Shown here: one piece after another, positions 1-38,485 of the stretch
Layout of the letters: each line of letters starts with the position of its first letter
How positions within the stretch are numbered: position 1 is the stretch's first letter
Assembly (NCBI GenBank): GCA_018823105.1
Contig: JAHJJH010000105.1
Span: 1 to 38,485 of the forward strand
Source of the DNA: Verrucomicrobiota bacterium
Lineage (GTDB): Bacteria > Verrucomicrobiota > Kiritimatiellia > CAIQIC01 > JAGNIJ01
Length of the DNA stretch: 38,485 nucleotides
Direction: 5' to 3'
Program-made: the position numbers and the translations under genes
The notes under the pieces: model-generated
What the model saw: the letters and a program-made list of their open reading frames with translations, nothing else
Databases searched by the model: none
Told to the model about the DNA's origin: nothing

Positions 1-171
1 AACCGCCTTGTGTTCGATCTGGATGGATTCGATCTTCACCGTCATGTCCGTCGTGTGCCCCTTGATGTGCAGCGTGTCGCCGACCACCAGCGCGCCGGTC
101 AGCCTGATCGCCGCCACATCGAGATGGCCAAAGTAATGCGTCACCACGCCGATTTCGATTTCCGTTGCCAT
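1..171 (-). CDS. EF-Tu domain II-like small protein (partial, 3' end outside window)
   Basis: The minus-strand frame starts at an ATG at 171, preceded by a clear GGAGGT ribosome-binding site, and stays open to the window edge, so 57 N-terminal residues are visible. The peptide carries GVVTHYFGHLDVAAIRL, GDTLHIKGHTTD and IESIQIEH. These are typical of the small stand-alone translation elongation factor-like proteins that resemble the beta-barrel domain II of EF-Tu/IF2; such proteins usually have about 80-90 residues. Members are often found near U32 peptidase genes, but that context is outside the window. No GTPase domain is present. Its role is not established; family resemblance is the only basis for the name. 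Confidence 0.75.
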   Translation of the reverse strand, partial: MATEIEIGVVTHYFGHLDVAAIRLTGALVVGDTLHIKGHTTDMTVKIESIQIEHKAV

Positions 172-469
172 ACCGCACCTCCCGTGTGCATGGCACCACG
201 CTAGCATGTGCCCCCATGAAAGCAAGCCCTTCTGAATTGGATACGAGTGCCGCGGCCCTGGAGCCGTTGTCCGACAAGACGCCCGCTTCCTTCTTGTTCA
301 CGGGGCACCTCGAAAGAACCTCTTTTTTCGATTTTCCGGTTGGACCAAATCTGCTAAAAGGCAGCGAGGGAGGGCCAAGCGCCGTGGGTTGGAAGGAGCA
401 GAATCCCCTGTTCGATTCAACAACCGTGGTCTCCCCCATCACGACCGCTTCAGCATTACGGAGGTTTCC
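172..469. other. Divergent intergenic region, nothing clearly recognised
   Basis: About 300 bp separate the minus-strand EF-like gene from the plus-strand secreted repeat protein. A convincing pair of -35/-10 boxes was not found on either strand. The only clear signal is the GGAGGT ribosome-binding site at 461-466 serving the ATG at 470. A small open frame (165-473, plus) crosses the region but shows no recognisable protein features. Confidence 0.4.
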
Positions 470-2749
470 ATGAACCATCTCGTTAAAATCGCTGTTCTGT
501 TTTGGGGCGCCGCGACCCTGACCGCGCCGGATCAACTACCCGGTCTCATCCATTACCAAGGCCGGCTCATCAACGGGACGAACCTGATGAACGGCAGCAT
601 GGAACTGTCCCTGCGACTGTTCGATGCCCTGGTCGGAGGGAGCCTGTTATACGAGGACTCCAACACGGTTGTCGTAGTGGATGGCTTGTACGCCACCGTT
701 CTCGGCGACCAGACGATATTCGGCTCATTAAGCACGGCACTGACTTCGACGAATCTTCACCTGGAGGTCGCGGTGAACGGAACACCTCTGTCGCCGCGGG
801 AGCGTGTGGCGTCGGTGGCCTATGCGCTGCGGGCCGAGCAGTCGCAGACGGTGGCGGACGGCGCCATCACGAGCAACAAGATCGCCGTCGGGGCGGTGCA
901 GCTCGGGCATATGGCGACCGGGTCGGTAGGCTCGGCGCAGCTTGCGCCCCAGTCCGTGACCGCGGTGCACCTGGCCTCCAACTCGGTGACGAGCGATCGG
1001 ATCGTGGATTACACCATCACCGCCAGCGATGTGGCGTCCAATACGTTCTGGCAGACGGCGGGGAACGCGGGAACCGCGCCGGGCGCGTACTTCGTCGGCA
1101 CCACGGACAACCAGCCGCTGGACATGCGGGTCAACAACGCGCGTGGCCTGCGGCTGGAACCTGGAGCAACGCCCAATGTAGTGGGCGGACACAGCGACAA
1201 CACCGTTGGGGTCGGCCGGATTGGCGTCTTTATCGGCGGTGGCCGAACCCAGACCGCCGGCAACGACTTCGTAATGATCGGCGGTGGCATGAGCAATTCT
1301 GCCGCGGGTTACGGATCGGCCATCGGCGGCGGTGTGCTGAACACTATCCAGGCCGACTCCCAGTACGCCATGCTTGGCGGCGGTTGGTCGAACAACATTC
1401 GAGACTATGCCTATTATGCCGTACTTGGCGGCGGTTGGCAGAACACCATCCAGGCCTTCGCCCCATTCACCACGCTTGGCGGTGGCCTGTGGAACACGAT
1501 CCAGGCCCACGCTCAGCTCGCCACACTTGGCGGCGGCCGCCAGAACACAATCGGCACCAATGCAGTCGGGGCGACGCTCTCGGGCGGTCAGAACAACCGC
1601 GTGGGTGCCGGTGCGACTAACGCTGTCATTGGGGGCGGCGCGGACAATAGAGTTGAGGCGCAAAACGCCACGCTCGGCGGCGGCTTGCAGAACACCATCC
1701 AGTCCAACGCCTGGTACGTCACGCTCGGCGGCGGCTGGTCGAACAAGATTCAAGCCTACGCAACCTACGCCACGCTCGGCGGCGGCTACCAGAACACCAT
1801 CGAGGCCTACGCGGAGTACGTGACGCTCGGCGGCGGCCAGGAGAACACCATCCAGACCTACGCCCATTACGCCACGCTCGGCGGCGGCTGGTTGAACGCC
1901 ATCCAGACCAACGCCTCGTCCGCCACGATTGGCGGCGGGGGGGAGAACACCATCCAAACCAACGCCCCCTTCGCCACGATCCCGGGCGGCCGGAATAACA
2001 CGGTCGGTGCGGGCGCCACGAATGCCTTTGCGGCGGGACGCCGCGCGAAGGCGAATCACCGCGGCGCGTTCGTCTGGGCCGATTCAACGGATGCCGATTT
2101 CGCGTCCACGACTGCCAACCAGTTCTGTGTGCGCGCGGCCGGCGGGGTGAAGATCGACACCGGCAACGGCCCGAGCATCATGCTCAACGGCGCCGACCGG
2201 GCGATGATCACGCGCAGTTTCGATACCTTCAACAGCGGCGTGCACTACCCCGCCGGGCGCTGGGGCGTGTTCATGGAGCCCAGCAAACTCGTAATGGGCA
2301 TGCCGGCCATCGGCGGCAAGGAGGTCCATATCGCCAAGTACAATGCGGACAGCACCTATACCTCGCTGGTCTGGGTGACGCAAAGCGGCGATCTGTACAC
2401 GCTGGGCGCAGTGAACCCGCCCAGCGATCGCGCTATGAAAACCGACTTCGCCGGCGTGGACGGCCGCGAGATCGCGGCGAAGGTGGCCGCCCTGCAGATC
2501 CATAGCTGGCGCTACGCGCACGACGAGGGCGCCGCGCGCCACCTGGGTCCGACTGCGCAGGATTTCCGCGCCGCGTTCGGGCTCGGCGGCAGCGATCGGC
2601 ACATCGCCACGGTGGACGCCGACGGCGTGGCCCTCGCCGCGATCCAGGGCTTGTATACCTTGGTCCGGGAGAAGGAGGATGAGATCACGGAGCTGAAAGG
2701 CCGCTTGGCTGAATTGGAAGCGCGCATCAACCGCTTGGTCACCCACTGA
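470..2749 (+). CDS. Secreted repeat protein with YadA-head-like repeats and C-terminal S74 chaperone domain
   Basis: 759 residues from the ATG at 470, chosen over the upstream in-frame ATG at 389 because it has a GGAGGT site 3 bases away and begins a signal peptide (MNHLVKIAVLFWGAATLTA). An N-terminal module (LIHYQGRL, then SPRERVASVAYALRAEQ) precedes a DGAITSNKI-type linker. About residues 267-523 hold some 15 copies of a roughly 17-residue repeat, A-T-L-G-G-G-x-x-N-T-I-Q-x-x-A-x-Y. This spacing is like left-handed parallel roll repeats in trimeric autotransporter (YadA-type) heads. From about residue 650, SDRAMKTDF and RHLGPTAQDF match the peptidase S74/intramolecular chaperone domain, ending in a coiled coil (EKEDEITELKGRLAELEARI). 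In known S74 proteins this domain helps trimerise the fibre and then cuts itself off. A trimeric surface or secreted fibre is inferred. No membrane anchor is visible. Confidence 0.8.
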   Translation: MNHLVKIAVLFWGAATLTAPDQLPGLIHYQGRLINGTNLMNGSMELSLRLFDALVGGSLLYEDSNTVVVVDGLYATVLGDQTIFGSLSTALTSTNLHLEVAVNGTPLSPRERVASVAYALRAEQSQTVADGAITSNKIAVGAVQLGHMATGSVGSAQLAPQSVTAVHLASNSVTSDRIVDYTITASDVASNTFWQTAGNAGTAPGAYFVGTTDNQPLDMRVNNARGLRLEPGATPNVVGGHSDNTVGVGRIGVFIGGGRTQTAGNDFVMIGGGMSNSAAGYGSAIGGGVLNTIQADSQYAMLGGGWSNNIRDYAYYAVLGGGWQNTIQAFAPFTTLGGGLWNTIQAHAQLATLGGGRQNTIGTNAVGATLSGGQNNRVGAGATNAVIGGGADNRVEAQNATLGGGLQNTIQSNAWYVTLGGGWSNKIQAYATYATLGGGYQNTIEAYAEYVTLGGGQENTIQTYAHYATLGGGWLNAIQTNASSATIGGGGENTIQTNAPFATIPGGRNNTVGAGATNAFAAGRRAKANHRGAFVWADSTDADFASTTANQFCVRAAGGVKIDTGNGPSIMLNGADRAMITRSFDTFNSGVHYPAGRWGVFMEPSKLVMGMPAIGGKEVHIAKYNADSTYTSLVWVTQSGDLYTLGAVNPPSDRAMKTDFAGVDGREIAAKVAALQIHSWRYAHDEGAARHLGPTAQDFRAAFGLGGSDRHIATVDADGVALAAIQGLYTLVREKEDEITELKGRLAELEARINRLVTH
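1270..2040 (+). repeat. Tandem 51-bp coding repeats (17-residue GGG-N-TI units)
   Basis: In-frame tandem units of about 51 bp encode A-T-L-G-G-G-x-x-N-T-I-Q-x-x-A-x-Y. Neighbouring units share long identical stretches (for example ACGCTCGGCGGCGGC), so the array could grow or shrink by slippage or recombination. Unit length is mostly constant; one unit (AVIGGGADNRVEAQN) is two residues shorter. Confidence 0.85.
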
Positions 2750-2819
2750 TGCACATGGATCCTCGCCAATCCGGTTCAGGGTCAATCCGTGGCTGGAGGC
2801 GGATGACTTCTTGCTCCCC

Positions 2820-2849
2820 ATTAGTGTCCATTAGTGTTAATGAGTGGTT
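2820..2849. repeat. Triple-octamer direct repeat before rfbD
   Basis: Three related octamers sit at an exact 10-bp period: ATTAGTGT at 2820, ATTAGTGT at 2830 and ATGAGTGG at 2840, followed by TT. The layout (two identical octamers, then one ending GG plus TT) is the same as in the inverted repeats around the GxxExxY gene at 28099-28550, although the octamer itself differs. It lies directly before the rfbD start. Confidence 0.6.
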
Positions 2850-2855
2850 TTTCTT

Positions 2856-3743
2856 ATGAAGATTTTCATTGCCGGATCGAAGGGGCAGCTCGGTCTCGAT
2901 TGCCTTGAGGTCTTCGGCCGCGAGGCCGAGGTCGCCGGGCTCGACCTCCCGGACCTGGACATCGCCGATCCGGCCTCGGTGCGCCGGGCCCTCTCGGCCT
3001 TCAAGCCCGACGCCGTGATCAACGCCGCCGCGTACACGCAGGTGGACCGCGCCGAGACCGAGCGCGACGAGGCCCGCCGCGCCAACGTCGAGGGGCCGCG
3101 CGTGCTGGCCGAGTACGTCCAGCGCCACGGCGGCGTGCTCGTGCATATCTCGACCGACTACGTCTTCGACGGCCGGCGGCCTCCGCCTGAACCCTATGTC
3201 GAGACCGACGTGGCCAACCCGGTCTCGTGGTACGGCGTCACCAAGCTCGACGGCGAGAAGGCGGTCCAGCAAGCCACCGAACGCCACATCATCCTCCGCG
3301 CGGCCTGGCTCTACGGCGCCGGCGGGCAAAACTTCCTGCGCGCGATCCTGCGGGCGGCGCTCGCCCAACCGGAGGAGCCGCTGCGCGTGGTGAACGACCA
3401 GTTCGGCTCGCCCACGTGGTCCTGGCGCCTGGCGCTGCAGATCCAGAAAACGCTGGAGGCCGGCGGCCGCGGCCTCTACCATGCCACGGCGGAAGGCTCG
3501 TGCACCTGGTACGACCTGGCACGGGAGTTCTTCGGCCGGATGGACCTGAAGCACGAGGTCCGGCCGTGCGCCACGGACGAATACCCGACGCCGGCCCACC
3601 GACCGCGGAATTCGATCCTGGAGAACACCCGGCTGAAGGCCACCGGGATCAATATCATGCGGCCGTGGGCGGAGGACCTGGAGGAATTCGTGCGGCGCCA
3701 CGGCGAGGCCCTGCTACGCGAGGTCAAGGAAGAGAAGACATGA
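2856..3743 (+). CDS. rfbD: dTDP-4-dehydrorhamnose reductase
   Basis: Catalyses the NADPH-dependent last step of dTDP-L-rhamnose synthesis, in the cytoplasm. 295 residues, normal for RmlD. The Rossmann motif GSKGQLG is at residues 7-13, the [10 protein letters not shown] strand at 98-106, and the short-chain dehydrogenase pair Tyr126-xxx-Lys130 in YGVTK. The start was placed at 2856 rather than the in-frame GTG-type start at 2844, because [13 protein letters not shown] is the standard N-terminus. A strong ribosome-binding site is not visible. It overlaps rfbB by 4 bases (ATGA), so the two are probably translationally coupled. The gene order rfbD-rfbB-rfbA-rfbC differs from the common enterobacterial B-D-A-C order. 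Confidence 0.93.
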
Positions 3744-4795
3744 AAAACCTGCTGGTCACGGGCGGTTGCGGATTCATCGGCGCGAACTTCATCCGCTACC
3801 TGCTGGAGGAGACGCCGGATTTCCCGGGCCGCGTCATCAACGTGGACAAGCTCACCTACGCCGGTAACCCGTTGAGCCTGGCCGACGTCGAGCGGCAGCG
3901 TCCCGGGCGTTACGTCTTCATCAAGGCCGACATCTGCGACCGTGCGCGAATGGCGCAGGTCCTGGACGGGCACGCCGTCGACGCCATCGTCCACTTCGCC
4001 GCGGAATCGCACGTGGACCGCTCGATCGTCCGGCCGGACGATTTCATCCAGACCAACATCATCGGCACGCACGTGCTGCTGGAGCTTTTCCGGGAGCGCC
4101 GGGAGCGCATCGGCCGTTTTCATCACATCAGCACGGACGAGGTGTTCGGCTCGCTCGGCCCCGCGGGGTACTTCACCGAGGAGACCCCCTACCAGCCCAA
4201 CAGCCCCTACTCCGCCTCCAAGGCCGCGTCCGACCACCTCGCGCGCGCCTACCACGCCACGTACGGGCTGCCCGTGACCATCTCCAACTGCTCGAACAAC
4301 TACGGGCCATACCAATTCCCCGAAAAACTCATCTCGCTGATGATCCTCAACGCCCTTGAGGGCAAGCTGCTGCCCGTGTACGGCGATGGGAAGAACGTGC
4401 GCGACTGGCTCTATGTCCGCGATCATTGCACGGCGGTCTGGCGGGTGATGACCCGCGGCGCGGCCGGCCGGACCTACAACGTCGGCGGCCGGAATGAGAT
4501 GCCGAACCTCGACGTCGTCCACCTGGTCTGCGACCTCGTGGACGAGCTGGCCGGGCCGCGGCCGGGCGGCGCGCCGCGCCGGGAGCTGATCACCTTCGTC
4601 AAGGACCGGCCCGGCCACGACCGGCGCTACGCGATCGACTGCTCCCGGATCGAACGCGAGCTGGGCTGGCGCCCGGAGGAATCGTTCGAGACCGGCCTGC
4701 GCAAGACCGTCCGCTGGTACCTGGAGCACGGCGCGTGGGTGGACCAAGTGCGGACCGGCGAGTACCAGCGATGGATCAAGGCGCATTACGGGTGA
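3740..4795 (+). CDS. rfbB: dTDP-glucose 4,6-dehydratase
   Basis: Converts dTDP-D-glucose to dTDP-4-keto-6-deoxy-D-glucose with bound NAD, the second step of the rhamnose pathway. 351 residues, the usual length. It has TGGCGFIG at residues 7-14 for NAD binding. The catalytic Thr-Asp-Glu lies in ISTDEVFG (132-134), and Tyr157-xxx-Lys161 in YSASK. The signatures [13 protein letters not shown] and [11 protein letters not shown] are typical of RmlB. The ATG overlaps the rfbD stop (ATGA) and is preceded by AAGGAAGAG. The gene is followed by a perfect palindrome and the phased palindrome array, so rfbA and rfbC may be transcribed partly on their own. Confidence 0.95.
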
Positions 4796-4816
4796 CGCCC
4801 CTTGACCGTGCGCTTC

Positions 4817-4850
4817 GCCCGGATCACAGTTAATTAACTGTGATCCGGGC
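4817..4850. repeat. Perfect 34-bp palindrome downstream of rfbB
   Basis: The arms GCCCGGATCACAGTTAA and its exact complement meet without a spacer at 4833/4834. As RNA it could fold into a long hairpin with a small AT loop, but the T-run (4862-4866) starts only 11 bases later, so it is not a classic intrinsic terminator. As DNA it could be a dimer-protein operator. It sits 21 bp after the rfbB stop and just before the palindrome array. Confidence 0.7.
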
Positions 4851-4861
4851 CCGGTGCGGAC

Positions 4862-5008
4862 TTTTTCCAATCATTGAAAAACTCGACTCGCTTTTTTTCC
4901 AAACATTGGGAAAATAGGGCCGGTATTTTCCAATGTTTGGAAAACCCGGGGTCAAAAGTTTCCAATGTTTGGAAAAATCCTGGCGTTTTTTTCCAATCAT
5001 TGGAAAAA
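4862..5008. repeat. Phased array of five TTCCAA-N3-TTGGAA palindromes upstream of rfbA
   Basis: Five copies of a short palindrome, each extended by flanking T and A runs, are centred at about 4872, 4905, 4935, 4967 and 4998. Gaps are 33, 30, 32 and 31 bp, close to three turns of B-DNA. The 3-base centres are TCA, ACA, TGT, TGT and TCA. The first copy has a degenerate right arm (TTGAAA), and the second has an extra G. The last copy ends only 11 bases before the rfbA ATG and touches its AGGGAG ribosome-binding site. A cooperative regulator-binding array is inferred; a structural or repeat-family origin is also possible. Confidence 0.8.
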
Positions 5009-5019
5009 GGGAGCATCGA

Positions 5020-5895
5020 ATGAAAGGCATCATCCTGGCAGGCGGGTCGGGGACGCGGCTCTATCCCATCACGCGGGCGGTGAGCAAGCAGCTCCTGCCG
5101 ATCTACGACAAGCCGATGATTTACTATCCGCTCTCCGCGCTGATGCTCGCCGGCATCCGGGAGATTCTGGTCATTTCGACGCCGGAGGATCTGCCGCGGT
5201 TCAAGCTGCTGCTGGGCGATGGCGGGCAGCTCGGCCTGCGGTTTGCCTATGCCGAGCAGCCCCGCCCCGAGGGGCTGGCCCAGGCATTCGTGATCGGGCG
5301 CGAGTTCATCGGCCAGAGCCCCGCGGCCCTGATCCTGGGCGACAACATTTTCTACGGGCATGGCCTGCACGAGCTCCTGCGCCGCGCGGGGAAATTGACG
5401 GAGGGCGGCCTGGTCTTTGGCTACCCGGTGAAAGACCCCGAGCGCTATGGCGTGGTAGAGTTCGATCCGACGGGCCGCGTGTTGAGCATCGAGGAAAAAC
5501 CGGCGAAGCCGAAATCCTCCTTCGCCGTGCCGGGGCTCTATTTCTACGACGGCGAGGTGACGAAAATAGCGGCCGATCTGAAACCGTCCGCGCGCGGGGA
5601 GCTCGAAATCACGGACCTGAACCTGGAATACCTGCAGCGCGGCCGGCTCCGCGTGGAGCTGCTCGGCCGGGGCATGGCCTGGCTGGACACCGGCACGCAC
5701 GAATCGCTCCAGCAGGCCTCGAACTTCGTGCAGACGATCGAGGATCGGCAGGGGCTGAAAATCGCCTGCGTCGAGGAGATCGCCTACCGGCTCGGCTATA
5801 TCAACGCGGCGCAACTGAAACGGCTGGCGGCGGACATGATGAAAAATGATTACGGACGCTACCTGGCGCGCCTTGCCGCGGAGAAGGAGACCTGA
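5020..5895 (+). CDS. rfbA: Glucose-1-phosphate thymidylyltransferase
   Basis: Makes dTDP-glucose from dTTP and glucose-1-phosphate, the first step of the rhamnose pathway and its usual feedback point. 291 residues, the normal length. The nucleotidyltransferase signature GGSGTRLYP is at residues 8-16, with Lys23 in [28 protein letters not shown] for the metal/nucleotide site, and [13 protein letters not shown] near the C-terminus. The start at 5020 is preferred over in-frame starts inside the palindrome array because it has AGGGAG 9 bases upstream and gives the canonical MKGIILAGG. The ribosome-binding site abuts the last palindrome, so a protein bound there could affect initiation. rfbC follows after 3 bases. 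Confidence 0.95.
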
Positions 5896-5898
5896 TCC

Positions 5899-6459
5899 AT
5901 GGCCTTGCAGTGTGAAAAGACCCCGATCCCCGGGTTACTGGTCTTCCACCCCGACCGGTTCGGCGACTCGCGCGGCTTTTTCATGGAGACGTTTCACCGC
6001 GAGAAATACCGGCCGTTCGGCCTCGACCGCGAGTTCGTGCAGGACAATTTTTCGCATTCCTGCCGGGGCACCCTGCGGGGGCTGCACTTCCAGTTGCGCC
6101 GCCCGCAGGCCAAGCTGGTCATGGTCTTGAACGGCGAGGTTTTCGACGTGGCGGTGGACATCCGGCAGGGCAGCCCGACGTTCGGGCAGTGGTTCGGCAC
6201 GATCCTCTCCGGGGTAAACCGCAAGCAGCTGTTCATTTCCGAAGGCTTCGCCCACGGCTTTTGCGTCGTGAGCGAGCAGGCGGATTTCCTCTACAAGTGT
6301 ACCGACCTCTACGACCCGGCGGACGACCGCGGCATCCTGTGGTCGGACCCGGACATCGGGATCCGGTGGCCGGACGGCACACCGTTACTTTCGGCGAAGG
6401 ACACCCGGTTGCCGCGGCTGGCCGAAATGCCGGAATCCGACTTGCCGGCTTTCCGGTAG
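5899..6459 (+). CDS. rfbC: dTDP-4-dehydrorhamnose 3,5-epimerase
   Basis: Epimerises dTDP-4-keto-6-deoxyglucose at C3 and C5, the third step of the pathway. 186 residues, a cupin of usual RmlC size. Seen in the sequence: DSRGFFMETF near the N-terminus, TLRGLHFQ with the catalytic His63, Lys73 in QAKLV, and EGFAHGFCVVSE. The ATG at 5899 is 3 bases after the rfbA stop and is served by GAGAAGGAGA. Its TAG stop (6457-6459) lies inside the GGTAGGGCG end of the REP element that follows. Confidence 0.95.
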   Translation: MALQCEKTPIPGLLVFHPDRFGDSRGFFMETFHREKYRPFGLDREFVQDNFSHSCRGTLRGLHFQLRRPQAKLVMVLNGEVFDVAVDIRQGSPTFGQWFGTILSGVNRKQLFISEGFAHGFCVVSEQADFLYKCTDLYDPADDRGILWSDPDIGIRWPDGTPLLSAKDTRLPRLAEMPESDLPAFR

Positions 6460-6514
6460 GGCGGCTTGGCCCAAGCCGCCGCCATCCCGGCGCGTTGAGC
6501 CAACGCGCCCTACC
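6455..6514. repeat. REP-type inverted pair between convergent rfbC and ferredoxin genes
   Basis: The element begins GGTAGGGCG (6455-6463) and ends with the complement CGCCCTACC (6506-6514). Inside are two hairpins: GGCGGCTTGGCC with its near-complement, and GGCGCGTT-GAGCC-AACGCGCC. The TAG of the left end is the rfbC stop codon, and the TAG of the right end (read on minus) is the ferredoxin stop codon. It could also act as a bidirectional transcription terminator, though there is no U-tract. It is related to the elements at 19388-19458 and 19941-20029. Confidence 0.8.
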
Positions 6515-6806
6515 CGATCAGCCTTGCGACCTCGTCGAGGATCGCATTGGTGTCGGCGGGGGTGACGGCGCTGAACCAGAGGCCCTGGGGGTAGATCATC
6601 ACGTTGGGCCCACGCTCGCACAGGCCCAAACACCCGCTCTGCGACACGCGGACCCGGTCCTTCCATCCGCGCGCGGCGACCTGCTCCTTGAGGATATCCT
6701 TGATCGCCGGCCCCTGGCCCCCGTCGGCGCAGGCCTTTCGCGCGCCCTGACGGTCGTTGAGGCAGATGAACACGTGGCAGCGATAGGGAGAGGACATCCG
6801 GTTCAT
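6510..6806 (-). CDS. Thioredoxin-like [2Fe-2S] ferredoxin
   Basis: About 98 residues of the NuoE-like/thioredoxin-fold ferredoxin family. The pattern HVFICLNDR, then Cys26, then SGCLGLCERGPNVMIYPQG is diagnostic. The likely cluster ligands are Cys15, Cys26, Cys59 and Cys63; Cys10 is extra. Such proteins carry electrons in the cytoplasm, but the partner is not identified here. The start is uncertain: ATGs at 6812, 6806 and 6797 are all in frame and none has a strong ribosome-binding site. A longer frame to 6881 reads through an intergenic hairpin and is unlikely. The TAG stop lies inside the REP end. Confidence 0.85.
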   Translation of the reverse strand: MNRMSSPYRCHVFICLNDRQGARKACADGGQGPAIKDILKEQVAARGWKDRVRVSQSGCLGLCERGPNVMIYPQGLWFSAVTPADTNAILDEVARLIG

Positions 6807-6845
6807 GGGCATTCGCTTCGCCAGTTTTCCGGCGGGTCCAGCCTG

Positions 6846-6877
6846 CCCGCCATAGCCCAAAGGGCGACGGCGGGCGG
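6846..6877. terminator. Hairpin after the beta-barrel gene (minus strand)
   Basis: CCCGCC with GGCGGG, and inside it GCCC with GGGC around an AAA loop, form an imperfect hairpin between the stop of the outer-membrane gene (6891) and the ferredoxin start. There is no U-run, so it is only a possible terminator or processing site. Confidence 0.35.
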
Positions 6878-6890
6878 CCACGTCCTACCT

Positions 6891-7640
6891 TTAGAAACTG
6901 TAGGCGGTTTTCAGGCCGACCGAAACATCTTCCTTGTCGCCCGATCCCCCGTACACGGTGAAGACCAGGGCGTCGGTGGCCTTGTAGCTCATGCCGGCCT
7001 GAACGAAGATGGTGGAGCTTTCGTTCTCGAAATTTTCATCCGTGTAACGGCCTTCCAGCAGCAGCGAGCACTGCTTGTTCAGGTCCCAGATGAAACCGCC
7101 GGACAACGTGACGAAATTATCCACGTCCTGGCAGATGATGTAGCTCACGTCCACCACGTAATGCCAGGTGTCATCCACCACGGTGCCGACCGAGGCGCCG
7201 AGTTTCATGCGGGTCTCGCCATAGCCGAGGCCCTTTTCCTCATCGCCGGTGTCAAAGCTGGCTTCGGCGTGGGGAATGATATAGGGGAATCCGATCACGT
7301 CCTCGTAGGCCACCAGCTCAAATCCCGCCGAGACATCGCCGAGCCCGTCCTCCGTCTGCCCGAGGTCCGGCTTGAAGGACCGGTAGGGAACTTTGGTGAA
7401 GATCGTGAAGTTGCGGAACAGCCCGAAGCGCAGGTAAGGCTCCACCAGGTAGGTTTCCGAGTCGCTGAAAGCCGGAAAGACGGCGGGGATTTCCTGGTAC
7501 TGCCCCAGCACCCCGAGTTCCAGGTGATGCAGGGCGGGCATCTTGTTCTCCGTGGACAGCAGCAGGCGCCCGGATTCCCCGAAACTCATGCCGGCGGTCA
7601 GGGACAAGAACGCGAGAACAACCAGTGCTTTGCGGATCAT
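6891..7640 (-). CDS. Outer-membrane beta-barrel-like protein with signal peptide
   Basis: 249 residues from the ATG at 7640, which has GGGGAG upstream. The frame is open further upstream to 7976, but that part crosses a terminator and has no signal peptide. MIRKALVVLAFLSLTAGMSFGE is a clear Sec signal. The mature part alternates short amphipathic strands (LVEPYLRFGLFRNFTIFTKVPY, EDGLGDVSAGFEL, TRMKLGASVGTVV) and ends in an aromatic residue (KTAYSF), as outer-membrane barrels do. It resembles the loosely defined MetA-pathway/transporter barrel family, but this is a weak match by eye and the substrate is unknown. A hairpin motif and a U-run terminator lie in its upstream region and may attenuate it. 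Confidence 0.7.
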   Translation of the reverse strand: MIRKALVVLAFLSLTAGMSFGESGRLLLSTENKMPALHHLELGVLGQYQEIPAVFPAFSDSETYLVEPYLRFGLFRNFTIFTKVPYRSFKPDLGQTEDGLGDVSAGFELVAYEDVIGFPYIIPHAEASFDTGDEEKGLGYGETRMKLGASVGTVVDDTWHYVVDVSYIICQDVDNFVTLSGGFIWDLNKQCSLLLEGRYTDENFENESSTIFVQAGMSYKATDALVFTVYGGSGDKEDVSVGLKTAYSF

Positions 7641-7733
7641 GGATTTTCTCCCCTTGGTGCGTTGTGCCGATTGGTTAAAAAGCCGCTTCTGTAGTTTTGT
7701 AAGAACATAATGGTCCTTTCTGCTAAAAGCCAT

Positions 7734-7762
7734 AAAAAAAAAGGCCCTCTGAAACGGAGCCT
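7734..7762 (-). terminator. Intrinsic terminator in the leader of the beta-barrel gene
   Basis: Read on the minus strand, AGGCTC, a loop of about 8 bases and GAGGGCCT are followed directly by nine T. That is a classic rho-independent terminator. It lies 94 bp upstream of the barrel gene's start on the same strand. It would therefore end a short leader RNA containing the conserved motif at 7801-7825, or act as an attenuator. Confidence 0.7.
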
Positions 7763-7800
7763 CCCCGCCCTGACCCAGCCCGCATTGCCGCCCTGTATCG

Positions 7801-7825
7801 GTAACAAACTGCTTCACATCCGTGA
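7801..7825 (-). promoter_or_regulatory. Conserved 25-bp hairpin motif, copy 1
   Basis: On the minus strand this reads TCACGGATGTGAAGC, then AGTTTGTTAC. It matches the sequence at 33846-33870 at 23 of 25 positions. TCAC and GTGA pair around a GGAT loop. It lies in the divergent gap between the beta-barrel gene (minus) and acnA (plus), about 40 bases before a minus-strand terminator. A structured RNA leader or a DNA operator are both possible. Confidence 0.5.
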
Positions 7826-7941
7826 GAGGATTGGCTGCAGCCCGGCGGCAAAGGGGGGCCTGGCGAAACGGACGGATCGGTTGACTTTCTGCGCTCTCTG
7901 GCCGTAAGGTTTGCATCCGTCTTCTCAATCGGAACCCGAGC

Positions 7942-10659
7942 ATGAAAAAGAGCAAGAGCACCCTGGAGCACTTCACCCTGTCCGGCGGGCAGACCTGTCA
8001 TTACTTCAAACTGGACAGCCTGCCCGGCCTGGGCCACGCCAGCATGGCCCGGCTCCCCTTCTCCATCAAGGTGCTCTTGGAATCCGTGTTGCGACGTCAA
8101 GGTCAGCCCTCTTTCCGGAAGGAGCACATCCTGGCACTGGCCGGCTGGAAGCCGGAGGACCATGGGCGCACCGAGGTGCCGTTTCTCCCGGTCCGCGTGC
8201 TGTTGCAGGATTTCACCGGGGTGCCCTGCCTGGTGGACCTCGCGGCGCTGCGCAGCGCCATGGTCCGCGCCGGTCGCGACCCTCGCGCCATCGAGCCACA
8301 GATCCCCGTGGACCTGGTGATTGATCACTCGGTCCAGGTGGACGAGTCGGCCTCGGCGGGCGCGCTGGCCGCGAACATGCGGCTGGAGTTCGAGCGCAAT
8401 ACCGAGCGCTATGAATTCCTCCGGTGGGGGCAGACGGCCTTCCGCAAGCTACGCGTCGTGCCCCCGGGCCTGGGCATCTGCCACCAGGTCAACCTGGAGT
8501 ACCTTGCCCGGGTCGTGGCCACCGAGACGGATGCCGAGGGCCGGCGGATCGCCTTCCCCGACACGCTCGTGGGCACCGATTCGCACACGACGATGATCAA
8601 CGGGACGGGCATCCTGGGCTGGGGCGTCGGGGGGATCGAGGCCGAGGCGGCGATGCTGGGCCAGCCCATCCCGGTGCTGACGCCCGTGGTCACCGGGGTG
8701 CGGCTGGACGGCCGCCTCCCGACCGGCGTTACCGCTACCGACCTGGCCCTCACCCTCACCCAGTTGTTGCGCAAGTACGGCGTGGTCGAGCAGTTCGTGG
8801 AATTCTTCGGCCCGGGTTTGGATCACCTGACGCTGGCCGACCGCGCGACAGTGGCCAACATGGCCCCGGAATACGGCGCGACCCTGGGCTTCTTCCCCGT
8901 GGACGCGGAAACGCTCCGCTACCTGCGCGAGACGGGACGGAGCGAGGAGCAGGTGGAACTGGTGGAACAGTATTGCCTCCGGCAGGGCCTGTTCCGGCGG
9001 CCCGGCGACCCCGAGCCCGTATTCAGTCGCGTGATCGACCTGGACCTGGGCACCGTCGAGGCCGTGGTGGCCGGGCCGAAACGCCCGCACGAACGTGCGG
9101 CGCTGAAGGACGTCGCCGCCGGATTCCGGAAAGCCCTGGCGACGCCGGCGAAGGAACAAGGATACGGACTCCAACCGGAACAAAGCGCCTCGCGCGTCCG
9201 CGTCGAGGGGGACGGTGAGATCGGCCACGGGAGCGTGGTAGTCGCCTCGATTACCAGTTGCACGAATACTTCCAATCCGTACGTCATGCTGGCCGCCGGA
9301 CTGCTGGCCCGCAAGGCGGTCGAGCGGGGTCTCTCGGTCCCGCCCTTCGTCAAGACCAGCCTCGCGCCGGGATCCCGCGTGGTGACCGCCTACCTGAAGC
9401 GGGCGGACCTCCTCGCGGCCTTCGAGAAGCTCGGATTCCACGTGGCGGCGTATGGCTGTGCCACGTGCATCGGCAATAGCGGCCCGCTCGATCCCCGTAT
9501 CGCGAAGGCGGTCAAGGACGGCGGACTGGTCGCCGCGGCGGTGTTGAGCGGTAACCGCAACTTCGAAGGCCGCGTGCATCCGCTGACGAAGGCCAACTAT
9601 CTGTGCTCCCCGCCCCTCGTCGTGGCCTACGCGCTGGCGGGAACGGTGGACCGGGACCTGACCACTGAGCCGCTCGGCAAGGATGCGTCGGGCGCGCCCG
9701 TCTTTCTGAAGGACCTCTGGCCCGCGCCGGAGGAAATCGAGCGCCTGCTCGGCCAGGCGGCCGATCCGCAACTGTACCGGACGCTCTACGAGAACATCGC
9801 CCAATCCAATCCCGCGTGGAACAAGCTCGCGTCGGAGTTCTCGCCAGTTTTCGCCTGGAAAGCGGACTCCACGTACATCCGCGAGCCCTCGTTCATCGCG
9901 GACATCCCGGCGCAGCCCGCGCCGCCGGCCGATCTCCGGGGCGCCCGCGTGCTGGCGTTGTTCGGGGATTTCATCACCACCGACCACATCTCCCCCGCCG
10001 GCAGCATCCCGGCGGACAGCCCGGCGGGGCGGTATCTTCAGGAGCGCGGTGTTCCGCCCGCGTCGTTCAATTCCTACGGTGCGCGCCGCGGCAACCACGA
10101 GGTCATGGTGCGCGGGACGTTCGCCAACATCCGGCTTCGCAACCGCTTGGTGGACCGCGAGGGCGGCTGGACGGCACATTGGCCCGGAGGCCAGGCGATG
10201 CCGATCTATGAAGCCGCCGTGAAATACGCCGAGGCCGGCACCCCGCTGGTCGTCCTGGCCGGAAAACTGTACGGCGCGGGTTCGTCCCGCGACTGGGCGG
10301 CCAAGGGCACGCGGATGCTCGGCGTGCGCGCGGTCATCGCCGAGAGCTTCGAGCGGATTCACCGGAGCAACCTGGTCGAGATGGGCGTCCTGCCGCTGGA
10401 ATTTACCGACGGCCAGAACGCCGAGAAACTCGGTCTGACCGGCCTGGAAGAAGTGACCATCACGGGCCTGGCCCAGGACCTGAAGCCGGGCAAGACGCTC
10501 GATGTTATGGCGCGGACGCCGGACGGTCGGACCATTTCATTCCAGGTCAAGTGCCGGATAGATTCCGCCATCGAGATCGAGTACTACCGGCAGGGCGGAA
10601 TCCTGCCGTACGTGTTGAGAGAAGTCATGGCTGCCCACGCTTCCGGTTCGCAACCGTAA
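7942..10659 (+). CDS. acnA: Aconitate hydratase (AcnA type)
   Basis: Interconverts citrate and isocitrate in the TCA cycle. 905 residues, the usual length of AcnA/IRP1-type aconitases. The three [4Fe-4S] ligands are Cys440 in SCTNTSNP, and Cys506 and Cys509 in GCATCIGNSG. Other family marks are GTDSHTTMINGTGILGWGVGGIEAEAAMLGQP, FGDFITTDHISPAGSIP, SFNSYGARRGNHEVM and GAGSSRDWAAKGTRMLGVRAVIAESFERIHRSNL. The domain order (catalytic domains first, swivel domain last) is AcnA-like rather than AcnB. The ATG at 7942 has only a weak GGA upstream. It is the first gene after the divergent regulatory gap. A hairpin follows, then thyX. Confidence 0.95.
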   Translation: MKKSKSTLEHFTLSGGQTCHYFKLDSLPGLGHASMARLPFSIKVLLESVLRRQGQPSFRKEHILALAGWKPEDHGRTEVPFLPVRVLLQDFTGVPCLVDLAALRSAMVRAGRDPRAIEPQIPVDLVIDHSVQVDESASAGALAANMRLEFERNTERYEFLRWGQTAFRKLRVVPPGLGICHQVNLEYLARVVATETDAEGRRIAFPDTLVGTDSHTTMINGTGILGWGVGGIEAEAAMLGQPIPVLTPVVTGVRLDGRLPTGVTATDLALTLTQLLRKYGVVEQFVEFFGPGLDHLTLADRATVANMAPEYGATLGFFPVDAETLRYLRETGRSEEQVELVEQYCLRQGLFRRPGDPEPVFSRVIDLDLGTVEAVVAGPKRPHERAALKDVAAGFRKALATPAKEQGYGLQPEQSASRVRVEGDGEIGHGSVVVASITSCTNTSNPYVMLAAGLLARKAVERGLSVPPFVKTSLAPGSRVVTAYLKRADLLAAFEKLGFHVAAYGCATCIGNSGPLDPRIAKAVKDGGLVAAAVLSGNRNFEGRVHPLTKANYLCSPPLVVAYALAGTVDRDLTTEPLGKDASGAPVFLKDLWPAPEEIERLLGQAADPQLYRTLYENIAQSNPAWNKLASEFSPVFAWKADSTYIREPSFIADIPAQPAPPADLRGARVLALFGDFITTDHISPAGSIPADSPAGRYLQERGVPPASFNSYGARRGNHEVMVRGTFANIRLRNRLVDREGGWTAHWPGGQAMPIYEAAVKYAEAGTPLVVLAGKLYGAGSSRDWAAKGTRMLGVRAVIAESFERIHRSNLVEMGVLPLEFTDGQNAEKLGLTGLEEVTITGLAQDLKPGKTLDVMARTPDGRTISFQVKCRIDSAIEIEYYRQGGILPYVLREVMAAHASGSQP

Positions 10660-10665
10660 TTATAC

Positions 10666-10709
10666 TCGTACTCGTCATCGAACAAGCGAGATTACGATGA
10701 AGAGTACGA
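10666..10709. repeat. Long hairpin between acnA and thyX
   Basis: TCGTACTCGTCATCG (10666-10680) and CGATGAAGAGTACGA (10695-10709) pair at 14 of 15 positions around a 14-base loop. There is no U-run after it. It may end acnA transcription or be an interspersed repeat; the low-complexity TCGTACTCGT character suggests the latter. Confidence 0.5.
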
Positions 10710-10742
10710 ACGGGAGCAGATAAGGCAAAGGAGTTTGTTTAA

Positions 10743-11570
10743 ATGCCGCACGCGTTCAGTCCCGAGGCCGAAAAGCTGCTGGACCGGGAGATCCGGGTCC
10801 TGGACAAGGGATTCGTCCGGCTGGTGGATTACATGGGCAACGACGATCGGATCGTCCAGGCGGCCCGGGTTTCGTACGGGGAAGGAACCAAAACCTACCG
10901 CGAAAATGCGGGGCTGATTGACTACCTGCTGCGGCATCAGCACACCTCTCCCTTCGAGCACGTCGTGCTGGAGTTGCACTGCAAGATGCCGATCTTCGTT
11001 GCCCGGCAATGGATTCGCCACCGCACGGCGCGCTTGAACGAAATCTCCGGCCGCTACAGCGTCATGGAGGACGAGTTTTACCTGCCCGACGAAGCCCAGA
11101 TCAAGGGCCAGAGCGCCAACAACAAGCAGGGCCGGGCCGAGGACGAGGTCCCACCCGCGCTCCGACAAAAGGTCCTCGACCTGCTGCGGCAGGACCAGGG
11201 CACGGCGTACACCTCCTACCAGGAAATGCTCCACGACGGCATCGCGCGCGAGCTGGCGCGGATCAACCTGCCGCTGTCGCTCTACACGCAGTGGTACTGG
11301 CAGATGGACCTGCACAATCTTTTCCACTTCCTGGAATTGAGGATGGATTCCCGCGCGCAGTGGGAAATCCGGCAATACGCCACGGCCATCGCGCAAATGG
11401 CCCGCGCCGTCGCGCCGATCGCTTATGATGCCTTCGAACGGCACCGGCTCCGGGGCCGGCACTTCTCCGCCGAGGAACTTGAGGCGTTGCGCCGGATGCT
11501 CAAGGGCGAGGCGAACCCGCTGACCGGCTCCAAGCGGCGGGAATTCGAGGAGAAATTGGGCGAGACTTGA
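10743..11570 (+). CDS. thyX: FAD-dependent thymidylate synthase
   Basis: Makes dTMP from dUMP using methylene-tetrahydrofolate and FAD/NADPH. 275 residues, within the family range. The ThyX motif RHRTARLNEISGRY is at residues 92-105, so RHR-x7-S is intact with Ser102. The serine often seen at motif position 6 is Arg97 here. Other family features are FEHVVLELHCKMPIFVARQWIRHR, and YWQMDLHNLFHFLELRMDSRAQWEIRQYA for FAD and dUMP binding. A strong AAGGAG site precedes the ATG. It ends 15 bp from the convergent lytic transglycosylase gene. Confidence 0.95.
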   Translation: MPHAFSPEAEKLLDREIRVLDKGFVRLVDYMGNDDRIVQAARVSYGEGTKTYRENAGLIDYLLRHQHTSPFEHVVLELHCKMPIFVARQWIRHRTARLNEISGRYSVMEDEFYLPDEAQIKGQSANNKQGRAEDEVPPALRQKVLDLLRQDQGTAYTSYQEMLHDGIARELARINLPLSLYTQWYWQMDLHNLFHFLELRMDSRAQWEIRQYATAIAQMARAVAPIAYDAFERHRLRGRHFSAEELEALRRMLKGEANPLTGSKRREFEEKLGET

Positions 11571-11585
11571 CGCCGGCTACCGCCA

Positions 11586-12248
11586 TCAGGAGCGGGAAGG
11601 CAACGGGGTTCGGGCGCGAGCCATTACCACCCGTGTCGCGGGCAAGCCTTCCGCCACGTAGAACTCATGCAGGGCGACCACGCGCTGAACGTAATCCCGT
11701 GTGGCGGCTGGCCAGCGGGTCGGTTTGAAGCCGCTCTCCTGCACGCGGGTCGGCCCCGCATTGTAGCAGGCCAGCAGCAGTGATCGCTCATCGGTTTGCC
11801 ATTGCGCATTCTTCCGCAGAAGAAACTCGCGCAATTCCTGGAGGTAAGCCCGGCCCACGATCCTGTTAAGTTCCGGCTCGAAGGCCCGATCGAAGGGTAT
11901 CGGGCGTCCGTAGAGTCGTTTCGTGACCTCGCGCCAGGTATCGGCCTTGATCTGCATCAGACCACGTTCTCCGGCCCTACCCACCTTGCGCGCCTTGCCC
12001 CCGGATTCGACCTGGATGACCGCTTCGACCAGACAATCATCGGAGCCCCCCTGGCGCGGGTTGACGCCGGGCGTGTGGCCGGATTCTGTCTGATGCGCAG
12101 ACTGCAATTCGCGGCCGGGCGCTTTATTCTGCCGTGAGGCCATGGCCATCTGGCCCAACAGCAGCAAGGCGCCTAACAGCATCAGGCCGGCGCGCACGAG
12201 CGGCTCGCGGGGATAGCCCCCGGCTATGGATTGCTTCCAGTTCATCAC
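11586..12248 (-). CDS. Lytic transglycosylase (SLT domain), membrane-anchored or secreted
   Basis: 220 residues. A hydrophobic segment near residues 20-37 (LMLLGALLLLGQMAMA) is a signal or anchor, and a polar linker follows. The SLT (goose-lysozyme-like) domain occupies about residues 72-200: VEAVIQVESGGKA with catalytic Glu81, RGLMQIKADTW, and LLLACYNAGPTRV. Enzymes of this family cleave peptidoglycan to 1,6-anhydromuramyl products in the periplasm. The start is ATG 12248 or the adjacent ATG 12245. A sigma70-like promoter lies about 120 bp upstream. The gene is convergent with thyX. Confidence 0.88.
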   Translation of the reverse strand: MMNWKQSIAGGYPREPLVRAGLMLLGALLLLGQMAMASRQNKAPGRELQSAHQTESGHTPGVNPRQGGSDDCLVEAVIQVESGGKARKVGRAGERGLMQIKADTWREVTKRLYGRPIPFDRAFEPELNRIVGRAYLQELREFLLRKNAQWQTDERSLLLACYNAGPTRVQESGFKPTRWPAATRDYVQRVVALHEFYVAEGLPATRVVMARARTPLPSRS

Positions 12249-12366
12249 TTGCTTTTGGCCCGCCTCTGCGGACCGAATATTCGAAAAACGTTGAGAAAAC
12301 GAAACAAAGGATCGGACAAAAAATGGTTGCGCAGTTTACCCCGTCCCTTGGCCAGTGCAACAAAAA

Positions 12367-12395
12367 TCTATAATAATTTTGTCAATATATTTCAA
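12367..12395 (-). promoter_or_regulatory. Sigma70-like promoter for the lytic transglycosylase gene
   Basis: On the minus strand TTGAAA (12395-12390) is separated by 17 bp from TATAGA (12372-12367) in an AT-rich patch that stands out from the GC-rich surroundings. It predicts a 5' leader of about 110 bases. Confidence 0.5.
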
Positions 12396-12399
12396 CAGT

Positions 12400-12538
12400 T
12401 AAATCGATTGACTTGGCCTGTTTTCTGCTTTTATTCCTTCCAATTCTAAGCCGTCAGGTCCGCATGCCCGGACAGGTAAGCCGTCGGATTGGCCCAATTC
12501 GACCGATTCGGGGGGGGCCTTGAACAGATGACGAACTT
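12400..12538. other. Intergenic region with small repeats and a hairpin
   Basis: The stretch holds TAAGCCGTC twice, 30 bp apart (12447 and 12477). It also holds a tight stem (GTCGGATTGG with CCAATTCGAC, one mismatch, 12483-12503) that could end transcription of the minus-strand CxxC gene. No coding sequence was recognised here. Confidence 0.4.
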
Positions 12539-12826
12539 TCAGTTGCCGGACCCGGCAATCTGCAGGGGATCCTGAATGTATTGCTTCTGGCAGGCGGGGC
12601 AGAGATCGAAAGTGAAATCCACGTAGACGTCGCGCATGAGGTCCTCCTCGGTCAGATCCCGGCATTCTTCGAGGATCCGGCGCATTTCGGCCGTGAAGTC
12701 TCTGGATAAATCGTCAAAGGTAATCTCCAGGGGATCGTAGGCCGCATAGACCTGAATCCGGGCGATGTATCGAAGGGCCCGCGCCTCGATGGGCTGCCCG
12801 CAACGGTCGCAAACACGGCTGATCAT
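12539..12826 (-). CDS. Conserved hypothetical protein with two CxxC pairs
   Basis: 95 residues from an ATG at 12826 with GGAGG upstream. A CDRCGQ knuckle at residues 7-11 and a CPACQ knuckle near residue 76 could together bind one zinc. The middle (YDPLEITFDDLSRDFTAEMRRILEECRDLTEEDLMRDVYVDFTFDL) is acidic and probably helical. I recognise it only as the type of small protein found as hypothetical in other bacteria; no function is claimed. It is divergent from the rubredoxin gene, with which it shares an upstream region of about 110 bp. Confidence 0.75.
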   Translation of the reverse strand: MISRVCDRCGQPIEARALRYIARIQVYAAYDPLEITFDDLSRDFTAEMRRILEECRDLTEEDLMRDVYVDFTFDLCPACQKQYIQDPLQIAGSGN

Positions 12827-12939
12827 GGCCGCCTCCCTTTCCCGGAAAGATGCCCCTTGTCCGACGTGTCTCTTTTATCTATCGTGTCAGGGCCTTGGAT
12901 GGGATTCCAGAAAAGAATCACTTTTTTAAATAAAACAGA

Positions 12940-13113
12940 ATGACGGCGACAAGCGAGACTAAATGGGTCTGCACCTGCTGCGGCTATGTGTATGATCCCG
13001 CCACCGGTGACGCGTCGCACGGAATCCCGGCGGGGGTGCCCTTTGAAAAGCTGCCCGACGGTTGGAGATGCCCGATTTGCTACGCAGCGAAGGAGGCCTT
13101 CGACCCCCTGTGA
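12940..13113 (+). CDS. Rubredoxin
   Basis: A 57-residue frame, shorter than usual ORF cut-offs. It begins [19 protein letters not shown] and has the iron-site pairs Cys11/Cys14 and Cys44/Cys47. [15 protein letters not shown] matches the second rubredoxin knuckle, except that the usual Gly after the last Cys is Tyr48. Cys13 is an extra cysteine. Trp9, Tyr18 and Trp42 fit the aromatic core. Rubredoxins carry single electrons in the cytoplasm, often in oxygen or superoxide defence. No partner gene is adjacent; the transhydrogenase operon starts 90 bp downstream. The ribosome-binding site is weak and AT-rich. Confidence 0.88.
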
Positions 13114-13203
13114 CCGTTCGTCGGCAGGCCAAGCGCATTTGATTGAACGAGCAAGGCGAGTACAGTAGGGCCGTTGGAAGGAACAGACCGAGCGGAAACC
13201 GTC

Positions 13204-14334
13204 ATGCGATTTTTTATTCCCAGAGAAGTACGAAGCCGGGATACACGTGCCGCGCTGTTGCCCGATACCGTCGGCAAGCTGGTCCGGCTGGGAGCCGAGG
13301 TGACCTTCGAGCCCGGGCTCGGCGCGGGCTGTCACCTTACCAACAAGGCCTACACCGCCGCCGGCGGCCAACCCCTCCCCCGAGGACAGGGCCTGTCCGA
13401 GGCGGACCTTATTCTTCGGATCAACAAGCCTCCAGCCGACGAGATCTTCCTCCTCAAGCGCGGCGCGATTCACATCAGCTTCCTCGATCCCTTCCGCGAG
13501 CCCGACCTGGTCCGCGCTCTCGCCGGCGCCGGCGTGAGCGCCATGAGCCTGGAGCTGATTCCCCGCACCACGCTGGCCCAGAAAATGGACGCCTTGAGCT
13601 CCCAATCCAGCCTGGCCGGTTATGTGGCCGTGCTCATGGCCGCCGGGCGGCTGCCGAAGATTTTTCCCATGATGATGACCCCGGCCGGCACCCTGGCCCC
13701 TGCCCTGGTCTTCGTGATCGGCGCCGGAGTGGCCGGCCTGCAAGCCATCGCCACCGCCCGACGGCTCGGCGCGCGGGTCGAAGCGTTTGATACGCGGCCG
13801 GTGGTCGAGGAGCAGGTCAAGTCGCTGGGCGCCCGTTTCGTCAAGGTGGACCTGGGGGAGACGGGGCAGACCAAGGACGGGTATGCCAAGGCGCTGACGG
13901 GGGAGCAGATGCGAAAACAGCGCGAGGCCATGGCGAAGCATTGCGCCCAGGCCGACGTGGTCATCACCACGGCCCAGGTCTTCGGCCGGAAGGCCCCCCT
14001 GATCGTCACGGCCGACATGGTGCGCGGCATGAAGCCCGGCAGCGTGATCGTGGACATGGCCGTCGAGAGCGGCGGCAATGTGGAAGGATCGCGTCTGGAC
14101 GAGGAAGCGGACGTCGGCGGCGTCAAGATCCTGGGCCACGGCAACCTCCCCGGCCGCGTGCCGCTCCACGCCAGCCAGATGATCTCCAGCAATCTGGGCC
14201 ACCTGGTGGAGCATGGCTGGGACGCCAAAGCCGGGGCTTTTACCCTGCGGCTGGACGATGAAATCCTGCGCGGCTGCCTGGTGACGCACGGCGGCGAGAT
14301 TGTAAACGAGATGGTCAAACAGCGGATGAAATGA
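13204..14334 (+). CDS. pntAA: NAD(P) transhydrogenase, alpha subunit part 1 (NAD-binding dI)
   Basis: Soluble NAD(H)-binding component of the proton-translocating transhydrogenase. 376 residues, the usual length where the alpha subunit is split into two genes. Seen: the PREVRSRDTRAALLP N-terminus, KMDALSSQSSLAGYVAVLMAA, MMMTPAGTLAPALVFVIGAGVAGLQAIATARRLGARVEAFDTRP (Rossmann fold), and GADVVITTAQVFGRKAPLIV-type residues (ADVVITTAQVFGRKAP here). The start is placed at 13204 because MRFFIPREV is the family N-terminus; an in-frame start at 13174 would add 10 residues. The stop overlaps a possible ATG of the next gene. Confidence 0.93.
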   Translation: MRFFIPREVRSRDTRAALLPDTVGKLVRLGAEVTFEPGLGAGCHLTNKAYTAAGGQPLPRGQGLSEADLILRINKPPADEIFLLKRGAIHISFLDPFREPDLVRALAGAGVSAMSLELIPRTTLAQKMDALSSQSSLAGYVAVLMAAGRLPKIFPMMMTPAGTLAPALVFVIGAGVAGLQAIATARRLGARVEAFDTRPVVEEQVKSLGARFVKVDLGETGQTKDGYAKALTGEQMRKQREAMAKHCAQADVVITTAQVFGRKAPLIVTADMVRGMKPGSVIVDMAVESGGNVEGSRLDEEADVGGVKILGHGNLPGRVPLHASQMISSNLGHLVEHGWDAKAGAFTLRLDDEILRGCLVTHGGEIVNEMVKQRMK

Positions 14335-14342
14335 GGCGCGGC

Positions 14343-14635
14343 ATGGATGCCATGGGACTATTATTTTTCGTTTTCGTCCTGGCAGTGTTTCTGGGGATTG
14401 AGCTCATCTCCCGGGTGCCCTCCCAGCTGCATACGCCGCTGATGTCCGGCTCGAACGCGATCTCCGGGATCACGATCGTCGGCGCCCTGGTGGCCGCGGG
14501 CACGGCCCACGGCTCCCCGCTGGCCACCGTGCTCGGGACCGTGGCGGTGGCCGCCGCCATGATCAACGTGGTGGGCGGCTACCTGGTGACCGATCGTATG
14601 CTGGCCATGTTCCGGAAAAAAGATGAGGGCAAGAA

Positions 14636-14639
<4 letters not shown>
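14343..14639 (+). CDS. pntAB: NAD(P) transhydrogenase, alpha subunit part 2 (membrane dII)
   Basis: About 98 residues with three to four membrane helices (LLFFVFVLAVFLGIEL, ISGITIVGALVAAG, VLGTVAVAAAMINVVGGYLV). The family signature VPSQLHTPLMSGSNAISGI marks it as the first half of the proton channel, working with pntB. The start is uncertain: ATG 14331 overlaps the pntAA stop, while ATG 14343 has GAGG at a good distance and was chosen. It overlaps pntB by 4 bases (GTGA). Confidence 0.9.
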
Positions 14640-16027
<1,388 letters not shown>

Positions 16028-16068
16028 AGCGGCGAACCGGGGCAGCTAAAATGCCGGAGGCTTGAGGT

Positions 16069-16833
16069 TTGTCATGGACGGCTCACGAGGGCGCGTTGTC
16101 ACTCCGGCGTAACAAAATCACGGCGGTTGTCGTGCTGATCCTGCTGGTGGCGGGCGGCGCGGTCTGGCTGCGCGTTTCCGGCCTGTGCCCGGAGTTCAAC
16201 CGCGAAAGCGTCCTGGCGTTCCGCGCCTACATCCGGGGGTTGGGCCTCTGGGGGCCGGCGGCATACATCGGCCTCTGCATCCTGGCGTCGCTTTTCTTCG
16301 CGCCCAGCATCCCGTTCATTTTGCCCGCGGCCTTTTTCGGTGTAGTGAAGGGAACGCTGTACGCGTCCATCGGCCTGACGATCGGCGCCTCGCTCTCCTT
16401 CCTGGCCGCGCGCCACACCATGCGGCCGCTCGTGGAGCGGAGGATTCGAGGCAGCAAGCTTTTTCAGCGCATCGACGAAGGGGTGCGCCGGGACGGCTGG
16501 CACATGGTCATGATCACGCGCCTGGTCCCGGTCTTCCCCTTCAACGTCCAGAACTACGCCTACGGACTTACGGGCATCGGGTTCTGGACCTACACGCTGG
16601 TCTCCTGGGTCTCCATGCTGCCGGCCATCGTCACCTACGTGTTCGTGGGCGGCTCGCTGATCACCGGACGGGGCGACATCGGGCGGACCCTTCTCTATCT
16701 GTTCGTGGGCGCCACGGGCTTCGCCCTGCTGGTTTTTCTTCCGCGGTACGTGAAAAGAAAATACCACGTGCCCGCTTCCTCGCTGATCGCGAACGACAAA
16801 GCGGCCGGCAGGACTGACCTGCCGGCCGCTTGA
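16069..16833 (+). CDS. TVP38/TMEM64 (DedA/SNARE-associated) family membrane protein
   Basis: 254 residues, five to six membrane helices. The core contains LFFAPSIPFILPAAFFGVVKGTLYASIGLTIGASLSFLAAR and the re-entrant-loop-like RLVPVFPFNVQNYAYGLTGI, typical of VTT-domain proteins that are linked to lipid flipping in related families. The frame has no good ATG. TTG 16069 has GGAGG 8 bases upstream and was chosen; TTG 16096 with GAGG is an alternative. The last codons (AAGRTDLPAA) form one arm and loop of a strong hairpin. Confidence 0.8.
   Translation: MSWTAHEGALSLRRNKITAVVVLILLVAGGAVWLRVSGLCPEFNRESVLAFRAYIRGLGLWGPAAYIGLCILASLFFAPSIPFILPAAFFGVVKGTLYASIGLTIGASLSFLAARHTMRPLVERRIRGSKLFQRIDEGVRRDGWHMVMITRLVPVFPFNVQNYAYGLTGIGFWTYTLVSWVSMLPAIVTYVFVGGSLITGRGDIGRTLLYLFVGATGFALLVFLPRYVKRKYHVPASSLIANDKAAGRTDLPAA
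16799..16831. terminator. Bidirectional hairpin overlapping the end of the TVP38 gene
   Basis: AAGCGGCCGGCAGG, a 5-base loop ACTGA, and the exact complement CCTGCCGGCCGCTT give a 14-bp GC-rich stem. It covers the last codons before the TGA at 16831-16833. It lies between convergent genes (the histone-like gene ends at 16851), so it may stop transcription from both sides. No long U-run is present. Confidence 0.6.
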
Positions 16834-16850
16834 ATGTTGCTCAATCCACC

Positions 16851-17363
16851 TCAACCGGTCGCAGAAGCCACCGGGGCTTTCTTCGCCGTCACCTTCTTCC
16901 TCCGAGCCTTTTTCACCGCGGCTCTTTTTACCGGCGCCCTGGCGGCCTTGGAAAGGGCGTACCGGCCGCGCCGCACGCTGCGAAACCGCTTGTCCTTGAC
17001 CAGGGCCTGGTTGACGATCAGGCGGAAATTTTTCGCCTTGGACTTGTAGCCCCGGCGCTTCACGGCTTTGGTCAGGTCCACGATCTTCATGGACTTGGCC
17101 CCCTGGAGCACCTTGGCCAGCACCTCGCCCAGGGACTGCTTGTTCTTGGCCCGCTTGGCTTTCCGGAGCGGACGTCCGCGCCGGACCCGCGCCTTCTTCG
17201 GGGCCGCCGCTCCGCCCAGGGCGGCGATGGCGTTGTCCACTTTCTGCAAAGCGGCCACCAGTTTCTTACGTTTCTTCTGCAGACGGGGCAACGCGCCTTG
17301 CCGTCGCGTCAACTCCCGCTGCAACTGTGCCAAACTCAACTGCTTCAGTGCCACTCTCGCCAT
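16851..17363 (-). CDS. Basic histone-H1-like DNA-binding protein
   Basis: 170 residues, very rich in Lys, Arg and Ala. Residues 5-48 (LKQLSLAQLQRELTRRQGALPRLQKKRKKLVAAL...) form a probable coiled coil. A basic linker (KKARVRRGRPLRKAKRAKNK) leads to a winged-helix-like segment at about 76-138 (SLGEVLAKVLQGAKSMKIVDLTKAVKRRG...FRSVRRGRYALS). Last comes a K/A tail with AVKKARRKK and TAKKAP. The tail is like eukaryotic H1 and bacterial Hc1-type proteins. A nucleoid role is inferred. AAGGAG precedes the ATG, and a strong promoter with an inverted repeat over its -10 box lies upstream. Confidence 0.75.
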   Translation of the reverse strand: MARVALKQLSLAQLQRELTRRQGALPRLQKKRKKLVAALQKVDNAIAALGGAAAPKKARVRRGRPLRKAKRAKNKQSLGEVLAKVLQGAKSMKIVDLTKAVKRRGYKSKAKNFRLIVNQALVKDKRFRSVRRGRYALSKAARAPVKRAAVKKARRKKVTAKKAPVASATG

Positions 17364-17400
17364 TTGTCTTCTCTCCTTCTCATCCGATGCGGATGTTTCA

Positions 17401-17416
17401 TTGATAATACTATCAA
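17401..17416. promoter_or_regulatory. Inverted repeat over the -10 box of the histone-like gene
   Basis: TTGATA-ATAC-TATCAA is a perfect inverted repeat that covers the -10 hexamer of the minus-strand promoter. It is a plausible repressor site, perhaps autoregulatory; this is inference from position only. Confidence 0.4.
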
Positions 17417-17433
17417 AGACACTACATTGTCAA
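17404..17433 (-). promoter_or_regulatory. Strong sigma70-like promoter for the histone-like gene
   Basis: On the minus strand a consensus TTGACA (17433-17428) is separated by 18 bp from TATTAT (17409-17404). The predicted leader is about 35 bases. The surrounding 130 bp is unusually AT-rich for this window. Confidence 0.6.
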
Positions 17434-17498
17434 ACTAACTTGAGTTTTTTTTCTTACACTAATTTAGGTTCACATCCGTAGTATGATATAAGAAGGGC

Positions 17499-18107
17499 AT
17501 GGCAGCGGAACATAGCATTCTGAACGCCAGGGCCGAGGCTTGGCTGACGGAGTACCGGCGGGGCCATACCGAGGCGCTCGGCCCGCTGGTGGAGCAGACC
17601 CGCCGCCCGCTTTTCGGGTTCATTCTCAACATGACGGAAGGGCGCGGGGACGCCGAGGAGATTTTCCAGGAGACCTGGTACCGGACCCTCCGCCACGTGG
17701 ACCGCGTGGACGGCCGGCGCGTGATGAGCTGGCTGTTCCGGGTCGCTCATAACCTGATCGTGGACCGCGCGCGCAGGAAAAAACCAATGGAATCGCTGAA
17801 CCAGACGGCCCAGGACGAGGCGCCCGGCAGAACGGCCCTGGAGGACCGGCTCCCGGCTCCCGGCCTTTCCCCCGCTGGAGAAACCGCCGGCCGGGACCTC
17901 GGGCACCGCCTCCGGCAGGCCATCGGCCAGTTGCCGCCCGAACAGCGGGAGGTCTTTCTGCTGCGGGTCGAGGGTGACGTGCCGTTCCGCGAGATCGCGG
18001 AGATGCAGGACGTGTCCATCAACACGGCCCTCGCACGCATGCAGTATGCGCTAGCTAAATTGAGGAACGAATTGAGAGAGGAATATGCCGTCTGGGCGGA
18101 GGGATGA
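17499..18107 (+). CDS. ECF-type RNA polymerase sigma factor
   Basis: 202 residues. Region 2 is at about residues 30-100: GDAEEIFQETWYRTLRHVD and VMSWLFRVAHNLIVDRARRKK. After a Pro/Gly-rich linker, region 4 spans about 135-195: QLPPEQREVFLLRVEGDVPFREIAEMQDVSINTALARMQYALAKLR, an HTH for -35 binding. There is no region 1 or 3, as in group 4 sigma factors. It starts at an ATG after AGAAGGG and overlaps the anti-sigma gene by 4 bases. It is divergent from the histone-like gene. The linker is longer than in many ECF factors. Confidence 0.9.
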   Translation: MAAEHSILNARAEAWLTEYRRGHTEALGPLVEQTRRPLFGFILNMTEGRGDAEEIFQETWYRTLRHVDRVDGRRVMSWLFRVAHNLIVDRARRKKPMESLNQTAQDEAPGRTALEDRLPAPGLSPAGETAGRDLGHRLRQAIGQLPPEQREVFLLRVEGDVPFREIAEMQDVSINTALARMQYALAKLRNELREEYAVWAEG

Positions 18108-18661
18108 ACATGAACTGTGAAGCCATGAAAAACCGGGCCCTGCTGGACCAGTCCGGCGAGCTCTCGTGGTGGGGCCGGCGCCGCCTCGAATCCCACTTGG
18201 CGCGCTGCGCGGATTGTCGGGCCTTCCGTAATGAACTGCTCCGGCTGACGGATGCCGTTCGCTCGGTGCATTGGGACGAGTCGTTCGACGCGCGGCTTGC
18301 CGGCCGGATTGCGGCCGCCGCGCCGGGGCCATCCGCGCACACCGAGCGCCGTCGCGAGCGCTTCAACCACCTGTCCTGGCACCCGGCCCTGGCCTATTCC
18401 GCCTTGAGCGTGCTCCTGGCGCTGGCCTTCGTGCTGGTGCTGCGACCCTTCCACCGGACGGGAACGATCGCCCGCGTGACTCCTGATGCGGAGGTCGAAA
18501 TCGCCTGGGACGTGGATCTGGACGACCGGATCGCCACCCTCGACAGCCTGTTGAACCGGGCCGACTTGGACTGGAGCGACACGGAGACCGCGGCGGCCGA
18601 AAACGGCGACTTGGATTCGATTGCCACGCAATTGCTGGCCCTGGAAGGAGAACAGATATGA
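18104..18661 (+). CDS. Zinc-type anti-sigma factor, single-pass membrane
   Basis: 185 residues. The N-terminus has the His31-xxx-Cys35-xx-Cys38 signature (HLARCADC) of zinc-binding anti-sigma (ZAS) domains, which hold the ECF sigma factor inactive. A membrane helix is at about 94-113 (PALAYSALSVLLALAFVLVL). The rest is an acidic extracytoplasmic tail (DAEVEIAWDVDLDDRIATLDSLL). It overlaps both the sigma gene and the next gene by 4 bases (ATGA), so the trio is coupled. The pairing with the sigma factor is inferred from adjacency. Confidence 0.85.
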   Translation: MNMNCEAMKNRALLDQSGELSWWGRRRLESHLARCADCRAFRNELLRLTDAVRSVHWDESFDARLAGRIAAAAPGPSAHTERRRERFNHLSWHPALAYSALSVLLALAFVLVLRPFHRTGTIARVTPDAEVEIAWDVDLDDRIATLDSLLNRADLDWSDTETAAAENGDLDSIATQLLALEGEQI

Positions 18662-19392
18662 AGACGTTTTTCCTGCGAAACTGGCTTGGAATCGTCCTGG
18701 TGTGCCTGGCTGCCGCGCTGGGCGCCAAGGCGCAGGAATTCGAAGAGCCACCGCCCCTCGGGCCGCCACCCGACGAAATGCCTCCGCCCGGGGCCCTCGA
18801 CTCCCCCAAAACGGCCGGCCCGCCGCCAGGTCCGGAGGCCCCCGTGGATATCTGGATGAACAGAATGCACCAGCGGAATCCCGATGAGTTCCGGCGGTTT
18901 CAGCGAATGCGGCACCAGGATCCCGAGGGTTTCCGGAAGGAGCTGGTGACCCGCCTGGGCCGGAAGCGCCTTGAGGCCAGCATGGCCGCGCACCCGCGGC
19001 TACGGGCTTTCCTCGAAACTCTCCCCGAACCCGAGCGCATGGATGTCATCCTGGCGTTGAGCCGGGCCCTTCGGCCGGAGGGGCCGCCCACGCCACCAAA
19101 CGAATCGGCTGGCCCGGAGACACGTCAATTGCGCGAAGATATAAACCGGCTGGCCGGGGAATGCCGGAAGACCGACGACCCGGCGCAGCGCGAAAAACTT
19201 CAAGCCGAGTTGCGGGTCAAACTTGGCGAGATGTTCGACACCCGGGAAAAGGAACGCGAACGGCATATCTCGCGGATTCAGTCCGAAATCGCCAAGTTGC
19301 AGCAGATGCTGGAATCCCGCCGGGCGAGCCGCGAGGAGATCATCGAACGCCGGCTGCGGGAGTTGACGGAAGACGAAACATTACAGTGGTAG
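18658..19392 (+). CDS. Secreted coiled-coil protein of the sigma/anti-sigma operon
   Basis: 244 residues with a signal peptide (MKTFFLRNWLGIVLVCLAAALGAKA) and then a proline-rich stretch (EEPPPLGPPPDEMPPPGA). A mostly helical charged body follows, with a C-terminal coiled coil at about 160-240 (REKLQAELRVKLGEMFD..., RIQSEIAKLQQMLESRRASREEIIERRLREL). It could be the periplasmic sensor or ligand for the anti-sigma tail, loosely like CpxP/Spy or metal-sensor proteins; no specific family is recognised. GGAAGGAGAA serves the ATG. Its TAG stop is inside the GGTAGGGCG end of the next REP element. Confidence 0.7.
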   Translation: MKTFFLRNWLGIVLVCLAAALGAKAQEFEEPPPLGPPPDEMPPPGALDSPKTAGPPPGPEAPVDIWMNRMHQRNPDEFRRFQRMRHQDPEGFRKELVTRLGRKRLEASMAAHPRLRAFLETLPEPERMDVILALSRALRPEGPPTPPNESAGPETRQLREDINRLAGECRKTDDPAQREKLQAELRVKLGEMFDTREKERERHISRIQSEIAKLQQMLESRRASREEIIERRLRELTEDETLQW

Positions 19393-19458
19393 GGCGCGGC
19401 AGCCCTGACGCGCCGGGCATAATTCTCTACTCGGCGGGTCTGGAAGCCCCGCCCTACC
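19388..19458. repeat. REP inverted pair downstream of the transposase
   Basis: Left unit: GGTAGGGCGCGGC...GACGCGCCG from 19388. Right unit: TCGGCGGGTCTGGAAG, then CCCCGCCCTACC, 19431-19458, in inverted orientation. GGTAGGGCG and CGCCCTACC are exact complements. Each unit can fold by itself. The left TAG is the stop of the coiled-coil gene, and the right TAG (minus strand) is the stop of the transposase. Confidence 0.85.
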
Positions 19459-19933
19459 AGGAATCCCAAACATAGGGCCAGTCTTCAGGCCGGGCCACCA
19501 GCCTCTTTCGCACAGGATTCATACGGATATAATGAGCTTTCTCAAGCCGGCGCTCATCTTTCCTCAAGCGATGGTCAAAATAGTCTCGCTGCCAACGAAT
19601 CCCTGTTTGACGAGCAATGAATTCCTTGGTCTTTGCGACCAGATGCTTCATTTCATGATCGCGGGCAAATGCAACCAACGCGTGCAGGTGGTCCGGCATC
19701 AGCAAAAGCAGATGCACATGCCATTCGTCACGCGCATGACAAAAGCGGAAAGCATCTGCCACCACGGCCGCAATGGATTCATGACACAATTGATTTTTCC
19801 CACGCTCTGCGCAATTGATCGAAATGAAAAAGACCGCGTCTTCCCGAACCCATGATGGAATCTCGTGAGGCAGCTTCTTACGCGATGGGAGGTCATGTTT
19901 CACGTACTTTGGTTCATCCGGATGACGAAACAC
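19454..19933 (-). CDS. REP-associated tyrosine transposase (RAYT, Y1 HUH family)
   Basis: 159 residues from a GTG at 19933 with AAAGGAG just upstream. The HUH motif is His82-Leu-His84 in LMPDHLHAL, preceded by WHVHLLLL. The tyrosine-bearing helix is HYIRMNPVRKRLV, with Tyr135 as probable nucleophile, followed by RPEDWPYVWDSW. These are typical of the IS200-like single-strand transposases that mobilise or maintain REP palindromes. The gene is flanked by same-orientation copies of one REP unit (19941-19968 and 19431-19458), and its own TAG stop is in the downstream copy. It appears intact. Confidence 0.88.
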   Translation of the reverse strand: MFRHPDEPKYVKHDLPSRKKLPHEIPSWVREDAVFFISINCAERGKNQLCHESIAAVVADAFRFCHARDEWHVHLLLLMPDHLHALVAFARDHEMKHLVAKTKEFIARQTGIRWQRDYFDHRLRKDERRLEKAHYIRMNPVRKRLVARPEDWPYVWDSW

Positions 19934-19940
19934 TCTCCTT

Positions 19941-20029
19941 TCGGCGGACCTGGAAGCCCCGCCTTACCGTTGACATCATCCATCACGGGTAGGGCGCGGC
20001 CTCCGGACGCGCCGGACACCCCACCCTAC
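19941..20029. repeat. REP units upstream of the transposase and at the end of rsfS
   Basis: TCGGCGGACCTGGAAG, then CCCCGCCTTACC (19941-19968), is a close copy of the 19431-19458 unit in the same orientation. A second unit starts GGTAGGGCGCGGCC at 19988, contains GGACGCGCCGG, and closes with CCACCCTACTC at 20019-20029. The TAG read on minus at 20028-20026 is the rsfS stop codon. Confidence 0.75.
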
Positions 20030-20361
20030 TCCATCCGAGGCGCATCGCTCCAGAGTCTTTCCAGCGCGTAATAGACCCGGGCGTTGGATGAGAAAATGTG
20101 CACCACCGCGTCGAGATAATCGGCCACCACCCAGCCGCTTTCCGGTGTGCCCGCCCGGCGAAAACAACGGATTCCGACGCGGGCCAGTGCCTTCTCCAAT
20201 TCGTCGGCCAGGGCCTTGAGGTGTGGCGGGTTGAGACCTGTGGCGACCAGGTAGAAATCGGCCACGCTGGACAGGCCCCGCATATCCAGCAGGACAATGT
20301 CCTCGCCCTTCCGGGCGGACAGGGCCTCGCGGGCCCTTCTGGCTAGTTCAATCGGTTCGAT
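20026..20361 (-). CDS. rsfS: Ribosome silencing factor RsfS, probably with a non-standard start codon
   Basis: RsfS binds ribosomal protein L14 and blocks subunit joining when nutrients are low. The frame gives IELARRAREALSARKGEDIVLLDMRGLSSVADFYLVATG, then ADELEKALARVG, SGWVVADYLDAVVHIF and YYALERLW, the standard family body of about 110 residues. No ATG, GTG or TTG lies in frame near the expected N-terminus; the next one is far upstream, inside nadD. An ATC at 20361 has GGAGAGG 5 bases upstream, and ATT at 20352 is another candidate. The 5' end overlaps the nadD 3' end, so translational coupling is likely. The TAG stop is in a REP unit. Confidence 0.85.
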   Translation of the reverse strand: MEPIELARRAREALSARKGEDIVLLDMRGLSSVADFYLVATGLNPPHLKALADELEKALARVGIRCFRRAGTPESGWVVADYLDAVVHIFSSNARVYYALERLWSDAPRME

Positions 20362-20984
20362 CTGCGCCTCTCCACCGCGTACAGCTTCTTTTTGAGAATA
20401 TACTCCTCCACCGCCGGGGAGACAAGATGGCGTATGCTCAACCCCTGCGCCACGCGGCGCCGAATCTCGGTCGAGGAGATATCCAGCACATGCCCGCGAA
20501 AGACCGTCCGGGCCAGCCGCGGCGGCCAGGGATTCTCCAGGCGCAGACGGCGGGCCGTCATGCGGGCGAGAGAAAAGCCGGGCCGCTCGAGCGTGACGAA
20601 TACGCAACGTCGCAGAAGTTCGCCGATCTCGCGCCAGCCGTGCAGCTCGTAGAGCGAGTCCGACCCGATGATGAAATGCAGGCGGGTATCCGGGTGCTTT
20701 TTTTGAAGCGCCCTGATGGTGTCAATCGTGTAGGAAATCCCTCCCCGCCGAATTTCCAGGTCGGAGACGGTAAACCGGGGATGGCCCCGGAGGGCGAGGC
20801 GGAGCATGGCCACGCGGTCGGCGTCCGGCGCCAGTTCGCCCGCCGCCTTGTGCGGCGGCCGAGCGCACGGCACGAAAAGCACGCGATCGAGGCGGAATCG
20901 CTCCAAGGCATCCCGGGCCATGATCAAGTGCCCCAGGTGCACCGGATTGAAAGATCCGCCGAGAATGCCGAGCCGGGCGATCAC
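20343..20984 (-). CDS. nadD: Nicotinate-nucleotide adenylyltransferase
   Basis: Adenylates nicotinate mononucleotide in NAD synthesis. About 213 residues. The nucleotidyltransferase motif GGSFNPVHLGHL (His16 and His19 of the HxGH type) is at the N-terminus. DISSTEIRRR (ISSTxIR) near the C-terminus completes the ATP site. VPCARPPHK and YTIDTIRALQKKHP, and FIIGSDSLYELHGWREIGEL, are typical. The start is placed at GTG 20984, overlapping the TGA of the upstream gene and giving the usual short N-terminus; a GTG at 21014 is possible. nadD next to rsfS is a common bacterial arrangement. Confidence 0.92.
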   Translation of the reverse strand: MIARLGILGGSFNPVHLGHLIMARDALERFRLDRVLFVPCARPPHKAAGELAPDADRVAMLRLALRGHPRFTVSDLEIRRGGISYTIDTIRALQKKHPDTRLHFIIGSDSLYELHGWREIGELLRRCVFVTLERPGFSLARMTARRLRLENPWPPRLARTVFRGHVLDISSTEIRRRVAQGLSIRHLVSPAVEEYILKKKLYAVERRRSNRLN

Positions 20985-21754
20985 AGCCGTACGTTGATGC
21001 CCATCAGTTTCCACTGCGGATGCTCGTAGATGAACTTCAATTTGAAGAACACCTGGTTGGGCTGGGCGGGAAAATAGCCCTCCAGCGCGAGCACGCCGTC
21101 GGCATCCACGGCCGGCTTCTGGCTGAATACCGGCGTCTGTTCCCGGAGCGGAGACAGGTCGATCTTCTTCTCCACGAAAGACGCAAAAACATTTTTCAAC
21201 TCGTCCGCGGTAATCTGGCCCTGCCAGAGCCGGGATATGTGCCCATGGAAACCGGTGAAATCGTTCTTGTGGACCGCCTCGGCCAGCCAGGCCACGGCCT
21301 CCGTCGTCAACCGCTGCAGTTCGGCATCCGGCGGAGGTTCCGCACGGTCGGACTCGCGAACAATGCCGGCCTCCGCCTTGCGCACGGCCAGGATCTTCCA
21401 GGTCTCCCCTTCCTTCACCAGGTCCACCGCGACCGGGATCTGCCCGCCGTCCCGCGTGGTGACCGTGCCCTCGAGTTTACCGGTGTTGTTTTCGATCTTA
21501 CGCGAAGACCAGGAGGCGCTCTGGTAGCCGCCCAACGCCGTGCTTTCGAGGAACGCGGCGAAGGCCTCCTCGCTCGTGGCCGCCCGGAACTCAGCCGCCG
21601 TGGCGAGATAGGCTTCCTGAATCTTCCCCTGCTGCACCAAGGAGAAGAACTCATCCGCCGCCTTCGGCAGACCGCTGGTAGCAAAGAAAGCGAGAGCAAT
21701 AATGATGGCCAAGACCACCACGATCCCGAGTAAAATCTTCCCGACTTTTTTCAT
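20981..21754 (-). CDS. Membrane-anchored protein of unknown function, NTF2/DUF-like
   Basis: 257 residues. One N-terminal helix (about 7-27, ILLGIVVVLAIIIALAFFA) anchors it, with the rest probably outside the cytoplasm. Two similar halves each look like a small alpha-beta cone domain (FFSLVQQGKIQEAYLATAAEF... and VAWLAEAVHKNDFTGFHGHISRLW...), as in NTF2-like or DUF4878-type lipocalin-free domains. That assignment is by eye and weak. GAGGAG precedes the ATG at 21754. The gene overlaps nadD (GTGA), so it leads the three-gene minus-strand operon with nadD and rsfS. Confidence 0.65.
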   Translation of the reverse strand: MKKVGKILLGIVVVLAIIIALAFFATSGLPKAADEFFSLVQQGKIQEAYLATAAEFRAATSEEAFAAFLESTALGGYQSASWSSRKIENNTGKLEGTVTTRDGGQIPVAVDLVKEGETWKILAVRKAEAGIVRESDRAEPPPDAELQRLTTEAVAWLAEAVHKNDFTGFHGHISRLWQGQITADELKNVFASFVEKKIDLSPLREQTPVFSQKPAVDADGVLALEGYFPAQPNQVFFKLKFIYEHPQWKLMGINVRL

Positions 21755-21875
21755 GCCGTGCTCCTCGGTTGTATTCGTTTTTTCATTATCCCCGGCAGGG
21801 CCGAGGAGTCAAGGACTCCCCCGTCCGCCCAGCCTCTGTTTCCGGCGCCAGGCCGACCGGCCGGGGGCTGAATGT

Positions 21876-21905
21876 TTGACGAACGGGCTGATGAAGTGCT
21901 ATAGA
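21876..21905 (+). promoter_or_regulatory. Sigma70-like promoter for the purF operon
   Basis: TTGACG (21876-21881), an 18-bp spacer and TATAGA (21900-21905) face purF. The predicted leader is about 170 bases. Confidence 0.55.
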
Positions 21906-22082
21906 GAGCGATTAATGCGCGCTACATTTATGTAGCCATGGCGCCCTCAGTGAATACAAATATGTAACTCGATCCGTGGGCATGGCGCGAAATACCCAGT
22001 TATTTGTGTTTTCTTCATGGAAGAAGTCATTGGAATGGTTCTAGCTTAAAGGAACACGGGCCGAAAGAGCGGACCGGATGCA
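21906..22082 (+). promoter_or_regulatory. Long purF leader with a small hairpin
   Basis: GCTACA-TTTA-TGTAGC (21921-21936) is a perfect 6-bp stem close to the predicted transcript start. CATGGCGC occurs twice (21936 and 21982). Two short frames begin at ATG 21937 (9 codons) and ATG 21983 (20 codons), but neither has a clear ribosome-binding site. No known riboswitch class was recognised. The region is AT-richer than the flanking genes. Confidence 0.35.
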
Positions 22083-23522
22083 ATGATTACCAGGATTCCA
22101 AAAGAGGGCCAACTCGACGAACCGCGCGAGGCCTGCGGCCTGTTCGGCGCGTTCGGCGTGCCGGAGGCGGCGAAGGTGATTCATGCGGGGCTGTTCTCAC
22201 TCCAGCACCGCGGTCAGGAGGGCGCCGGGATCGTCGTCAGCAACGGCGAAAAAGTGAGGTCCGTCAAGGGCATGGGCTTGCTGGCGGAGGTGTTTGCGAG
22301 CCGCTCCCTCGCCGAGTTGCAGGGGCGCCTGGGCATCGGTCACGTCCGCTACTCGACCACAGGGTCGTCGCGGCCGCAGAACGTTCAACCGATCGTCTTC
22401 GAGTGCGTGGACGGCCTCTGGGCGCTGGCGCATAACGGCAACCTGACCAACTCGCAGACCATGCGCCGATCCTACCAGGAAGCCGGCGCGATCTTTCAGA
22501 CGAGCACGGACAGCGAAATCCTGATGCACCTGCTCGCCGACCCGGCATATCGCGGACGGCCGCGCCGAGTGGAACGGGCGCTGGCGGAACTTGAAGGCGC
22601 CTTTTCGTTCCTGTTGATGACCCGGGATTCGGTCATGGCCGCGCGCGATCGGTATGGCTTCCGACCGCTCTCCGTCGGCCGCTTGGGCGAGGGCTATGTC
22701 TTCGCCAGCGAGACCTGTGCGCTGGAGCAGGTGGGTGCCGCCTACGTCCGCGACGTGCTGCCCGGCGAACTGGTCGTCGCGGACGCGAAAGGCTTCCGGA
22801 GCCGTACGTTTTGCGAGCCGGTCAGCGGGCCGCTGGGCCAGTGCATCTTCGAGCACGTCTACTTCGCACGGCCGGACAGCATGATCTTCGGCCAGAGCGT
22901 CCATGAGACCCGCCTGGCACTCGGGCGGCGACTGGCCCGGGAGCATCCGGTCGAAGCGGACCTCGTGATGCCGGTGCCGGACAGCGGAAGCTCGGCGGCG
23001 CTGGGCTATTCGCTGGAGAGCGGCCTGCCCATGGATTACGGCTTCATCCGCAACCACTACATCGGCCGGACGTTCATCATGCCGGAGATGGACCAGCGAG
23101 CGGACCAGGTGGACCTGAAGCTGGCCGTGGTGCCGGGCGTGGTGCGGGACAAGCGGGTGGTGGTGGTGGACGATTCGATCGTCCGGGGCAACACCTCGCG
23201 TCGCCGGATCGCGGCGCTGCGCAAGGCCGGCGCGCGCGAAATCCACCTGCGCATCGCCTGCCCGCCAATCCGGCATCCCTGCTATTTCGGCATAGATTTC
23301 CCGTCGAGTCAGGACCTGGTCGCCGCGCAACACGCCCTCGAGGAAATCCGGCAGTTTATCGGGGCGGACAGCCTGGCCTACTTGAGCCGGGAGGGATTAC
23401 TTTCCGCGTTTGAGCAACCGGGCGATTACTGCACCGGCTGTTTTTCGGGCAAGTACCCGGCGCCCATTCCGGAGCAGCACTCTAAAACCGCGTTGGAAAA
23501 AACGCCGGGGGGGGCCGGATGA
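22083..23522 (+). CDS. purF: Amidophosphoribosyltransferase
   Basis: First committed step of purine synthesis: PRPP plus glutamine gives phosphoribosylamine. 479 residues. Cys18 in [10 protein letters not shown] is the glutaminase nucleophile after a 17-residue propeptide. The PRPP loop is [16 protein letters not shown]. Cysteines at 254 ([14 protein letters not shown]), 393 and 400 ([14 protein letters not shown]), and 450 and 453 (DYCTGC) indicate the oxygen-sensitive [4Fe-4S] Bacillus-type enzyme, not the E. coli type. Its TGA overlaps the gltB ATG by 4 bases, which ties purine synthesis to glutamate synthase. Confidence 0.96.
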
Positions 23523-26500
23523 ACCCGTCCCCACCTCCGGCGCAAGGCCTGTATCACCCCGGCCAGGAGCACGACGCGTGCGGCGTCGGGTTCGTCTGCC
23601 ACATGCGCGGCGAGAAATCGCACGACGTGATTTCCAAGGCGCTGCAGATCCTCGTCAACCTGACGCATCGCGGAGCGTGCGGCTGCGATGAGAAGACCGG
23701 CGACGGCGCGGGTCTCCTCATGCAGTTTCCGCACGCGTATTTCGCCGAGCGAGCTGCGGAGGCAGGCCTGCGGCTGAAGGACGAAAAGGAGTATGGCGCA
23801 GGCCTCGTGTTCCTGCCACGCCACCCGCGCCAGCGCGCACAGTGCGTTTCTTTGTTTGAGGATGTCATCAAGGCTGAGGGACAGGTCCTGCTGGGCTGGC
23901 GCGACGTACCGGTGCGGAACGAGGGCATCGGCGACCTGGCACGCCGCGTGGAGCCGTTCATCGCGCAGGTCTTCATCGGCCGGGGCGCCGGCCTCCAAGA
24001 CGCCGCGCATTTCGAACGCAAGCTGTTCGTGATCCGGAAGGTCATGGAGCGGGCGATCCGCGAGTCCGACCTGCCGGAGAAAAAGTACTTCTATATTCCA
24101 AGTCTGTCGTGCCAGACGTTCGTGTATAAGGGCCTGCTGCTGGCGGACCAGATCGAATCGTTTTTCCCGGACCTGGCCGACCCCGCGATGACCAGCGGCC
24201 TGGCGCTGGTGCATCAGCGCTACAGCACCAACACCTTCCCGACCTGGGACTTGGCCCAGCCGTTCCGCTTCCTGTGCCACAACGGCGAGATCAATACCCT
24301 GCGCGGGAACATCAACTGGATGAACACCCGCCAGTATCTGTTCAAGTCCAAGCTCTTCGGCGACGACATGGCCAAGCTGTTCCCGATCGCAACGCCCGGC
24401 GCGAGCGACTCGGCGATCCTGGATAACGCCGTCGAGCTGCTCACCCACACCGGGCGCCCCCTCCCCCACGCGGTCATGATGCTGATCCCCGAGGCGTGGC
24501 AGAACCACCGGACGATGCCGGACGAAAAGAAGGCGTTCTACGAATACCACGCGAACCTGATGGAGCCGTGGGACGGCCCCGCCTCCATCCCGTTCACGGA
24601 CGGCCGCTGCATGGGCGCGGTGCTCGACCGCAACGGGCTGCGCCCGTCGCGCTATACCGTCACGCGCGACGGGTTCGTGATCCTCGCTTCCGAGACCGGC
24701 GTGCTCGACATCCCGGCGCAGAACATCGAGTACAGGGGGCGCCTTCAGCCGGGCCGCATGCTGCTGGTCGATACCGAGCGCGGGCGGATCGTGGACGACG
24801 AGGAGATCAAGACCGAGGTTAGCCGGCGGCGGCCGTACCGGACCTGGCTGAACGAGCAGCGAGTGACCCTCAAATCCCTGCCGCGCTCCATGCAGCCGGA
24901 CACGGGCGACTTTCCGGACCTGCGCCGGCACCAGCAGCTCTTCGGGTACACGCTGGAGGATCTGCGCCTCGTCCTGACACCCATGGCCGCGAAGGGCCAG
25001 GAGGCCATCGGCTCGATGGGCACGGACACGCCGCTGGCGGTGCTGTCGTCGCGGTCGCAAATGCTCTACAACTACTTCAAACAACTGTTTGCCCAGGTCA
25101 CCAATCCCCCGCTGGACGCCATTCGCGAGGAACTGGTCACGTCTCTGAATATGTATGTCGGGCCGGAACGGAATCTCTTCGAGGAGACCCCCGAGCACGC
25201 CCACCGGCTGAAGCTGGACCAACCGATCCTGACCAACGAGGAACTGAACAAGATCCACGAATTGCGCGTGGGCAACCTGCGTTCGATGACACTGCCCATC
25301 CTGTTCCCCGTCGCCGAGGGCGGGCCCGGCCTGCGGCAGGCGATGGACGAGTTGTGCGCGGCGGCTTCCCGGGCGGTCGGGGGTGGCTGCACCATGCTGG
25401 TCCTTTCCGACCGCGGGGCCACGGCAGAACGGGCGCCCATCCCGGCCTTGCTGGCGACGGCTGGCGTGCACCATCATCTCATCCGGGAAGGCTTGCGCAC
25501 CCGCTGCGGGCTGGTCGTCGAAAGCGGCGAACCCCGCGAAGTGCATCACTTCGCCATGCTGCTGGGCTACGGGGCCGGCGGCATCAATCCCTACCTGGCT
25601 TATGAAACGATCGGAGAAATGGTGCGCGACGGCCTGATTCCTGAAATCAAGGACACGCTCAAGGCGCACACCCACTACATCAAGGCCGTCAACAAGGGCC
25701 TCCTGAAGGTGATGTCCAAGATGGGCATCTCGACGCTGCAAAGCTACTGCGGCGCGCAGATTTTCGAGGCGGTCGGATTGGGCCCCGAGGTCGTCGACCG
25801 TTATTTCACGGCCACCCCGTCGCGGGTGGGCGGAATCGGGCTGGACGAGCTGGCGGCCGAGGTCCGGAAGCGGCACCAGCGGGCCTTTCCCCCGGCGCAG
25901 GTGCCCGCCCTGCTCGAACTGGACATCGGCGGTAACTACCAATGGCGACGGGGCGGCGAGTATCACTTGTTCAATCCGCTGACGATCGCCAAGCTGCAGC
26001 AGGCCACGTGCACCGGTGACCCGAAGCTCTACGCGGAGTACGCGAAGCTGATCAACGGGCAGCATGCCCAGCTCTGCACCCTGCGCGGCCTGCTGGACTT
26101 CAAACCCGCCGGCCCACCCGTGCCGCTGGAGGAAGTCGAGCCGTGGACGTCCATCGCGCGCCGGTTCAAGACGGGCGCCATGTCGTACGGCTCGATCAGC
26201 CAGGAGGCGCACGAGACGCTGGCCATCGCGATGAACCGCATCGGCGGAAAGAGCAACAGCGGCGAGGGCGGCGAGGATTCGTCGCGGTTCCTGCCCGATC
26301 CGGCCGGCGACTGGCGGATCAGCGCGATCAAGCAGGTGGCCTCCGGACGGTTCGGCGTGACAAGCCAGTATCTATTGAGCGCAAAGGAGTTACAGATCAA
26401 GATAGCCCAGGGCGCCAAGCCCGGCGAGGGTGGCCAGTTGCCCGCGGAGAAGGTCTACCCCTGGATCGCGAAAACGCGCCACTCCACGCCGTATGTGCAG

Positions 26501-28099
26501 CTCATCTCGCCGCCGCCGCATCACGATATTTATTCCATTGAGGATCTGGCCCAGCTGATCCACGACCTGAAGAATGCCAATACCCGGGCGCGGATCAGCG
26601 TGAAGCTGGTCTCCGAGGTGGGCGTCGGCACGGTCGCCGCCGGAGTGGCCAAGGGCAAGGCGGACGTGGTGTTGATCAGCGGGTGGGACGGCGGCACGGG
26701 GGCCTCGCCGGAGACCGCACTGAAGCATTCCGGCCTGCCGTGGGAGCTGGGCCTGGCGGAGACGCACCAGACGCTGGTGTTGAACGACCTGCGCAGCCGC
26801 ATCGTCGTCGAATGCGACGGCAAACTGATGACCGGGCGCGACGTGGCGATCGCCTGCCTGCTGGGCGCAGAGGAATTCGGCTTCTCCACCGCGCCGCTGG
26901 TCTCGCTCGGTTGCGTGATGATGCGCGTCTGCCACCTGAACACCTGCCCCGTCGGCATCGCCACGCAAGATCCCGACCTGCGGAAAAAATTCACCGGCAA
27001 GCCGGAGTATGCGGTCAACTTCTTCCGGTTCGTCGCCAAAGAGCTGCGACAGATCATGGCCGGCCTGGGTTTCCGTACCCTGGACGAGATGGTGGGCCGC
27101 GTGGACTGTCTCGAGGCGCGCCGGGCGATCGAGCACTGGAAGGCGAAAGGCCTGGACTTCTCCAGCATCCTCTACAAGCCGGATGTGCCACCCCACGTCG
27201 GCACGCACCGCACCCAGGCCCAGGACCACGGGATCGAGCGGGCGTTGGACCACCGGTTGATCGAGCAGGCCGCCCCGGCGCTCGAACGCGCCGAGCCGGT
27301 GGAAATCGAAGTGCCCATCCGCAACGTCCACCGGACCGTCGGGACCATGTTGAGCAGCCAGATTTCGCGGTACTACGGCGAAGAGGGCCTGCCGGACAAC
27401 ACGATCACGCTGCGCTGTACGGGGTCGGCGGGACAGAGCTTCTGCGCCTTCGGTGCACGCGGCCTTACCGTCACGGTCGAAGGCGATGCGAACGATTACT
27501 TCTGCAAGGGCCTGTCCGGCGCGCGCGTGGCGATCTACCCGCCGCGCGCTGCGACGTTCATTCCTGAAAAGAACATCCTGATCGGCAACGTCGCGCTATA
27601 CGGCGCGACCGACGGAGAGGTTTATGTCCGCGGCCTGGCCGGCGAACGGTTCTGTGTGCGCAACAGCGGCGCGCGGGCGGTGGTCGAGGGCGTCGGCGAC
27701 CACGGCTGCGAATACATGACCGGCGGCCGCGTGGCGGTCCTGGGGCCGACCGGACGGAACTTCGCCGCGGGCATGAGCGGGGGCATTGCCTACGTCCTGG
27801 ATGAGTCCGGCGACTTCGCGGCCAACCGCTGTAACCGGGAGATTGTCGAACTCGAGGGCGTAACCGACCCCGCCGACGAGGCCGAATTGCGGGACCTGGT
27901 GGAGAACCACTGGAAGCAGACGGGAAGCACCGTCGCCCGGCGGATCCTGGACGATTGGGAAGTCGCCCTGCCCCGCTTCGTGAAAATCATGCCGGTGGAC
28001 TACAAGCGGGCGCTGGGCCTGGTCAGCCGACCGCAGGTCAGCATGCCCAGGACCGAACCGGTGTACGTCAGCGACACGGACGTGTTGGAAAGATTGTGA
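23519..28099 (+). CDS. gltB: Glutamate synthase, large (alpha) subunit
   Basis: Transfers the amide of glutamine to 2-oxoglutarate. 1526 residues, the normal size. The order is standard: glutaminase domain with the nucleophile Cys21 in HDACGVGF after a 20-residue propeptide, a central domain, the FMN-binding synthase domain ([33 protein letters not shown]), the [3Fe-4S] ligands Cys1132, Cys1138 and Cys1143 in [16 protein letters not shown], and the C-terminal beta-helix ([15 protein letters not shown]). The ATG overlaps the purF stop. The last base of its TGA is the first base of the left inverted repeat of the inserted cassette. Confidence 0.97.
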
Positions 28100-28126
28100 C
28101 CGCGGATTGCGCGGATGGGCGCGGAT
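28099..28126. repeat. Left inverted repeat of the GxxExxY cassette
   Basis: 28 bp made of three related blocks ending in GCGGAT: ACCGCGGAT, TGCGCGGAT and GGGCGCGGAT. Its complement matches 28523-28550 at 24 of 28 positions. It begins on the last base of the gltB stop codon. Confidence 0.8.
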
Positions 28127-28142
28127 AAGAAGAGCAAAAGAC

Positions 28143-28523
28143 ATGACAAACATAATCCATAGGGAAACAAGCGAGGCCATCATTGGGGCGGCAATGCAGG
28201 TCCTTAACGAGCTAAAGCCCGGATTAGATGAGAAGCTCTACGAGAACGCCTTGGTTATTGAGCTGAAAAAACGAGGGCACAGGGTTGAACAGCAACGGGC
28301 TTTCCCCGTGTATTATGAAGGCCAACTCATTGGGACTCTGATCCCCGACCTCATCGTGGACAATGCCGTGATTGCTGACCCGAAAGTGGTGACCGCTTTC
28401 AATGAAAATCACATAGCACAGATGATCGGATATCTCGCCATCACCGGGCTTCATCTGTCGATTCTTCTGAACTTTAAGTGTGCCAAACTGGAATGGAAAC
28501 GCGTGGTTCGAGAACAGTCCTAA
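28143..28523 (+). CDS. GxxExxY family protein (PDDEXK_3 nuclease-like)
   Basis: 126 residues. The motif GLDEKLYENAL fits GxxExxY, and the fold order fits the PDDEXK_3 family: IIGAAMQVLNEL, then the naming motif, VEQQRAFPVYYEGQ, IPDLIVDN, and HIAQMIGYLAITGLHLSILLNF. In typical members the strand after the Asp reads IVELKAV; here it is VIADPKVV, so the catalytic Glu is Asp and Leu is Pro. The nuclease site may be altered. Base composition is more AT-rich than the flanking glt genes. The function of the family is not established. The start at 28143 gives the usual N-terminus; the frame is open to 28107. Confidence 0.85.
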   Translation: MTNIIHRETSEAIIGAAMQVLNELKPGLDEKLYENALVIELKKRGHRVEQQRAFPVYYEGQLIGTLIPDLIVDNAVIADPKVVTAFNENHIAQMIGYLAITGLHLSILLNFKCAKLEWKRVVREQS

Positions 28524-28550
28524 TCCGCGTTCATCCGCGTAATCCGCGGT
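28523..28550. repeat. Right inverted repeat of the GxxExxY cassette
   Basis: Triple-octamer ATCCGCGT (28523), ATCCGCGT (28533), ATCCGCGG (28542), then T. Its first base is the last base of the GxxExxY TAA stop. The gltD ATG follows 13 bases after its end. Confidence 0.8.
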
Positions 28551-28562
28551 TAAAAGGTTGTT

Positions 28563-30026
28563 ATGGGCAAACCGACAGGCTTCAAGGAATATACGCGCGA
28601 GATGCCGGCGTCGCGGCCCATTGAGGTACGCGTCAGGGACTACGGCGAAATCTACCAGCCGTTCCCGGATGAAAAGCTCCGGCAGCAGGCGGCCCGCTGC
28701 ATGGACTGCGGCGTACCGTTCTGCCACAGTGGTTGCCCTCTCGGAAACATTATCCCGGACTGGAACGAGCTGGTGTACCGCAACCGCTGGCGCGAGGCGA
28801 TGGACCGGCTGCATGCCACGAACAACTTCCCCGAGTTCACCGGGCGCCTCTGCCCCGCCCCCTGCGAGGAGGCCTGCGTGCTGGCGATCAACGAGCCCGC
28901 GGTGACGATCGAGCTGATCGAAAAGGCCATCATCGAGCACGGCTTCGAGAACGGGTGGGTGGTCCCGCAGCCGCCAGCCGTTCGGACCGGCAAAACCGTA
29001 GCCATCGTTGGTTCCGGGCCTGCGGGCCTGGCCTGCGCGCATCAGTTGAACCGCGCGGGCCATACGGTCACAGTCTTCGAGCGCGCCAACCGCCTTGGCG
29101 GGCTCCTTCGTTATGGTATTCCAGATTTCAAGATGGAGAAATGGGTCATTGACCGCCGCCTGAAGCTGATGGAGGCGGAAGGCGTGGTATTCCGGCCTGG
29201 CGTCAATGTCGGCACGGATCTTTCCGCCGAAGAATTGCGAAAGCACGACGCCGTGGTCCTGTGCGGAGGCGCAACGAAACCCCGCGACCTGAACGTTCCG
29301 GGCCGGGCGTTGGATGGCATTCATTTCGCCATGGATTTCCTGACGCCCCAGAACCGCCTCGGGGCCGGCGACCAGCCGGAGCGCGACGGGTTCCGTGCGA
29401 TCTCCGCGCAGGGCAAACGGGTCATCGTCATCGGCGGCGGCGACACGGGTAGCGATTGCATCGGGACCTCCGTCCGGCACGGGGCCAAGTCGGTGACCAG
29501 CTTTGAGCTCATGCCCATGCCGCCGGAAGGCCGTCCGGAGAACCACCCCTGGCCCTATTACCCGATGCGTCTGCGCACCAGCTCTTCGCACAAGGAGGGC
29601 GGGCGGCGCTTCTGGGCCATCAACACGAAGCAGTTCGTCGGTGCGGGCGTCCGGGTGCGCAGCGTCATCACAGTCAACCTGGAGTTCGTAAAGAAGGATG
29701 GGCGCCTGCAAATGGTCGAGGTGCCGGGCTCGGAACACGAGTGGCCGTGCGAGCTGGTCCTGCTCGCCCTCGGCTTTGTCGGGCCGGAGCCGGACGGCAT
29801 CATCGCCCGGCTCGGTGTGGACCTGGACGAGCGCGGCAACGTGAAGACGGAGAACTACGCCACGCGCGTGAAGGGCGTCTTCTCCGCCGGCGACATGCGG
29901 CGCGGCCAGTCGCTGATCGTCTGGGCCATCTCCGAGGGCCGTGAGGCCGCCCGTGCGGTGGACGAGTACCTCATGGGATTCTCCCTGCTCCCCACCAAGG
30001 GCGAGACGGATCTGCCGCGGGCCTAG
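28563..30026 (+). CDS. gltD: Glutamate synthase, small (beta) subunit
   Basis: 487 residues. Passes electrons from NADPH via FAD and two [4Fe-4S] clusters to GltB. The N-terminal cysteines are in [20 protein letters not shown] and [18 protein letters not shown] site: [17 protein letters not shown] with [22 protein letters not shown] site: [22 protein letters not shown]. The C-terminal FAD contact is [26 protein letters not shown]. Served by AAAGG before ATG 28563, just outside the cassette. In most genomes gltD directly adjoins gltB; here 463 bp separate them. Confidence 0.96.
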
Positions 30027-30082
30027 TGATGTACAGTGGCTCGATAAACTCGATTTGTTTTGCCACCGGGAAGTGAGCACGC

Positions 30083-30108
30083 TACCGTGGCGGCATGCGC
30101 CGACGGTA
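30083..30108. terminator. Hairpin between convergent gltD and EEP genes
   Basis: TACCGTGGCG, loop GCATG, CGCC, a bulged G and ACGGTA give a 10-bp stem. No U-run follows on either strand, so termination is only inferred from its convergent position. Confidence 0.4.
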
Positions 30109-30118
30109 CCGTTCCGGA

Positions 30119-30892
30119 CTAAGTAGCGCGCCTGGATTCAAGACGCGCCGCGGATGTCGCCGGGACGGTGAAGTCGCAGACCAGCGGCAGGTGATCGGAA
30201 AACAGCACCTGCGGCACATAGAACCGGGTAACGGCAATCTCGGGACTGTGGAGGATGTAATCGAGCTGCCGGCGCGGCGCCCAGCTCGGGTGCGTGAGAA
30301 CAGTCTTGCCCGCCGCATTGCGCAGGCCCGCAGCGTCCAGGAGAGGTTGAATCTCCTCGGCGCCGCCGAAACTGTTGAAATCTCCCGCCACGATGCGCGG
30401 TTTGTCGACGGCCTGCACCAGCGGGAGGAGCGCCTGCAACTGGGCCTGCCGCGTGCGGCGGCGCAGGGATAGGTGCACGAGGAAGATCACCAGGTTTTTC
30501 AGTTCCAGCTCGATGACCAGCCGCTTGACGCCGCGCTCGAAGTAGTGGAACTGCTGCGCCTGGATTTCCTCGCGCGTCAGGAAGGCGTTGCCCTGTTTCC
30601 CGGCCAGCGGCAACAGGTGGAGGCGGGAGTGGCTCGGGTACTTCGACTGGTACGCGTGGAAATGCCCCAGGGCGCGCGCGATTTCCTCCGCCTGGTTCAA
30701 CTGCCGGGACCGGTACGAGCCGCTGTCCACTTCGACCAGCCCCACGATATCCGGGGCTTGCGACCCGATGAATTGCGTTACCTGCTTAAGGATGTTCGCA
30801 GTTCGCTTCAGATAGCCCTTTCCCGGAACGGGAAAGTGAAAGTTCCGTGCCGTCCCAGCACAGTACCTCAAGTTATAGAGCAAAAAGCGCAT
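30119..30892 (-). CDS. Endonuclease/exonuclease/phosphatase (EEP) family protein
   Basis: 257 residues without a signal peptide. The EEP fold signatures are RFLLYNLRYC at the N-terminus, IVGLVEVDSGS (metal Glu), FLVHLSLRRRTRQAQL, VAGDFNSFGG (Asp/Asn pair) and FSDHLPLVCDF (catalytic Asp-His). The family covers DNA repair nucleases, sphingomyelinases and inositol phosphatases; the substrate cannot be read from sequence. The ATG at 30892 has no strong ribosome-binding site. Divergent from the acyl-CoA synthetase gene. Confidence 0.88.
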   Translation of the reverse strand: MRFLLYNLRYCAGTARNFHFPVPGKGYLKRTANILKQVTQFIGSQAPDIVGLVEVDSGSYRSRQLNQAEEIARALGHFHAYQSKYPSHSRLHLLPLAGKQGNAFLTREEIQAQQFHYFERGVKRLVIELELKNLVIFLVHLSLRRRTRQAQLQALLPLVQAVDKPRIVAGDFNSFGGAEEIQPLLDAAGLRNAAGKTVLTHPSWAPRRQLDYILHSPEIAVTRFYVPQVLFSDHLPLVCDFTVPATSAARLESRRAT

Positions 30893-31022
30893 CGCCGGTT
30901 AACCCATAGCGCTCCGGCGGTCCGGATTCAACCTCGGACTGGCCGCCTGAAAAAAGCCTTTTATCCATTCCCCTCTAACTGCTAGGGTTGTATTGATATC
31001 CGGCGACACAGGGGAGACCCGC

Positions 31023-32750
31023 GTGACCATCAAGGAACTGCTGACCCGTTCGGTTTCCCGGCGCGGAGACGGCATCGCGTTGCGATACAAGAAGGACGGT
31101 CGCTGGCAGACGCTGACCTATCACGAGTTCCTGATGCGTGCCTGGCGCGTCGCGGAACTCCTGGCGCGGCGGGGCATCAAGCCGGGCGACCGGGTGGCGA
31201 TCCTCCGCGAAAACGCGCCGGATTGGCCGGAGATGTACTTTGGCATCACCGCCCTGGGCGCCACAGCGGTTCCTGTCGACGCCAAGCTCCAGGAGCAGGA
31301 GGTGGCGCATATCCTCCGCGATTCCGGAGCACGCCTTCTTTTTTCCGACGCCCGCAATTACTCCGTCCTGAAGGAGGTCGAACCGCACGTACCCGAGCTG
31401 CAGGCGGCGATCCTGGTCGGCGGGCGCGAACTGGGCCCCCAACCGTCGAGACGGATCAAGTACCTGGACTACGAGGAGGGCGTGGCGTCGGTCGCCGAAC
31501 CGGCGGCCGCCACGGGCCGCGCCTATGACCGGCACCAGCCCTCCGAGGGCGACATCGCCTCGTTCATTTACACCTCGGGCACCACCGGCCGGCAGAAGGG
31601 CGCCATGTTGACCCACGCCAACTTCACCGCCAACGTGGAAGCCATCCTTCAGGCCATCCAGATCAGGCAGGACGATAATTTTCTTCTCGTGCTTCCGCTG
31701 CATCACGCCTTCGCGTTTACGGCCAACCTGCTGACGCCCGTCGGGGCGGGCTGCGAAATCAGCTTCGTGGAGAGCCTCAAAACGGTGGGGGAAAACACGC
31801 GCGAAGTCTCGCCGACCGTGCTCATTGGCGTCCCGTTGCTCATCGAGAAAATGTATAACCGCATCTGGACCGGCCTGCGCGAAAACAAGCTGGCCTGGAC
31901 CCTCTACCGGTTGGGCCTGCGCAAGCCGGTACGGCACGGCATCGCGAAAAAGCTCGGGGGGCACCTGCGGCTGATCGTCACGGGCGGCGCGCCCTGCGAC
32001 CCCAAGGTGCTGATCAACTTCGGGCGGTTGGGCTTCCCCATCCTGGAAGGATACGGCCTTACGGAAACCGCTCCCGTGCTCACCTTCAATCCCCTGGGCC
32101 ACCCCAAGCCGGGCACGGTCGGGAAACCGCTGTCCAACGTCGAGATTCGCATCATGGACCCGAACGCCGAGGGTGTGGGGGAAATCGCGGCCCGGGGACC
32201 AAACATCATGAATGGCTACTACAACAATCCGGAGGCTACGAAAGCGGTCTTCCGGGACGGCTGGTTCCTGACGGGCGACCTGGGCTTCCTTGACGCCGAC
32301 GGCTACGTGACCATCACCGGGCGCAAGAAAAACCTGATCGTCAACCGCGAGGGGAAGAACATCTATCCCGAGGAAGTGGAATATGCCGTCAGCAAGAGTC
32401 CTTTCGTTCGGGAATCGCTGGTGACGGGGTTCCGCGATGCCGATATGAAAGTGGGCGAACAAGTCGGCGTCATCGTGGTTCCCAACCAGGAAGCCATTGA
32501 CGCCTACGCTGAACGGGAGAAAAAAACACTCTCCGAGTCAGAAGTCGTGGACCTCATTCGCAACGACGTCAAGCGCGTCTGCGCCAAGATCGCCGAGTAT
32601 AAACGCCCCCGCCACATACAAATCCGGTGGGAGGAATTCGGCAAAACCTCCACAGGCAAAGTGAAGCGTTATCTTTACGCCCTCAAGACCGAGGATCTGT
32701 CGTGGACAACGGCCAACGGCTTAACCGCGAAAAACAACGACAAGAAATAG
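31023..32750 (+). CDS. Long-chain acyl-CoA synthetase-like AMP-binding enzyme
   Basis: 575 residues from GTG 31023, preferred over TTG 30993 because GGGGAG lies 7 bases upstream. The P-loop-like motif FIYTSGTTGRQKGAML, LEGYGLTETAPVLTFNP, and WFLTGDLGFLDADGYVTITGRKKNLIVNREGKNIYPEEVE are classic for the ANL superfamily. The C-terminal catalytic Lys is probably in GKTSTGKVKR. The lack of an ER-type insertion and the overall length fit bacterial FadD or acyl-ACP synthetase. The chain length of the substrate is unknown. Convergent with fmt. Confidence 0.88.
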   Translation: MTIKELLTRSVSRRGDGIALRYKKDGRWQTLTYHEFLMRAWRVAELLARRGIKPGDRVAILRENAPDWPEMYFGITALGATAVPVDAKLQEQEVAHILRDSGARLLFSDARNYSVLKEVEPHVPELQAAILVGGRELGPQPSRRIKYLDYEEGVASVAEPAAATGRAYDRHQPSEGDIASFIYTSGTTGRQKGAMLTHANFTANVEAILQAIQIRQDDNFLLVLPLHHAFAFTANLLTPVGAGCEISFVESLKTVGENTREVSPTVLIGVPLLIEKMYNRIWTGLRENKLAWTLYRLGLRKPVRHGIAKKLGGHLRLIVTGGAPCDPKVLINFGRLGFPILEGYGLTETAPVLTFNPLGHPKPGTVGKPLSNVEIRIMDPNAEGVGEIAARGPNIMNGYYNNPEATKAVFRDGWFLTGDLGFLDADGYVTITGRKKNLIVNREGKNIYPEEVEYAVSKSPFVRESLVTGFRDADMKVGEQVGVIVVPNQEAIDAYAEREKKTLSESEVVDLIRNDVKRVCAKIAEYKRPRHIQIRWEEFGKTSTGKVKRYLYALKTEDLSWTTANGLTAKNNDKK

Positions 32751-32821
32751 AAAAACGCCCCATCGGGACCACGTCCGGTTGAATCGCCCCGCCGGCCAGC
32801 CCGATCCCGACGGTGTGACTG

Positions 32822-33757
32822 TCAACCGATGCGATCGCCCCCCTGGAGCCGGTACCCACGCACGTAGTCCGCGCCGGACATGGGTTTTCTACCCTCGGGC
32901 TGAACTTCCAGAAGCCGAAGCGATTTTTGTCCACAGGCGATCAGGGGGCCGTCGGGGCCGCATTCCAGCACGAGGCCCGGCTCGCCCGTCACCGGCTCCA
33001 CCCGGGCCATCAGAAGACGCAACAAGTGTCCGGAGCCTTTCGGGCTTTCCGTAAAACAACCCGGCCAGGGGGTAAAGCCACGGATGCGATGGCGCAAGAT
33101 TTCCGCCGGCCGGCTCCAATCAAGGCGGCCATCCTCCTTGGTCAGCTTCGGCGCCAGGGTGGCCAAGGACTCGTCCTGAGGGAGGCGCGGGACGTGGCCG
33201 GACCGGATGAGCTCCACGGCGCGCACGAGCAGCGTAGCCCCCAGTTCGGCGAGCAGCGAGGTCAACATGGCGGCCGTGTGCTCGTCGCGAATCGGAACTT
33301 TTTCCTGGAGGATGATGTCGCCGGCATCCATTTTATCCGTGACGTACAGGATGGTGATGCCGGTTTCGGTTTCGCCGTTGGCCACGGCCCACTGCACCGG
33401 GGCGGCGCCCCGGTACCGGGGCAGCAGGGACGGATGGATATTGATCGCGCCTTTCGGCGGCAGGGCCAGCAGGGCGGGCTTCAGGAATTGCCCATAATCC
33501 GCCACCACAATCAAATCCGGGGCCAGGGCCTTCAAGGCCTCGATTTCCGCGGGGTCGCCCACCCTTTCCGGCGAGCGCACGGGCAAACCCACCCGGAGCG
33601 CCAGTTGTTTGACCGGGCACGCGGTGAGCATCCGATGCCGGCCGCTGGGCCGGTCGGGTTGGGTCACCACGGCTACCACGGGATCGCCCGGCCGGGTGGC
33701 GAGTTCCCGCAGCGCGGGGCAGGCCAGCGAACCCGAACCTATGTACAGTATACGCAC
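32822..33757 (-). CDS. fmt: Methionyl-tRNA formyltransferase
   Basis: Formylates initiator Met-tRNA with 10-formyltetrahydrofolate. 311 residues. N-terminal domain: QPDRPSGRHRMLTACPVKQLA, DLIVVADYGQFLKPALL, and the catalytic set Asn-His in INIHPSLLPRYRGAAPVQWA with Asp in DKMDAGDIIL. The C-terminal OB-like domain begins near IRGFTPWPG. It starts at GTG 33757 with GGAGAG 6 bases upstream. It is more often found with def; here it is alone and divergent from an alcohol dehydrogenase. Confidence 0.94.
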   Translation of the reverse strand: MRILYIGSGSLACPALRELATRPGDPVVAVVTQPDRPSGRHRMLTACPVKQLALRVGLPVRSPERVGDPAEIEALKALAPDLIVVADYGQFLKPALLALPPKGAINIHPSLLPRYRGAAPVQWAVANGETETGITILYVTDKMDAGDIILQEKVPIRDEHTAAMLTSLLAELGATLLVRAVELIRSGHVPRLPQDESLATLAPKLTKEDGRLDWSRPAEILRHRIRGFTPWPGCFTESPKGSGHLLRLLMARVEPVTGEPGLVLECGPDGPLIACGQKSLRLLEVQPEGRKPMSGADYVRGYRLQGGDRIG

Positions 33758-33845
33758 GTGGATCTCTCCGCTCGGAGTCTTCCTTTCTCACACCATCCCG
33801 GCTTGCGCAATGACAAACTCCGGCGGCCCGGCGGCCTGTCTGTTC

Positions 33846-33870
33846 GTAACAAACGGCTTCACATCCATGA
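33846..33870 (-). promoter_or_regulatory. Conserved 25-bp hairpin motif, copy 2
   Basis: On the minus strand: TCATGGATGTGAAGC, then CGTTTGTTAC; it differs from copy 1 (7801-7825) at two positions. CTTCAT and GTGAAG pair around the GGAT loop. The closing pair is T-G here and C-G in copy 1, so pairing is kept. It sits in the divergent gap between fmt (minus) and the alcohol dehydrogenase (plus), 89 bp before fmt. No U-run terminator follows here. Confidence 0.5.
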
Positions 33871-33961
33871 AGTAACTTGTTGTGGTAAAAAGATAAAGGG
33901 GCGTTTGGGCTGGACACGACGCGGGACTCAGCCTAGGCTTCCCACTAAACCACGGGGGGCC

Positions 33962-35170
33962 ATGGCCGTCGTACCCACAGCCCAGAAGGCGCGAGAAGTA
34001 ATCGAGGCCATCCACCGCTACGGTCTCAAGGCCCCGCGCACGATCATCTTCGGCAAAAACCGCCTGACTGAACTGGGCGACTTGGCCTTCCTCCTCGCGG
34101 CCGGCAGGAAAGCGCTGCTCCTGCTCGGCGGCGCGTCGGCCCGGCATTATGGGCTGGATCGGCGCATCGTCGGACTGCTGTCACGTCATGGAATTACCAC
34201 CGAGGTCCTGGACGGCATTCACGGCGAACCCACCGTGGCCCGGGTGGACGAACTGGCGGCGCGAGCCCGCGAATTGCAGCCCGGCCTGATCGTGAGCGCT
34301 GGCGGCGGCAGCGTGATGGACAGCGGCAAGGCGGTCGCGACGCTGGCCGTCAATGACGGCTCCGTAGAGGAGTATCTGGAGGGCGAAGACGAGGGGCGGA
34401 CGATGGCCGCGGCACCGCTGCCGCACATCACCATCCCCACGGTTGCCGGCACCGGCGCGGAGATGACGCACAACGCCGTGATCGGCTCCCCGGAGAAGAA
34501 ATTCAAGCGAAGCATGCGCGCGGATTCCATGATCCCGACGATCGCGGTCATTGATTCCATGCTCACCTTGAGCGTACCCCACGATGTGACCGCCTCGGGC
34601 GGCATGGACGCCCTCACCCAGCTGATCGAGTCCTGCATCAGCAACCGGCGCCGGCCCGAAACCACGGCGCTGGCGCAGGAGGGGTTGCGCTTGGCGCGCG
34701 AGGCTATATCGGTCAGCGTGGAAGCGCCAGGGAACGAAGCGGCTCGCGACAAGATGGCGCTCGTCAGTATGCTGGGCGGTGTCTGCCTGGCGAATGCGGG
34801 ACTGGCCATGGCGCACGGCATCGCAGCCGCTTTGGGCGCGCTATACGGCGTGCCACACGGCTTGGCCTGCGGCATTCTGCTTCCCTACACCCTTCGCTAT
34901 AATGCCTCGGCCTGCTCCCATGAACTGGCCCATGCCCTCTCCGCGTTCCTGAACCAGGGCGGCATGGCGCCTCGGATCGTCGAAGAGGGCATCGCCGCCA
35001 TCGAGAAACTCGCCGACGCTATCGGTATCCCTGCGGACCTCAAAGAGATGGGATTGCAGGAGGAAGATGTCCAAGAGGTGGCCCGCCATTCCATGGGTAC
35101 GAGCATGTCCGGCAATCCAATCCCCATGACCCCAGAGCAGGTCGCCGAGTTCCTTCGCCCGCTGGTGTAA
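33962..35170 (+). CDS. Iron-containing alcohol dehydrogenase
   Basis: 402 residues of the group III (Fe-ADH) family. NAD(P) site: VSAGGGSVMDSGKAVAT. HITIPTVAGTGAEMTHNAV is the family's second motif. Metal ligands are expected in GLAMAHGIAAALGALYGVPHGLACGILLP (two His) and the preceding Asp near GGMDALTQLIES. The start is at 33962 with a GGGGGG tract upstream; the open frame continues to 32927 but there runs antisense to fmt. The substrate is unknown; butanol, glycerol or lactaldehyde dehydrogenases all occur in the family. Confidence 0.9.
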   Translation: MAVVPTAQKAREVIEAIHRYGLKAPRTIIFGKNRLTELGDLAFLLAAGRKALLLLGGASARHYGLDRRIVGLLSRHGITTEVLDGIHGEPTVARVDELAARARELQPGLIVSAGGGSVMDSGKAVATLAVNDGSVEEYLEGEDEGRTMAAAPLPHITIPTVAGTGAEMTHNAVIGSPEKKFKRSMRADSMIPTIAVIDSMLTLSVPHDVTASGGMDALTQLIESCISNRRRPETTALAQEGLRLAREAISVSVEAPGNEAARDKMALVSMLGGVCLANAGLAMAHGIAAALGALYGVPHGLACGILLPYTLRYNASACSHELAHALSAFLNQGGMAPRIVEEGIAAIEKLADAIGIPADLKEMGLQEEDVQEVARHSMGTSMSGNPIPMTPEQVAEFLRPLV

Positions 35171-35235
35171 TCACTGGCCCCGCTGATCAGGCTGGGCCGG
35201 GCGCTCCGCGCACGGCCGTTGTCTGACCGTTTGAT

Positions 35236-35257
35236 CCCGCGCGACGGAGCGCGCGGG
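35236..35257. terminator. Hairpin after the alcohol dehydrogenase
   Basis: CCCGCGCG, loop ACGGAG, CGCGCGGG: a perfect 8-bp stem 65 bp after the stop. No U-run. Confidence 0.4.
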
Positions 35258-35304
35258 CCACCACAATCCCGATCCGCATCTGAACGAAAAATGACAAACG
35301 CAGG

Positions 35305-35333
35305 TTGACAGCCGCCGCCTCCGGCATGACTAT
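35305..35333 (+). promoter_or_regulatory. Possible promoter of the thiamine operon
   Basis: A consensus TTGACA (35305-35310) with GACTAT 17 bp later. The -10 is weak, but the position just upstream of the TPP riboswitch supports it. Confidence 0.4.
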
Positions 35334-35340
35334 GGCGGTG

Positions 35341-35437
35341 TTCGCTGGGGGTGCCCGCTGAAGGCGGGCTGAGAGTTCCCGGGTGTCGGGATAACCCCTT
35401 GAACCTGTACGGGTCATGCCGGCGGAGGGAAGCGATG
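35341..35437 (+). ncRNA. TPP riboswitch (THI element)
   Basis: The conserved blocks appear in order: GGGGGTGCCC, GGGCTGAGAG, AACCCCTTGAACCTG, GGGTCATGCC and GGCGGAGGGAAGCG. This is the standard thiamine pyrophosphate aptamer. It lies 90 bp before cytX. No clear terminator hairpin with a U-run was seen between it and the start, so control may be translational, hiding the GAGGAG ribosome-binding site of cytX. Confidence 0.96.
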
Positions 35438-35527
35438 AGGTTCGTTCACAGGGCTACGGGGCGTTCACCGCGAAGGATTCTCCCGTTTTCTCCCCGTCCG
35501 CGTCACCCGTCTTTTTGAGGAGAAGCC

Positions 35528-36823
35528 ATGACGGAGACGGTGGCGGCAACGGGCGGCGGGCGGAACCTGACCGCACTGGATTTTTTCGTGTTGTGGATGG
35601 GCGCGTCCATTTCGCTGGCCGAAATCTGGGCGGGTGGACTCCTGGCCCCGCTGGGATTCATCGGCGGCCTGGTGGCGATCGTTCTGGGTCACGTCATCGG
35701 CAATACGCCCATGGCCCTCGGGGGAATCATCGGGAGCCGCCACGGCGTGCCGGCCATGATCAGCACCCGCGGCGCGCTCGGGATCCGGGGGTCCTACCTG
35801 CCCGCGGTGTTAAACTGCATCCAGTTGATCGGATGGACGGCGGTCATGCTGTGGATCTGCGGGCACACGGCGGCTCAAGTCGCCGGCGCGTCGTGGCCGG
35901 CAGGCGCCCGGATCTGGATTCTCGGCGCGGGGATTCTGACCACCCTGTGGGCCCTGACCGGCCATGGAATCCGGAAATGGCTCCAGCGTACGGCCGTGGT
36001 CCTGCTGACGCTCCTTTCGATCCTGATGACTCTCACGATCTTCCGGCGGTACGGGTTCGTCCATCTCCTGGATATCCGGCCCACCGGCGCCCTCTCCTTC
36101 GGCCAGGGCCTGGACCTGGTGATCGCGATGCCGATCTCCTGGCTTCCCCTGGTCTCGGACTACTCGCGGTTTGCGCAAAGCACGCGCGGCAGTTTCTGGG
36201 GCACGTGGTGGGGCTATCTGCTGGCCGGCAGTTGGATGTACGCTGTCGGGCTGTGCGCCGCGCTGGCTTCGCAAACGGCATCCCCCGATAGCATGGTCAT
36301 GGGCTTAATGGCCGAGATCGGCCTGGTCGGCCCCGCGCTTCTGATCGTCATCCTCTCCACCGTCACCACGACGTTCCTCGACATCTACTCCAATGCCGTT
36401 TCCGTCCGGAGCCTCGCGCCGAAACTCAATGAGCGCGCGGTCATCGCCATCGGCGGCCTGGCGGGAACGCTGCTGGCGATGTTCTTTCCCGCCACGGAAT
36501 ATCAGACCTTCCTGCTTTTCATCGGGGCGATGTTCTGCCCGCTGTTCGGCGTCGTCCTCGCGGATTACTTCATCCTCAAACGAATGCGCTTCGAGACGGC
36601 GGGAACACAGGACGGCCGGCGCCCCGCCTATTGGAAGGGCATCCATCTGACCGCCATCGCGGCCTGGGCGGCCGGCTTCGCGCTCTTCAAACTCGCCGAG
36701 CGCTGCGGCTGGACCGTCGGCGCGTCCCTCCCCGGCATGCTCGGCGCCGCGGCCCTCTACCTGCTCGCCGCGCCGCTCGTTCGACGCGTGCGGCAAGGCG
36801 CAGCCGCGGAGAGCGCGACATGA
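35528..36823 (+). CDS. cytX: NCS1-family transporter, putative hydroxymethylpyrimidine transporter
   Basis: 431 residues, about 12 membrane helices, similar to cytosine permease. MGASISLAEIWAGGLLAPLGF in helix 1 and SWLPLVSDYSRFAQ are NCS1 features. The TPP riboswitch upstream and the 4-base overlap with thiC make uptake of the thiamine pyrimidine (HMP) the likely role, as for CytX. TGAGGAG precedes the ATG. A purine or pyrimidine base substrate cannot be excluded from sequence alone. Confidence 0.88.
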   Translation: MTETVAATGGGRNLTALDFFVLWMGASISLAEIWAGGLLAPLGFIGGLVAIVLGHVIGNTPMALGGIIGSRHGVPAMISTRGALGIRGSYLPAVLNCIQLIGWTAVMLWICGHTAAQVAGASWPAGARIWILGAGILTTLWALTGHGIRKWLQRTAVVLLTLLSILMTLTIFRRYGFVHLLDIRPTGALSFGQGLDLVIAMPISWLPLVSDYSRFAQSTRGSFWGTWWGYLLAGSWMYAVGLCAALASQTASPDSMVMGLMAEIGLVGPALLIVILSTVTTTFLDIYSNAVSVRSLAPKLNERAVIAIGGLAGTLLAMFFPATEYQTFLLFIGAMFCPLFGVVLADYFILKRMRFETAGTQDGRRPAYWKGIHLTAIAAWAAGFALFKLAERCGWTVGASLPGMLGAAALYLLAAPLVRRVRQGAAAESAT

Positions 36824-38115
36824 ACCCTCTGACACAGATTCAATGCGCTCAACAGGATCTCATTAGCCCCGCTATGCGCGAGGTGGCCGAGCAGGAGCAT
36901 CTCCCCCCCGAACACCTCCGCGACCTCGTGGCCCGGGGCCGTGTCGTCATCCCCGCCAATCCGCGCCACGCCAGCCTGCGCCCCATAGGGATCGGCCGCG
37001 CCCTGCGCACCAAGATCAACGCCAACATCGGCAACTCGGCCTCGTCCGGCGGCCCGGAGACCGAACTCGAAAAACTCGCCTGCGCCATCCGGTACGGTGC
37101 GGACACGGTCATGGACTTGAGCACCGGCGGATGCCTTGAGGCCATCCGCGCGCACATTCTTGCCCATAGCCCCGTCCCCGTCGGCACGGTCCCCATCTAC
37201 GAGGCCCTGGCAAAGCTGGACGATCCCTTGGACCTGTCCATCGAACGACTGCTGGAGGTCATCGCCGCCCAGGCGGAGCAGGGCGTGGATTTCATGACCC
37301 TTCACGCCGGCATCCTGCGGGAGCATCTGCCGGCGGCTCGCCAACGCCTCACCGGCATCGTCAGCCGCGGTGGATCCGCCCTTGCGCTGTGGATGGACCG
37401 GCACGGCCGCCAGAACCCGATCTTCGAGCACTTTGACCGCGTGCTGGATATCTGCCGCGCCCACGACGTCACGATCTCCCTCGGCGACGGCTTGCGCCCC
37501 GGCTGCTTGGCTGACGCCTCGGACGACGCCCAGTTCGCCGAACTGCGCGTACTGGGCGACCTGGTCCGCCGCTGCCGGGCCGCCGGCGTACAGGCCATGG
37601 TCGAAGGGCCCGGCCATGTCCCGCTCCACGAGATCGAGCCCAACATGCGTGCCGAGCGAGAGATATGCGACGATGCCCCCTTCTACATTCTCGGCCCCAT
37701 CGTCACCGACTGCGCGCCCGGCTACGACCATATCACCGCCGCCATCGGCGGCGCGCTCGGCGCCCTGCACGGCGCGGCCATGCTCTGTTACGTCACCCCC
37801 CGCGAGCACCTGGGCTGGCCCACGCTGGAAGACGTCCGCCAGGGCGTGATCGCCTTCCGCATCGCCGCCCATGCCGCCGACGTCGCGGCCGGCCGGCCGG
37901 GCGCGCGCGACCGCGACGACGCCGTCTCCCGCGCCCGCGCCGCCTTCGACTGGGAGTCGCAGTTCCGGCTGGCGCTCGATCCGGAACGCGCCCGGACGAT
38001 GCACGCCGAGTCTTCATCCGCGCACCCCGCGACGGGCGAACCCTGCTGCACCATGTGCGGCCCCCGGTTCTGCGCCCTGCGCATCAGCCGGGACTGGAAA
38101 CAATCCGCGAAATGA
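36820..38115 (+). CDS. thiC: Phosphomethylpyrimidine synthase
   Basis: Radical-SAM enzyme converting aminoimidazole ribotide to HMP phosphate. 431 residues, the length of the short bacterial ThiC form. Seen: INANIGNS, YGADTVMDLSTGG, VGTVPIYEA, DFMTLHAGI, SLGDGLRPG, VEGPGHVPLHEI and PFYILGPIVTD. The unusual C-terminal cluster motif is Cys410-x2-Cys413-x4-Cys418 (CTMCGPRFC), with an adjacent extra Cys409. The ATG overlaps the cytX stop (ATGA), with GGAGAG upstream. Confidence 0.96.
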   Translation: MNPLTQIQCAQQDLISPAMREVAEQEHLPPEHLRDLVARGRVVIPANPRHASLRPIGIGRALRTKINANIGNSASSGGPETELEKLACAIRYGADTVMDLSTGGCLEAIRAHILAHSPVPVGTVPIYEALAKLDDPLDLSIERLLEVIAAQAEQGVDFMTLHAGILREHLPAARQRLTGIVSRGGSALALWMDRHGRQNPIFEHFDRVLDICRAHDVTISLGDGLRPGCLADASDDAQFAELRVLGDLVRRCRAAGVQAMVEGPGHVPLHEIEPNMRAEREICDDAPFYILGPIVTDCAPGYDHITAAIGGALGALHGAAMLCYVTPREHLGWPTLEDVRQGVIAFRIAAHAADVAAGRPGARDRDDAVSRARAAFDWESQFRLALDPERARTMHAESSSAHPATGEPCCTMCGPRFCALRISRDWKQSAK

Positions 38116-38117
38116 AA

Positions 38118-38200
38118 GTTTCCAAACATTGAAAAACCCAGCGCTTGTTTTTCCCAATCATTGGAAAAATCGGCCGGATTATTTCCAATGTTTGGAAAAA
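38118..38200. repeat. Phased array of three TTCCAA-N3-TTGGAA palindromes before thiD
   Basis: Copies are centred at 38127, 38159 and 38190, so gaps are 32 and 31 bp, as in the array before rfbA. The centres are ACA, TCA and TGT. The first copy again has the degenerate right arm TTGAAA, like the first copy of the rfbA array. The array begins 3 bases after the thiC stop. Confidence 0.8.
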
Positions 38201-38209
38201 CGCTATCCA

Positions 38210-38273
38210 TCAACCATTAACCACCCGCCTGCAGCGCTTCGCGCAGCGATGCGGGCAGGTCAACCATTAACCA
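38210..38273. repeat. 14-bp direct repeats around a 36-bp hairpin
   Basis: TCAACCATTAACCA occurs at 38210-38223 and 38260-38273, exactly 50 bp apart. The 36 bp between can fold: CCCGC with GCGGG outside, CTGC with GCAG, then GCG with CGC. The second repeat lies just before the thiD start. It resembles a small hairpin element with target duplication, but simple sequence duplication is equally possible. Confidence 0.6.
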
Positions 38274-38279
38274 TTCCCC

Positions 38280-38485
38280 ATGTCTAAGCCCATCGTCTGG
38301 ACCATAGCCGGGACCGATCCCAGCGGCGGCGCCGGGATCCAAGCCGACCTGAAGACCATGCAGGCGCTGGGCGTTCACGGGTGTTCCGTCATTACCGCGC
38401 TCATCGCGCAGAACACGCTCGGCGTCCGGCGCGTGGAGTACACACCCGCGGACCTCATCGAGGCGCAACTGCACGCCCTGCGCGA
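38280..38485 (+). CDS. thiD: Hydroxymethylpyrimidine/phosphomethylpyrimidine kinase (partial, 3' end outside window)
   Basis: The frame from ATG 38280 gives 68 residues to the window edge. TIAGTDPSGGAGIQADLKTM and GCSVITALIAQNTLGV are the conserved ThiD N-terminus, with substrate-binding residues in the DPSGGAG stretch. ThiD phosphorylates HMP and HMP-P, the step after ThiC. It may be fused to ThiE further on; this cannot be seen. The ribosome-binding site is weak. It is separated from thiC by 164 bp of repeats, so it may have its own control besides the TPP riboswitch. Confidence 0.92.
   Translation, partial: MSKPIVWTIAGTDPSGGAGIQADLKTMQALGVHGCSVITALIAQNTLGVRRVEYTPADLIEAQLHALR

Follow-up and report, generated by a model that had tools for sequence, protein, structure and literature searches.

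REP/BIME elements are short palindromes that form intergenic clusters and reach hundreds of copies; the arrays described here differ from them in having no link to RAYT, in their helical phasing, in their conserved positions and in their coding copies. Nucleoid-occlusion sites of the Noc/SlmA type are tens of palindromes for a dimeric protein, distributed across the chromosome, but they have another sequence and are not known to stand in phased rows. Paired NrdR boxes are two palindromes about three helical turns apart; they, too, are unlike the arrays, being two boxes of another sequence at single promoters, and a literature search for such pairs found none. The HIP1 element of cyanobacteria is alike in being a very abundant, chromosome-wide palindrome typical of one lineage, but to our knowledge it does not occur in helically phased arrays. 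It is an 8-mer with a link to methyltransferases (PMC4390886). Lrp-family regulators bind palindromic sites whose centres lie two or three helical turns apart, and in Ss-LrpB about 100 bp are wrapped around a set of three dimers (PMC2995911). Their operator arrays (Ss-LrpB, FL11) resemble the present ones in the palindromes, in the two- or three-turn spacing on the same face and in the clustering of several sites (PMC2995911); the difference is that Lrp/AsnC arrays are described as regulatory regions of target genes, whereas the sites in Kiritimatiellia number hundreds to more than 1000 per chromosome and also lie inside genes. The initial annotation knew of no named system with such a layout, and this holds within the literature searched: nothing comparable, i.e. 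hundreds to more than 1000 helix-locked palindromes that are conserved and tolerated in genes, was found. The system of helically phased palindromes is real, spans the class and has no description in that literature.

The window, i.e. the whole stretch of 38,485 nt that was analysed, belongs to a genome of the class Kiritimatiellia that was assembled from a metagenome (G000; 3.56 Mb in 356 contigs, with 90% completeness). Its first array, A, consists of the five TTCCAA-N3-TTGGAA palindromes that had been recognised before rfbA. No strand is assigned to any of the sites. Two carry one mismatch (4865..4879, TTCCAATCATTGAAA; 4897..4911, TTCCAAACATTGGGA) and three are perfect (4928..4942 and 4960..4974, both TTCCAATGTTTGGAA; 4991..5005, TTCCAATCATTGGAA). 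Start-to-start gaps are 32, 31, 32 and 31 bp; the values given initially (33, 30, 32, 31) were off by one in the first two. The rfbA-like gene lies 3' of the array on the plus strand (5020..5895; nucleotidyltransferase PF00483, E 8.4e-75), with its likely ribosome-binding site GGGAG at 5009-5013 and its start ATG at 5020, gene calls being from a simple caller of our own with uncertain exact starts. The last site, thought to touch the ribosome-binding site, is adjacent to it, ending 3 bp short. Upstream, in the same cluster and on the same strand, is a gene that reads as rfbB/dTDP-glucose dehydratase-like (3740..4795; gene call only).

A second array, B, absent from the initial annotation, has three sites with gaps of 32 and 31 bp: 38120..38134 (TTCCAAACATTGAAA, one mismatch, 4 bp past the thiC-like stop), 38152..38166 (TCCCAATCATTGGAA, one mismatch) and 38183..38197 (TTCCAATGTTTGGAA, perfect). 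It is located between thiC-like and thiD-like genes, so named by reading, and appears to lie inside a thiamine gene cluster led by a TPP riboswitch (35337-35447). This riboswitch is the sole Rfam match in the window; no Rfam family matched at the arrays. The window holds nine matches at up to two mismatches, against 0.91 expected and a maximum of four in 100 dinucleotide shuffles.

The whole genome contains 100 perfect TTCCAA-N3-TTGGAA sites, 63 adjacent pairs among them, and no match to the reversed control. In this strict form, which was counted across the phylum, pairs are present in 40 of 388 genomes, and 39 of these belong to the window's class. The looser core TTCC-N7-GGAA was counted within the class only; pairs at about 31.5 bp occur in 101 of 193 genomes, including all 28 of the window's own order; the highest counts are 1358 and 1048 (the latter in G004), against 0-1 for the reversed control. 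Families of this one class differ in copy number, from 0 to more than 1300 pairs. A single 3.88 Mb contig (G122) carries about 1240 sites, or about one per 3 kb, compared with 11 control matches. In genus g41, the two large genomes G445 and G448 have 15 and 10 pairs. Seemingly array-free relatives in the own order have variant half-sites (TTCCAT/TTCCAC), and the spacing is kept in the variants to which lineages have drifted (TTCCAA-TSA, TTCCAA-GSC, TTCCAT/TTCCAC). Named records with the same arrays are mostly assemblies of Kiritimatiellae, Lentisphaerae and Verrucomicrobia. Three phased pairs were also seen outside the class, in another family of the phylum (G097). A phage origin was rejected, with only 19 such stretches in 2.9 million viral contigs.

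The spacing follows the DNA helix. In contiguous DNA chosen blind to spacing (G122, G417, G004), a period of 10.50 bp fits best (R 0.88, n=118, phase offset 0.12 bp), and removal of all distances of 29-34 bp leaves a period of 10.55 bp (R 0.80, n=44); distances within one array are non-independent, and p-values for phasing should not be taken literally. This is the same-face spacing that had been anticipated for a cooperatively binding dimeric protein, and the predicted genome-wide peak at 31-32 bp is present. Across 164 loci, many of which were fetched by the pair pattern, distances likewise concentrate at multiples of 10.5 bp, with clusters at 21-22, 31-32, 52-53, 62-63, 82-84, 93-95, 104-105 and 124-126 bp. 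Rows reach up to seven sites. Gaps in G417 are mostly 32 bp, and in G008 and G012 gaps of 22 bp occur at the ends of arrays; several arrays in the latter two (L195:7082, L196:6842, L197:3689) are symmetric, with a two-turn gap of 22 bp at each end, e.g. 22-31-31-30-22. The intervening bases, initially considered unrelated, are not wholly so: in the window's genome, 24 spacer pairs share at least 13 bases, against 9 expected from column shuffling, and in G041 spacer families repeat between arrays in the same order. Unit duplication does happen, as the G041 families show, but duplication of one repeat unit cannot account for the phase, because distances of 21-22, 31-32 and 52-53 bp all occur and spacers differ.

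Arrays are found in all gene contexts. In G004 and G417 together, sites are mostly intergenic and occupy 12 of 22 convergent, 14 of 24 divergent and 27 of 81 tandem gaps, at distances to gene ends that are near random placement. In 400 kb of G122 there are 143 sites compared with 2 for the control; 97 are coding, fall in all three frames (37/35/25) and carry the same extended consensus. The sites of this genome (G122:C1, L223-L242) are single, and they encode recurrent peptides such as FQTLEK. No common function was found among the genes that neighbour arrays. The view of an rfbA- or promoter-specific element is not supported by these counts, since arrays are about equally common in convergent and divergent gaps and also lie inside genes. 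More generally, the arrays are not promoter elements, being present in coding sequence as well as in gaps of all three orientations; a terminator element was likewise rejected.

Positions are conserved between species. For the congener G001, 20 array regions and two fetched earlier were compared with G000 contigs, with arrays masked. Fourteen of the 22 arrays have a matching G000 region, most with an array and one with a single site in the same place; because most of the G000 contigs had been picked for carrying arrays, this cannot be taken as an unbiased rate of conservation. A rearrangement disrupts the order in one of the 14. Chance alone would not be expected to place matches at one and the same point of the alignment. 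G001 retains the rfbA array, two units shorter, and a conserved array falls within a frame that reads as an AddA/UvrD-type helicase-like protein (L146/L304). In 11 orthologous arrays, the fixed bases of the sites (12 per site) are identical at 350 of 360 positions (97%), compared with 52 of 90 (58%) for N3, about 70% for spacers and 71-87% for flanks; the register of N3 and spacers in unequal arrays was taken as the best match, which if anything favours N3 and spacers. This difference shows selection on the DNA. Between orthologous sites, the N3 centre is often reverse-complemented (TGT/ACA, TGA/TCA) while the arms are fixed (L166 and L290-L308 versus the window and L141-L157), as if the loop between the arms could invert.

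The arrays are probably the target of a DNA-binding protein that acts chromosome-wide. The preferred reading, which we consider likely, is that they are sites for a putative dimeric protein that binds cooperatively along one face of the DNA, in a layout like that of Lrp/AsnC. Each palindrome would be bound by one dimer, probably of a helix-turn-helix protein; its half-sites, TTCC and GGAA, have their centres 11 bp apart, and the two would be read in successive major grooves, one in each. Adjacent dimers, on the same face and most often three, but also two or more, helical turns apart, would touch each other, and an array of 2-7 sites would thus make up a single cooperative assembly, able to stiffen, wrap or loop about 50-200 bp. 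The role would most likely be chromosome organisation or broad modulation of transcription by a sequence-specific nucleoid-associated protein, not control of rfbA itself. A range of 0 to more than 1300 pairs between families is unusual for an essential chromosome protein and argues against this reading. A stronger version can be put forward tentatively: an undescribed form of bacterial chromatin, in which a class-specific protein may assemble on the phased palindromes, along the whole chromosome and inside genes too, to form wrapped or filamentous particles positioned by the DNA. If a protein does bind the arrays, its binding map could be readable from sequence across the whole class. This would open to direct test both the idea of a bacterial chromatin coded by position and the way in which a chromosome protein and its sites, with their TSA, GSC or other centres, evolve together.

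As a special case of the preferred reading, the binder might be the class's own Lrp/AsnC protein, whose octamers or chained dimers would wrap the arrays as in Ss-LrpB and FL11; this identification is possible but doubtful. Palindromes two or three turns apart on the same face are typical of Lrp (PMC2995911). Every array-bearing genome that was searched has Lrp/AsnC, family f5 lacks both Lrp (in 6 of 6 tested genomes) and arrays, and in AM-2014 (L060) and G010 the lrp start is preceded, at about 140-180 bp, by a phased pair. Against this, most lrp promoters of array-bearing genomes have no site, only a few genomes showing one there, and the array-free families f6, f8, f12, f14, f16 and f22-f24 have an Lrp orthologue whose HTH is similar. 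The preferred reading, too, is weakened by the occurrence of the class's one full-length Lrp in array-free families, where its recognition helix is similar, and by the small number of genomes with a site at the lrp promoter. Neither the presence of Lrp nor its DNA-reading helix tracks the arrays between array-bearing and array-free families; the class Lrp is a compatible candidate binder that gains no support from covariation. Other candidates are missing from array-bearing genomes: Fur (PF01475) was not found in G004, G007, G049 and G099, TetR (PF00440) in G051 and G183, or Y1_Tnp (PF01797) in array-rich G041, G099 and G183, absences that rest on genomes about 88-98% complete. Fur, TetR and Y1 transposase are thus unlikely as universal partners, since array-rich genomes lack them. 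On the same grounds, a Fur-family 7-1-7 box and a TetR-type (SlmA-like) operator were rejected.

Several readings dispense with a chromosome-wide protein. Operators of a classical transcription regulator with rfbA among its targets, which we regard as unlikely, would suit the end of array A just ahead of the rfbA ribosome-binding site and its retention in G001, but not the arrays between convergent genes, in coding sequence and probably within the thiamine operon, the lack of shared function among neighbours, or the rfbA homologue of G005, which has no array. An iterated word without structural role, whether for DNA uptake or HIP1-like, is quite improbable: G122 does look similar, with its density of about one site per 3 kb, two thirds of the sampled sites in genes and a HIP1-like over-representation in both coding and non-coding DNA, and cyanobacterial HIP1 is a comparable iterated palindrome (PMC4390886), yet neither DNA uptake nor HIP1 accounts for phased neighbours or for rows of up to seven sites. 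Still less credence is given to a dispersed repeat, selfish or neutral, of the REP/BIME or MITE type that a RAYT (Y1) transposase would have spread. The sites are palindromic and mostly intergenic in several genomes, and the recurring spacer families of G041 also speak for such a repeat; set against this are the three array-rich genomes without Y1_Tnp, its presence in array-free genomes, the conservation of positions across species, a phase kept despite spacer drift and the single sites of G122 in genes and in all frames.

It is highly improbable that the palindromes function as RNA hairpins in transcripts, as terminators or processing sites. A hairpin of 6-8 bp is possible at each site by reading, and many sites have a stop codon no more than 30 bp away, but the 10.5-bp phasing of the DNA, the use of divergent gaps, coding sites in all frames and near-random placement relative to gene ends are at odds with such a role. 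Least probable of all, and rejected, is intrinsically curved DNA from phased A-tracts, an alternative raised in the initial annotation on the view that the A and T runs are in helical phase. Such runs do flank the sites in the window's genome, about 8 bp either side of each centre; at -8/+8, however, they are about 1.5 turns apart and cancel, and their mean resultant (0.34) equals that of random placement (0.35). In G417, moreover, the flanks are AAAT/ATTT instead.

A perfect 34-bp palindrome, GCCCGGATCACAGTTAATTAACTGTGATCCGGGC, lies ahead of array A at 4817-4850. Its 24-bp core has near copies elsewhere in the same genome (L154:3569, L158:6490, L159:9989), and a relative, TATCACAGTTTATAAACTGTGATA, is present in two copies in G001. 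The GCCCGGATCACAGTTAATTAACTGTGATCCGGGC palindrome and its near copies are a second dispersed palindrome family.
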